From a virus: a stretch of DNA of 42,056 nt. Position numbers and translations under genes: made by a program. Shown here one piece after another: positions 1 to 42,056 of the stretch. The notes under the pieces are model-generated. The model was given only the letters and a program-made list of their open reading frames with translations, was not told where the DNA came from and ran no database searches. Where the stretch lies: the IMG/VR virus record IMGVR_UViG_3300020000_000003, positions 1-42,056 of that record; one strand, given 5' to 3'. Numbering within the stretch: position 1 is the first letter of the stretch; every line of letters starts with the position of its first letter.

Positions 1-127
1 TTTAAAAAAATTAAATGAAAAATTAGGGTATCGATTTGGTCTTTTAAAAGTAATAGGATTTGAAAAAGAACCTAGACATTACATTTTGGTGTGTAAATGC
101 AAATGCGGAAATATTATAACAGTTAAA
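1..127. repeat. Terminal direct repeat, copy 1 (circular closure)
   Basis: These 127 bases are identical to 41930-42056. The length equals a k-mer size used by de Bruijn assemblers, and one open reading frame continues in frame across the joint. I read it as assembly overlap of a circular or circularly permuted genome of 41,929 unique bases rather than a biological terminal repeat. Confidence 0.93.
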
Positions 128-442
128 AACGGCCATGAATTTAAGCAAAATTCTTGTGGTTGCTTAAAGAAAATAAATAATCCAAAAGCAGAAAAAAAAG
201 GTAATGCAAGATTTAAAAATCATGAAATTCTTAGTATACGTGAATTTTATGAAAATAAAATTTATACAGTTGATGAATTGGCTAATATGTTTGAAGTTGA
301 CAAGACTTACATTACACGAATTGTAAAAGGTAAAATTTGGAAATCTTTACCTAATTCAATCGAAAATTTAAAAAAAAGAGCCCCTAAAAAAAGAGGTCCA
401 ACGAAGAGAAATGAAAATATCAAAGAAAAAGTTTCAGAGTAA
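1..442 (+). CDS. C-terminal part of a four-zinc-ribbon HTH protein that spans the contig ends
   Basis: This is the 3' part of the gene that starts at 41412. Position 1 corresponds to 41930, and the reading frame is continuous, giving a 319-residue protein that ends with the stop at 440-442. The part here holds the fourth zinc-ribbon-like unit (motif GYRFGLLKVI, then CKCKCGN and a closing SCGC), followed by a helix-turn-helix region (TVDELANMF..DKTYITRIVKG) and a Lys/Arg-rich tail. Units of this kind (FGRLTV..CxCG..SCGC) occur at the N terminus of phage homing-endonuclease-like and AP2-type DNA-binding proteins. I see no nuclease motif, so DNA binding is inferred and any catalytic role is open. 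An apparent TTG start at 86 is an artefact of the cut end. Confidence 0.85.
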   Translation, partial: LKKLNEKLGYRFGLLKVIGFEKEPRHYILVCKCKCGNIITVKNGHEFKQNSCGCLKKINNPKAEKKGNARFKNHEILSIREFYENKIYTVDELANMFEVDKTYITRIVKGKIWKSLPNSIENLKKRAPKKRGPTKRNENIKEKVSE

Positions 443-506
443 AGTTAAAGATTCTAGAGGTACTCAAAATTGGAGAGCCTGGATTAGCCGCAAATACTAC
501 GGCTAA
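411..506 (+). CDS. Possible 31-residue basic peptide
   Basis: ATG at 411 opens a 31-codon frame (starts MKISKKKFQSK, ends WISRKYYG) that overlaps the end of the zinc-ribbon gene in another frame. The product is strongly basic. The ribosome site is weak (GAAGAGAA before ATG), and the stop lies inside the hairpin at 484-506. It may be a coupled small gene or chance. Confidence 0.25.
   Translation: MKISKKKFQSKVKDSRGTQNWRAWISRKYYG
484..506. terminator. Hairpin between convergent genes
   Basis: TTAGCCG (484-490) and CGGCTAA (500-506) form a 7-bp stem around a 9-nt loop, placed between the plus-strand zinc-ribbon gene and the minus-strand gene ending at 510. There is no clear T run on either side, so it is at best a weak bidirectional terminator. 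Confidence 0.4.
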
Positions 507-509
507 CTA

Positions 510-737
510 TTATTTCCAAAAAAATTCGCCACGATCACGTCTTTCTCTTGCTTCTCTCATGTTTTTGTCTACCCGAGTTTCTTTTTTTTCTTCGCCTACA
601 AAATGGGCAAGATTATTAGTTGGAGCATGCTGAAGGAGATCGTGGCATCTTTTACAAAAGATATAGCAGACTCCTCCTTCAGACATGAGAGAACCATTTA
701 TTACGCTGTCTTTACATTTGGTACATTGGTGTTTCAT
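510..737 (-). CDS. Small zinc-ribbon protein, 75 aa
   Basis: Four cysteines in two CxxC pairs (C5/C8 and C28/C31) fit one structural zinc site, followed by a charged helical tail rich in Glu and Arg. It sits on the late strand just after the scaffold and its small partner, so it may be expressed with head genes. The upstream AAGGA lies rather far from the ATG. Family not recognised; a nucleic-acid or protein-binding role is only suggested by the zinc ribbon. Confidence 0.65.
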   Translation of the reverse strand: MKHQCTKCKDSVINGSLMSEGGVCYIFCKRCHDLLQHAPTNNLAHFVGEEKKETRVDKNMREARERRDRGEFFWK

Positions 738-768
738 ATAGGAAATTCCTTTAGATGTAAAACCGGCT

Positions 769-948
769 TTACATTGGCCTCTTTTTCTTTAACCCATAAG
801 TCTCTAACAAGAATTGATGCTCACAAAATAATGCATAGACTAAAGAAGAAGGAAGGCATTTTATTGCAGCTTCCTTAAACAATTTCATGCTTTCTTTTGA
901 AAGTTCTAATGCTTCTGTTAGAATTTCCAAATCTTCTTGAGAGGTCAT
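769..948 (-). CDS. Small helical protein coupled to the scaffold gene, 59 aa
   Basis: A 59-codon frame begins MTSQEDLEILTEALELSKES and ends KKKRPM. Its ATG shares ATGA with the scaffold stop codon (945-948), the usual sign of translational coupling. The product is predicted mostly helical with two cysteines. Nothing in it identifies a function. The place directly after the scaffold suggests a minor head-assembly role, but that is inference. Confidence 0.6.
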   Translation of the reverse strand: MTSQEDLEILTEALELSKESMKLFKEAAIKCLPSSLVYALFCEHQFLLETYGLKKKRPM

Positions 949-1598
949 AGTCTCATCTGCTGTTGAAGTTGCTTCATTTTGTCATAAGCACTTTTTTGGC
1001 CATTTGCACTAAAATCACCCGCAGTAGAATAGGGCGCAGATCCCACACCTGATGGCTGATAGTAAGGGCTTCGTCTATTAGCATCTACTTTCTCTTGAAT
1101 ACTTGCTTGTTTAACTTCTGGTCTATGCAATCCGAATTCTTTGATGTTTTGATATACTAGTTTTTGACGTTCGAATGTATCTGGCATTGATAAAATAGCT
1201 TTAGCAAGTTGCGGTGACTTTTGTGCTAGCTTTTCGGCATGTCCAAGGACTTCTTCGAAATCCGGGTTGTTTTCAAGCCATGCTTCTTGACGAGCTTCTT
1301 CTTGGGCTTGACGGACCGCTTTTTGTATATCCGTTTGGGTTTCTTGTTTAAGTTGTTGCCCAAATTTGGCTTGTTCTTTCTTAAGCTTCTTATGATCAAC
1401 ATAAGGCTCCGAATCATCTTCATCATCATGAGAAACATTCCTTTGGGATAGTTCTTGTGCTTTCTTTTCGGCTTCTAATCTAGCGGATCTTTCTTGTTCT
1501 AATTGTCTTTGATATTTAGATTCAAGAGCGCGAAAATTAAGCTCTTTATTGTTAGTAGTATTTTCTTGAACTTGACTTTCTTGTGTTGGTGATGTCAT
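945..1598 (-). CDS. Scaffolding protein, 217 aa
   Basis: This is a Gln/Glu/Lys-rich, cysteine-free protein. Residues about 20-55 and 70-110 look like coiled coil (ALESKYQRQLEQERSARL; KEQAKFGQQLKQETQTD), followed by a helical segment (NPDFEEVLGHAEKLAQKSP) and a low-complexity C-terminal tail. This composition and length are typical of internal scaffolds of short-tailed phages with N4-gp56 or P22-like capsids. In the circular genome it lies between the portal group and the capsid gene, the normal place. AAAGGA upstream of ATG 1598 supports the start. It should template capsid assembly and leave before or during packaging. Confidence 0.8.
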   Translation of the reverse strand: MTSPTQESQVQENTTNNKELNFRALESKYQRQLEQERSARLEAEKKAQELSQRNVSHDDEDDSEPYVDHKKLKKEQAKFGQQLKQETQTDIQKAVRQAQEEARQEAWLENNPDFEEVLGHAEKLAQKSPQLAKAILSMPDTFERQKLVYQNIKEFGLHRPEVKQASIQEKVDANRRSPYYQPSGVGSAPYSTAGDFSANGQKSAYDKMKQLQQQMRL

Positions 1599-1680
1599 AA
1601 GTGTTTTATCCTTTAGCTTAACGCTGCTATGCGGTTGGATTTTAGCTCATTAAACATAAATTAAAATTTTAAGGCAATAC

Positions 1681-2139
1681 ATGTTGAACCCATTTGATGA
1701 AAATAAAGAAAATAACAAATTTCAAATATTTAAAGGTGTTACAGATGCAATTAGCGATTGGATGTTAAAGAAGTATCCAGAGTTTGATAATTCACTGATT
1801 TCGAAAATGAGAAATTTAGAATTACAGCAAGTTAAAATTATGGATATGGTGAGGATTCAAAACGAATTTTATGAAAAAGAACGTAAAGACTACATAATAA
1901 ATGTTACCAAACAAATCAATGAATTCTTAGCTAAAGACTACCCAGATATAGACGGTAGATTGAGAGAAATGGTTGAAAGATTAGAAAGAAATTCTTTAAA
2001 TATGGAAGCAAAGCTTAAGAAAGTTGTTGATTCACAATCGCTTTACGAAGATGTCTACAAGATGCGTGATGAATTTAAGGAAATTCAGAAATTTATGGAA
2101 AGTTTTAAGAAGAAAATTAAGAAGGCATTTGAAGTATGA
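1681..2139 (+). CDS. Coiled-coil protein of unknown function, 152 aa
   Basis: First gene of a three-gene plus-strand island inside the minus-strand late module. AAGG lies six bases before the ATG. The product is highly charged with long heptad-like stretches (MVERLERNSLNMEAKLKKVV; KMRDEFKEIQKFMESFKKK), so an elongated helical protein is likely. Its stop overlaps the next start in ATGA. I do not recognise a family. The opposite orientation suggests independent expression or a later insertion. Confidence 0.6.
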   Translation: MLNPFDENKENNKFQIFKGVTDAISDWMLKKYPEFDNSLISKMRNLELQQVKIMDMVRIQNEFYEKERKDYIINVTKQINEFLAKDYPDIDGRLREMVERLERNSLNMEAKLKKVVDSQSLYEDVYKMRDEFKEIQKFMESFKKKIKKAFEV

Positions 2140-2654
2140 AAATAAATAGATTAGAAACACACGACAGGCTTCAACATCTTATATCCGATCAATCAGCCAA
2201 TGTATTCAAAGGCGCTGAGGATTGCATGAAGAAAAACCCTCTTTCACTAGCGATCCAAGAGAAAAGTCCATACATATATCTATTTGCACATCCAAGAACT
2301 GCTGACGATGGTGTTAACAAGAAGATGTTTTGGCAACCTAGGCTTACAATTCCAGAAGCCCAAGAAAACTCTTATCTGTTCAGGGCTATATCTAAAACTG
2401 ATCAAATAGAAGTTATTTGGATGATACCTCCAAAAGACACATGGAATCAATATAAGAAAGGAAATATCACCGAAAGCAATGTGTGCCTATGGTCTATCAA
2501 TATGCTCAAAACTAACAAAAGTCATCTTGAGAAACCACATCCTGAAGATATGATTGAGGATAGGGCTAAAATAATCTTGAAAGCAGTGATAGACGAACAT
2601 AGACAAAGGTTAAAACATGAAAAAGCAATGGATTCGACTCTTCTCATTATCTGA
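2136..2654 (+). CDS. Conserved phage protein of unknown function, 172 aa
   Basis: Starts at the ATGA overlap with the upstream coiled-coil gene. The motif AHPRTADDGVNKKMFWQPRL and a following IWMIPPKDTWNQYKKGN segment resemble a hypothetical protein I recall near portal and capsid genes of other short-tailed phages. No catalytic motif is evident. Here it sits on the opposite strand from the head genes, which is odd if it is a morphogenesis factor. Confidence that it is a real gene is high; its function is unknown. Confidence 0.65.
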   Translation: MKINRLETHDRLQHLISDQSANVFKGAEDCMKKNPLSLAIQEKSPYIYLFAHPRTADDGVNKKMFWQPRLTIPEAQENSYLFRAISKTDQIEVIWMIPPKDTWNQYKKGNITESNVCLWSINMLKTNKSHLEKPHPEDMIEDRAKIILKAVIDEHRQRLKHEKAMDSTLLII

Positions 2655-2802
2655 AAGATCTTGGCTTGAAGAATCGTTAAACAAGTTTATCAATGAATAT
2701 GATGTGAAAGAAATTAAAATTATCCCACATCAAGATTTATGGTGCGCTTCAGTTAGATATGAATATCCTGACATGCCAACTTATACTAAGCCAGAGCTTT
2801 AG
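2617..2802 (+). CDS. Small alpha/beta protein, Cse60-like pattern, 61 aa
   Basis: ATG 2617 follows AAAGG at good spacing and lies inside the end of the preceding gene in another frame (38-nt overlap). The sequence alternates a helix (LEESLNKFINEYDV) with two strands (KEIKIIPHQ; WCASVRYEY), a pattern like small Cse60-type proteins. The similarity is by eye only. It ends inside the convergent gene 2786-2977. Confidence 0.5.
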   Translation: MKKQWIRLFSLSERSWLEESLNKFINEYDVKEIKIIPHQDLWCASVRYEYPDMPTYTKPEL

Positions 2803-2977
2803 GAGGTTTTCCCATCTTCTTTGATCCTACCTTACTCATGTTAATCATATCAACACGACTGGTACCAACTTTTTGCTTTACACCCACGCCTTTATAGTCA
2901 CCCATGCCAATCTTTGAATTGGACGTATGAGCATTCTTAAGAGCTTTAATAGGTTTAACAACACTAACCTTTGTCAT
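2786..2977 (-). CDS. Small Lys/Gly-rich virion-type protein, 63 aa
   Basis: A short basic protein without cysteine (PIKALKNAHTSNSKIGMGDY), rich in Lys, Gly, Val and Ser. Its start overlaps the end of the 93-aa gene by 14 nt, so the two are probably translated together. It belongs to the run of small genes after the portal. Unrecognised; a small structural or internal head protein is a guess from position and composition. Confidence 0.5.
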   Translation of the reverse strand: MTKVSVVKPIKALKNAHTSNSKIGMGDYKGVGVKQKVGTSRVDMINMSKVGSKKMGKPPKALA

Positions 2978-3245
2978 CGACCCTCATTGTTTCTACCCGA
3001 CCCATGGGAAGGCATGGAACAGTCTGTTTAGGATTTCCTGCGTGGCCAACTGGTTGATTAATGCCAACACCGTAATGTGTCCCCGCATTAACAAAATTGC
3101 TTGAACGCTGATCGTATTGAGGACAACGAAAGTCCCATGGAGACTTTTTCCCATCAACTGGTTTATCAAGTTCTCTTTGCTCTTTGATGCGAGCTGGATC
3201 ACTAAAACCAGAATTAGCATTAATCTGTTCTTTATTTCTTTTCAT
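2964..3245 (-). CDS. Small hypothetical late protein, 93 aa
   Basis: Polar, low-complexity protein with DARIKEQ-like charged start and a Gly/Pro-rich middle (GTHYGVGINQPVGHAGNPKQ). No domain recognised. GAGGACAT immediately upstream of the ATG at 3245 provides a ribosome site. It lies downstream of a strong hairpin (3261-3305), so it may be expressed at a lower level than the portal or from read-through. Confidence 0.5.
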   Translation of the reverse strand: MKRNKEQINANSGFSDPARIKEQRELDKPVDGKKSPWDFRCPQYDQRSSNFVNAGTHYGVGINQPVGHAGNPKQTVPCLPMGRVETMRVDDKG

Positions 3246-3260
3246 ATGTCCTCATGAAAA

Positions 3261-3305
3261 ATAGAAAGCGTTGGCCAAGAATCTGCAGCCCGAAACGCTT
3301 TCTAT
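3261..3305 (-). terminator. Strong hairpin with T run, attenuator or terminator
   Basis: ATAGAAAGCGTT (3261-3272) and AACGCTTTCTAT (3294-3305) pair perfectly over 12 bp. On the minus strand the stem is followed by a short T run (ATTTTTC). It sits between two co-directional late genes, so partial termination after the portal group is likely. Confidence 0.7.
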
Positions 3306-3308
3306 AAA

Positions 3309-3566
3309 TTAATTACGATACAAAGGTTTCATTGGACGGCCTTTAATTTTAGCAACGCCCGCCATTTGTTGTGCTTTAACTTTCTCGGTTGTGTCCTCGT
3401 AATCGAGTTCGCTTCCTGCGCCTTCTGCAGAACTTTCAGATTTAGTATGTACGCCTTGTGGCATTACCATGTCTTTACCTGCTTTTCCTGCCCAGAAACT
3501 ATGATCATCAATACGTTGACCACCAGAAGATGCTCTTCCTTGCTTTTGACTATCTGCCATTGCCAT
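3309..3566 (-). CDS. Small polar protein beside the portal, 85 aa
   Basis: The N-terminal part carries ADSQKQGRASSGGQRIDDH and the pattern FWAGKAGKDMVMPQGVHTK, which I have the impression recurs in small proteins next to portals of related phages. Disordered, Ser/Gly/Lys-rich, without cysteine. Starts seven bases after the portal stop, so same transcript. Probably a minor head or portal-associated protein; no direct evidence of activity. Confidence 0.55.
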   Translation of the reverse strand: MAMADSQKQGRASSGGQRIDDHSFWAGKAGKDMVMPQGVHTKSESSAEGAGSELDYEDTTEKVKAQQMAGVAKIKGRPMKPLYRN

Positions 3567-3573
3567 AACTACC

Positions 3574-5757
3574 TCACATAGTTTGTTGAGCCATAACAGC
3601 TTCTTGGGGCTGCTGGCTTTGTTGATTTGAATTCATACTACTATTTTGTTGATTTTGATCACCACTCATTATTTCTGAGAGGAACTTATTAGACTCAGAA
3701 GTCATTTTAGCGTCTACTTTCTCTACATCTTCCTTAGCTTCTGCTCTATAATCGAAAGATTCTATTTCGCTAAGCTTGAGCGCCGCCTCGATCTCCCCGT
3801 ATTTCGCAATGACATCGACAAGCTTTTCCAAAGCTTCCATTTTCGCTTTAGTAGCCATCGCCCTGTTTTGGGTGATTTCTGACAACCTTTCTTCAAAGAG
3901 TCCGATATCTGCTTCAGCTCTTCCATGACGTTCGCGCGCTGTTGCAAGGTTAGAGGCAGCTTTCGTATAGAGTTCTTTGAGTTTTGCGTCTTCAAAGGCA
4001 TGCTGTACCGCTGTTTGTTCTTGTTGTAATTGTGATGCTTGCTCTTCTTGACCTTGTAAGAATTTGAGTATCTCAGCTTTACCTTGGATATTCATATCTT
4101 TGATGATCATAGATGCTGGCAATACTTCACGTCCAAATGCTGTGTTAATATCTAACATTTGCTGAGCTTGCAAATTCTTCTGAGTGGCAGTAAGTAGTCC
4201 TTCTTCAACAACAGTATGGTATTTAGCAAAGATTCTGCTATAGAAGTGCGGTGTTGGATCTTCACCAATAAGCATCTTAACTTTCTCGGCATTCCAATTG
4301 TACAATGACATCTGTAAAAGACGCTCTCCAACAAGTTTTAAGCAATGATCCCACTGATCGAAGTACTTCTGAAATGGCAATAAGTTGGCAGCTTGCTTAA
4401 TGAGAAGTGTTAAACTAGAGATCTGCTTATCTTGTTGACCAGACCAATTCTCAATATCAATCCCACTAGTCTTAAATACAAGATCAGCCATTTGCTGAGC
4501 TAAAGCTAAATCACTCTCAGGTACAGCTGAAGGTATTATCTTCTCAACATCAGTCATCTCGTAACCGTCGTTGATAATAACATCCCAACCTTGACCGCTC
4601 TTCTTCAAATTGTCTTCATTAGCAACAGCGCCAATCTTACGCTTCCAACCAGCATTAATAGTAGCGGCCGCGATATCATTGTTATTAATTACTTTAAAAT
4701 TAAAAAGAAATTGAGGAGAACGCATAGGAAATACAAGAGAACGAGATCTAAGATCAAACTGTTGAATATGAGGGTCATAATTCCAAAAATTTGGTATAAA
4801 TGGGCATTCTGGACCATCCCACAAAGGATTTTCACCTTGAAACATAAGTTGATCGTTAAGAACAACAGCAAGCTTCCAACAAGGAGTTTCAACTGTCACC
4901 TCTTCCATATCTTCTATGGCATATAGTATCTGTTCTAAATTCTCATCCCCACCTGCAAAATCAAAGAATTGATTGCGTTTACGGCTATAAAGACGCTTCT
5001 TCTTCTTCTTCCACTTATACCAAACATAGCTCAATACCATAAGATCATTTCGAGCCATGTTTTGATTCTCAGGAAGGAAATAGAAAGAACCATAACGTTG
5101 AGGTGATCCCATCATAGGCCTGACTGCACTGACTTTATCTGGGAATCTGCTTTCAGCTTCATTCTTGCTAATGTATTCTTGACACCAAACAAACTGAGCG
5201 TCACTCATGTCAGGATTGCGGAAGTATGGGTCAACTAGGAAGCTATTATACTCCCACACCTTAAGTTTCATTTGCCCTTGAGCAGGATCATCACCGGTAT
5301 AATCAAAGTAAGGCTGAATCAGATTCATGCCAGCAATAGCGGAAAGTTCGCAGCTCTTACTAAATTGCTCGTGTATGCCCTCTTTCTGGCACACATTCAT
5401 AATAAGCCGAGTGTATTGATCTGTTGTTTGAGGATCGGCTCCATCAGCTGCTTGATAGACAATAGACTTTCTGTGCTGCCTTTGATATCCAGTAACCATA
5501 TTAACTGGCTGCTGAACTAGATTAAAATAATACTGCTGTGGAGTAATTCCAGGAGTGAATGAAAAGTTTCTGTTAATAAACGACTGATTACCGGCGTAAA
5601 AAAGCGTATCTATATTCGCTTGGTTCCATCTAGCCTGCTCTACAGGTTGAAACTTTGAGTATAAATTGTCTAGCCAATGTCTGACGTTACCCTGGTTAGG
5701 TTCTTGTGTGCCATTCCAGGGAGCGGAAAATGATGAAATAGAAGCCTCCAAAGTCAA
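3574..5757 (-). CDS. Portal protein, P22-like, 727 aa (start uncertain)
   Basis: Large portal forming the dodecameric DNA channel at one head vertex. The size matches P22-type portals. The N terminus (RHWLDNLYSKFQPVEQARW), the wing region with PDMSDAQFVWCQEYISK, and a long helical, Gln-rich C-terminal barrel segment (FEDAKLKELYTKAASNLATA) fit that family. It stands after the terminase genes and before scaffold and capsid. The start is unclear: the 5' end is TTG 5757 without a good ribosome site, while a perfect GGAGG (5745-5749) lies five bases before an in-frame ATT at 5739. No ATG occurs before about residue 87. Confidence 0.88.
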   Translation of the reverse strand: MTLEASISSFSAPWNGTQEPNQGNVRHWLDNLYSKFQPVEQARWNQANIDTLFYAGNQSFINRNFSFTPGITPQQYYFNLVQQPVNMVTGYQRQHRKSIVYQAADGADPQTTDQYTRLIMNVCQKEGIHEQFSKSCELSAIAGMNLIQPYFDYTGDDPAQGQMKLKVWEYNSFLVDPYFRNPDMSDAQFVWCQEYISKNEAESRFPDKVSAVRPMMGSPQRYGSFYFLPENQNMARNDLMVLSYVWYKWKKKKKRLYSRKRNQFFDFAGGDENLEQILYAIEDMEEVTVETPCWKLAVVLNDQLMFQGENPLWDGPECPFIPNFWNYDPHIQQFDLRSRSLVFPMRSPQFLFNFKVINNNDIAAATINAGWKRKIGAVANEDNLKKSGQGWDVIINDGYEMTDVEKIIPSAVPESDLALAQQMADLVFKTSGIDIENWSGQQDKQISSLTLLIKQAANLLPFQKYFDQWDHCLKLVGERLLQMSLYNWNAEKVKMLIGEDPTPHFYSRIFAKYHTVVEEGLLTATQKNLQAQQMLDINTAFGREVLPASMIIKDMNIQGKAEILKFLQGQEEQASQLQQEQTAVQHAFEDAKLKELYTKAASNLATARERHGRAEADIGLFEERLSEITQNRAMATKAKMEALEKLVDVIAKYGEIEAALKLSEIESFDYRAEAKEDVEKVDAKMTSESNKFLSEIMSGDQNQQNSSMNSNQQSQQPQEAVMAQQTM
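5737..5749 (-). promoter_or_regulatory. Shine-Dalgarno GGAGG before an in-frame ATT in the portal gene
   Basis: On the minus strand GGAGG (5749-5745), a five-base spacer and ATT (5739-5737) follow in the portal frame. ATT is a rare but documented start codon (infC). If used, the portal loses six residues compared with the TTG start. Confidence 0.35.
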
Positions 5758-5806
5758 AAAGCTTTAATAACCAATGTATCACTAAAGATTTTATTATTGC
5801 AACAGC

Positions 5807-5998
5807 TTAGGAATAATCATATGCCCAACCTTTAATGTGCATCACTTCAAATGGATTATCCAGTTGATCATCATCAAATATCCATGGAGTTAATGAACAT
5901 GTATCAGGTTCATATGTAGCTTTTCTAACTTTCTCGTCAGTGCATAAAAGAAGAACTCTAGAATTAGGCTTGGGATATTGAGTTTCTAGATTATTCAT
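5807..5998 (-). CDS. Hypothetical protein, 63 aa
   Basis: Short acidic protein (PWIFDDDQLDNPFEVMHIKG) with one NSRVLLLCTDEKVRKATYE stretch that could be a small beta sheet. Its start lies inside the end of the preceding 74-aa gene (8-nt overlap). Located between terL and portal on the same strand. Family and role unknown. Confidence 0.5.
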   Translation of the reverse strand: MNNLETQYPKPNSRVLLLCTDEKVRKATYEPDTCSLTPWIFDDDQLDNPFEVMHIKGWAYDYS

Positions 5999-6215
5999 TA
6001 GGCATCACCCCAGAAAATATCTTAAATTTAAGCGTTCTTTTCTGAATAGCAACAAAACAAGATTCATTGATAGGGAGTTTGTCTTTTATAAAGTCACAGC
6101 AATTTTGATATAATTCTTTGTCTCCCCATAGATGACATAAGTAGTGGCTTTTATCTCCCCATGGTATGCAAAAATAAACTATTACATCCGGAACAAAATC
6201 CAATTCAAGTTTCAT
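5991..6215 (-). CDS. Hypothetical protein, 74 aa
   Basis: Starts in an ATGA overlap with the stop of the large terminase, so translation is coupled. It contains two WGDK motifs (IPWGDKSHYLC and LWGDKELYQNCC), which look like a short internal repeat, and five cysteines in all. No known domain recognised. Confidence 0.5.
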   Translation of the reverse strand: MKLELDFVPDVIVYFCIPWGDKSHYLCHLWGDKELYQNCCDFIKDKLPINESCFVAIQKRTLKFKIFSGVMPNE

Positions 6216-7687
6216 CCAAACCTCGTTTGTCTATAGTTATCCGGATTGTGTCCGGTATCAGGTGATTGTCTTGTAACAAGATTTAAGCCTACCGCCAACG
6301 TCCTAAAAGCATCGGCCCCATGGGAAGCCCAGTTATGTAAAGGTTGTGAGCGCCAGCAAGCGTTTCTATCATCCCAATCTTTCTTGTAATTATCTAAAGC
6401 TTTCAAGCCTTTATCGCACTTCTTCTCATCAAACCAGCATCTATTAAGGATAGTTCGAACTTGATCTATACCTGGAATAATCTCAACCTTCTGAACAGGA
6501 ATAAGATTCATGCCCATCTTGCGAGCCGACGCTTGCCTTGTCATACCAGAAGTATATTCATGAACCATGATGTCATGAGGAGCTAAATGCTTATCATAGT
6601 TGTAAGGTTTAGCCTTAATAATCCCAAGCCAATGGGACAGACTTTCTCCGCTTCCTTCTAAATATTCTAATAATCTAATCTCTTTACCAAATACCTGGAA
6701 GAACCAAATAGAATTAGCATCATTATAACCCAAGTCCCAAGCTGTATGAACCGGAATGCTTTCATCATATGGAACAAAACCGATACGTTTCTCTGCACGA
6801 ACTATTGTCATTTGTTTGCTGTAATACAATCCCTCATTAGAGACTTCCCAGCTTTCTTCTGGTGTGGATGGGTACTCACGACGCATATCATCTTGCTGAG
6901 TTACTTCCTTGCCTATGTACCAGGCTTTCTGCTCTTGATCAAGTTCAATACCAAGAGATGACAAGTGAACAAAGTATGCCTGCATTTCAGTTGTAGGTTG
7001 AAAAGAGTTTCCAATTCGATACTCACTTTCTTTATGCCACGGGAAGAAATGAAACTTGAAATCAAGTTTCGATAGTTCTTTCTTGGCCTTCGCATCTTCT
7101 TGAGCGCGTTTACAGATATCATAGAAATATCCAGATCTTCCTTCAGCAGTGGATTCAATAAATATATATTGACCAGGGGCAACAGTGTTGAGCGAACCTG
7201 TAACGATCTCTTGGGCTTTGTCAGGGTATTTTGCACAGATTTTACCAAACTCGCTTATGTGTAAATATTGGAATGTAGATGAACGCAATGACGTTCCCAC
7301 ACGAATAGAAGATCCGTTTGAGAACTTTAGCATTTGGGCTGTGTCATTCTCAGCAGTAATAACACCTTTCACTTGATCAGGTAAACCGTCGTAAGCGACT
7401 TTAACACGTCTAAAAAGAGCTTGTGCGTCCTCCACAGTATGAGCAATAATACCTGCACTAATATTGCTATTAAATAGGCAACGATCAAGAAAAAGCAAAC
7501 AAATAAACGTACTAATACCAAGCTGACGAGCTTTAAGAACAACATTGCAATACCAGACATTTTCATATAGTTCTTTTTGAGCCCAATTAAGCTTGAATAT
7601 TATCTTTCTACCTTGCTTGTCAACGATGTAGTAGAGATTGTTTATCCTCCACAATGGATCTAGCAATGGATTGTGTTTTTCAACCAT
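6212..7687 (-). CDS. terL: Large terminase subunit, 491 aa
   Basis: Packaging motor ATPase and headful nuclease. The ATPase domain shows a variant Walker A (KARQLGIST, residues 52-60), a Walker B-like LHISEFG (142-148, Ser-Glu at the end) and a coupling motif IESTAEG (177-183). The C-terminal RNase H-like nuclease has acidic residues in AWDLGYND (D318), HDIMV (D372) and SHGADAFR (D459), so both activities look intact. Length is normal for the family. It starts in a TAATG overlap with the small subunit. Partners are the small subunit for site recognition and the portal for docking. Confidence 0.95.
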   Translation of the reverse strand: MVEKHNPLLDPLWRINNLYYIVDKQGRKIIFKLNWAQKELYENVWYCNVVLKARQLGISTFICLLFLDRCLFNSNISAGIIAHTVEDAQALFRRVKVAYDGLPDQVKGVITAENDTAQMLKFSNGSSIRVGTSLRSSTFQYLHISEFGKICAKYPDKAQEIVTGSLNTVAPGQYIFIESTAEGRSGYFYDICKRAQEDAKAKKELSKLDFKFHFFPWHKESEYRIGNSFQPTTEMQAYFVHLSSLGIELDQEQKAWYIGKEVTQQDDMRREYPSTPEESWEVSNEGLYYSKQMTIVRAEKRIGFVPYDESIPVHTAWDLGYNDANSIWFFQVFGKEIRLLEYLEGSGESLSHWLGIIKAKPYNYDKHLAPHDIMVHEYTSGMTRQASARKMGMNLIPVQKVEIIPGIDQVRTILNRCWFDEKKCDKGLKALDNYKKDWDDRNACWRSQPLHNWASHGADAFRTLAVGLNLVTRQSPDTGHNPDNYRQTRFG

Positions 7688-8118
7688 TAATTAACCAAGT
7701 CTTTAGATTTGCCTTCTGCCTCTTCAATCCATGGTGGAACGGGTCCGTTGGTTGTAACCTTGATATTCTTAGTTTCTTGCCAATGGTCTCCACATAGTCT
7801 AGGCATGACAAATTTAGTAAAGTTACCGTCATACTTCCTTGTCATAGCACCCATTAGCATTTTATTTTCTTGTCTTTCTTTGGCGCGCATAACGAGTGTC
7901 GAAAACCTTTCTGATTTTTCACAGAATTCAGGGATTCTATGCTTGCTATACCCTCTATCAAAAGCAAATTGATTAAGGAATATATCTTCATTATCTTTAT
8001 CGGATAACCATTCTTCAAGAGCAATACATTCGTTTTCTATAAATGCTTCATCGTATATAACAGGCCTACCACCTTCACCTCTAGTATTATATGGCGCATG
8101 TCCTTTTGGAGCTCCCAT
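7687..8118 (-). CDS. terS: Small terminase subunit, 143 aa
   Basis: Directly upstream of and overlapping terL. An N-terminal helical region (GRPVIYDEAFIENECIALEEW) is followed by a possible HTH (FLNQFAFDRGYSKHRIPEFC) and a helical oligomerisation segment (MRAKERQENKMLMGAMTRKY). That order and size match DNA-recognising small terminases of headful packagers. AAGG before ATG 8118 supports the start. It would bind the pac site and hand DNA to TerL. No pac site could be identified. Confidence 0.85.
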   Translation of the reverse strand: MGAPKGHAPYNTRGEGGRPVIYDEAFIENECIALEEWLSDKDNEDIFLNQFAFDRGYSKHRIPEFCEKSERFSTLVMRAKERQENKMLMGAMTRKYDGNFTKFVMPRLCGDHWQETKNIKVTTNGPVPPWIEEAEGKSKDLVN

Positions 8119-8179
8119 AGTAACCTTATGTTAAATTAGTTAAATTTATTTGTAACACAACTGGAATAAAGAAATAAAT

Positions 8180-8458
8180 ATGAAAAACATGAGAAAGACT
8201 GTATATGCAGTCAGAGATGAAAAAAAATATGTAGGAATATGCTTTGAAAGTCTTTCTAGAGCTAAAGAATACATAAAAGAATGCGATGAAAATTTCCCAG
8301 ATGAAAAACATTCTTTTGAAAGATTTATCTTTGTTCCTAGGAAATGCACGCATTGTGGCCATTTTGAACTCATGACGATACCAGAAAATGAACCTTATTC
8401 TCCTGTTCACTATTTATGCCCACAGTGCGATTCAACCTTTACAACGAGTGAACCATGA
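8180..8458 (+). CDS. Zinc-ribbon protein, 92 aa
   Basis: Divergent from terS. The first half resembles a small alpha/beta fold (YAVRDEKKYVGICFESLSRA), and the second half has CTHCGH and CPQC pairs about 25 residues apart, a classic single-zinc ribbon. It ends in an ATGA overlap with the next gene, forming a two-gene zinc-protein operon. Probably nucleic-acid or protein binding; family not identified. Confidence 0.65.
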   Translation: MKNMRKTVYAVRDEKKYVGICFESLSRAKEYIKECDENFPDEKHSFERFIFVPRKCTHCGHFELMTIPENEPYSPVHYLCPQCDSTFTTSEP

Positions 8459-8811
8459 AAAATAGAGCTAAGTGCAAATTGTGTAATAGCGTGATAGAAA
8501 GTTTCCATGATACGGACTACGTTATGTGTAGCTGTGGAGCAATAAGTGTTGATGGAGGAAGTGCCATGAGATGCAGCGCTATAAAATGGGAAAACTTTGT
8601 AAGGGTTGATGATGAAGGCAATGAAATAGTTGTAAAAGTTCAAGGCGAAGAATCTAATGTATTAAAACCTAGCAAGAAGGATCTGTTATTCATGCTCGAT
8701 GAGATGATAAAGAATATAGAGCATTTGCCACAGCATGTAATGAATAGCCCTATAAGTCATTATGATTATGTTTCGTTGTTGATATTGTTGCAGAGCATAT
8801 TTAAAGAATAA
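8455..8811 (+). CDS. Phage zinc-ribbon protein, DUF7695-like, 118 aa
   Basis: The N-terminal 40 residues carry NRAKCKLCNSVIESFHDTDY followed by MCSCGAISVDGGSA, the CxxC/CxCGxIxVDGG pattern I know from small phage proteins (DUF7695-like). The remainder is helical with LLFMLDEMIKNIEHLPQHV. Translationally coupled to the zinc-ribbon gene before it, and its 3' end overlaps the convergent phosphoesterase gene by 11 nt. Molecular role unknown. Confidence 0.7.
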   Translation: MKNRAKCKLCNSVIESFHDTDYVMCSCGAISVDGGSAMRCSAIKWENFVRVDDEGNEIVVKVQGEESNVLKPSKKDLLFMLDEMIKNIEHLPQHVMNSPISHYDYVSLLILLQSIFKE

Positions 8812-9448
8812 TGCGAACGGGCTTATTGACTGGATTGTATCTTTCGTTTACATAGCTACAGTTGACGCACCAAGTATTAGGTCCACTATGCTTATACATA
8901 AGTTGGTTACCACCTTGTTCGTGAATGTGGCCGCATATGAATAGCTTAGGTTTTACTCTATCAACGGCATCACGCAGCGCAGGGCTTCCGCAGGCATATC
9001 CATCGTAGTTTTGGTCTAAAATATGCAGGAATGGCCCATGACTAATGAGAATGTCTGTGTCGTCAGGTATTAAGGAAAACTTAATATCTAGTTCTTCTTC
9101 TGTATCACAGGTGAAAGCGCAACATTTAGGATTAATTCCAGGAAAGGTTTTCGTCCAAGGTGTGCCCCAAATCTTGAGTCCTTCAAATTCAGTTCCTGAG
9201 TCGCAAAGATAAGAGCTACAATGAAAATAATTGTCTGAAGGAACGATTCCTAATTCTTCCAAACGCCCATCATGGTTTCCAGCAATAACAACTTTTTTCT
9301 TGTAATTCGGCTGTTTTAACCAATCTCCAAACTGATAGTGTTCAACCAAACTGTCTCTAGCAGTCAAATCCCCAGCAACGATAAGTAAATCACCACCTGA
9401 AAGTTCAGGAAAAAAACCGTGAAGGTCGCTTATACAATCAATAATCAT
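8801..9448 (-). CDS. Calcineurin-like metallophosphoesterase, 215 aa
   Basis: All metal-binding blocks are present in order: SDLHG (residues 7-11), GD (26-27), GNHD (57-60), SHGP (136-139) and GHIHE (173-177), so a two-metal phosphoesterase is expected to be active. Length is near minimal for the family. The ATG follows the RNA-ligase stop by one base, with GGGA upstream, so both enzymes come from one message. Substrate is not readable from sequence. Next to an RNA ligase and tRNA-like genes, removal of 2',3'-cyclic or 3' phosphates from broken RNA is an attractive inference; a general phosphodiesterase is the alternative. Confidence 0.9.
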   Translation of the reverse strand: MIIDCISDLHGFFPELSGGDLLIVAGDLTARDSLVEHYQFGDWLKQPNYKKKVVIAGNHDGRLEELGIVPSDNYFHCSSYLCDSGTEFEGLKIWGTPWTKTFPGINPKCCAFTCDTEEELDIKFSLIPDDTDILISHGPFLHILDQNYDGYACGSPALRDAVDRVKPKLFICGHIHEQGGNQLMYKHSGPNTWCVNCSYVNERYNPVNKPVRIIL

Positions 9449-10408
9449 CTATTTCCCGTAATTCAAATTGATAACTTTAAAGCTAATTGGCTTCCCACCA
9501 AAGTTCTTCTGAGATCGTATGACTATGCCTTCGGCAGGTTTATTGTTAGGATACTTAACATCGCTCTGGAGGTCTAAATCTTTGTTTTCAAAACAATCCC
9601 CAGACTCAAACCAATGCGCCATTGGAAATTGTAGATCTGAAAGCAAATGAAGAAATTCTTGCATCTCAAGATAACGATGCTCAGGTATGTAATAACCACT
9701 AAAAGCAAATCCATCGATCTCTTTCAATCCCATTGGATTAGACTGAATACCAGGACCGCAAGTTTCCCATTGAAGTGCATAACCATCAGGCAATTTATTC
9801 TCTAAATCGTACTTAAGAGCGACTTTCCAATAACCATTCTCTTCGTTGCGTATCAATTCAAGGTTACGGCTACAGATGCCAAACTCCCCTTTGTATCTAT
9901 ATGCAGTGGTTGAAGACCCGTCATATTTTATGGTGATGTAGTAAGGTTTTCTTACCAGTTCATTGATGCCACTATCTTCACGTTGATAATTTAGCTCATC
10001 GGTCTTAGGAATAAACTGAGGGAAATATCCTTTAGCTTCGCCATTAAGCATAGCAGGCATGGGTTTGAAGTATTTGGTAATTCCTAATAGTTCAGTTAAA
10101 TCAGTGCCAACAATAAAATCATGTGGACATGGCATAATGACAACTTCCGAAGGGGCACCTCGGAATCTACGCATGATGACACGCCAATTGCTAGACTCCA
10201 TGAATTTCATTTCATCAGACTTAGGAATGATAGAATCCGGAAGGTAGACAATGCATTTGTCGCCTACTTGGAACATATCCTTCTTAACAATTCCTCTCCA
10301 CTTGCCTCCAGCACCGCACACAACAGTAGCAGAAACAATGAAGTCAGCATTCTCAATAGAGTCAAGTGCAATGATAGCACCAATGTAGACTAGTCTTTGA
10401 TTATCCAT
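9449..10408 (-). CDS. RNA ligase, DraRnl (DRB0094)/Rnl2-like, 319 aa
   Basis: ATP-dependent ligase joining 3'-OH and 5'-phosphate RNA ends. The C-terminal nucleotidyltransferase has motif I KYDG with the adenylated lysine K161, SRN at 180-182, motif III QWETCGPG (213-220), IIIa DGFAFSG (232-238), motif IV AEGIVIR (292-298) and motif V SFKVIN with K311. Residues about 1-120 form an extra N-terminal beta-rich domain, as in the Deinococcus Rnl5 type. Every catalytic motif is intact. Neighbours are the phosphoesterase downstream and two tRNA-like genes upstream, suggesting repair of nicked tRNA. Confidence 0.92.
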   Translation of the reverse strand: MDNQRLVYIGAIIALDSIENADFIVSATVVCGAGGKWRGIVKKDMFQVGDKCIVYLPDSIIPKSDEMKFMESSNWRVIMRRFRGAPSEVVIMPCPHDFIVGTDLTELLGITKYFKPMPAMLNGEAKGYFPQFIPKTDELNYQREDSGINELVRKPYYITIKYDGSSTTAYRYKGEFGICSRNLELIRNEENGYWKVALKYDLENKLPDGYALQWETCGPGIQSNPMGLKEIDGFAFSGYYIPEHRYLEMQEFLHLLSDLQFPMAHWFESGDCFENKDLDLQSDVKYPNNKPAEGIVIRSQKNFGGKPISFKVINLNYGK

Positions 10409-10411
10409 AGA

Positions 10412-10597
10412 TCATTTCCACTTATAATCAGTTTCATAGAATCCAGAACCTTTGAAATGTACTCCAGCAGGCAAACTGATCATCTTTTTCATGGGTTTGT
10501 TGCATTTAAAACAATTTGGAACCTGTCCTTCTTTGAAAGGAATATTAGTCTCCTCAATAGTCTTACAATCTATACATTCAAATTCATGAACTGCCAT
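10412..10597 (-). CDS. FmdB-type zinc-ribbon protein, 61 aa
   Basis: MAVHEFECIDC..NCFKCNKPMKKM shows two CxxC pairs in the arrangement of FmdB/CxxC_CxxC_SSSS proteins. Length is typical for this small family. Ends four bases before the RNA-ligase start, hence same operon. The FmdB family was linked to regulation, but the molecular role is unclear; here it is simply a zinc ribbon travelling with the RNA enzymes. Confidence 0.75.
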   Translation of the reverse strand: MAVHEFECIDCKTIEETNIPFKEGQVPNCFKCNKPMKKMISLPAGVHFKGSGFYETDYKWK

Positions 10598-10630
10598 AAT
10601 TTCACGCTTCTATTATCTTTTTGTGAAGTT

Positions 10631-10710
10631 GAGGATGGTAAGACTTGAACTTACAACCTGCATAGCCCTCTTTCGAGGTAACACCGCCTCTCTAATTGAG
10701 ATACACCCTC
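10631..10710 (-). tRNA. tRNA-like gene B, anticodon not assignable
   Basis: The ends fold like tRNA: acceptor GAGGGTG/CATCCTC (7 bp with one G-U), T8-A9, a D stem TCTC/GAGA with only a 5-nt loop, and a perfect T arm GTAAG-TTCAAGT-CTTAC. No CCA is encoded. The middle does not form a normal 5-bp, 7-nt anticodon arm; instead there is CCTC-GAAA-GAGG, a GNRA-capped hairpin, and a loop-like GTGTTAC. It shares GAGAGGCG, GGCTAT and ATGCAG blocks with the neighbouring element. It could be a degenerate tRNA or a tRNA mimic. Confidence 0.55.
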
Positions 10711-10718
10711 TAAAAATT

Positions 10719-10817
10719 GGGGATGGTTGGACTTGAACCAACGAAACTGCATGAAAACGCACCAGACCGGATAGCCGACCGCGCTCATCGCCTCTCTACC
10801 TACTGAATTACATCCCC
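10719..10817 (-). tRNA. tRNA-like gene A with expanded middle, anticodon not assignable
   Basis: A 99-nt element with acceptor GGGGATG/CATCCCC (7 of 7), D loop AGTAGGTA with the conserved GG, and a T arm GTTGG-TTCAAGT-CCAAC. Between D and T arms lie about 50 nt that include a hairpin GGTCGG-CTAT-CCGGTC and a weak TGCG/TGCA stem. The expected anticodon position has no U33. Relative to element B it appears to carry about 20 extra bases after GGCTAT. The ends are convincing; decoding function is not. Confidence 0.55.
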
Positions 10818-10919
10818 TTAATTACTCATAATATGCGATACAATCATCGCAAAAATAAAACCTACTAAAAAACCTAGAGAAAAGAAAATAAATAATGCCA
10901 TTTCTGGATCAAAAGTCAT
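10818..10919 (-). CDS. Single-span membrane peptide, 33 aa
   Basis: The frame starts MTFDPEMALF and ends MSN; residues about 7-28 (MALFIFFSLGFLVGFIFAMI) form one strongly hydrophobic span. Its ATG overlaps the preceding stop in ATGA, which argues for real, coupled translation. Function unknown; small inner-membrane peptide. Confidence 0.55.
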   Translation of the reverse strand: MTFDPEMALFIFFSLGFLVGFIFAMIVSHIMSN

Positions 10920-11128
10920 TTAATCACCTTCCATATCCAAATCTTTAGACATGTCCTAGAACAGAAATCATGAGAATTCCCATTAAAATTAAGTTTAATA
11001 ATCTCTTGAATCACTTCCATTTGACATCGTTGACAGATGGGTTTTTCTTTAATAGAGGGCAAAGGAGCTGAATTAGACCATGCTCGTGGTATTGGGCTCT
11101 GTGCTTGTGATCTAATTGGCTGGCTCAT
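10916..11128 (-). CDS. Small zinc-binding protein, 70 aa
   Basis: A Pro/Ser-rich N terminus is followed by CQRC and CSRTC about 24 residues apart, a four-cysteine zinc site of the treble-clef or ribbon kind, then a WIWKVIK end. It overlaps the upstream 116-aa gene by 17 nt and the downstream membrane peptide by 4 nt, so three genes form a tight operon. Family not recognised. Confidence 0.55.
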   Translation of the reverse strand: MSQPIRSQAQSPIPRAWSNSAPLPSIKEKPICQRCQMEVIQEIIKLNFNGNSHDFCSRTCLKIWIWKVIK

Positions 11129-11462
11129 TCAATAACCTTTTTTCCTTAAAATCATAGATCTCAGCAGGAAAAATATCGACATAATTTGGAATAATTTTTT
11201 CATTTATCTTAATAAGATTCATGCATTCGTCAAGCCAGCAGATAAGTTCGTTACCAGCTATTTTTTTAGATTTAATGTATGTTTCTTCGACTTCAATGCC
11301 TTCTTCATTTGTGACCCATCTTTTCTTTTCAATTTTTAGTGTGGCATTATCTGGAATGACTTTTGAAAAAAAAATTTGTATATCGTCTATAGATTTAAAA
11401 ATCCACTTACCGTTTATGTCTAAAACGTCCTCGGTTCCCTTGATGTGCAAGTAGTAAATCAT
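11112..11462 (-). CDS. Hypothetical protein, 116 aa
   Basis: Alpha/beta protein of average composition (YYLHIKGTEDVLDINGKWIF; NELICWLDECMNLIKINEKI). No motif recognised. First gene of a three-gene minus operon divergent from the ribbon-helix-helix gene, so it probably shares the control region at 11465-11505. It is well-formed and its overlaps make it a confident gene of unknown function. Confidence 0.6.
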   Translation of the reverse strand: MIYYLHIKGTEDVLDINGKWIFKSIDDIQIFFSKVIPDNATLKIEKKRWVTNEEGIEVEETYIKSKKIAGNELICWLDECMNLIKINEKIIPNYVDIFPAEIYDFKEKRLLNEPAN

Positions 11463-11464
11463 TA

Positions 11465-11505
11465 TTGACCTAAAATGTTTTTTGTGTTATAACTTTGAAA
11501 GTTAT
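11465..11505 (+). promoter_or_regulatory. Sigma70-type promoter with palindromic operator over the -10 box
   Basis: TTGACC (11465-11470), a 17-bp spacer and TATAAC (11488-11493) form a good promoter. The perfect palindrome ATAACTTTGAAAGTTAT (11489-11505) covers the -10 box and start site. The first plus-strand gene encodes a ribbon-helix-helix protein, so autoregulation is the simplest reading. Confidence 0.65.
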
Positions 11506-11523
11506 ATTATCACAAAGGCTTTT

Positions 11524-11697
11524 ATGAAGAAAGATAAAAATTCAAAGATCAGTAAAGAAAGTCATTCTATGACTGTTAAGATACCAAAAGATTTGGATAT
11601 AGAGTTTAGCTGTATTTGCAAGAGAAATGAAGTTAAGAAAGGGGCTATGATTATAGATTTGATTGAAGATTTCGTAGATCTGGAGAATGATCAATGA
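11524..11697 (+). CDS. Ribbon-helix-helix DNA-binding protein, 57 aa
   Basis: A basic N-terminal arm is followed by a strand (SMTVKIPKDL) and two helices (DIEFSCICKRNEV and KKGAMIIDLIEDFVDL), the Arc/CopG/MetJ arrangement that binds palindromic operators as dimers. ATG 11524 is chosen because AAAGG lies five bases upstream; a longer in-frame extension to 11482 would run through the promoter. The palindrome just upstream is the likely target. Coupled by ATGA to the next gene. Confidence 0.7.
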   Translation: MKKDKNSKISKESHSMTVKIPKDLDIEFSCICKRNEVKKGAMIIDLIEDFVDLENDQ

Positions 11698-11915
11698 GTT
11701 GTTGCAAAACGCTTCAGTTGGATTTTTTCTCGGACGAGGACACTATGATAACGCAGCACAAGCTCATGAGACTTGATGAAACCGTAAGTCGCGTAAGAAA
11801 AGGGCTTTACGCACGTTCAAACTTCCAAGAAAGGCAACTTAAAGAAATGAGAGAAGAATTAGAATTCTTGAAGCGCATGATATGCAGAAACGAACTGTCC
11901 GGGATTTCCGGATAG
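11694..11915 (+). CDS. Small coiled-coil protein, 73 aa
   Basis: ATGA overlap with the ribbon-helix-helix gene. The N terminus has an adjacent cysteine pair (SCCK); the rest is a long helix with heptads (RLDETVSRVRKGLYARSNFQ; LKEMREELEFLKRM). It may act together with the regulator, but no family is recognised. The gene ends two bases before the convergent nuclease gene. Confidence 0.55.
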   Translation: MSCCKTLQLDFFSDEDTMITQHKLMRLDETVSRVRKGLYARSNFQERQLKEMREELEFLKRMICRNELSGISG

Positions 11916-11916
11916 T

Positions 11917-12402
11917 TTAAAATTCAAAAACAATCTTTATTCCCTTTGTTTTACTTTTAACTTGATCATAACGCCAAGTAATTCTTTGATCGCTGTCCCC
12001 TTTTCCATTTTTCTTACCGGTTAATATTTCGGCAATTTTATCAACAATATATTTGAAAGCGGAACGTAAATTGTCATGCGCATCAAGCTCTTTGATCCCA
12101 TAACGCGTTAACGTTACGACACATGGCATTTGTATTTGGCAGTTGAGTAGGTAGATTGCTATTTGACTGTGTTGTTCTTTATGCCTAGCTGCTTTTTTTT
12201 GCCACGGCTCGAAGCAATTACCTTCGCTAACCGTGACAAGTGGTCCTTCAATTTCTACTCGTCCAATACTGACAGAACGCTTAAATTCCATCTTTATTTC
12301 GATTTTGGGCTCTTTTTTTCGTTTTCCAGCCTTAGATATGTTTTTTGTTTTATATTTCGTTGTAGACGAAATTAGACACATTGGCGACCCATTAGAATTC
12401 AA
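11917..12402 (-). CDS. RusA-like Holliday-junction endonuclease, 161 aa
   Basis: The C-terminal half carries LDAHDNLRSAFKYIVDKI and, further on, DSDQRITWRYDQVK, matching the RusA pattern of a D-x-x-D-N-x5-K-x3-D block followed by an aspartate, a strand and a basic end. RusA enzymes are dimers that resolve branched DNA before packaging. I place the start at TTG 12402, six bases after AAGGA and 11 nt past the previous gene; a longer frame to 12471 overlaps that gene. The basic N-terminal segment is longer than in short RusA proteins. Confidence 0.7.
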   Translation of the reverse strand: MNSNGSPMCLISSTTKYKTKNISKAGKRKKEPKIEIKMEFKRSVSIGRVEIEGPLVTVSEGNCFEPWQKKAARHKEQHSQIAIYLLNCQIQMPCVVTLTRYGIKELDAHDNLRSAFKYIVDKIAEILTGKKNGKGDSDQRITWRYDQVKSKTKGIKIVFEF

Positions 12403-12412
12403 AACCAAATCC

Positions 12413-12790
12413 TTAAAACGGAACCGGCTCGTCAAACGCGACCCCTCCGCCAGTTTGGGCAATTGAGGCAACTGCTTGAGTTATGGCACTACTGTTTGCT
12501 TTGTACTTTTCAACATTTTCCTTGATGAATTGAACCAGCTGATCTTTTTCGTATTGGCTATCGAGAAGGCACCCTTTTAGGTAAGTTTTCTTCTCCTTGC
12601 CAACTTCTCCAACACCCATGGCTACTTCTTGCCAAAAAGGCTCGGCTTCTCCGAAAGACTGAAAAACCATGGTAATTACAAAGCGTCGGTCAATACGAAC
12701 TGTAGCAGATGCATGAGGGTTATACTTCAACTTAGGATCGCTCTGGTCTCTGCTGTATTGTTTATAACTTAAGAATTCGAAGTTGTTCAT
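12413..12790 (-). CDS. Possible single-strand DNA-binding protein, 125 aa
   Basis: The C terminus ends AFDEPVPF, close to the acidic DFDDDIPF tip that bacterial SSB proteins use to recruit partners. The preceding region is polar and Gln/Ser/Ala-rich (ITQAVASIAQTGGG), as in SSB linkers, while the N-terminal half shows beta-type segments (SATVRIDRRFVITMVFQSFG). I cannot recognise a true OB fold. The neighbour is a RusA-like nuclease, so a DNA-metabolism role fits. Confidence 0.5.
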   Translation of the reverse strand: MNNFEFLSYKQYSRDQSDPKLKYNPHASATVRIDRRFVITMVFQSFGEAEPFWQEVAMGVGEVGKEKKTYLKGCLLDSQYEKDQLVQFIKENVEKYKANSSAITQAVASIAQTGGGVAFDEPVPF

Positions 12791-12803
12791 TGTTAACCTT
12801 TTA

Positions 12804-13082
12804 TTATTTTGCTTTTACTGGTTTAAATTTATGTTTACACATTCCTGTATAGTTTACAAACTCTCTGTATTCGTCATCGGTCATTTCAGTGAAAAAGTAC
12901 CTGACTTCTTTCTTATCTTCCTTATACGCAAACCCTTGATAATACTTAACCTTTTCTTTTAGACCATCTGCCATTGAGGTTAAAGCATCAACTTCCATGG
13001 AAAGGCCATCGCAGTCAAGGGTGTCAGCCATGACTAGCAATTCATCAGAAATATTCTTTATATAAACTAGTAACTCATTCAT
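12804..13082 (-). CDS. Hypothetical protein, 92 aa
   Basis: Starts at ATG 13082, six bases after GAGG; an upstream TTG is less likely. Residues 1-45 are helical (LLVYIKNISDELLVMADTL; LTSMADGLKEKVKYYQGF) and the C-terminal half is charged, with TEMTDDEYREFVNYTGMC. No domain recognised. Same operon as the SSB-like and initiator genes. Confidence 0.55.
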   Translation of the reverse strand: MNELLVYIKNISDELLVMADTLDCDGLSMEVDALTSMADGLKEKVKYYQGFAYKEDKKEVRYFFTEMTDDEYREFVNYTGMCKHKFKPVKAK

Positions 13083-13167
13083 TTTCAACCTCTTTTGTTT
13101 CTTCTACGAATTTTATCAACTGTACGATTTCTTCGAACAGTTCGTTAATTTGCTCTTGTCGTGTCAT
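13075..13167 (-). CDS. 30-residue coiled-coil peptide
   Basis: GGAGG lies three bases before ATG 13167, one of the best ribosome sites of the window. The frame (MTRQEQINELFEEIVQLIKF onwards) is a single amphipathic acidic helix. It overlaps the upstream gene by 23 nt and the downstream gene by 8 nt, which fits translational coupling. Function unknown. Confidence 0.5.
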   Translation of the reverse strand: MTRQEQINELFEEIVQLIKFVEETKEVENE

Positions 13168-13348
13168 AGGCCTCCATAAGTTTTTCAAAATCTCTTTCTA
13201 TTTTGGCTTTTGTTGTTTTGCATCCGCAATGGTCAATAGATTTTTGGTAACACTCTCTAACTAGTTTAAGATAAATAACTTCCTTAACCAATTCATCGAC
13301 CTGATCTCTAAGAACATCATGTGAATGCCTATGAATTATATTTATCAT
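13145..13348 (-). CDS. Small helical protein with Cys pair, 67 aa
   Basis: GGAG precedes ATG 13348. The product is helical and charged (LRDQVDELVKEVIYLKLVRE; KIERDFEKLMEAYDT) with a central HCGCK motif. The spacing and strand place it in the replication operon. No family recognised. Confidence 0.5.
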   Translation of the reverse strand: MINIIHRHSHDVLRDQVDELVKEVIYLKLVRECYQKSIDHCGCKTTKAKIERDFEKLMEAYDTTRAN

Positions 13349-13357
13349 CCTAACTCC

Positions 13358-13657
13358 TTAAGCTTCAGGTTTGTTTTCATTTTCCATTTCTAAAAATGAT
13401 TTAAAATCTTCAACAATTTCTTGAATGTCAAAAATTATTTTTTCTTCATCTTTGATAAATCGCGTGAATTTTATAAAAACATATTTCGAAAAGTTACATT
13501 CAGGGTCTAATTCAAAAAACTCTGGTCTAAAATAAAACGATCCTTGAGATTCAAAATCATCATAAAATTTAAAATGAATTTCGTCATTAGGAGTAAAAGA
13601 AAGTGATTTAAGCTCTTTAAGATTAAATATATCGAATTGGCTTTTTAAAAATTTCAT
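13358..13657 (-). CDS. Hypothetical acidic protein, 99 aa
   Basis: Acidic and very rich in phenylalanine (HFKFYDDFESQGSFYFRPEF), with a helical end (IQEIVEDFKSFLEMENEN). Ends 9 bases before the next gene and starts 7 after the initiator stop, so it is in the same operon. Composition recalls a small protein-binding beta domain; no assignment possible. Confidence 0.5.
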   Translation of the reverse strand: MKFLKSQFDIFNLKELKSLSFTPNDEIHFKFYDDFESQGSFYFRPEFFELDPECNFSKYVFIKFTRFIKDEEKIIFDIQEIVEDFKSFLEMENENKPEA

Positions 13658-13663
13658 ACATTC

Positions 13664-14521
13664 CTATAGTTTTAATATTTTGTTAACTTTATTTTTAAAG
13701 TTTTCATGAGATTCATCCCATTTTATGATCTCGGATGCAGCATTAACACCTTTCATTATTTCAAAACCGCTGTTAAGTTTTTCAAAACCGTAAGGTCCTT
13801 TATATTTTTCTTTAGCTTTTTTTGCATATTCCCTGTTTTTTTGAACAACATTCTCTTTTGGTTCCTTGGGCTTAGCTTGAATTTTGCACATCCCCCATAA
13901 AGCTTTTAGTATTGTTTCCTCAGGAACGAAATCTGAAGCAGTAACGATAGCGACTGCATCGATGACTATCTGCTCCTTGTCGTGATATTTTCTTGTGATG
14001 CTAACTTTGTCGGCTTGCTTGACTGAAGGATCATTAATTTTCTCAAGACAAGAAAAAACAGCAACAACCGGCAAAGGGGTTGGGGTTGTATTATCTATAG
14101 ATCTTATAATCTTGTTATCTTGATTGTGGTCGGTACTTGGTCGGTACTTGGTCGATTGTTGGTCTTTTACTTGGTCTTTAGATTTAATAAAACCATCTAA
14201 CACCCATTCATAGATCGTAAATCTATTGGGCGTTTTGTTGGTCGCTTTTTTGAGGAAACCAGAATCCTCCATGCGTTTAGCCTGCGTACGTACTTCTCGC
14301 TCAGACATATTTGTTTCAGTTGAGCAAATTAGCCTCCCAAATATAAACTGGAACGGAAACAATATTATATTCCTTCCATCAAACATGATTTCTCTTTTTT
14401 CATTCGAACATCTAGAGAATCCCCAGGAGACGAATTTAAAAGTATTGTCGCATTGAAACCATCCATGATCGCGGAAATATCGGGGAGGAGGCATTTCGAA
14501 AGAATAAGGGATTTTAGACAT
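13664..14521 (-). CDS. Replication initiator, winged-helix (lambda O-like organisation), 285 aa
   Basis: The N-terminal ~120 residues look like a winged helix of phage replication proteins (SWGFSRCSNEKREIMF; MSEREVRTQAKRMEDSGFLK; TPNRFTIYEW). A disordered linker (KSKDQVKDQQSTKYRPSTD) follows, then a helical C-terminal domain that could load a host helicase. The linker is encoded by an 11-bp iteron array, as the origin lies inside lambda O. With no polymerase, primase or helicase gene visible, replication probably recruits host enzymes. GGAG six bases before ATG 14521 supports the start. Confidence 0.7.
   Translation of the reverse strand: MSKIPYSFEMPPPRYFRDHGWFQCDNTFKFVSWGFSRCSNEKREIMFDGRNIILFPFQFIFGRLICSTETNMSEREVRTQAKRMEDSGFLKKATNKTPNRFTIYEWVLDGFIKSKDQVKDQQSTKYRPSTDHNQDNKIIRSIDNTTPTPLPVVAVFSCLEKINDPSVKQADKVSITRKYHDKEQIVIDAVAIVTASDFVPEETILKALWGMCKIQAKPKEPKENVVQKNREYAKKAKEKYKGPYGFEKLNSGFEIMKGVNAASEIIKWDESHENFKNKVNKILKL
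14128..14184. repeat. Iteron array inside the initiator gene, candidate origin
   Basis: GGTC recurs at 14128, 14139, 14150, 14161 and 14173, i.e. every 11, 11, 11 and 12 bp. The first two units are identical (GGTCGGTACTT); later ones are GGTCGATTGTT, GGTCTTTTACTT and GGTCTTTAGATT. Because 11 is not a multiple of three, the repeat is conserved as DNA, not protein. AT-rich stretches lie on both sides and could serve as the unwinding element. Confidence 0.65.
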
Positions 14522-14531
14522 GAATAACTCC

Positions 14532-14633
14532 GTTAACTATTGATTTTAACGAAGATGGCAGTTGAAAAAAACTGCGAGGCTGTGCTATTCTGGGATTATT
14601 ACTGCATCCTGGAATAGCGAAGCCTATCTTCGC
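14532..14633. promoter_or_regulatory. Run of inverted repeats upstream of the initiator gene
   Basis: Four inverted repeats follow each other: GTTAA/TTAAC (14532-14550), GCAGTT/AACTGC (14558-14575), a 12-bp stem CTATTCTGGGAT/ATCCTGGAATAG with two G-U pairs in plus RNA (14585-14617), and GCGAAG/CTTCGC (14617-14633). This is the 5' leader of the initiator mRNA, with no gene in it. Roles in copy control, translation control or the origin itself are all possible. Confidence 0.55.
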
Positions 14634-14643
14634 ATATGTCATA

Positions 14644-14669
14644 AAAAGCCCGGTTAGAGCCGGGCTTTT
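14644..14669 (-). terminator. Rho-independent terminator, bidirectional
   Basis: AAAAGCCCGG (14644-14653), a 6-nt loop and CCGGGCTTTT (14660-14669) give a GC-rich stem with a T run on both strands. It ends the transcript of the 14683-14976 gene and isolates the initiator operon, which therefore needs its own promoter. Confidence 0.85.
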
Positions 14670-14682
14670 CACTTTCAGAACA

Positions 14683-14976
14683 TTATCCCAACACATGATT
14701 CTCGTCACTATGTAAATGACACCAGCAATAATATCCTGGATCGCAATAAACAGTGGTGTTTGTGTTAAGTGAATAGCTAATCTTGCTATGCCCTGTTTCG
14801 GTTGAAACCAAGTAGCCTTTCCGTTCGAGATATTTGAGGCAGCCATCACAATAATTGTCCTTTGAATCATAGGTTACGTTTTGCCCTTTATCAAAAGCGT
14901 GGCAAGCGCGGTTTATAAGTAATTGCGCTGGATGTCCCATGATTTGGAATATATCTTTGCAATATGGGCATATCAT
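14683..14976 (-). CDS. Cysteine-rich zinc-binding protein, 97 aa
   Basis: Begins MICPYCKD and holds a second pair YCDGC and a third group YCWCHLH near the end, enough ligands for one or two zinc ions. ATGA overlap with the upstream winged-helix gene. The terminator at 14644-14669 follows. No family is recognised; the paired arrangement with a winged-helix protein suggests a DNA-linked role. Confidence 0.6.
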   Translation of the reverse strand: MICPYCKDIFQIMGHPAQLLINRACHAFDKGQNVTYDSKDNYCDGCLKYLERKGYLVSTETGHSKISYSLNTNTTVYCDPGYYCWCHLHSDENHVLG

Positions 14977-15290
14977 GTTTTTCTTCTTTCATCAAAAGGC
15001 ACAAGATCGATAATGAAGCTTTTTTTGTAGACTTTGAAATCTAAAAGACCTTGATGCTTAAGCTTTACTAGCTTGTTTCTGAATATAGTTTTAGACATAG
15101 AGAATACCTCAGGAATCAATCTTTTTAGTATTGAATTGGTTAACTCTTTATCGAAATAATTCCACAATTCTTTGTAAAGAAAAGCGCATTCAGGACAGTT
15201 TTTAAGGGCTATTTTGAAGAAAAAACAAGGAGGGAAATTTAAATAATCAGACATACTTTCTCGATAAATATTGTTTTTTACCTCGAGCAT
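14973..15290 (-). CDS. Possible winged-helix protein, 105 aa
   Basis: The second half (FSMSKTIFRNKLVKLKHQGL, then LDFKVYKKSFIIDLV) reads like the recognition helix and wing of a winged-helix domain, related in style to the initiator. The first part contains PPCFFFKIALKNCPECAFLY. ATG 15290 has no clear ribosome site; the internal ATG 12 codons later has GAGAAAG before it. Possibly a second replication or regulatory protein. Confidence 0.5.
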   Translation of the reverse strand: MLEVKNNIYRESMSDYLNFPPCFFFKIALKNCPECAFLYKELWNYFDKELTNSILKRLIPEVFSMSKTIFRNKLVKLKHQGLLDFKVYKKSFIIDLVPFDERRKT

Positions 15291-15310
15291 ATGTATATTG
15301 TCGTGCTCGA
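15283..15310. promoter_or_regulatory. Inverted repeat at the start of the winged-helix gene, possible operator
   Basis: TCGAGCA (15283-15289) and TGCTCGA (15304-15310) are exact inverted repeats with centres about two helical turns apart. They overlap the first codons of the 14973-15290 gene, a place suited to repression. Confidence 0.35.
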
Positions 15311-15353
15311 TGTTGTTTAAATTTGCTTTTCTGGCATTTTATTCATTATCGTA

Positions 15354-15420
15354 AGGGGCAATCTGTGGTAGGAGGGCCCCTATCTTCTAAATTAATTAAT
15401 AATTATTAACAATAATAATT
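15354..15420. terminator. Hairpins in the gap between repressor and winged-helix gene
   Basis: The 147-base gap 15291-15437 has no gene. It holds AGGGGC/GCCCCT (15354-15381) and a perfect AT palindrome AATTATTA-acaa-TAATAATT (15401-15420), which follows the repressor stop on the minus strand. Together they could end the repressor transcript. Confidence 0.4.
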
Positions 15421-15437
15421 TAAAAATATTGACAAAA

Positions 15438-15959
15438 TCAGTCTGGTGTATCATTGTGAGCATCAACAAGCGGTATTCCATGTTCCAAGATTTCGTTGAT
15501 TTTCTTTTTGTTTTCGGGAGTAATCCTGCACTTCACTTTCAAGTACTCATCACAATAATCGTAACCTTGTTTTCCATCTTGGTAATATCCATGGAGCTGT
15601 TTAGTGAATAGAACTTTACCATTAATAGATAAAGAAATTTCAAGAGGTTTACTATGAGAGAGATTTGGGACGATTTGCTTTTTGCAATGAGGAGTGATCA
15701 GGTTTTGAGAATTAGCACTTACGTTACTATTGCAGCGCACTTTCTTTTGTTTCTTCTGGTTTCCTACGTTCTTTTGGTCAAGTAGGTCGTTTACTGAAAC
15801 AACGCCGCCAGTGTACTTGCTAATAGCTTTTATAAGCTTGATACTAGGTGTTTTTTCTTCTCTAACTATCTCGCACAGGTAGTTGTAGGCGCATCCTACC
15901 TTCTTAGCAAATTCTTTTTTTGTAATGAGGTTCTTGTTTAAATAGTCATATAACTTCAT
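15438..15959 (-). CDS. XRE-type (Cro/CI-like) HTH repressor, 173 aa
   Basis: Residues about 10-50 form an XRE helix-turn-helix (ITKKEFAKKVGCAYNYLCEI; TPSIKLIKAISKYTGG). The C-terminal half is a separate beta-rich domain (LEISLSINGKVLFTKQLHGY) without an S24 peptidase signature, so RecA-driven autocleavage is not expected. AAGGAG before ATG 15959 is strong. It is divergent from the early plus operon across a 238-bp control region, the layout of a phage genetic switch. No integrase accompanies it. Confidence 0.75.
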   Translation of the reverse strand: MKLYDYLNKNLITKKEFAKKVGCAYNYLCEIVREEKTPSIKLIKAISKYTGGVVSVNDLLDQKNVGNQKKQKKVRCNSNVSANSQNLITPHCKKQIVPNLSHSKPLEISLSINGKVLFTKQLHGYYQDGKQGYDYCDEYLKVKCRITPENKKKINEILEHGIPLVDAHNDTPD

Positions 15960-16022
15960 GTGAAATCTCCTTTTTCTTGAAACATACCATTATCGTTATT
16001 TTATGAAAACGTATTTTTTCTA

Positions 16023-16052
16023 TTGTATTTAAATGCGTGTTTTTGATATAGT
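16023..16052 (+). promoter_or_regulatory. Early promoter candidate for the plus operon
   Basis: TTGTAT (16023-16028), an 18-bp spacer and TATAGT (16047-16052) lie between the divergent repressor and the plus operon. Transcription would start near 16059, just ahead of the leader hairpins. Nearby T-rich sequence with ACGTATTTT and GCGTGTTTTT could include repressor sites, but no clean operator repeats are visible. Confidence 0.45.
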
Positions 16053-16072
16053 TGGTTCATCAAAGCAAGTGT

Positions 16073-16175
16073 CTCTCTGGTGACTCGGACGAAAGAAACG
16101 AGCAGATGAGCTGGCGATGTAATGAATAAAAGTAATTAACAATCAACAACTAGGAGTTTTCCTGGTTTTGTTGTA
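16073..16175 (+). ncRNA. Structured 5' leader of the early operon (two hairpins)
   Basis: The first hairpin is nested: CTC/GAG, TCTG/CAGA with a bulged T, then CTCG/CGAG closing an 11-nt A-rich loop (16073-16110), with a GTGA bulge on the 5' side. The second is AACTAGGA/TCCTGGTT, extended by CAAC/GTTG, at about 16145-16175. It lies between the promoter and the AGGAG of the first gene. No known riboswitch class recognised. Confidence 0.4.
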
Positions 16176-16197
16176 ATGACAAAAAAGGAGAAAAACC

Positions 16198-16434
16198 ATG
16201 TCTACCACCGTGGGAAAATCGAATAGCTATTATCAAATGTCTTTAGATGATTACTTGAATCTTTTCTTAGATGAAAGGCATCACGAATCTTTTATGGAAT
16301 TCTTAAAACAAACAGAAGATCTTGAAGAATTTAAAGTAAACGATCTTTCTGTATCTTATAAAGTCGATGAGTATATTGAACATTTGCAGTTTATGTATGA
16401 TAGCGAATATCTCTACATGACTTCTGGGCTGTGA
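16198..16434 (+). CDS. First early-operon protein, 78 aa
   Basis: AGGAG seven bases before ATG 16198. The product is acidic and aromatic (YYQMSLDDYLNLFLDERHHE; KVDEYIEHLQFMYDSEYLYM), helical by eye. The position, first in the operon opposite the repressor, is where cro-like or anti-host proteins sit, but no HTH is seen. An acidic early protein could mimic DNA or bind a host protein; this is inference. Confidence 0.6.
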   Translation: MSTTVGKSNSYYQMSLDDYLNLFLDERHHESFMEFLKQTEDLEEFKVNDLSVSYKVDEYIEHLQFMYDSEYLYMTSGL

Positions 16435-16440
16435 ATGAAA

Positions 16441-16466
16441 TACCCCTGGAAACAACTCCAGGGGTA
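16441..16466. terminator. Strong hairpin after the first early gene
   Basis: TACCCCTGGA (16441-16450), loop AACAAC, TCCAGGGGTA (16457-16466): ten perfect pairs. The plus strand continues with A rather than T, so it may slow or protect RNA rather than terminate; on the minus strand it is followed by ATTTCATT. Confidence 0.45.
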
Positions 16467-16496
16467 ACCGAGAAAAAAAACAAATATAGGAGTAAT

Positions 16497-16595
16497 ATGA
16501 ACGCTATGCAAATTAACTTCATGTTACATTCTCAATATACTAAAAATTTAAATATACTCAAGAGGTTTTATGGACTTGTCGAACCACATGAATAA
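16497..16595 (+). CDS. Possible 32-residue peptide
   Basis: AGGAG four bases before ATG 16497. The frame starts MNAMQINFMLHSQY and ends GLVEPHE, overlapping the start of the next gene by 26 nt. The ribosome site is good, the sequence unremarkable. It may serve as a leader that couples translation of the downstream gene. Confidence 0.4.
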   Translation: MNAMQINFMLHSQYTKNLNILKRFYGLVEPHE

Positions 16596-16755
16596 GATTC
16601 TTGATTCAGCCAAACAAACGTTTCCTGGACATGCTTATGAATACTGTTGCGGTGCTTTGTTTGCTGATTTGCAATTTACATTGGATAGAATCAAAGACGC
16701 TAATATAGAAGAATATAACAACATAGTAAAAGTTTTAAAATTTAGAGAGGAATAA
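16570..16755 (+). CDS. Small early protein, 61 aa
   Basis: AGAGG four bases before ATG 16570. The helical protein contains HAYEYCCGALFADLQFTLDR with a Cys-Cys pair. It ends two bases before the RecT-like gene, so the two are co-expressed. Possibly an accessory of recombination; no family recognised. Confidence 0.55.
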   Translation: MDLSNHMNKILDSAKQTFPGHAYEYCCGALFADLQFTLDRIKDANIEEYNNIVKVLKFREE

Positions 16756-16757
16756 CA

Positions 16758-17636
16758 ATGAGCAACGAATTAGCTACAATAAATAACAATTTCCCATCGC
16801 AATTGGAATTGCAGTCGGTTTCTTTGATTGCAAGGACAGCTCATGCTTCGGGAATGTATGGAACTGTCGGTGGTGAAGCTAAAATCATGATGATATTGCT
16901 AGCCGCTAAAGAATTGGGTGTTGGTCCATGCCAGGCGTTAAATGGTGGAATATGGAATATTCAAGGAAAGATAGAGGTCAGCGCTAGACTCATGAATGGT
17001 CTAATTCGACGCTCAGGTCATAGCATTAAAGTTATCCGGTCTGACGACGAATGCTGCACTTTAAAAGGCACTAGAACTGATGGTGATTCCTTTGAAGTTT
17101 CATTCACTAAGCAAGACGCAGAAAAAGCGGGTCTCTGGGGATCAAACACATGGAAAAAGTATCCAGGTGACATGCTTTACAATCGATGTATGAGTAGGCT
17201 CGGTCGTAGATTGTTTCCTGACGTAATTGGACAATGCTATATTGAAGGCGAGGTCAAAGAATCTAAGGAAGTTGATAGACTTGAACAAGCCGACTGCGAA
17301 GATGTTACAATCACAACACCGAATAAAAGTCCTACGGTTGCTCAGAAAAATTCGGAGATTTTACATACAGATACACCTAAATTAACGGATAATGAATTAC
17401 CAAAAATATCTGCCGATCAAGCGTTGAAACTTCAACAAGACTTTCTAATCGTCGATAAAGAATGTCGTACAAATATGTGGACCTGGCTCAAAGATAAATA
17501 TGGCGTGGAAGAGGATAAATTTGAAGACATTCCCGAGGTATCATTCTCTGTTCTTCTAAATGGAATTCAAAGGAACTTAGAGAAGAACGTTAAGGCGGTC
17601 AATAATGCGGAAAATTCAGATAATAAGGCGGTTTAG
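16758..17636 (+). CDS. RecT-like single-strand annealing protein, 292 aa
   Basis: The core AAKELGVGPCQALNGGIWNI followed by QGKIEVSARLMNGLIRRSGH matches the RecT-type annealase signature (an A..LG(L/V)xP..A segment, then a GK..LSA.LM.ALI strand-helix), and TKQDAEKAGLWGSNTWKKYP continues the family pattern with its WKKYP block. The C-terminal ~100 residues are variable. With the adjacent YqaJ-type exonuclease it forms a Red-like recombination pair: the nuclease resects ends, this protein anneals the strands. AGAGGA upstream of ATG 16758. Confidence 0.82.
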   Translation: MSNELATINNNFPSQLELQSVSLIARTAHASGMYGTVGGEAKIMMILLAAKELGVGPCQALNGGIWNIQGKIEVSARLMNGLIRRSGHSIKVIRSDDECCTLKGTRTDGDSFEVSFTKQDAEKAGLWGSNTWKKYPGDMLYNRCMSRLGRRLFPDVIGQCYIEGEVKESKEVDRLEQADCEDVTITTPNKSPTVAQKNSEILHTDTPKLTDNELPKISADQALKLQQDFLIVDKECRTNMWTWLKDKYGVEEDKFEDIPEVSFSVLLNGIQRNLEKNVKAVNNAENSDNKAV

Positions 17637-17637
17637 C

Positions 17638-17811
17638 ATGAATTATGCAGAAATAATCGATAATCACTTACATGAAATAGGAAAGATTGTTGCTATAGGA
17701 AAGATTGATAAATTCGTTGTTATTTCAGATTTTATTCATATTCTTGAAATAGAACAAGAAAGGCATAGATATTCCTTTATGAAAGGAGCAGTGAAAGTTG
17801 AAAATAATTGA
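17638..17811 (+). CDS. Small protein between annealase and exonuclease, 57 aa
   Basis: Starts at ATG 17638, just after the annealase stop, with AAGG upstream; a longer in-frame version from 17605 would overlap the annealase. The alpha/beta sequence (NYAEIIDNHLHEIGKIVAIG) is not recognised. It overlaps the exonuclease start by 14 nt, so the three genes are translated together. Confidence 0.5.
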   Translation: MNYAEIIDNHLHEIGKIVAIGKIDKFVVISDFIHILEIEQERHRYSFMKGAVKVENN

Positions 17812-18400
17812 TTTAGAACAGGGATCTGATGAATGGCTTAAATTCCGAGAGTCCCACATTACGGCTACAGATGTCTCAGCCATTTTGGGAATTAATTCAT
17901 GGAAAACTGCCCCGCAATTATGGGAAGAAAAGATGGGAATGCTACCTCCTATAGTTCAAAACGCACGCATGAAGCGTGGGCAAGACTTAGAGCCTATTGC
18001 TAGACAAACATTGATTGATATAACTCAGATTGATTTTAAGCCTGTTGTAGTTGTTCATGATGTTGAACCTTGGGCAATGGCCAGCTTAGATGGTTATTGT
18101 TATCTACATAACGTTATATGCGAAATTAAGTGCCCTAACATGGATACTCACAACCTTGCACTATCTGGAGGCCTTAAACCTTATTATATGTCTCAAGTTC
18201 AATGGCAACTTTGGATAACTGGTGCTGAAGAATGCATTTATTTCAGTTATATGCCTGACTATAAAGAACCAACAGCAATGATAAAAATCTTTCCTGATCC
18301 TCCATATATTGAGAAAATAGTAGAATCATGTCGACGGTTTTACGAAGATAATATATGCTCTTTTTCTTCTCCAAAATTTTCAACATTCCAACCAAGGTAA
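17798..18400 (+). CDS. YqaJ/lambda exonuclease-family 5'-3' exonuclease, 200 aa
   Basis: PD-(D/E)xK nuclease: GSDEWLKFRESHITATDVSA at residues 9-28, RGQDLEP (60-66), MASLDGY with D98, and EIKCP with E109 and K111 form the active site, followed by a helix with MSQVQWQLWITG. It degrades one strand from double-strand ends for annealing by the RecT-like partner. The start is TTG 17798 after AAGGAG. The C terminus ends abruptly in FSTFQPR; an alternative frame continues downstream (see 18354-18479). Confidence 0.88.
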   Translation: MKIIDLEQGSDEWLKFRESHITATDVSAILGINSWKTAPQLWEEKMGMLPPIVQNARMKRGQDLEPIARQTLIDITQIDFKPVVVVHDVEPWAMASLDGYCYLHNVICEIKCPNMDTHNLALSGGLKPYYMSQVQWQLWITGAEECIYFSYMPDYKEPTAMIKIFPDPPYIEKIVESCRRFYEDNICSFSSPKFSTFQPR

Positions 18401-18479
18401 TACCATGTCAAGAAGGTTGTTTTAAGGCATATGAAATCGGAAAGAATTTTCTTAAACAGATATTGGCTGAAACGAAATA
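18354..18479 (+). CDS. Possible 41-residue frame or shifted tail of the exonuclease
   Basis: A frame from ATG 18354 overlaps the exonuclease end and continues as KVIPCQEGCFKAYEIGKNFL then a stop, protein-like in composition, right before a strong terminator. There is no clear ribosome site. It may be a short coupled gene, or the true exonuclease C terminus after a frameshift. Confidence 0.3.
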
Positions 18480-18484
18480 AATTA

Positions 18485-18515
18485 TTCAGACGGTTACAAA
18501 AATTAACCGTCTGAA
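18485..18515. terminator. Terminator after the recombination operon
   Basis: TTCAGACGGTTA (18485-18496), a 7-nt loop and TAACCGTCTGAA (18504-18515) pair over 12 bp, with AT-rich flanks on both sides. It closes the early plus operon. Confidence 0.75.
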
Positions 18516-18602
18516 AATTCATCTTTGTCGATCGCCAATTAGTAACAAAAATGTTAAAAATTGGCACATGACACAAGCTATAATCCTACAGCGGGAATTG
18601 AG

Positions 18603-18734
18603 ATGTCTGGACTAACCGTGGGTGATGCATCTTGGTTTTCATCAATTACATCACTGGCTTGGCCTTTTGTACTTATATTGCTCATAGAAATTGTGCAAGA
18701 AGTACAAAATATCGTACATAAAAGTGTCAAATAA
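18603..18734 (+). CDS. Single-span membrane peptide, 43 aa
   Basis: Frame MSGLTVGDASWFSSITSLAW then a hydrophobic span (PFVLILLIEIV) and a short C-terminal tail ending HKSVK. A perfect TATAAT (18579-18584) lies about 20 bp upstream, without a matching -35, and GGGA precedes the ATG. It stands alone between terminator and minus-strand genes. A small holin-like or regulatory membrane peptide is possible. Confidence 0.5.
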   Translation: MSGLTVGDASWFSSITSLAWPFVLILLIEIVQEVQNIVHKSVK

Positions 18735-18747
18735 GACAGTTTTCGCA

Positions 18748-18864
18748 TCATCTCTTTTTTCCTGCAGTAGCAACCTTGTCTTTACCCATTTTTTCAAGAG
18801 GCGAAGGGCTTTTCTCTTTCATTTTCTCTTTCATAACTTCTTTATGTTCTAGTTTCTTTTTCAT
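18748..18864 (-). CDS. Lysine-rich peptide, 38 aa
   Basis: Frame starts MKKKLEHKEVMKEKMKEKS and ends TAGKKR; about one residue in three is lysine. AAGG upstream at wide spacing. It resembles in style the other two Lys-rich small proteins encoded at 19352-19611 on the same strand. Nucleic-acid binding is conceivable from charge alone. Confidence 0.45.
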   Translation of the reverse strand: MKKKLEHKEVMKEKMKEKSPSPLEKMGKDKVATAGKKR

Positions 18865-18938
18865 TAGCACTTACCTTTCTTCATTTTATATAATTTTTTA
18901 TCTTGCATAAATCCATTTACATGATATATTCATAATAT

Positions 18939-19355
18939 ATGAATTTAAGTAAAAACATTAATGTAAACTGTTTGGAATGTCAAAAACAATTTTTTGTATT
19001 TGAGTGTTTTATTCGAAAAGGATGGGGTAAATTTTGTTGTCGTTCTTGTAAAGCAAAATGGTTTAGTAAAAATCATGAATCCACTAAAGCTACAATAAAA
19101 AAATGCTGTGAAAGAAAGAAAAACTTCAAAAAAACAAGAACTGTCCCAAGAAAAAATAATGAATATTTAAGATTTCAAAAAGACGGTATAAGATACTATG
19201 TTCATCGATATATCATGGAAAATCATATTGGTCGAAAACTTAAATCTACAGAACATGTACATCATATAAATGAAAATCCAAAAGATAATCGTATCGAAAA
19301 TTTAATGCTTACAACAAGTGAAGAACATCAAAGGATTCACAAAAATAATAATTAA
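18939..19355 (+). CDS. Free-standing HNH homing-type endonuclease, 138 aa
   Basis: The C-terminal part has the HNH pattern STEHVHHINENPKDNRIENL followed by TSEEHQRIH, with the paired histidines and asparagine of the beta-beta-metal fold. The N-terminal part carries CLEC and CCRSC, a zinc-ribbon or DNA-binding knuckle. It is inserted on the plus strand among minus-strand small genes and is more AT-rich than the fibre genes nearby, fitting a mobile homing endonuclease. No intron borders are seen around it. Confidence 0.8.
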   Translation: MNLSKNINVNCLECQKQFFVFECFIRKGWGKFCCRSCKAKWFSKNHESTKATIKKCCERKKNFKKTRTVPRKNNEYLRFQKDGIRYYVHRYIMENHIGRKLKSTEHVHHINENPKDNRIENLMLTTSEEHQRIHKNNN

Positions 19356-19477
19356 CATTTATTTTTTTTCATTTTACTTATTTTTAAATCTTGTTTCTTA
19401 TCCATATTTATCAGCTCTTTCGTTTCTTTGACTGCGCCTTTTTCTTTAGATAGGATTTTATTTATTTTCTTGTCCAT
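19352..19477 (-). CDS. Lysine-rich small protein, 41 aa
   Basis: Frame [20 protein letters not shown] and onward to KKNKC. Its ATG overlaps the stop of the 44-aa gene in TAATG, supporting translation. It overlaps the end of the convergent HNH gene by 4 nt. Unknown function. Confidence 0.45.
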   Translation of the reverse strand: MDKKINKILSKEKGAVKETKELINMDKKQDLKISKMKKNKC

Positions 19478-19611
19478 TATTTTTTCTTCTTTGCTTTTCC
19501 AGCTTTATTCATTGCTATTGCCACTGATTGGGCTTGCGGTTTTCCTACATGCATTTCAGTTTTGATATTCTCACTAATTACTTTTTTACTTGAACCTTTT
19601 TTAAGTGGCAT
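19477..19611 (-). CDS. Small basic protein, DUF6496-like, 44 aa
   Basis: [20 protein letters not shown] then [20 protein letters not shown] matches the consensus I know for DUF6496 phage/bacterial proteins (N-terminal LKKG.S....S.NI..E, then GKPQ.QAVAIA..KAGK). Complete in length for that family. Function unknown. First of a two-gene minus unit with the 41-aa gene. Confidence 0.65.
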
Positions 19612-19638
19612 TGTAGAGTACCTGTAAACGAGGTTTAA

Positions 19639-19833
19639 ATGAAATTTATTATATTACTATGTTGTATATCATGCAGTCTTTTTTCTCTAGAAAAACATGA
19701 AGAAAAAAAAGAATATTTATGTACAGATTGTTATGAAGCTACGGTATATCTGGATAAAAAAGGAAATCTATATGTTTATTTTGATGGATTTTTCATAGCT
19801 ATTGATGAATGGCGTTTTCCAGATATTCAATAA
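19639..19833 (+). CDS. Small exported protein, 64 aa
   Basis: GAGG before ATG 19639. Residues 1-18 ([18 protein letters not shown]) make a signal peptide, with several cysteines that could form a lipobox-like site. The mature part is short and aromatic ([18 protein letters not shown]) with CTDC. A periplasmic or outer-membrane role, such as superinfection exclusion or an o-spanin-like lysis role, is possible but unproven. Ends next to the convergent fibre gene. Confidence 0.6.
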
Positions 19834-21147
19834 TCATCCAACTCGAGTAGCTGTTATTCTACCATTGGCATTAGCGGTAGATCCGCCTCCACTAAATTGT
19901 GCTTGTCCAACTAAATATACTGTAGCTGGAGCCGCTAGGGTAATACGGTATTGAGGTATAGTGATCGCTAATCGAGTATTTAAAGCAATAGTTGTTTGCA
20001 TAAAATTATCACCGGCAGTACCATTAGTTGCAGAAGTTGTGTTAACGGAAACTCCCCAAGCAACAGAAGTGCCAACACTAAAAACGCATTCTGCATTTCC
20101 TGAAACATCCCAAATACCTGCTGTTAAAGAGATACTGGTAATATTGTTTACTGTTCCTGTAGTACTCATTGAAATTGTTGCAACGGCAGATCTAATTTGT
20201 TCTCCAAGGAAACCTGCGGAAGGAGCTTGAGTCTGGCCGCCTTTGATTGTTCCACCAGCTTGAGTAGTTGTACTGATCTTCTGACTTGTAGAATTGAATG
20301 CCAAATTAGTATAATTGATCGTACCTGCACCATCGATGGCGTTCGTATTACTACTAGTAATTGTACAATCTGTTACCGTTCCGCCAGCTGTGGTTACTGT
20401 TAACGCCTGTGCTGTTCCACCAACTAAATCGCATTTATTTAAGGTAAGAGCTGTACCGCCTGCAATTAAAGGAATAACATTTTGTGCCGCAGTATTATAC
20501 TGAGTAAAAAAACCTAAAATTGTTGCTGTGGATGATCCTGTAATTGGCGATGCAAAAACGGACCAACCGGTATTTAAAGTCCCTGAAGTAATTGTACTTG
20601 CAGTAGTACTTGCACCACTATTTGCCATTACCCAAAATTGAGAATTTAAAGAACCTGCGCCTGTATGAGCAAATATCTTAATTCCTGTTGTACCAACGTT
20701 ACCGGAACACTTGTTAATATTTATAGCTGATGTAGCATCAGATGATGATAAAGTTATTCCTGAACTATTCGTCATATTTAAATAACAATTTTCAAGATTT
20801 ACAACCGAAGCTGCTGATCCTGTTATGGCCAATAAGGCAGCTGAATTAGTCTGAAGTTGTATCCCTGAAATTGTTACAGATCCAGCTGTAGTCATAGTAC
20901 ATGTGCCAGAGATTATAGTTTTAGCTGTACCATTCAAAGAACTACTAGAAGGTAACGAACTTAAATTTACTCCATCTTTTAAAGTCAAATTTTCCGTAAA
21001 AGTTCCATCGCGAATATAAACCGTATCGCCACTAGAAGCCGCAGTTATGGCTGCTTGTATAGTTGTATAGTTTCCTTCAGTAGCTGTGGCAGATACAACA
21101 AACTTTGAAACAGTAAAAGTATTAGTACTTAGAATCTGTTGAGCCAT
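19834..21147 (-). CDS. Tail spike/fibre protein with beta-helix, 437 aa
   Basis: Residues about 25-60 (GNYTTIQAAITAASSGDTVY; IRDGTFTENLTLKDGVNL) are the start of a pectate-lyase-type right-handed beta-helix, followed by Ser/Thr/Gly-rich coils. From about residue 310 (GEQIRSAVATISMSTTGTVN) begins a separate beta-sandwich C-terminal domain common in phage adhesins, ending ANGRITATRVG. Probably a trimeric receptor-binding or polysaccharide-binding protein. No catalytic residues can be assigned. Last gene of the fibre array. Confidence 0.75.
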   Translation of the reverse strand: MAQQILSTNTFTVSKFVVSATATEGNYTTIQAAITAASSGDTVYIRDGTFTENLTLKDGVNLSSLPSSSSLNGTAKTIISGTCTMTTAGSVTISGIQLQTNSAALLAITGSAASVVNLENCYLNMTNSSGITLSSSDATSAININKCSGNVGTTGIKIFAHTGAGSLNSQFWVMANSGASTTASTITSGTLNTGWSVFASPITGSSTATILGFFTQYNTAAQNVIPLIAGGTALTLNKCDLVGGTAQALTVTTAGGTVTDCTITSSNTNAIDGAGTINYTNLAFNSTSQKISTTTQAGGTIKGGQTQAPSAGFLGEQIRSAVATISMSTTGTVNNITSISLTAGIWDVSGNAECVFSVGTSVAWGVSVNTTSATNGTAGDNFMQTTIALNTRLAITIPQYRITLAAPATVYLVGQAQFSGGGSTANANGRITATRVG

Positions 21148-21159
21148 TTTTTATCCTTT

Positions 21160-22116
21160 TTAATTCACAGTCCAATTTCCAACAAAAGAAGAAGATCTCC
21201 ACTTAGTGGATGCTCCAGAAGTTGTACAAACAAAAGTAACAGAATCGCCTACATTTGTTCCAACTACGGTTCCTGTCACACCAATAGTTCCAGAAGCACT
21301 AGACATAAGTAATTGCTGATTAGCATTTGGTGTAATTATTGTAAGACCTAATTTACCAACGATGATAAACGTATCTCCAATGGATGCTGTCGAAGGCAAA
21401 GTATAGGTAACATTACCAGCATTGTCGGTCAAATAACCATTTTGTACTGCAATGGTTTGCGTAGATCCTGTTACGTCCGTCCAAGTAAACCCTCCGCCAC
21501 TAACAGCAATAGTCAAAGTTGCGCCCGAACCTGCTGTTTGTATACCTCCTCCACCTAATACGTTTAGGTTGTTAGAAGAAGGTGTCGCTGTTCCTGTATT
21601 AGCCGTAAAAAGCTGAGGAACTGAAGCAGCAAGTGTAACAAAACCTGTAGCCGCAACTCCAAATCCTGCTGAACTAAAATTAGACAATCCAATTTTTGTT
21701 GCATCAGCCCCAGCTAAAGCCTGAGAAGTTTGAACTTCAAGAGCCAATGTATTAGCACCAGTTCCATCAGTTCTTACAGGGTTTGTTCCTGCTGCAACTA
21801 CTGCACCATTGATTGTTATTGTACCACCAGCAGGAACAACTGGGCTTGTACCCGTTTGAACAGCAACTCTTTCAATAGCAGAGGAACCGCCAGTCAATCC
21901 AATAGATATTGTACCTGGACCATTAGTTATGGTTACTCCAGCACCCGCTGTTAGAGTATTTACATCAATATGCGTACCACCTGCATTTACAGCTGTTCTG
22001 CCTATCCATAATTGTCCATCGGTTTGCAATCCATTCGTTTCAGATCCACCGCCCGCGGAAGCAGTACTAAAATCAGCGTTATTGGCGTACATGCAATCAT
22101 TGTCGAAACCTGCCAT
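21160..22116 (-). CDS. Tail fibre protein with shared N-terminal module, 318 aa
   Basis: The first ~52 residues (MAGFDNDCMYANNADF, GLQTDGQLWIG, AGGTHIDV) are nearly the same as the start of the 453-aa protein encoded at 22696-24057, suggesting a common virion-docking domain. The middle is low-complexity Gly/Thr/Ala, and the end (WTDVTGSTQTIAVQNGY; STKWRSSSFVGNWTVN) is a fibre C-terminal domain with the typical final W. Adhesin role is inferred from composition and position. Confidence 0.7.
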   Translation of the reverse strand: MAGFDNDCMYANNADFSTASAGGGSETNGLQTDGQLWIGRTAVNAGGTHIDVNTLTAGAGVTITNGPGTISIGLTGGSSAIERVAVQTGTSPVVPAGGTITINGAVVAAGTNPVRTDGTGANTLALEVQTSQALAGADATKIGLSNFSSAGFGVAATGFVTLAASVPQLFTANTGTATPSSNNLNVLGGGGIQTAGSGATLTIAVSGGGFTWTDVTGSTQTIAVQNGYLTDNAGNVTYTLPSTASIGDTFIIVGKLGLTIITPNANQQLLMSSASGTIGVTGTVVGTNVGDSVTFVCTTSGASTKWRSSSFVGNWTVN

Positions 22117-22142
22117 ATTATATTATCCTTAATAAGTATAAA

Positions 22143-22685
22143 TTATGCGCTAATAAAATAGCCGGAAATAGTAGTCAACTGAATACCTGGACTTCCGCCT
22201 GAACCAAGAACAGAAACGTTTTTAGCTCCACCTAAAACCAAAGCGTTAACTAATAAAGTATCTCCTGCCGTTACGGCGACAATAGATGTAGATAAAATAG
22301 TAAAATAACTTCCTGTTGCTGGAATGATAGCAGATATATTTCTAAAGGTATTTGAGGTAGCTATTAAATCATTTACAAGTATGTATCCGCTAGTTCCATC
22401 AGCTGTATTATAAGTAATAGTTGAAGTTATGAACCAATTTCCAGTTGTTGGAAATGTGTAATGTGCTGATGCTCCAGTGGTAAATCCGCTTGCTGTATCA
22501 ATAACAATTGTATCGTAAGGAACCTGTAATGTTGTTGCATCGCCGGTTGCATTAGTTTGAGTAGCTGATAAAATAGCTAAAAAAGAATCTCCCGATCCTC
22601 CTGATGCGGCTTGAAAACTTGGCAGAACACCAGAACCATTACTAGTTAAGACATCTCCTGCTGATCCGTAACCGTATTGCGTCAT
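22143..22685 (-). CDS. Fibre-tip protein with C1q-like domain, 180 aa
   Basis: Start at ATG 22685 seven bases after AAAGGAG; a longer frame has no ribosome site. N-terminal MTQYGYGSAGDVLTSNGSG is a fibre-type linker. The rest alternates strands such as HYTFPTTGNWFITSTITYN and SIVAVTAGDTLLVNALVLGG, the pattern of C1q/TNF-like jelly-roll tips (strand-PxxGxY/W-strand, later xxGDxxxV). Probably a trimeric receptor-binding tip. Confidence 0.65.
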   Translation of the reverse strand: MTQYGYGSAGDVLTSNGSGVLPSFQAASGGSGDSFLAILSATQTNATGDATTLQVPYDTIVIDTASGFTTGASAHYTFPTTGNWFITSTITYNTADGTSGYILVNDLIATSNTFRNISAIIPATGSYFTILSTSIVAVTAGDTLLVNALVLGGAKNVSVLGSGGSPGIQLTTISGYFISA

Positions 22686-22695
22686 GATATCTCCT

Positions 22696-24057
22696 TTAAG
22701 ATATAAACCATTGTGAAGTACCATCGAAAGTCAATGTGGCCGAACCGTAGTTAGTTCCAATCACTAAAGAAGCTGCGCCATCAATTGTGTACATATTAGG
22801 ATCAGTAATAGTAATCGCGTTTGTTCCTGCTGTACCTGTAACGTCCTTAATTGTAAAAGTTAATCCTTTAGTAGAAGCTGCTGGCAATGTCACAGCCCTT
22901 GCAGCTGATGTATCCATAGCAACGAAATTATTTAACACACTTAATTGTTGGTTACCTGCATATAGATTGTATCTAGATTGAGATGAAATCGTCTGATATT
23001 GAGATGTTACAGAATCGAATGTTCCTAATGTTGCTCCTGTTCCTAATACTGAAACATCTCCAAGACTAGATTGACGAGCAACATATATAGATGCTGGTAC
23101 AGTAGAACCTGAACTATTAAAAGTATCAAGAATGCTTGAATAGGCATTATTTATCGTTAATTGACCATCTCCTGTAGCAGTAGCCAAAACTGTATCTCCT
23201 GAAAGAATAACAGATCCTTGAGATATTAAGATAAAGCTTGAGTTTGTAGCGGATAACGTAGCTGTAGACTGAACATTGATAACAGAATCATTTACAGTCA
23301 TATTTAAAGCTGAAAGAAAAGATGCTAGGGAAAATAATTTACCAGCTGAAACATTGCAGTTATTTAGACTAAATGAAATTGATCCTGATAGGATAGAATT
23401 AACGATGTCTGAACTATTACCGTAAAGATAACAATTCGTCACTTGAACTGTTGAATTATCAATAGCCGTGAAATCAAAAAATACTGAACTACCTGGAGCA
23501 GAAACAGTTATACCGTTAACAGCTACAAAAGTGGTTCCGCTAGCTATTTTGAAAGTAGCGTTTAGATTTACTAGAGCTTGACCAGAATAAGACACGTTGT
23601 CCATAGCATAAAGATTGATTCCGTTATGAAGAGTAATGAACGTACTTGCAGGTGTATATGTGCCAGGTTTTATATAAATATTTGCTGGATTTGATAGACT
23701 ATGACCATCTGTTACAGCTTGGTTAATAGCAGCCTGAATAGCTTCATTTCCAGTAAATTGAGCGTGTGTGTCACCCGTTTTTCCTACGATGTAAGGGGTA
23801 AGACTATAATATGGCGGTAAAACCGCAGTATTAACAACAGCTGTAATATTTGGAGAAGAATAACCAAAAGTAATACTAGAATTTGGAGATGTTATAGATC
23901 CGACATTAACATGAGTTCCACCGACATTTAAAGCAGTAGTACCAATCCAAAGTTGACCATTAGTCTGTAATCCATTTGTTGCAGATCCGCCTCCTGCCCC
24001 AGCAGTTGTGAAATCCGCATTATCAGCATACATACAATCATTATCAAAACCAGCCAT
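22696..24057 (-). CDS. Tail spike protein, shared N-terminal module plus beta-helix, 453 aa
   Basis: The N-terminal ~52 residues match the 318-aa fibre (MAGFDNDCMYADNADF). Then follows a beta-helix domain (EAIQAAINQAVTDGHSLSN; NIYIKPGTYTPASTFITL) and a C-terminal domain (AVTLPAASTKGLTFTIKDVT; GSATLTFDGTSQWFIS) widely seen at adhesin tips. TAATG-like overlap with the upstream gene. It combines a conserved anchor with a variable receptor-binding body. Confidence 0.72.
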   Translation of the reverse strand: MAGFDNDCMYADNADFTTAGAGGGSATNGLQTNGQLWIGTTALNVGGTHVNVGSITSPNSSITFGYSSPNITAVVNTAVLPPYYSLTPYIVGKTGDTHAQFTGNEAIQAAINQAVTDGHSLSNPANIYIKPGTYTPASTFITLHNGINLYAMDNVSYSGQALVNLNATFKIASGTTFVAVNGITVSAPGSSVFFDFTAIDNSTVQVTNCYLYGNSSDIVNSILSGSISFSLNNCNVSAGKLFSLASFLSALNMTVNDSVINVQSTATLSATNSSFILISQGSVILSGDTVLATATGDGQLTINNAYSSILDTFNSSGSTVPASIYVARQSSLGDVSVLGTGATLGTFDSVTSQYQTISSQSRYNLYAGNQQLSVLNNFVAMDTSAARAVTLPAASTKGLTFTIKDVTGTAGTNAITITDPNMYTIDGAASLVIGTNYGSATLTFDGTSQWFIS

Positions 24058-24584
24058 TATGTCACCATCACATAATAGCCTACTGTGGACCAGTTTATAG
24101 TAAGCGCCGCTGTACCTGTAACTCTTAGAATTAAATTATTTCCTGAAACTACAAAATCTGCATTGGATGGAATTAGAGCTGTATTTTCGTTATTAATCTT
24201 ATCTGGTGTTCCAACAATACTAGCAGCAACTCCTGTTGTTCTAACTGTACCGAATAAACTATACCCTGCTCCAGCTGGAGTTGTTGATTCAAAAGCAGCA
24301 AAGTTAGCTTCGACTACGTATGTTGCAGGAGTAGCACCTAAAGGGAACGTAACAAGATCGGCAGTTGTTGCTCCAACTGTTGTTCCAGTTCCTTGTAGTC
24401 TATTAGTCAGTGTGGTAGTTAAAGTACTTGTACCAGGATTCCCTATAATAGTTATGCCATTGGCATTATTTACGGTGGAATCGTTTCCAAGAGTGTTTAT
24501 GTTGTTAGCTGTTGGTGGTACAGCTCCACCGGAATCTCCGGTAAGCGTTTGAACAGGAGATCCACCGCCTCCACCGCCTGCCAC
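24057..24584 (-). CDS. Fibre-associated protein, 175 aa
   Basis: Starts at GTG with a Gly-rich run (MAGGGGGGSPVQTLTGDSGG) and continues with NINTLGNDSTVNNANGITII, typical of fibre linkers, ending in a compact beta domain (LILRVTGTAALTINWSTVGY). Sits in the middle of the array. Probably a fibre or collar protein; no enzymatic motif. Confidence 0.6.
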   Translation of the reverse strand: MAGGGGGGSPVQTLTGDSGGAVPPTANNINTLGNDSTVNNANGITIIGNPGTSTLTTTLTNRLQGTGTTVGATTADLVTFPLGATPATYVVEANFAAFESTTPAGAGYSLFGTVRTTGVAASIVGTPDKINNENTALIPSNADFVVSGNNLILRVTGTAALTINWSTVGYYVMVT

Positions 24585-24622
24585 ATTTATAATTCCTGCT
24601 TGGCTAATAACCCACCTACCTT

Positions 24623-24955
24623 TTAAGTAACAATTAAATACTGGGAAACCAAATACACAGAACCGGTTCCGGCACTTGCCTTAACCATTATTTGGGTTCC
24701 TTGAGGCAAAGCTGGAAAAGCAGAAACTTGACCAACTTTACCTTCATCATAAAGCCAAAAGGAATTTGCAGGAGCTATATCCATGTCGTTGATTCCATCG
24801 ATAGAAATAGTAACTAAAACAGTAGAATTATTTACCAGTTTTACAATGTATCCAGGATGAGCCAAAGGAGTTCCTAAATTTTGATAAGATCCTGTAAATG
24901 TAGCAGAATCTATACTTCTAAGAGTCTCCCAAGCAATTCTTTGTGTGTATGCCAT
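24623..24955 (-). CDS. Conserved small virion-type protein, 110 aa
   Basis: MAYTQRIAWETLRSIDSATF followed by HPGYIVKLVNNSTVLVTISI and DGINDMDIAPANSFWLYDEG is a pattern I recall from short proteins near fibre or neck genes of other phages. It is a small all-beta protein ending GSVYLVSQYLIVT. A fibre-base or decoration role is possible. Confidence 0.6.
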   Translation of the reverse strand: MAYTQRIAWETLRSIDSATFTGSYQNLGTPLAHPGYIVKLVNNSTVLVTISIDGINDMDIAPANSFWLYDEGKVGQVSAFPALPQGTQIMVKASAGTGSVYLVSQYLIVT

Positions 24956-24962
24956 ATAATCC

Positions 24963-25160
24963 TTATTCTTGTTCTACTTTGATTTTAGGCTCTTCTTTAG
25001 GTATTTCTTTAGGCTGTTGCTCATTAATTCTTTGAATAACGAACTGAATTTGCTTACAAAGCGCATTATACAATGATCCAAGTGGCATATCAGGTGAGCA
25101 CTCAGTTAAAACTACAAAATCGCCTTCTTCAACTTCTAACACTGTCTTTTGTCTTATCAT
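24963..25160 (-). CDS. Small acidic protein, 65 aa
   Basis: N-terminal beta segment (MIRQKTVLEVEEGDFVVLTE) and a helix (LYNALCKQIQFVIQRINEQQ), then a Lys/Glu/Pro tail. Same transcript as the neighbouring virion genes. No family recognised; might be an assembly helper. Confidence 0.5.
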   Translation of the reverse strand: MIRQKTVLEVEEGDFVVLTECSPDMPLGSLYNALCKQIQFVIQRINEQQPKEIPKEEPKIKVEQE

Positions 25161-25169
25161 AGATATATC

Positions 25170-25202
25170 TCCGGTTTCCCCCCGTTATAGAAGAAAACCG
25201 GA
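25170..25202 (-). terminator. Hairpin after the large fibre gene
   Basis: TCCGGTTT (25170-25177) pairs with AAACCGGA (25195-25202) around a 17-nt loop. No U run follows on the minus strand. It may be a partial terminator or processing site inside the fibre operon. Confidence 0.45.
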
Positions 25203-25212
25203 TTATTTAAAA

Positions 25213-27417
25213 TTAATTTACGATCATCCACCCAATATTGCTAACATCTGTAGCACAAAGAGTTGTGGCATCAGCTGTTAACCAAGCATTAATAATAAAA
25301 GATGTTCCGTTAACGATAGTTCCTCTTGTCAGCATACCCATTGGGTTTGCACCTGTAGCTCCTACTGTCTGTCTTGTTAAGAACACAATAGAACTACTAG
25401 TAATCGCTGTTGTCGCTACGGTTGCAGTTCCACCAGCAAGAGTTACTGTACCAAATGAGTTGGCACCAGCAGCAGCCGTAGTACCTACGTTCGCACTAAG
25501 GATCTTATTTCCAGAAGTTACAAAGTTTAAATTACCAGTAATATTAACGTTTCCAGATCCCGCCTTAATATTTGTAGTGGAAGTCGTATTTGTTGACCCG
25601 ATCGTAACAGTATTGGCTCCGGCTGCCGTTGCTATATTAACGGTCATTCCTGCTGTCGATGCGTTAGCAATAGAAACAACACCTGTTGCACCTGCACCGT
25701 TAGCAATAAGAACAGATTGGCTAGCTCCTGATGTGGAACCAATGGTAATTGTTCCTGTTTGAGCCGTACCACCGACTAAGATCGTTCCTGTAGTAAGTCC
25801 TGTTCCAATAGCCATTGTAGAAGTTGTTCCACCTGTCAAAGTAAATGCTTGACCTGCTACAACGGATAGTGCTAATGCTGCTCCTGATGCTATCGTGATA
25901 GCTCCTGAAGTAGCCGAACCGATAGTAACGACGTGAGCCGCTGCACCTGTACCAAGCTTGACCGTACCTGCAGTTGTAGCAGCCACATCACCAAAGATAT
26001 TTACAGCTAATGTACCACCCGTAGCATTTCCATTGAATAGATTGAAAGTCTCTGTTCCTGAAGCAATCGCACCGTTAAACATACTTATTGTTCCAGCACC
26101 ACCTGCAATAACTCCGTTAAACACTTGTAAGTTTTGTGTTCCTTGAGTATTAGCACCGCCAAGAAGTTGTATTGACTGTGTAAATGCCCCAGAAGTAATA
26201 CCCGCCATCACTGCTAATGTTTGGTTTGCACCTGGAGTAGCACCATCAAGGATATTTACTGTATTTGCTCCTGTATTTGAAGCAGCATTTGATATATTAA
26301 CGATTTGACCAGCAGTAGAAGCACCAAGTGTAATTGTTCCTGTCTGAGTTGCAGAACCAATAGCCATTGTTGCACCGGCTGTTGCTGTTGAAATGGTAAA
26401 GTTACCAGCAGAACCAACCACGATACCAATAGCGCCAGCACTTGCTCCGCCAATAGTTGTTGCAGCTCCTCCAGAGTTATTAATTAAAGCTGTTCCAACA
26501 ACGGTTAAAGCACCTGTTGTCAATGTTCCTGAACCAAGAGTAATACCGCCATTAAAGGTTGCTAATCCTGTGAAGGTTGAAGTAGAAGAAACAGCAAGAG
26601 TTGTTAAAGATGCTAAACCAGTCACACCTAAAGTTGTACTGAAAGTACCAGAACTAAAAGTTGAAGCACCAGTAACACCAAGAGTTGTGCTAAATGTTCC
26701 TGAAGTTGCACTAAGGGCTGCCAAAGTTGAAGCTCCAGTAACACCTAAAGTAGTACTGAATGTACCAGATGTGGCAGAAAGAGCAGCAATTGTAGATGCA
26801 CCAGTTACTGATAAAGTAGTACTGAAAGCACCAGACGTTGCTGATAGTGCAGCCATAGTAGTAGCACCAGTAACACCTAATGTAGTACCGATAGTCGCTG
26901 CACCTGTAGTTGATAAAGTTGTAGCCGCCACAGGTCTAGGAGTAACACTACCAAAACCGCCTACTGGAGGAGCTGCAAAAACTGCTGCCAAGTTACTTGG
27001 TTGTAAAGCTGTATTTGGATTAGGAGCAGTACCTAAAACTGCATTAGCATCAGTTTCTAAGAAAACATATCCTTGTTGAGCTGTATTTGCCGGAACACCT
27101 GCACCTGCAACAACACCAGCAATAACTGTAGCAACATCATTGGATAAAGGAACAATAGCTCCTGCAGGCGCATTACCATTTTGCAATTGTGATAATGTTG
27201 CTAATTCAACCGTACCAAAAGTTGTTGTAGTCGCTGGATTTGCTCCGGCTGTTGCCCAACTAACGCCATTATACACATACTCCGTGGGCGGTGATGTTGA
27301 TAAATCGAAATAATCTTGACCGAGTTCTCCACGAAATGAATCTGCTGGAACTCCATATCCTGTAACTGCGCCTTGAGGAACTTTTATTAACCCACCGATA
27401 CCGTATGCTAGTGGCAT
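25213..27417 (-). CDS. Large repetitive tail-fibre protein, 734 aa
   Basis: N-terminal part (GIGGLIKVPQGAVTGYGVPA; DYFDLSTSPPTEYVYNGVSW) looks like a fibre-anchor domain. Residues about 175-260 hold 22-residue repeats of the type STTLGVTGASTLAALSATSG, then a long Gly/Thr/Ala/Ile shaft with AGAGTISMFNG-like repeats, and a C-terminal domain (VFLTRQTVGATGANPMGMLT; ATDVSNIGWMIVN). AAGGAG precedes ATG 27417. It is the first gene of the fibre array and probably its main shaft. Confidence 0.78.
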   Translation of the reverse strand: MPLAYGIGGLIKVPQGAVTGYGVPADSFRGELGQDYFDLSTSPPTEYVYNGVSWATAGANPATTTTFGTVELATLSQLQNGNAPAGAIVPLSNDVATVIAGVVAGAGVPANTAQQGYVFLETDANAVLGTAPNPNTALQPSNLAAVFAAPPVGGFGSVTPRPVAATTLSTTGAATIGTTLGVTGATTMAALSATSGAFSTTLSVTGASTIAALSATSGTFSTTLGVTGASTLAALSATSGTFSTTLGVTGASTFSSGTFSTTLGVTGLASLTTLAVSSTSTFTGLATFNGGITLGSGTLTTGALTVVGTALINNSGGAATTIGGASAGAIGIVVGSAGNFTISTATAGATMAIGSATQTGTITLGASTAGQIVNISNAASNTGANTVNILDGATPGANQTLAVMAGITSGAFTQSIQLLGGANTQGTQNLQVFNGVIAGGAGTISMFNGAIASGTETFNLFNGNATGGTLAVNIFGDVAATTAGTVKLGTGAAAHVVTIGSATSGAITIASGAALALSVVAGQAFTLTGGTTSTMAIGTGLTTGTILVGGTAQTGTITIGSTSGASQSVLIANGAGATGVVSIANASTAGMTVNIATAAGANTVTIGSTNTTSTTNIKAGSGNVNITGNLNFVTSGNKILSANVGTTAAAGANSFGTVTLAGGTATVATTAITSSSIVFLTRQTVGATGANPMGMLTRGTIVNGTSFIINAWLTADATTLCATDVSNIGWMIVN
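26625..26895 (-). repeat. 66-bp tandem coding repeats in the fibre gene
   Basis: About three full 66-bp copies and one shortened copy encode 22-residue units TxAALSATSGTFSTTLGVTGAS. DNA copies have diverged at third positions, so the array is selected as protein. Such arrays change length by slippage or recombination. Confidence 0.75.
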
Positions 27418-27446
27418 AGGAAACTCCTTGTAAATTTTCTTTTTAC

Positions 27447-27473
27447 AATGTAATAAAAGTTTTACTTTGTCAA
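27447..27473 (-). promoter_or_regulatory. Promoter candidate for the fibre operon
   Basis: On the minus strand a perfect TTGACA (27473-27468) and TACATT (27452-27447) are separated by 15 bp, shorter than ideal. It lies about 30 bp before the fibre-gene start, in the divergent gap 27418-27534, which also has an inverted repeat TTGTAAA/TTTACAA. Confidence 0.4.
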
Positions 27474-27499
27474 ATAATACGACAAATAATTCATTCAGG

Positions 27500-27528
27500 T
27501 TTACTTATGATTAACTTTGACTTACAAT
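27500..27528 (+). promoter_or_regulatory. Promoter candidate for the HTH gene
   Basis: TTTACT (27500-27505), a 17-bp spacer and TACAAT (27523-27528). The predicted start falls at or next to ATG 27535, which has no Shine-Dalgarno, so a leaderless message is possible. Confidence 0.4.
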
Positions 27529-27534
27529 GATGAT

Positions 27535-27753
27535 ATGACGAACGAATTTTATACAGTTTTTGATGTTGCTAAAATTTTGGGACTGCACCCTCAAACAATT
27601 AGAAATGCTATTAAAAATAAACGCATAATAGCTTTTAGAGGTGGTTATGGAAAAAGATCCCCTTTAAGAATCTCTAAAGAAGAGATTGGACGAATTCAAG
27701 TGATGAATTTAGAGGCTACAATAATAAATTTAAAATCGATCGAAAAGGATTAA
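27535..27753 (+). CDS. Excisionase/MerR-type HTH protein, 72 aa
   Basis: FYTVFDVAKILGLHPQTIRN is a winged HTH of the excisionase (HTH_17) class; RGGYGKRSPLRISKEEI continues with the wing and the helix. ATG 27535 is preferred over the upstream ATG 27517 because the HTH family starts a few residues before this motif. It heads a three-gene plus-strand unit opposite the fibre operon. With no integrase present, a transcriptional role is more likely than excision. Confidence 0.7.
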   Translation: MTNEFYTVFDVAKILGLHPQTIRNAIKNKRIIAFRGGYGKRSPLRISKEEIGRIQVMNLEATIINLKSIEKD

Positions 27754-27754
27754 C

Positions 27755-27952
27755 ATGGACTGGGTACAATTTTCTCTATTTTTAATAGCTATGGGAGGAA
27801 TGTTTGCTTGGTTAAGAGCCGATATTTCTACCAATAGAACAGAAGCTGCAGCGGATCGAAGAGATCTTTTACAATTGATTAGAGAAATTAAAGAAGAACT
27901 TCGTGAATTTCATGGAAGACTTTGCGCTATCGAAGAAAGGAATAGAAAATGA
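27755..27952 (+). CDS. Membrane-anchored coiled-coil protein, 65 aa
   Basis: AAGG before ATG 27755, one base after the HTH gene stop. Residues 3-20 (WVQFSLFLIAMGGMFAWL) are a membrane span, followed by a cytoplasmic or periplasmic coiled coil (LLQLIREIKEELREFHGRLC). The topology resembles i-spanins or small holin partners, but the protein is too short to be sure. ATGA overlap with the following 23-aa frame. Confidence 0.6.
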   Translation: MDWVQFSLFLIAMGGMFAWLRADISTNRTEAAADRRDLLQLIREIKEELREFHGRLCAIEERNRK

Positions 27953-28020
27953 TTTTATTAGCGATATTTTTCGGATGGGTTATCATCCAGTACGTTAAAG
28001 TAGCTAACGGTTGGGATTAA
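27949..28020 (+). CDS. Tiny membrane peptide, 23 aa
   Basis: MILLAIFFGWVIIQYVKVAN and three more residues, almost entirely one membrane span. Starts at an ATGA overlap with the 65-aa membrane gene and ends 17 nt inside the convergent ejection-protein gene. The coupling favours a real gene; a two-component membrane unit with its neighbour, perhaps for lysis, is inferred. Confidence 0.45.
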   Translation: MILLAIFFGWVIIQYVKVANGWD

Positions 28021-29446
28021 GTTTTTTTTCTTCTTCTAAGTCGAATTTAACTTTTAATCCTTTTTCTTTCTTCTTATCTTTGGCTTCTTCTTTTGAGGCT
28101 TCTTTATCGATTCGTTTTACATCAGCTAACAATGCTGTTTTATTATCGTTAAGAGCGTGCCTAAACATGTCATTATAATAACGCCTTAATGTAGGACTGC
28201 GAGCAAATTGTGAAAGAATATCAACAGCTTCTACTAATCCCCTTCCTGCCACATACCCAACAGCTGCCAAAGGATTGTATGCAGCGGCGGCCATAAGAAC
28301 ACCTAGATTAGATTTTAAAGGGGATTTTTTTATAGCTTCTTCAACTCTGTAACCAATTTGTGCACCTTGAGCAATTGCACCGTGTGACTCATTTGCATTT
28401 GTTAAAAGATTCCAATATTCCGGAAAAGTTCCCTCGACTTGTTGCATTCCTTCTCTTATGTATCTATTAACTACTGGATATAATTGACGAGCTCTTTCTA
28501 GATTTGCTGGGTCTCCCATAGCTTCGTTAATATTTCTTAAGAATGATTGACCTTCTTTTACATTTAACCTACCGCCATTATCCGTAATATGTTGTAAAAC
28601 TCTATCAATCCAATTGATAACTTCACCAGAGCTGGCTGCGTGTTCTCCTCCACCTCTAGCTAAATTAGCACGCATATTAGATAATTCATTCACAACATTT
28701 TGACCCGGAACACTTATATGATCAGGAATGGCTCTATCTGCCATAGTGTATAAATTATTAGAAAACTCTCGTGCTCCACCAGGATTAAAAACAGAAATAC
28801 CTAGAGTTGTAGCAAACTTAACCGCTTCTTGAGCCCATTCGGGAGCTCCATATTCTTTTGCTAGTTGTTTAGATAAAACCCCCCCTCCAGCCGCCGCAGT
28901 AGATCTTAACCAAGACTGTTGCTGACCCAAAGGAATCATTAAATTAGTCGCTGTTTCTATAAACTCATCACCAAGTTTTTCTTTTTCACCTTGAGCTGTT
29001 GTCCATAAACCAAAATAATCTTCAGAAGCTTTCTTTATTTCTTGAGAAGTTGGAAAATGTTCTAGAGCTTCTTTTCCATATTTTTGAATAAAGTTTGGGT
29101 CTTTTTTAAGAAATTCTGGAGGATCTGGAAGCAAACTTCCAATATATTTTGCTCCTTGTATAAGGTTTCCAGGTAATCCAGCAACCGTTTCGCTTATTCT
29201 AGAAGCCGTTCGAGTTACATGACGACCAGGAACTATATATTTTGAAAGAAAACTTCTTTTATATTTAGACTTATCAAAAGGCTCTTTACTTTCTTGAAAA
29301 TCTTGATTTTCTTGCGTTGATAGTTCTTGGGATTCGTTTATATTTTGACCTGAATATTTTTTTTCAGGCTGGATCTTTCTTATATATTTATTTCTATCAA
29401 AATTAGATTTTTCTTCTTGAGAATTATCCATATTATTCATTGTCAA
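28004..29446 (-). CDS. Internal virion/ejection-type protein, 480 aa
   Basis: Large, mostly helical protein with a charged disordered N terminus (NYIRKIQPEKKYSGQNINES-like) and alanine-rich middle (NPLAAVGYVAGRGLVEAVDI). Third of three consecutive genes (205, 367 and 480 aa) in the position of P22 genes 7, 20 and 16, whose products leave the head before DNA and cross the envelope. No lytic-transglycosylase motif is visible. The start overlaps the upstream gene by 14 nt. Confidence 0.6.
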   Translation of the reverse strand: MTMNNMDNSQEEKSNFDRNKYIRKIQPEKKYSGQNINESQELSTQENQDFQESKEPFDKSKYKRSFLSKYIVPGRHVTRTASRISETVAGLPGNLIQGAKYIGSLLPDPPEFLKKDPNFIQKYGKEALEHFPTSQEIKKASEDYFGLWTTAQGEKEKLGDEFIETATNLMIPLGQQQSWLRSTAAAGGGVLSKQLAKEYGAPEWAQEAVKFATTLGISVFNPGGAREFSNNLYTMADRAIPDHISVPGQNVVNELSNMRANLARGGGEHAASSGEVINWIDRVLQHITDNGGRLNVKEGQSFLRNINEAMGDPANLERARQLYPVVNRYIREGMQQVEGTFPEYWNLLTNANESHGAIAQGAQIGYRVEEAIKKSPLKSNLGVLMAAAAYNPLAAVGYVAGRGLVEAVDILSQFARSPTLRRYYNDMFRHALNDNKTALLADVKRIDKEASKEEAKDKKKEKGLKVKFDLEEEKKLNPNR

Positions 29447-30536
29447 TCATTAACCCATCGTTCATAGCGTTTTCAAGATCATAACTTGGTATATCATAGA
29501 CATTTCCATCAGAATCTTTCATGGTGATTTTAGGACCAGCTAGATTTAAAGCTTCGTGAGTGTTTTCCATGAATTTCTCTTTAAGATCCTCCATTTGATC
29601 TCTGATTCGATCATTAACCGCCATATCAAAATTCCTAGGAGGAACGCCTTTGTTTTCTTTTAGTATTTGTTCTGCAGCTTTGTATTTAATAATTTTTGCT
29701 TGATTTGTCAATTTAACGTTTTTACCAACCAAAATTTTCCCTTCATCAGAATTTAATAGTCCTGGAATAGTCTTAAGATATGATTCAATTTCAAAATTTT
29801 TAATTGCACCTGGAAATATAGAAGTAACATCTCTTACATAATCATTTTCTAATTTTGCATATTCTTCGGTAGTTGGATTTTTTAAAATCGATAATGGTAA
29901 TCCTGCAAACTCTAAAGTTTTTACCATTAGAGGTGTAGAAAGTTGTCCAGATTCAGCTTTTTTCATCATCTTATCGATACGAAGATCTGATGAAACAGCT
30001 CCCTCATATTCTCTTACAACTTTATCTCTATATTCTGAAGATGACTTTGCAGCTAATTTACTAGCTTCATCTTCGAACATCGACGGTTTTTCTTGAGCAG
30101 CAGCAATGTCGGATTCGGCCTTAGCATTTTCTTTAGAAATTCCTGAATCAGTCATTAATTGATATTTTTTCAAAGGATCGGCTTTTTGATATTCAGGACT
30201 GTTTCTAACTTGTTTAATTTTATCTAACTGTTCGGCATCTATGGGTTGGCTTGCTTGTGTTTTCTTTGGTTCGCGTTGCTGCCTTAAACTTTCCAAATCA
30301 CGTTGGTTTTTTCCACTTAGAGCCTCTTGAAGCATAATCTTTCTTTCATCCGGATTGAATCCTCGAAGATTAATACCATGTTCGCGAGCTAACTGTTCAT
30401 CTGCGGATGCTTGTTGTTTCTTCATCTCGTGCTGTTCAAGCATTTCAGACGCCTGATTAAGTCCACGACCAACACCACCGGCTAGTCTTTGTCCAACAGT
30501 AGGTCTACGTTGTGGGGTATTAAGAATTTGTACCAT
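29433..30536 (-). CDS. Internal virion/ejection-type protein, 367 aa
   Basis: Gln/Lys-rich, cysteine-free helical protein: GGVGRGLNQASEMLEQHEMK at the N terminus, a low-complexity Gln/Lys region (REPKKTQASQPIDAEQLDKI) and a C-terminal domain (MTDSGISKENAKAESD; LEFAGLPLSILKNPT). Order and composition fit a P22 gp20-like DNA-injection protein, without detectable sequence identity by eye. Confidence 0.55.
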   Translation of the reverse strand: MVQILNTPQRRPTVGQRLAGGVGRGLNQASEMLEQHEMKKQQASADEQLAREHGINLRGFNPDERKIMLQEALSGKNQRDLESLRQQREPKKTQASQPIDAEQLDKIKQVRNSPEYQKADPLKKYQLMTDSGISKENAKAESDIAAAQEKPSMFEDEASKLAAKSSSEYRDKVVREYEGAVSSDLRIDKMMKKAESGQLSTPLMVKTLEFAGLPLSILKNPTTEEYAKLENDYVRDVTSIFPGAIKNFEIESYLKTIPGLLNSDEGKILVGKNVKLTNQAKIIKYKAAEQILKENKGVPPRNFDMAVNDRIRDQMEDLKEKFMENTHEALNLAGPKITMKDSDGNVYDIPSYDLENAMNDGLMIDNE

Positions 30537-30548
30537 GATAAACCTCTA

Positions 30549-31166
30549 TTAAAAAGATGACCCAACTGAATACCCTAATTTTCCGCCTTTTAAAGCACCT
30601 TCTAAACCACCGCCTGCAAAGAATCCTCCAGCAGCTCCTAACCCAGCGCCAGCTAATGCGCCCCAACCCGAAGCCTGATTCTGAGGTTTTTCAACAAGAA
30701 ACTGATCATAAGGTCTTTGACCAAGTAAGTCATTGCTCATTCCACGCAGATCTTGAATAGCCTGTCTTTGGAGTCCTTGGCGCTTGGCTTGCAACTCTTG
30801 TGCAAAATTTGAACTGGCAGCAGACATTTCGTTCTGGAAACCACTGCTCTTACGAGCTCCACGACCGCCCATTCCGCTATACCTAGATGATATATTCCCT
30901 TGGAGTTCGTTGAATTGTCGTAACGCTGGCGCTTCCATTTCATCAAACTGACTTTGATCTCCCCCTGCAAGTCTTCCGGTATAGCTGTCAGAACCAACTT
31001 GACCAAACATCTGTTGAAATAGTTCCATCTGTTCAGGCGTAAACTGCTGCATTTGACCTTGGCTGTAACCCTTAGGAACCTTATTTCCAGTCGCACCAGC
31101 ACCTCTCAATGCTTGCCCGGTTGCTGTAGACCCTTTCATTCCAGATTGTCCGATAAGAGAAGTCAT
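30549..31166 (-). CDS. Small Gly/Gln-rich internal virion-type protein, 205 aa
   Basis: N-terminal half is Gly/Gln-rich (GQMQQFTPEQMELFQQMFGQ) and the C-terminal end is a hydrophobic glycine-zipper-like helix (WGALAGAGLGAAGGFFAGGG), which could insert in a membrane. This pairing, before two other helical proteins, is typical of the gp7-like injection protein of short-tailed phages. Confidence 0.6.
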   Translation of the reverse strand: MTSLIGQSGMKGSTATGQALRGAGATGNKVPKGYSQGQMQQFTPEQMELFQQMFGQVGSDSYTGRLAGGDQSQFDEMEAPALRQFNELQGNISSRYSGMGGRGARKSSGFQNEMSAASSNFAQELQAKRQGLQRQAIQDLRGMSNDLLGQRPYDQFLVEKPQNQASGWGALAGAGLGAAGGFFAGGGLEGALKGGKLGYSVGSSF

Positions 31167-31200
31167 ATGGTACCTATAATTTTATTTTTACATTAACACA

Positions 31201-31668
31201 CTAAGGATTTCCGATCCATTCAAGTACTACATTTCCTCGAGTTGCAGCTGGAGATCCTGCAGTTAAAAACACTATATTAGTAGCATCAATATAAAAGGTA
31301 ACTTGTCCAGCAATCGCAACGTTCGAAGCACCCAATATGCCATACCAATTAGTACCATCTGTATAAGTTCCCCAAAGTCTAGTAAATCTTTCAACTCGGT
31401 TTAAGGTTAATCCATGCGGTATTGTCACTGGAACACCGGTAAAGGTATAAACTTGTCTCAAGCCCTCTTGCCTTAGATTCTTTGTAACAAACCAGCTTTC
31501 ACCATCTTGACAACTTCTATTAACGGGAAATATCCCTGCAATACGGCTATTAGCACAATTAGCAATATCAACGTAAGCACGATCAACCTCGATTGCCAAT
31601 TGTTCGACTTCATGAGGAAATTTCCTTGTTGTTCTAAGGAATGATACTTGGTTTGGTTGATTATTCAT
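31201..31668 (-). CDS. Conserved neck/tail-type protein, 155 aa
   Basis: QVSFLRTTRKFPHEVEQLAI, then AYVDIANCANSRIAGIFPVN and RQEGLRQVYTFTGVP are patterns I recall from a conserved small protein of short-tailed phages, found between the stabilisation protein and the injection proteins. The rest is beta-rich. Overlaps the end of the 995-aa gene by one base. Probably a tail-closure or needle-type protein. Confidence 0.6.
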   Translation of the reverse strand: MNNQPNQVSFLRTTRKFPHEVEQLAIEVDRAYVDIANCANSRIAGIFPVNRSCQDGESWFVTKNLRQEGLRQVYTFTGVPVTIPHGLTLNRVERFTRLWGTYTDGTNWYGILGASNVAIAGQVTFYIDATNIVFLTAGSPAATRGNVVLEWIGNP

Positions 31669-34655
31669 TACGCTAATTCCATGGACGGCGAGACCTCAAT
31701 TATCATTCCATGAAGCTCTATCTCATCAAATTGACTAATAGGTTGTCCTTCTTCATCAAGCTCTCTCATTTGAGCATCATTAAGTGTAAAACCAATCTGA
31801 ACTGTGTCCCCAATGAGTGATGTGTTAATTCTATGCCATATTTGTGATTGCTGAGTTGCTGTTACCATGTTTAAGTTGATATTTGCCGGTGTCAGACCTA
31901 AGTTTGTGCTCTCAGGGCATGTATACAACACTGTACTATAAATCAAAGAATCATTCAAAGATCTTGGAGTTGGGACAATTGGACCTTCGTTATACGGACT
32001 TTGATTATTCTGGCTTAAGAATATCAATAGAGTAATCTGAGCTGTATCTGTCTTTGTCAAAAGATATCTCTGAACGCCTATACGAGTCTTTTTAGCCATA
32101 CCCCATGCCGCTGGAAACTGCTTGGTTTGAATATAAGGAACAAACATTCGTACAATAACTCCAAGACCTAAGTACGTTCCTGATGTAAGCGTTGGATTTA
32201 GGTCAAATGTATCTGTGGTAGCATTTGCAACAGAGAATATTTTATCGTTAACTTGCGTGCTGATAGTTCCTATTGCGTCCTTGATAATGATGTAATCGTT
32301 ATTATTCAACCCGTGATTTGGAGAATAGATTACACCTAATGGGGTTGCAATACCTCCTGAAACATATACACCAAATAATGTAGAGTCGATATTGGTAGTG
32401 ATTGTGGTTGGTGTAACGGCAATAATTGTAGCTGTTAATCCGTTGATCTGTGTCATGCCAGCTACTCCGCTAATTAATAACTGTTGACCCACTATAAATG
32501 TGTTTGCCGCTGCGATAACAGCATTAAGAGCATTTGTAATTCCTGTGATCGTTGCAGCAAAAGAAATATTGTTAATTGTCAAAGAAGCTTCCTCTCCCGT
32601 CCCCTCTCCCCTTAAAATAACAAATCCTTGTTGATTCCCTGCAATTACTTCAGGCTGAAGAAGTGTTGATGTTCCTGAATTCCATGGAGCATTCCAAGAA
32701 TCCCAACGAGGGTAAACATCGCCTATTGTAGCCCATGTATACCCAGTAACTTTTCTAAAAGAACCATAAGTTGTATAACATTCAGTAAATATAGCCCATG
32801 AATCATCTCTGTAGTTGTATTGTAGAGTCTGATTAGGAAACTTCCATGCTACAGTATTTACTGGGTATGTAAAATAAACCCATTCATTGACGAAATCACG
32901 TTGAGCGCAAACACGCTCAGCACCATTATTTATCAAACTTATTTCAAATACTTCATCAGGTATCTCAAGATCAAAACGACGAGCTTCAACTTGGCTACAT
33001 ATTATGAAACCTCGCTCGCCACGTGTCATAACACCTTTATCAAGATTGATAGTACTAAATGTACTTCCTGTTCCCAACTCGGAATTTATGGTAAAGAAAT
33101 TGAAAGGAACTACATCATTACCTGTGTAAATGAAACGAACTTGAGTCGTTGGAAACCCAAATATAAGCACATCTTCATTAGTCGATGTTGAAAGAATAGG
33201 CTGATCAATACCTGCTGTTTGAAATCCACCAAAACCTGTTTGATCTTCCCAATAAGCTGTTGCAGTTGCAGTTTGATTTACAGGGACAAGTATTTCATGA
33301 AAAACTGTCGTTGCCAGTGACGGGTCTGTATTAAAAGATGCAGTATAATAAGGCGTACCATTCTGGCTATAGATAACAGTATCCTGCAAATACTTCTGAC
33401 TTCCAGCTACCGATGTCTGAACGACAGGGCCTATGAATAGCAGCCTATCCTTAAATGGAATTATCATACGAGCGCCAACAAGATAATATTGAGCTGCTGG
33501 AAGATCTGCTATAGAAAACGCAGCTTGAGACAGAGGAGGCATGAAATTAACCCACCCTTTACCTGTTTGGAATACTGGGGTAGTGGAATTATCAACTGGA
33601 AACCCATCGAACCATCGAATGCAATCAACCGTAGTATCGGATCTATTGGTCAAATATTGAACCATTCCAGCGGTATAAACAGCATTGGTAATATTTGCAT
33701 TAGGAAAAGTAACCGTGAAGTTTGGAGATGCAGCCGCTGTTACATATCCGCTCTGAAAATTAAGTGTAGCAGCAGCTCCAGCAGTACCCGAAACCACCTC
33801 ATTGACAAACACAAAGTCTCCAATGACCAAAGGAGATCCAGCAATAGTAAACTGAACTGTTGTTGCTGTTAACCATGTTACAGCGCTAGGCAATGCAAAT
33901 TGCATTCCAATGTGTGTTATATCAAAAGGAACATTGATTCCATTGGTAGCCCAAAGAGCTCCTTGATAATTCGTTGTCCAAAACTGCTGATAATCTTCAC
34001 CGTTCCACGTGGTAGGAGTCCATGTCGTTTTTTGAATATATGTTCCTGAAGATGCAGGATTCTTGTAGAAGCTAACATCAAAGATATCGTATGGAGTCGT
34101 AACGTTGATATTGTAAGAGTACTTTGTGTCAAAAGCTAAAGTGAAAGGATAAGCACTAGAAGGATCTACAAAGTCTTCAAGGCCCATAACAGGTAAATCT
34201 GGATAATATCTAAATGAAGCACTAACAGAGTTTCCTGCGCCACCTGTAATTGTAAAAGTACCGCTTGCATAATTGATTGTTCCAGATCCCCCAAGAGTTC
34301 CTGTTAAAACACCCAATGAATTATCCGTGTAAGTTTGAGCAACAGTCGTATTTATTATTGTCACACTACCAGGAACGATGTTTCCATTTTGTTGAAGTGT
34401 CCATGAAGAATTAACTAGAAGATTTCCTAAACCGGATGAAAGAGCGAAAGTTGAAGTTGTAGAATACGCTGTAGATGTTGAATTAAAAAAACGCTGTAAC
34501 CGACCTAACAAATCAGTCCCTCGCTTTCTTTTTACTCTTCCACGCCATTGATAAGCGTTGATAAGAGTTGGAAACGAATCGTTGTCGATATTAAATGCTG
34601 TTCTATCGTTTTTGAGACCCTTATTGATCGGACCAACGACTATTTTTTCTACCAT
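31668..34655 (-). CDS. Tail stabilisation (gp10-like) protein, 995 aa
   Basis: Starts KIVVGPINKGLKNDRTAFNI then NAYQWRGRVKRKRGTDLLGR, the N-terminal signature of podoviral packaged-DNA stabilisation or tail-accessory proteins, followed by long beta-rich segments (WEDQTGFGGFQTAGIDQPIL; TRGERGFIICSQVEARRFDL) that look like a propeller. An extra beta domain with SGVAGMTQINGLTATIIAV (about 32336-32575) is of the FCCH-like kind shared with neighbours. About twice the length of P22 gp10 because of insertions. It would plug the portal-adaptor channel. Confidence 0.7.
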   Translation of the reverse strand: MVEKIVVGPINKGLKNDRTAFNIDNDSFPTLINAYQWRGRVKRKRGTDLLGRLQRFFNSTSTAYSTTSTFALSSGLGNLLVNSSWTLQQNGNIVPGSVTIINTTVAQTYTDNSLGVLTGTLGGSGTINYASGTFTITGGAGNSVSASFRYYPDLPVMGLEDFVDPSSAYPFTLAFDTKYSYNINVTTPYDIFDVSFYKNPASSGTYIQKTTWTPTTWNGEDYQQFWTTNYQGALWATNGINVPFDITHIGMQFALPSAVTWLTATTVQFTIAGSPLVIGDFVFVNEVVSGTAGAAATLNFQSGYVTAAASPNFTVTFPNANITNAVYTAGMVQYLTNRSDTTVDCIRWFDGFPVDNSTTPVFQTGKGWVNFMPPLSQAAFSIADLPAAQYYLVGARMIIPFKDRLLFIGPVVQTSVAGSQKYLQDTVIYSQNGTPYYTASFNTDPSLATTVFHEILVPVNQTATATAYWEDQTGFGGFQTAGIDQPILSTSTNEDVLIFGFPTTQVRFIYTGNDVVPFNFFTINSELGTGSTFSTINLDKGVMTRGERGFIICSQVEARRFDLEIPDEVFEISLINNGAERVCAQRDFVNEWVYFTYPVNTVAWKFPNQTLQYNYRDDSWAIFTECYTTYGSFRKVTGYTWATIGDVYPRWDSWNAPWNSGTSTLLQPEVIAGNQQGFVILRGEGTGEEASLTINNISFAATITGITNALNAVIAAANTFIVGQQLLISGVAGMTQINGLTATIIAVTPTTITTNIDSTLFGVYVSGGIATPLGVIYSPNHGLNNNDYIIIKDAIGTISTQVNDKIFSVANATTDTFDLNPTLTSGTYLGLGVIVRMFVPYIQTKQFPAAWGMAKKTRIGVQRYLLTKTDTAQITLLIFLSQNNQSPYNEGPIVPTPRSLNDSLIYSTVLYTCPESTNLGLTPANINLNMVTATQQSQIWHRINTSLIGDTVQIGFTLNDAQMRELDEEGQPISQFDEIELHGMIIEVSPSMELA

Positions 34656-34656
34656 T

Positions 34657-35238
34657 CTAGTATCCTATTGCATGCCAAAAGAATTTTGGAGTCGGACCAG
34701 CAGTACCTACTACGGTAATATTAAAAGACGATGTAGTTAGTGAATTGTAATCTACAAATATTGTCTGAAAGGCCGCTGGAACATTTCCAGGACCGTTATA
34801 TCCCGATGTAGCAGTAACAGTTAAAAAAGCAGTTGGAAAAGTTACCGGAAGCAGAATAGTACCTGATGAAGTAGTAGATATACCCCATTGATGAAGAACT
34901 CCAGCCATCCATCCCCAACCGGTTTGACTTCTTAATGATCCTGTCATTTGAAAAACTGTTCCGGCTGCATTTTTTGAAAATAATTGAAGTGCAGCGGGAA
35001 TTGTAGCTACTTTTGCGTACAATTGATTTGTACTTGCAATGGTAGTAGGATCTGTTGCCTGATCAAGTTGATGAATAACCTTATGATAACCTCCAGGCGT
35101 TCCGCTAGCTGCATTAAAACCATAATGATCAACAGAAACAAGTGTTTGTATAGCGTTGGTATTAACCTTCATCATTGGTTGATCAACAGAAGGATTATGA
35201 GGACCATCTGGAATATCTAAATTATAATTAATAGTCAT
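34657..35238 (-). CDS. Tail-fibre-like protein, 193 aa
   Basis: MTINYNLDIPDGPHNPSVDQ then MMKVNTNAIQTLVSVDHYGF is the usual opening of short phage fibre or knob proteins, and it ends KFFWHAIGY, matching the aromatic-AIGY ending of many adhesin tips. The central GSLRSQTGWGWMAGVLHQWG is a typical tip segment. A single short fibre or head-decoration protein attached at the neck is plausible. Confidence 0.65.
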   Translation of the reverse strand: MTINYNLDIPDGPHNPSVDQPMMKVNTNAIQTLVSVDHYGFNAASGTPGGYHKVIHQLDQATDPTTIASTNQLYAKVATIPAALQLFSKNAAGTVFQMTGSLRSQTGWGWMAGVLHQWGISTTSSGTILLPVTFPTAFLTVTATSGYNGPGNVPAAFQTIFVDYNSLTTSSFNITVVGTAGPTPKFFWHAIGY

Positions 35239-36644
35239 AGTACCGCTCCATTGTTATTTCCGTATCCGTATCTTCCGGAACCTTGGCTATAGATTGTTTC
35301 TGTACGATTATTTGTCCATTGGCGTTGGCTTCTCTTCCATACTAGGTTTCTTTGCCTATTAAATTCGGGCTCGTAGAAATTGAATTGATCTACATCTCCA
35401 GTATCCAAAAGAATCTTACGCGCGGCACCTCTTGCTATGTATTCAGCCATGTAACCAAATTGAAGCGCATTAGATGTGTTAAAAAAAGCCGCTGGGCTTA
35501 AGTATGCATCTAATTCCACCAAATATTGCCTGTCTGGAGGACTACGAAGAGTCAATGTATTATTGTAATATAATATAGCCCTAGGTAAACCGGTCTGAAA
35601 ATAATAACATTGAGCGCTTATGTTAACTCCGTCTGGTATAGGAACAGGAAATGTAAGTTCAACATCGCCTGTAAGGTAATTAACCAAGTTTGAAGCGCTA
35701 GAAAGAAACCCTCCGGATACATATGGAGTAAATAAAGTCGAATCAACATCAATTGTTACAGTGGTTGGAGATACTCCCACAACTTCATAAGTGTTTCCAT
35801 TAAGTTCTGTCATACCAGATATACCCGTTATAGTGACCGATTGTCCAATAACGAATGTAGTTGTTGAATTAATAACAGCGGGATTTGCTTGAGTTACACC
35901 TGTAATTGCAAATGAACTTAAATATCCTCCAGGAAGAGCTGTGTTTCCAAATGGAGCATTTCCTGGTGACATTAAAAGACCTTGATTTACATTATTTGTA
36001 ATAAACTGACCACTGTCAGTAACTACGACATTCTTTCCTGTTGCATCGCTAGATGTTATAAAAAATGAAGCTAGAGCGCTTGTAACTGGAATTGTTAAAT
36101 CTAATGTAGAAACCAATGGAGGATCTTGATTTACTCCCCTAGCAATAATACCTGATATATCAACATGTCCCCGTAGTATTGCTTGAACTGGAATGTTAAC
36201 TGGCGTTGTGTTTCCAAGGATAGGCAACTGAAAACTATATGTTGCTCCCCCATCTCCAACGGCAACCACTTGTTGATTCTGAACAATATTGGGAAACATG
36301 TTGAAGAATGGGGTTTTCTGAGTCTGTAATTGAACTTGAACGCCGTTTATATATGCAGGAGATAAAAATCCTTGATAAACTGGATACATGCCTATATCAG
36401 GAGATCCAGGAGAACCTGGAGTTTCAGACTGAAAACTGTATAAAGGCATATTATACTGATCAACTCCAGGAGATGTCTGAAACTGATACTTTGTTTTTAA
36501 ATCAAAGACTTGCATTTCAGCATCAACATCATTGATGTAAAACCTGTTTATATAGTCTATAATCAAATTATCGCTTATAGAACTATTGCTAGGGCTCTTT
36601 ATAATACGGCGGACATATGTAATTACATCAGATAGAAAGTTCAT
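35235..36644 (-). CDS. Head-to-tail adaptor/connector protein, 469 aa
   Basis: The N terminus (SDVITYVRRIIKSPSNSSIS; LIIDYINRFYINDVDAEMQV) has the helical layout of phage adaptor (gp4-like or tail-tubular A-like) proteins. C-terminal half resumes with RQYLVELDAYLSPAAFFNTS and EYIARGAARKILLDTGDVDQ, again helical. Between them lies a FCCH-like beta domain (TITGISGMTELNGNTYEVVG). Located between a conserved head protein and the stabilisation protein. ATGA overlap downstream. Confidence 0.65.
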   Translation of the reverse strand: MNFLSDVITYVRRIIKSPSNSSISDNLIIDYINRFYINDVDAEMQVFDLKTKYQFQTSPGVDQYNMPLYSFQSETPGSPGSPDIGMYPVYQGFLSPAYINGVQVQLQTQKTPFFNMFPNIVQNQQVVAVGDGGATYSFQLPILGNTTPVNIPVQAILRGHVDISGIIARGVNQDPPLVSTLDLTIPVTSALASFFITSSDATGKNVVVTDSGQFITNNVNQGLLMSPGNAPFGNTALPGGYLSSFAITGVTQANPAVINSTTTFVIGQSVTITGISGMTELNGNTYEVVGVSPTTVTIDVDSTLFTPYVSGGFLSSASNLVNYLTGDVELTFPVPIPDGVNISAQCYYFQTGLPRAILYYNNTLTLRSPPDRQYLVELDAYLSPAAFFNTSNALQFGYMAEYIARGAARKILLDTGDVDQFNFYEPEFNRQRNLVWKRSQRQWTNNRTETIYSQGSGRYGYGNNNGAVL

Positions 36645-37225
36645 TAGAAGCTTCTGGCTCCCATAAAGATTGATTTTCTTTCATTAACAGGAATAGCATC
36701 GAGCCGCTGAATTGTACTATCAACAGCCATAGATCCATAATATTGACCATGACCATCAGCACCAGTTGTTGTATTTTCCATTTTCAAACGGTGATATTTG
36801 CATCCAGTTAATCTTTCAGCAACATGTCTTGGCCCCCAAACAGGTTTATTGGTCGGAACTTTCCAGAATTCTGCAGGCATTCCAGCAAAAGGCTTAGTCC
36901 AGAACTCGCATGTTTCACCAATAATTTCTTTGTTCTCTGCGATAAATTGAACCTGTTCCATGCTGAAATTATAATATTTTCTATAATCTTCGTTAAACTT
37001 CTCTTTGCTTCCAATAGACTTAAATGGTTTCAAATAAATTCTTTTAGACTTTTCAATATCTTCTTGAGACATGAGAGTTTGCTGTTCGACATCCTGCTTA
37101 GGAGCTGTGTTCATACGATCAAGAGTCATCTGTTGAACTTGATTGTCAAAAGCCTCAAATTGCTTTTCAACTTTATCTAATTCTTTTTCTGCTAAAGACG
37201 ATGTTGGTTTTGGTTTGTCTACCAT
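36644..37225 (-). CDS. Conserved head/neck protein of unknown function, 193 aa
   Basis: A coiled-coil, Gln-rich N terminus is followed by a conserved-looking core CEFWTKPFAGMPAEFWKVPT and KPVWGPRHVAERLTGCKYHR, which I recall from unassigned proteins near capsid and adaptor genes of short-tailed phages. GAGG upstream. Shares its last base with the adaptor gene start. Possibly a head-completion protein. Confidence 0.6.
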   Translation of the reverse strand: MVDKPKPTSSLAEKELDKVEKQFEAFDNQVQQMTLDRMNTAPKQDVEQQTLMSQEDIEKSKRIYLKPFKSIGSKEKFNEDYRKYYNFSMEQVQFIAENKEIIGETCEFWTKPFAGMPAEFWKVPTNKPVWGPRHVAERLTGCKYHRLKMENTTTGADGHGQYYGSMAVDSTIQRLDAIPVNERKSIFMGARSF

Positions 37226-37237
37226 GCGATACCTCTA

Positions 37238-37296
37238 AATTAAATATTTAATTCTGTTATACCCTCATTTTTAGAGAAGTGCAATTAAATATTTAA
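37238..37296. repeat. Two copies of an AT palindrome in a gene gap
   Basis: AATTAAATATTTAATT (37238-37253) is a perfect 16-bp palindrome. AATTAAATATTTAA recurs at 37283-37296, 45 bp away, about four helical turns. The spacing suits a paired protein-binding site; AT-rich chance is the alternative. Confidence 0.35.
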
Positions 37297-37739
37297 AGAG
37301 GACTTATATCAATAAAGCTGCCTGGGATAAAAGTGCTTTGGTTTGTCCTTCCTGTGGCATTGGTAGTCCCAGTGTTTATGTCGCCAATAGCTAAGATTTG
37401 AGCTACAGTTTTACTTTGGCCTACTGGAAATATAGGAGATGCTATGAAAGGGTCCATGAAAATGCTGTTTAAATCCACTAAGACTTGAGTAGACGAAATA
37501 AGAGATAATACATAGCCTTTACGTTCATTGAGCTGATATGTGCCAAAATTCTGGGGTATAATAAAACGCACCAACTGTCCTACCACATAATTATTGTCCA
37601 CAGAAGTGGTAACTGTTGTTGTCGAACCTAAAGAAATTGCTGCAATATTGAATCGACTTGGCTGATAAAACTGAGGTTCAATAGGTGGATTTTGATATGC
37701 CGAGATTGGATATGAGATAACGCCTGGATAAACTGACAT
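37293..37739 (-). CDS. Beta-domain neck protein, 148 aa, related to the 402-aa protein
   Basis: Contains one FCCH-like beta domain (DNNYVVGQLVRFIIPQNFGT, then YQLNERKGYVLSLISSTQVL). The whole middle, including ILAIGDINTGTTNATGRTNQ, aligns with the C-terminal half of the upstream 402-aa protein (VAFRIPQAWGTVELN; EIVAVGDVNTGGVQ), so the two genes arose by duplication. Likely a structural head-decoration or neck protein. Confidence 0.6.
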   Translation of the reverse strand: MSVYPGVISYPISAYQNPPIEPQFYQPSRFNIAAISLGSTTTVTTSVDNNYVVGQLVRFIIPQNFGTYQLNERKGYVLSLISSTQVLVDLNSIFMDPFIASPIFPVGQSKTVAQILAIGDINTGTTNATGRTNQSTFIPGSFIDISPL

Positions 37740-37750
37740 AAATACCTAAG

Positions 37751-37773
37751 GTAAGGGACAAACTGTCCCCTAC
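37751..37773 (-). terminator. Hairpin between two neck genes
   Basis: GGGACA (37755-37760), loop AAC and TGTCCC (37764-37769), extended by GTA/TAC at both ends with one mismatch. Between co-directional genes, without a strong T run; possibly an attenuator lowering downstream expression. Confidence 0.4.
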
Positions 37774-37807
37774 CAATATACTACAAATTTTAATTATTAC
37801 TAGCTAT

Positions 37808-39016
37808 TTAAGGGCTAGAATAATCATGAAGGTACGCTCTCCATTCCATGATATCGCCATCTGATCCGCCAACAAAAGCTGTCGAATCATTTCGTGCACC
37901 AAAGTTTCCAATAACAAAGCCCATGCTTGTATTGTTAACAAAAGCGCCTTGGATAGCAGGACCATTGATAGTAGGAATTCTTGTTGTACCAATTGGTGAA
38001 GCATATGGAGAAGGATACAAAGGAGATCCGCTCGATATTTGAACACCGCCAGTATTTACATCGCCTACAGCAACAATTTCAGGATACGAAAGTCCTGGAA
38101 CTTGCGCTACTGTTGGATTGACTGTAAAAGGTGTAAAAGCACTAGAATTGATATTAACAACAACAGTGTTATAATCCGTTACCGCAATTACATAACCATA
38201 GACCGGAGCCCCTGGCGTAAAAATATTTGGCAATGAATTAAGTTCTACTGTACCCCAGGCTTGAGGAATACGAAATGCCACTTCTTGTCCAACGACAAAG
38301 TTATGTGCATCTGTTGTGTCAATAGTTGTTGTATTTCCAAGAGTAATACCACTAATAGTCGCAACACCTGGGAAATATAGATATGGATAAAGAACCTTTT
38401 TCCATGATCCAATATTACCTGTGCTTGTAGATGTATTGAAAGCAGTATAATTACTACCACTGGTATCCCAAGGAATAGTAAATGTAGTTGCTGTCAGAAC
38501 AGTCACAGTAAACCAAACATAATTCAATTGTGGCATACCAGTTGTTGAAGTCTGAAAAAGACCTTCAAAAATGATAACATCCCCGCTTGAAAGATTATGG
38601 TTTGTGGCTGTTGTTACTGTAGTAGGACCGCCCGCTCCCGATGTGGCGATAGAGAAATCCGCACTAGCAACAGAATTATGCTTATAGAGAGGCCCAAACT
38701 GAAGTGCCATACCTGCATAAAATGTGCTAATACCACCACCAACTTGAACCATATCGGTTACTAAAGCAGAACCTGTGGATCTTTGAATAACAGTGTCATA
38801 ATTAACAGCTGAAATTGTAAGAGGAGGCACGCTTGCATCCCAATATGCAAATGGTACCGCATCATCTGTCATTACAGAAGCCGCTGTATAGTTGATTAAT
38901 TCAACATAATCAGGTCTAAAAGGAAGATTGATATACTTCACGCTAGGCGCTGATACTCCAATCGAACCACCACTAACTACATAATTACCTTTAGCCATTC
39001 TTGAGTATTCGGTCAT
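37808..39016 (-). CDS. Beta-domain virion protein after the capsid gene, 402 aa
   Basis: GGGGGTG four bases before the ATG, right after the capsid stop, predicts strong expression. Two FCCH-like domains are visible: one near residue 130 (TTVTTATNHNLSSGDVIIFE) and one near residue 225 (DAHNFVVGQEVAFRIPQAWG). The end SMGFVIGNFGARNDSTAFVG is beta-rich. Position and predicted abundance suggest a head decoration or neck protein. Its second half is duplicated in the 148-aa gene. Confidence 0.6.
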   Translation of the reverse strand: MTEYSRMAKGNYVVSGGSIGVSAPSVKYINLPFRPDYVELINYTAASVMTDDAVPFAYWDASVPPLTISAVNYDTVIQRSTGSALVTDMVQVGGGISTFYAGMALQFGPLYKHNSVASADFSIATSGAGGPTTVTTATNHNLSSGDVIIFEGLFQTSTTGMPQLNYVWFTVTVLTATTFTIPWDTSGSNYTAFNTSTSTGNIGSWKKVLYPYLYFPGVATISGITLGNTTTIDTTDAHNFVVGQEVAFRIPQAWGTVELNSLPNIFTPGAPVYGYVIAVTDYNTVVVNINSSAFTPFTVNPTVAQVPGLSYPEIVAVGDVNTGGVQISSGSPLYPSPYASPIGTTRIPTINGPAIQGAFVNNTSMGFVIGNFGARNDSTAFVGGSDGDIMEWRAYLHDYSSP

Positions 39017-39017
39017 A

Positions 39018-39455
39018 TTACACCCCCAAGGCGCTTACGCGCGTTGACATAAGATTTCTAATCGCTGTATCTTGTGTTATCGCTTGCGCTTGAGCAAACT
39101 TAACAGCAAGAGTAGCATTTTGAGCCAACATACCGGAGTAGTAAGGATCACGATAGATCAGGTTCATGCTAAAGCCGTCCTGATTTATATGCGTAATTGC
39201 CTGCTTACCCAATACAGTATTGTAATAAACGTCAGTTGTAACGCCGGCGTTATTTGTAACTGCATTTCTAGCAACTGGTGCCTCAGAACTAGTAAGAACG
39301 CGAATATTAAACGCGGAACCATATTCAGAAGGCAACGCAGAAGCATTTGTTGGGTAGTTCCATTGGTTAAGGAAACCACTACCAACTAAAGCATCAAAGT
39401 CAGACTGTAACTCTGTGCTAGACAACATAAAATATGCTGAACGCACTGGGCCTGT
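39018..39455 (-). CDS. Major capsid protein, exon 2 (N4-gp56 type, C-terminal 145 residues)
   Basis: The frame begins at ACA 39455 with TGPVRSAYFMLSSTELQSDF, has SGFLNQWNYPTNASALPSEY and GMLAQNATLAVKFAQAQAIT, and ends in VSALGV. This is the C-terminal half of an N4-gp56-family capsid protein and has no start codon with a ribosome site of its own; an apparent TTG at 39458 is intron sequence. Joined to exon 1 at FG|TGPVR it gives 326 residues, normal for the family. Confidence 0.88.
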   Translation of the reverse strand, partial: TGPVRSAYFMLSSTELQSDFDALVGSGFLNQWNYPTNASALPSEYGSAFNIRVLTSSEAPVARNAVTNNAGVTTDVYYNTVLGKQAITHINQDGFSMNLIYRDPYYSGMLAQNATLAVKFAQAQAITQDTAIRNLMSTRVSALGV

Positions 39456-39887
39456 CAATTCTGTTACTTTTATGACCTATAATTATAATAGGCGGAACAG
39501 GTTCTTCGACCCATCCTCTCATAGTTACCTATGAGCTCAGACTATCGCTTCTTCTGTATTTTATATTACCTACAGAAGTCTTCTCACTTAGTCGTTCAGG
39601 CTGATTTAAATTCAAAGCATTTTGAATATGATTTTTACATTCTTCAAATGTTTCAAACGAGGGTGATAAAACAATTTCTTCGCTATTGTGAATCAATTCA
39701 CCCATAGCAAAAAAACTATTATCTGTTTTATCTATCCATATATGAAATACATTTTCTAATTTAATCCACATATCATAATCAATCTGTATCCAATTCATTT
39801 CTTGCCCCTTGTTATCCTTTCCCAGCATTATGCTGCGATTAGGAACTCCAAGTCAATCAGAGAAGATTTTAATTCGGCACACATTTT
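39456..39887 (-). ncRNA. Group I intron in the major capsid gene, 432 nt
   Basis: Read on the minus strand. P1: exon AUUCGGU (39894-39888) pairs with GCCGAAU (39878-39872), putting a U-G pair exactly at the 5' splice site. P3: UCUUCUC (39866-39860) with GAGAAGA (39585-39579). P4: GAUU (39858-39855) with AAUC (39840-39837). P7: GACUA (39593-39589) with UAGUC (39544-39540), inside R- and S-like boxes (AACGACUAAG; GCGAUAGUCUGAG). P8: CUUCUGUA with UACAGAAG (39578-39551). P9: CUCAUAG with CUAUGAG (39535-39518). P10: exon 2 ACA with UGU (39881-39879). The last intron base is G. Subgroup not assigned. Confidence 0.9.
39529..39798 (-). CDS. Intron-encoded small protein, 89 aa
   Basis: The frame lies in the P6-side loop of the intron and continues through P3', P7, P8 into P9, where its stop codon lies. 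ATG 39798 (MNWIQIDYDMWIKLENVFHI) follows AAGGGG at seven bases; a further ATG ten codons earlier has no better site. Residues 1-65 look like a real small alpha/beta fold (strands, then SFETFEECKNHIQNAL), while the last ~23 are dictated by the ribozyme core. No homing-nuclease motif (LAGLIDADG, GIY-YIG or HNH) is present. Role unknown; a splicing helper or a captured gene are options. Confidence 0.5.
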   Translation of the reverse strand: MNWIQIDYDMWIKLENVFHIWIDKTDNSFFAMGELIHNSEEIVLSPSFETFEECKNHIQNALNLNQPERLSEKTSVGNIKYRRSDSLSS

Positions 39888-40430
39888 ACCGAATCTATCC
39901 ATACCTTCAATACCTGACATAAATTTGTAGGCATTGTTAGTATCAAGCGTAGTAGCAACTAAGCTAAAATCGCTCATACCTAGTTGAGTAGGGTTAAATC
40001 CATTACCACCGCCGCCAGCATTGATTTGAGACGCAGCAGAAACAATATAATCTCTAAGGATTAAATCTTCCGCTTGGCGCATCGCAACAGCTAGACGTTC
40101 AGAAACCCAAGCTAATACGCCTTCTTGGTCTTGAAGAATAACTTGTTCGTTAATGATACAACCAGTACCGAAGAATGCCATTTGAGCATCGATGATGTCT
40201 CTTTGTGGCACTTGTGCTGGAGGATCAATACCGCTGTTGCCCAATTGGACTGTTGGTGGTTGTAGTGCGCGTGGGCGCATAAATCGGCATGTTGTGCCGC
40301 CATTAGCCGGCATGGACACTTTGTCGCACACGGTAATGTAGTTCATTGTAGGAGTAGGAACATATAACATTGCAGGCGCAAGCGATTGCAAGATCATAGG
40401 ACCTAAGTTCCCTGTGGTCGTAATTGACAT
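39888..40430 (-). CDS. Major capsid protein, exon 1 (N4-gp56 type, N-terminal 181 residues)
   Basis: Residues include APAMLYVPTPTMNYITVCDK, GGTTCRFMRPRALQPPTVQL and VILQDQEGVLAWVSERLAVA, typical of N4-gp56-family capsid proteins, up to FMSGIEGMDRFG at 39888. Reading further gives intron-encoded residues (KMCAELKSS...) and a stop at 39828, i.e. a 200-residue truncated product if unspliced. GAGG precedes ATG 40430. The spliced protein forms the icosahedral shell with the scaffold. Confidence 0.9.
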
Positions 40431-40584
40431 GAAAACCTCAAATGCGAGGTGAATATGATATGGTGATCGGTAGACGAATACCTAATACGTCTGTTCTCAT
40501 TCATATCTAACGAGGTGTGCGATGCCTCTAACGCGACTGCTATTAACGTCTAGCTGACGAAATTCAAGTAATATCAAAATCTTT

Positions 40585-40590
40585 ATTATA
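40585..40590 (-). promoter_or_regulatory. Perfect -10 box (TATAAT) upstream of the capsid gene
   Basis: On the minus strand TATAAT (40590-40585) would start a transcript about 145 bases before the capsid ATG. No consensus -35 lies at the right distance. The 248-base gap 40431-40678 has no convincing gene; its leader part holds small stems, AGACG/CGTCT (around 40475-40495) and GAGG/CCTC (around 40515-40530). Confidence 0.35.
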
Positions 40591-40628
40591 TTGTCTACAA
40601 CTACATAAAAATTCATTCACATGGACGA

Positions 40629-40646
40629 AAAATGTTGGAACATTTT
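40629..40646. promoter_or_regulatory. 18-bp palindrome upstream of the ParB-like gene, possible operator
   Basis: AAAATGTTGGAACATTTT is AAAATGTT, GG, AACATTTT: a near-perfect palindrome with 8-bp arms, about 33 bp before ATG 40679, with TATAAA between. It could be bound by the ParB-like protein or by another phage regulator. Confidence 0.45.
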
Positions 40647-40678
40647 ATTCTCTTATAAAACCTCACATAAGGATTTAT

Positions 40679-41428
40679 ATGAACCAAGTAGAAAAGACAA
40701 TAAACCATGGAATATTTAAGCTTCTTACAGGGAATAGACCTATTGACAGGTATCACTTGAAGAAACTTAAAGAATCAGTAGAGAAAAACAACCAACTGAA
40801 TCTTCATCCTATTATCGTTAATCAAAACTTTGAAGTAATCGATGGACAACATAGGCTAGAGGCTGCTAAGCAGTTAGGATTCGAAATATTCTACATTAAA
40901 TCAGATTCCATTAATGATGAGCATCTTATCGAATGTAATGTAAACCAAAAGTCTTTTGACGTTGAAAATTACATCGACTACTTCGCTATTAAAGATAAAA
41001 AAGAAGAATACATAATCCTTAAGGGAATGCTGAAAGCTTCAGGACTAAAGCCCAAAGCATTACTTACTTTGATTCTAGGTGTTGTTAGCACAAATATCCT
41101 TGAGTTTCTGAAGACCGGGAAGTTTAAGTTTCCTGCATTACAGGATCCTAAAATCATATTAGATTTCTACTATGACTTCATTGCATATGCAAAAGACAAG
41201 CGTCTAAAACCCTTCAGCATGTTCACAAACCATAATTTCACAAGGTCTTTACGTTGGCTTTACATGACACAAGGATTTGAAAAGGAGATTTTATTTAAGA
41301 AACTTGATTTGCGTTGGTTTGATTTAAAGCCTCAAAGAACATCTGAAGAATGGTATAAGCTTTTAGTCGATATTTATAACTTCAAAAATCACAATCGTAT
41401 TGAAGGTGAGTATGGGAAAATCAATTAA
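40679..41428 (+). CDS. ParB/Srx-fold protein, 249 aa
   Basis: N-terminal ~80 residues are a ParB-type nuclease/CTPase-fold domain: NRPIDRYHLKKLKESVEKNN, then HPIIVNQNFEVIDGQHRLEA with the conserved DGQHRL box. The remaining 170 residues are helical and charged (KDKKEEYIILKGMLKASGLK), without an obvious ParB HTH core. No ParA is encoded. AAGGA five bases before the ATG. It lies on the plus strand between scaffold and capsid genes and overlaps the zinc-ribbon gene by 17 nt. Phage homologues are often regulators or nucleases rather than partition proteins. Confidence 0.75.
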   Translation: MNQVEKTINHGIFKLLTGNRPIDRYHLKKLKESVEKNNQLNLHPIIVNQNFEVIDGQHRLEAAKQLGFEIFYIKSDSINDEHLIECNVNQKSFDVENYIDYFAIKDKKEEYIILKGMLKASGLKPKALLTLILGVVSTNILEFLKTGKFKFPALQDPKIILDFYYDFIAYAKDKRLKPFSMFTNHNFTRSLRWLYMTQGFEKEILFKKLDLRWFDLKPQRTSEEWYKLLVDIYNFKNHNRIEGEYGKIN

Positions 41429-42056
41429 ATATAAAATTGGTTATAAATTGAATGATTGGACTATAAAAAATATAAATGAATCATCAAATAAAATCTCTTA
41501 TCACCTAATTTGTAAATGTGGACAAGAAAGAAAAAATGTATCGTCAGGTCATCTTACAAGAGTTTCATGTTGTCGTTTTTGTTATGGCGAGAAAGAATCT
41601 AATCACTTAATTGGAAAAAGATTTGGAAGATTAACTGTGCTTTCAAACGAAAGAATTAATGGAGTAAGAAAATTAAAAGTTCTCTGTGATTGTGGCAAAG
41701 AATATTTTATGTATTCGGAGACATTAAAAAATTCACGATCTTGTGAGAGTTGTAGACAAGGATATTATCCTGGAAAAATTATCGAAGGAGTTGAACTTTT
41801 AAGACGAGTAGAAGGTCGTCTATGGGAAATGAAATGCAAATGCGGAACAATTTTTCAATCTATACCTAAATTTCATAAAAGAGACAGAAAAAACTTTGTT
41901 ACTTGCGGTTGTCGATGGGATAACCATTATTTAAAAAAATTAAATGAAAAATTAGGGTATCGATTTGGTCTTTTAAAAGTAATAGGATTTGAAAAAGAAC
42001 CTAGACATTACATTTTGGTGTGTAAATGCAAATGCGGAAATATTATAACAGTTAAA
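41412..42056 (+). CDS. Four-zinc-ribbon HTH protein, N-terminal 215 residues (continues at 1-442)
   Basis: AAGGTGA lies just before ATG 41412. Three successive ~50-residue units each end in a cysteine cluster: unit 1 GYKLNDWTIKN..CKCGQE..SCCRFC, unit 2 GKRFGRLTVL..CDCGKE..SCESC, unit 3 GVELLRRVEG..CKCGTI..TCGC; unit 4 begins GYRFGLLKVIG before the contig end. The frame then runs through the circular joint into 1-442. Each unit resembles the zinc-ribbon found singly in phage HNH/AP2 proteins; a tandem of four is unusual. Coupled to the ParB-like gene by a 17-nt overlap. Confidence 0.85.
   Translation, partial: MGKSIKYKIGYKLNDWTIKNINESSNKISYHLICKCGQERKNVSSGHLTRVSCCRFCYGEKESNHLIGKRFGRLTVLSNERINGVRKLKVLCDCGKEYFMYSETLKNSRSCESCRQGYYPGKIIEGVELLRRVEGRLWEMKCKCGTIFQSIPKFHKRDRKNFVTCGCRWDNHYLKKLNEKLGYRFGLLKVIGFEKEPRHYILVCKCKCGNIITVK
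41930..42056. repeat. Terminal direct repeat, copy 2 (circular closure)
   Basis: Identical to 1-127. Remove one copy to obtain the circular genome; the coding frame 41412-442 is unbroken across the join. Confidence 0.93.

Follow-up and report, generated by a model that had tools for sequence, protein, structure and literature searches.

The window, by which we mean the whole 42,056-nucleotide stretch of the viral record IMGVR_UViG_3300020000_000003 that was analyzed, carries a direct terminal repeat of 127 bp (1–127 and 41930–42056) and is therefore probably a complete (circularly closed) genome. It encodes a portal protein (phrog_156, 1e-35), a large terminase and, on the minus strand, a major capsid gene that lies in two pieces. 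Judged by its protein sequences, the phage combines a P22-type portal with an N4-gp56-type capsid. Just upstream of the capsid gene and on the opposite (plus) strand, a ParB-like ORF (40679–41428) and a Cys-rich repeat ORF running across the record ends (41400–42056/1–442) were recognized by eye. Rfam tRNA matches were found on the minus strand at 10630–10710 (38.6 bits) and 10718–10817 (34.7 bits), neither of which is reported by ARAGORN; the second spans 100 nt, perhaps owing to a long variable arm or an insertion. MAG contigs examined for a host pointed to conflicting phyla. The capsid locus is composed as follows:

40430–39888, minus strand: exon 1 of the major capsid gene, 181 codons (residues 1–181), ending in GGU; matches uninterrupted relatives
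39456–39887, minus strand: intron of 432 nt, almost certainly group I, from 5' AAAAUGUGU to ACAGAAUUG 3'; supported by boundaries, guide pairing, covariation and a covariance-model match
39529–39798, minus strand: ORF within the intron, 89 aa from AUG 39798 or 99 aa from AUG 39828
39455–39018, minus strand: exon 2 of the major capsid gene, residues 182–326 and stop; matches uninterrupted relatives

Stops occur in all three frames within the 432 nt at 39887–39456. After removal of 39456–39887 on the minus strand, exons 1 and 2 join in frame to a protein of 326 aa, which aligns over residues 1–326 with uninterrupted homologues. Among the best 80 IMG/VR capsid genes, 72 have no interruption and align across the joint with 83–95% identity, and the uninterrupted relatives have exactly FG|TGPVR at this position. 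An earlier sequence-only reading had proposed a 432-nt intron splitting the capsid gene, with the same joint and the same product length; both proposals are confirmed to the base. Its assignment of the gene to the N4-gp56 capsids is likewise borne out. The joined protein matches phrog_1357 (major head protein) with 1.6e-14, compared to 3.6e-4 and 1.2e-5 for the halves alone, the same family is matched by 26 of 26 relatives, and a profile built from the uninterrupted relatives finds phage major capsid proteins of solved structure with 5e-8. For Pfam PF25209 the spliced product stays under the cut-off, the best value among the relatives being 6e-8. No match to the capsid protein was found among named phages. 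On the question of an HK97-like fold, an AlphaFold model of an uninterrupted capsid relative reached a pLDDT of only 38. By sequence comparison, the interrupted gene is an N4-gp56-type major capsid gene.

As had also been predicted, gene callers show two ORFs instead of one gene, and together with the silence of Rfam described below this would fit a broken capsid gene or an assembly artefact with unrelated sequence between the pieces. This explanation is hardly credible in view of the exact in-frame joint, the absence of decay in either exon, and the occurrence of nearly the same intron at this joint in four loci from independent metagenomes (L104, L189, L213, L216), in which 56–58 of the first 60 intron bases are the same as in the window. 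One of them, L104, shows compensatory changes in P5. Readings as an intein, a frameshift or an assembly gap were ruled out, since the joint is exact and the intron recurs in independent samples.

The intron can be folded into the following elements, given in the direction of transcription:

39881–39883, minus strand: P10 partner UGU, facing ACA of exon 2; read from the sequence
39871–39878, minus strand: P1, internal guide GCCGAAUU, 8 bp with GAUUCGGU of exon 1 and a U·G pair at the splice site
39860–39866, minus strand: P3 5' strand UCUUCUC; covariation and window fold
39808–39852, minus strand: P4 (CUUG/CAAG) and P5 hairpin, the P5 loop holding the capsid-frame stop
39828–39830, minus strand: capsid-frame stop UAA in the P5 loop, overlapping an in-frame AUG (UAAUG)
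39805–39810, minus strand: AAGGGG, part of P4/P6, at an SD-suitable distance to AUG 39798; putative SD function
39598–39601, minus strand: P6 3' strand GCCU; covariation and window fold
39589–39593, minus strand: P7 5' strand GACUA, guanosine-binding helix; covariation and window fold
39579–39585, minus strand: P3 3' strand GAGAAGA; covariation and window fold
39551–39578, minus strand: P8 hairpin CUUCUGUA...UACAGAAG, 8 bp; window fold
39540–39544, minus strand: P7 3' strand UAGUC; covariation and window fold
39476–39535, minus strand: hairpins P9 (39518–39535), P9.1 (39494–39516) and P9.2 (39476–39492)

In the window, P3 comprises 7 bp (UCUUCUC/GAGAAGA), P7 is GACUA/UAGUC and P9 comprises 7 bp (CUCAUAG/CUAUGAG). 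Exon 1 terminates in U and the intron in G, with the end AACAGAAUUG. All helices that the sequence-only reading had drawn by hand (P1 with its U·G pair, P3, P7, P8, P9 and P10 with ACA/UGU) were found as described, as were the two terminal bases.

The Rfam model RF00028, whose use had been suggested as a check, gave no match to the window, permissive filters included, nor to six related intron-bearing loci; in a wider locus scan it matched in few loci, and there elsewhere than at the introns of the family. This reflects the limited reach of the library model, which overlooks a whole sub-family. Searching for exact copies of the window's core string also found nothing. Insertions in relatives share the common core CUGAUUGACUYGGA...GGGGCAAG...GCCUGAACGACU...GUCUGAAC, and 67 compact related cores, with the window left out, were aligned for covariance analysis. 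A structure of P3, P4, P5, P6, P6a, P7 and P8 fits 97.2% of the pair cells in these cores, with 305 double changes compared to 82 in shuffles, and all slid controls fall to 42–48% of pair cells. Double changes occur in seven of the seven P3 pairs. In P7 all cells are paired, and double changes are restricted to one pair (the inner one, AU/GC/UA), the other four being invariant. Such a confinement of variation to the inner pair is expected for the guanosine site.

The covariance model built from this alignment was run unfiltered on both strands of the window. Its two top matches, 39534–39669 (E=1.5e-7) and 39724–39873 (E=0.0036), are the two halves of the intron, parted by the P6 insert of 197 nt. 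A covariance hit, by which the group I claim was to be judged, is thus absent for the Rfam model and present for the family model. Since the joint matches over the full length of the protein and the two halves take the top two places in an independent model, the intron of the window lies far beyond chance. Further support comes from the guides. Splice sites were mapped in the capsid gene for 180 introns, and a guide/exon pairing score of ≥5 was reached by 89% of them compared to 6% with guides from other sites; the former figure is slightly inflated, as pairing had some weight in the choice of sites. We regard this guide/exon covariation as the strongest single argument for group I. With P3–P8 covariation, guides that follow their sites and an independently trained model all backing the original interpretation, the element is almost certainly a group I intron. 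Its boundaries and conserved structure are established by computation, while we infer the splicing itself.

A second core type, GAACGTAGCAAGCG...GGTGCTC (e.g. L130, L208), was noticed by eye. It shows a compensatory replacement in P7 from GACUA/UAGUC to G-AGCA/UGCUC and retains the ORF frame, with QPERSKRED in place of QPERLSEK.

The intron belongs to a large family. Among the matches listed, the 144 best-supported introns occupy about 55 positions in the capsid gene; a few positions seen in a single locus are probably misplaced by the alignment, so that forty or more positions can be taken as safe. Up to six pieces were found in one capsid gene (L257). The site of the window, after residue 181, holds at least 30 introns, some of them in capsids that are only about 28–40% identical. 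The loci were selected by intron patterns and their frequency is uninformative on prevalence; a less biased figure is given by the 80 closest IMG/VR capsid genes, eight of which are interrupted by an insertion, in every case close to the N-terminus and never at the window's site. Judged by eye from flanking translations, the family core also interrupts P22-type coat genes (L092, L101, L194, L200), portal genes (L097, L103, L125, L133, L139) and tape-measure-like genes (L085, L173). In 50,697 named phage records the core was found only in the P22-type coat gene of ctn9Y15 (L304, MW202674.1, 2686–4201) and in the ribonucleotide reductase gene of CRP-118 (L305, OR420741.1, 2001–4074), each annotated as two genes. 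An intron at capsid codon 77 in another locus (L312, 1501–2000) has a P9 insert of roughly 120 nt with a T-arm-like end GGTTCGATTCCATCCTCCGG; ARAGORN reports no tRNA in this intron, though its 3' part is tRNA-like.

The sequence-only reading had overlooked the protein encoded within the intron, as well as the related introns that relatives have in this gene at dozens of other positions. The ORF of the window starts 2 nt past the P6 strand GGGGCAAG, behind the SD-like AAGGGG. It consists of a 65-aa module in the P6 loop, after which P6'-P7-P3'-P8-P7' are translated as QPERLSEKTSVGNIKYRRSDSLSS. Similar to the window, 59 distinct ORFs among the loci listed start 0–3 nt after the P6 strand. For 57 of these a 3' core was recognized, and 51 are open through it in one common frame, one in another, while five stop earlier. 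The common frame is the one that allows the protein to continue, because both alternatives hit UGA or UAA inside the core. Common ancestry of the ORF-bearing introns may account for part of this frame conservation. Many ORFs pass on through another insert, located in P8, before they terminate at P7' (AIV*) or within P9 (MET*). The ORF sequences in P6 are mostly unrelated to one another, and several stops are usual in the other frames of these regions.

Selection at the protein level is indicated by pN < pS in most clearly related pairs, with pN/pS of 0.13/0.52, 0.13/0.37 and 0.35/0.77 for pairs of P6 modules and 0.06/0.57 and 0.16/0.36 for pairs of P8 modules. Homologues of the window module, gapless over 65 codons, are found in introns at sites 77 (L295, L312) and 122 (L313), and this module family shows a dN/dS of 0.36–0.49. 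From two sequences, AlphaFold predicts a compact domain that is rich in strands and has a helix at its C-terminus (pLDDT about 75–88 for residues 11–70), the core-encoded tail of the window ORF being of low confidence. We consider it very probable that the ORF of the window is coding. It has no match in Pfam, PHROG or NCBIfam and no library name, and is no recognized homing endonuclease; no match to the cargo protein was found among named phages, and Foldseek with the cargo model gave nothing significant, with weak PH-like and uncharacterized phage matches only. Taken together, the locus is best explained by a group I intron with a small gene in the P6 loop that is read through the ribozyme core, the capsid gene being restored on splicing. 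To this reading as a whole we assign a probability of roughly 0.86.

The element might instead be a conventional mobile group I intron with an ORF for a homing endonuclease, either novel or degenerate, that overlaps the core only incidentally, as does I-TevI, which lies in P6 and overlaps P7 (PMC3073962). Endonuclease ORFs do occur in family members at other sites: capsid-gene introns at L114 6266–8510 and L104 3264–4067 contain LAGLIDADG ORFs, one sense and two antisense, of which L114:6366–7286 is matched by Pfam with 3.3e-6 and the weaker ORFs of L104 and L114 by the PHROG family ‘HNH endonuclease’ with 1e-22. These ORFs could be able to mobilize the intron family, and zinc-ribbon-like CxxC pairs in some of the cargos point in the same direction. 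A site-specific endonuclease would, however, follow its site, which weakens this explanation: about 19 mutually unrelated ORFs (best unrelated score 37) are found at site 181 alone, and the ORF family of the window occurs at three sites. Since most family ORFs comprise only about 55–120 aa and that of the window matches no endonuclease profile, we regard a homing endonuclease as unlikely. Most likely, the small protein serves as an accessory passenger and not as a mobility or splicing factor.

The position of the ORF relative to the capsid reading frame suggests a coupling of the two. In the window the frame of exon 1 reads into the intron and halts at UAA 39830–39828 in P5, 32 nt before AUG 39798. 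A capsid-frame stop in P4–P5 was found in 37 of the 44 distinct introns with an ORF compared to 9 of the 21 without (Fisher p=0.001), mostly 22–35 nt before the AUG of the ORF, and the capsid frame meets the J3/4 motif in one register in 42 of the 44, whatever the insertion phase; as the introns are akin to one another, these counts carry less weight as independent evidence, and ancestry may explain part of them. The SD-like strand is present in introns without an ORF as well and is therefore a structural strand first of all. Stops that lie in frame close to the 5' splice site are known to keep ribosomes off group I cores, and td splicing is impaired by ribosomes on the I-TevI ORF (PMC3073962).

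We propose that the RNA would fold into P1–P10 and self-splice with guanosine, restoring the 326-aa capsid protein. In unspliced RNA, ribosomes coming from exon 1 would terminate in P5, about 30 nt ahead of the ORF start, and could restart at the ORF on the SD-like P6 strand to yield the small protein. Ribosomes translating the ORF would melt P6-P7-P3-P8, and the ribozyme fold would be lost. Because of this melting, one transcript would give either capsid (spliced) or small protein (unspliced). We rate this coupling with its either/or outcome slightly above even, re-initiation and mutual exclusion being its presumed steps.

The constant proximity of capsid-frame stop and ORF start would also be expected if the ORF were a regulatory leader, the translation of which tunes splicing with the peptide sequence being irrelevant, and translation of the core must perturb its folding, for which the ribosome-binding site of I-TevI is a precedent (PMC3073962). 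Purifying selection at the amino-acid level, the predicted fold, the conserved CxxC motifs and the reuse of one module in several introns speak against a mere leader, which we consider improbable. A further property of the family is the exchange of its parts. A common P8 module is combined with different P6 modules in L208/L297, L115/L270 and L180/L189, and a common P6 module with different P8 modules in L270/L299. The introns in virion genes may act as interchangeable carriers of two-part mini-genes (P6 and P8 modules), held in one frame by the core codons (QPERLSEK/QPERSKRED) and recombining among dozens of sites, each transcript giving either capsid or cargo in mutual exclusion. In this full extent the proposal is tentative, and we place it a little short of even odds.

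If these readings are true, standard annotation overlooks an abundant intron family together with the small proteins it carries, and intact capsid genes are taken as broken. The fixed frame would be a clear case of ribozyme and protein constraint acting on one sequence. The exchangeable P6 and P8 modules would further point to the introns of late virion genes as a possible shelter for accessory proteins that change rapidly.

Several known systems share individual features with the window. Mycobacteriophage LittleE has a group I intron in its major capsid gene as well, with exon 1 ending in U, the intron ending in G and intronless relatives, and its splicing was demonstrated by RT-PCR and N-terminal sequencing (PMC3706429). 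In contrast to the sense ORF of the window, which runs through the core and is no endonuclease by profile, the LittleE intron contains an antisense LAGLIDADG-like ORF (PMC3706429). Several group I introns per MCP gene were reported for zeta/delta crAss-like phages, with one MCP in five fragments (PMC7886860). There the introns were recognized via their endonuclease domains (PMC7886860), whereas most of those described here are either compact or encode small proteins without a name; the phages of the window type differ from the zeta/delta crAss-like phages with about 40 kb and P22-type portals. The same intron core as in the window is found in the coat gene of Podoviridae sp. ctn9Y15 and the ribonucleotide reductase gene of Roseobacter phage CRP-118, for which the annotation gives split genes and no intron; in gene family, both differ from the MCP of the window. 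A further precedent is the T4 td intron, in which the I-TevI ORF lies in the P6 loop, its 3' end forms part of P6a/P7 and its translation hinders splicing, and an ORF of Synechococcus lividus overlaps P6–P9 similar to the core overlap of the window ORF (PMC3073962, Table 1). These core-overlapping precedents are endonucleases (PMC3073962), in contrast to the unrelated small proteins found here in one fixed frame, often with another coding insert within P8, and with exchange of modules. Introns in capsid genes and ORFs overlapping the core are already known; compared with the open-access literature, the new part is the fixed-frame, two-loop, exchangeable ORF.
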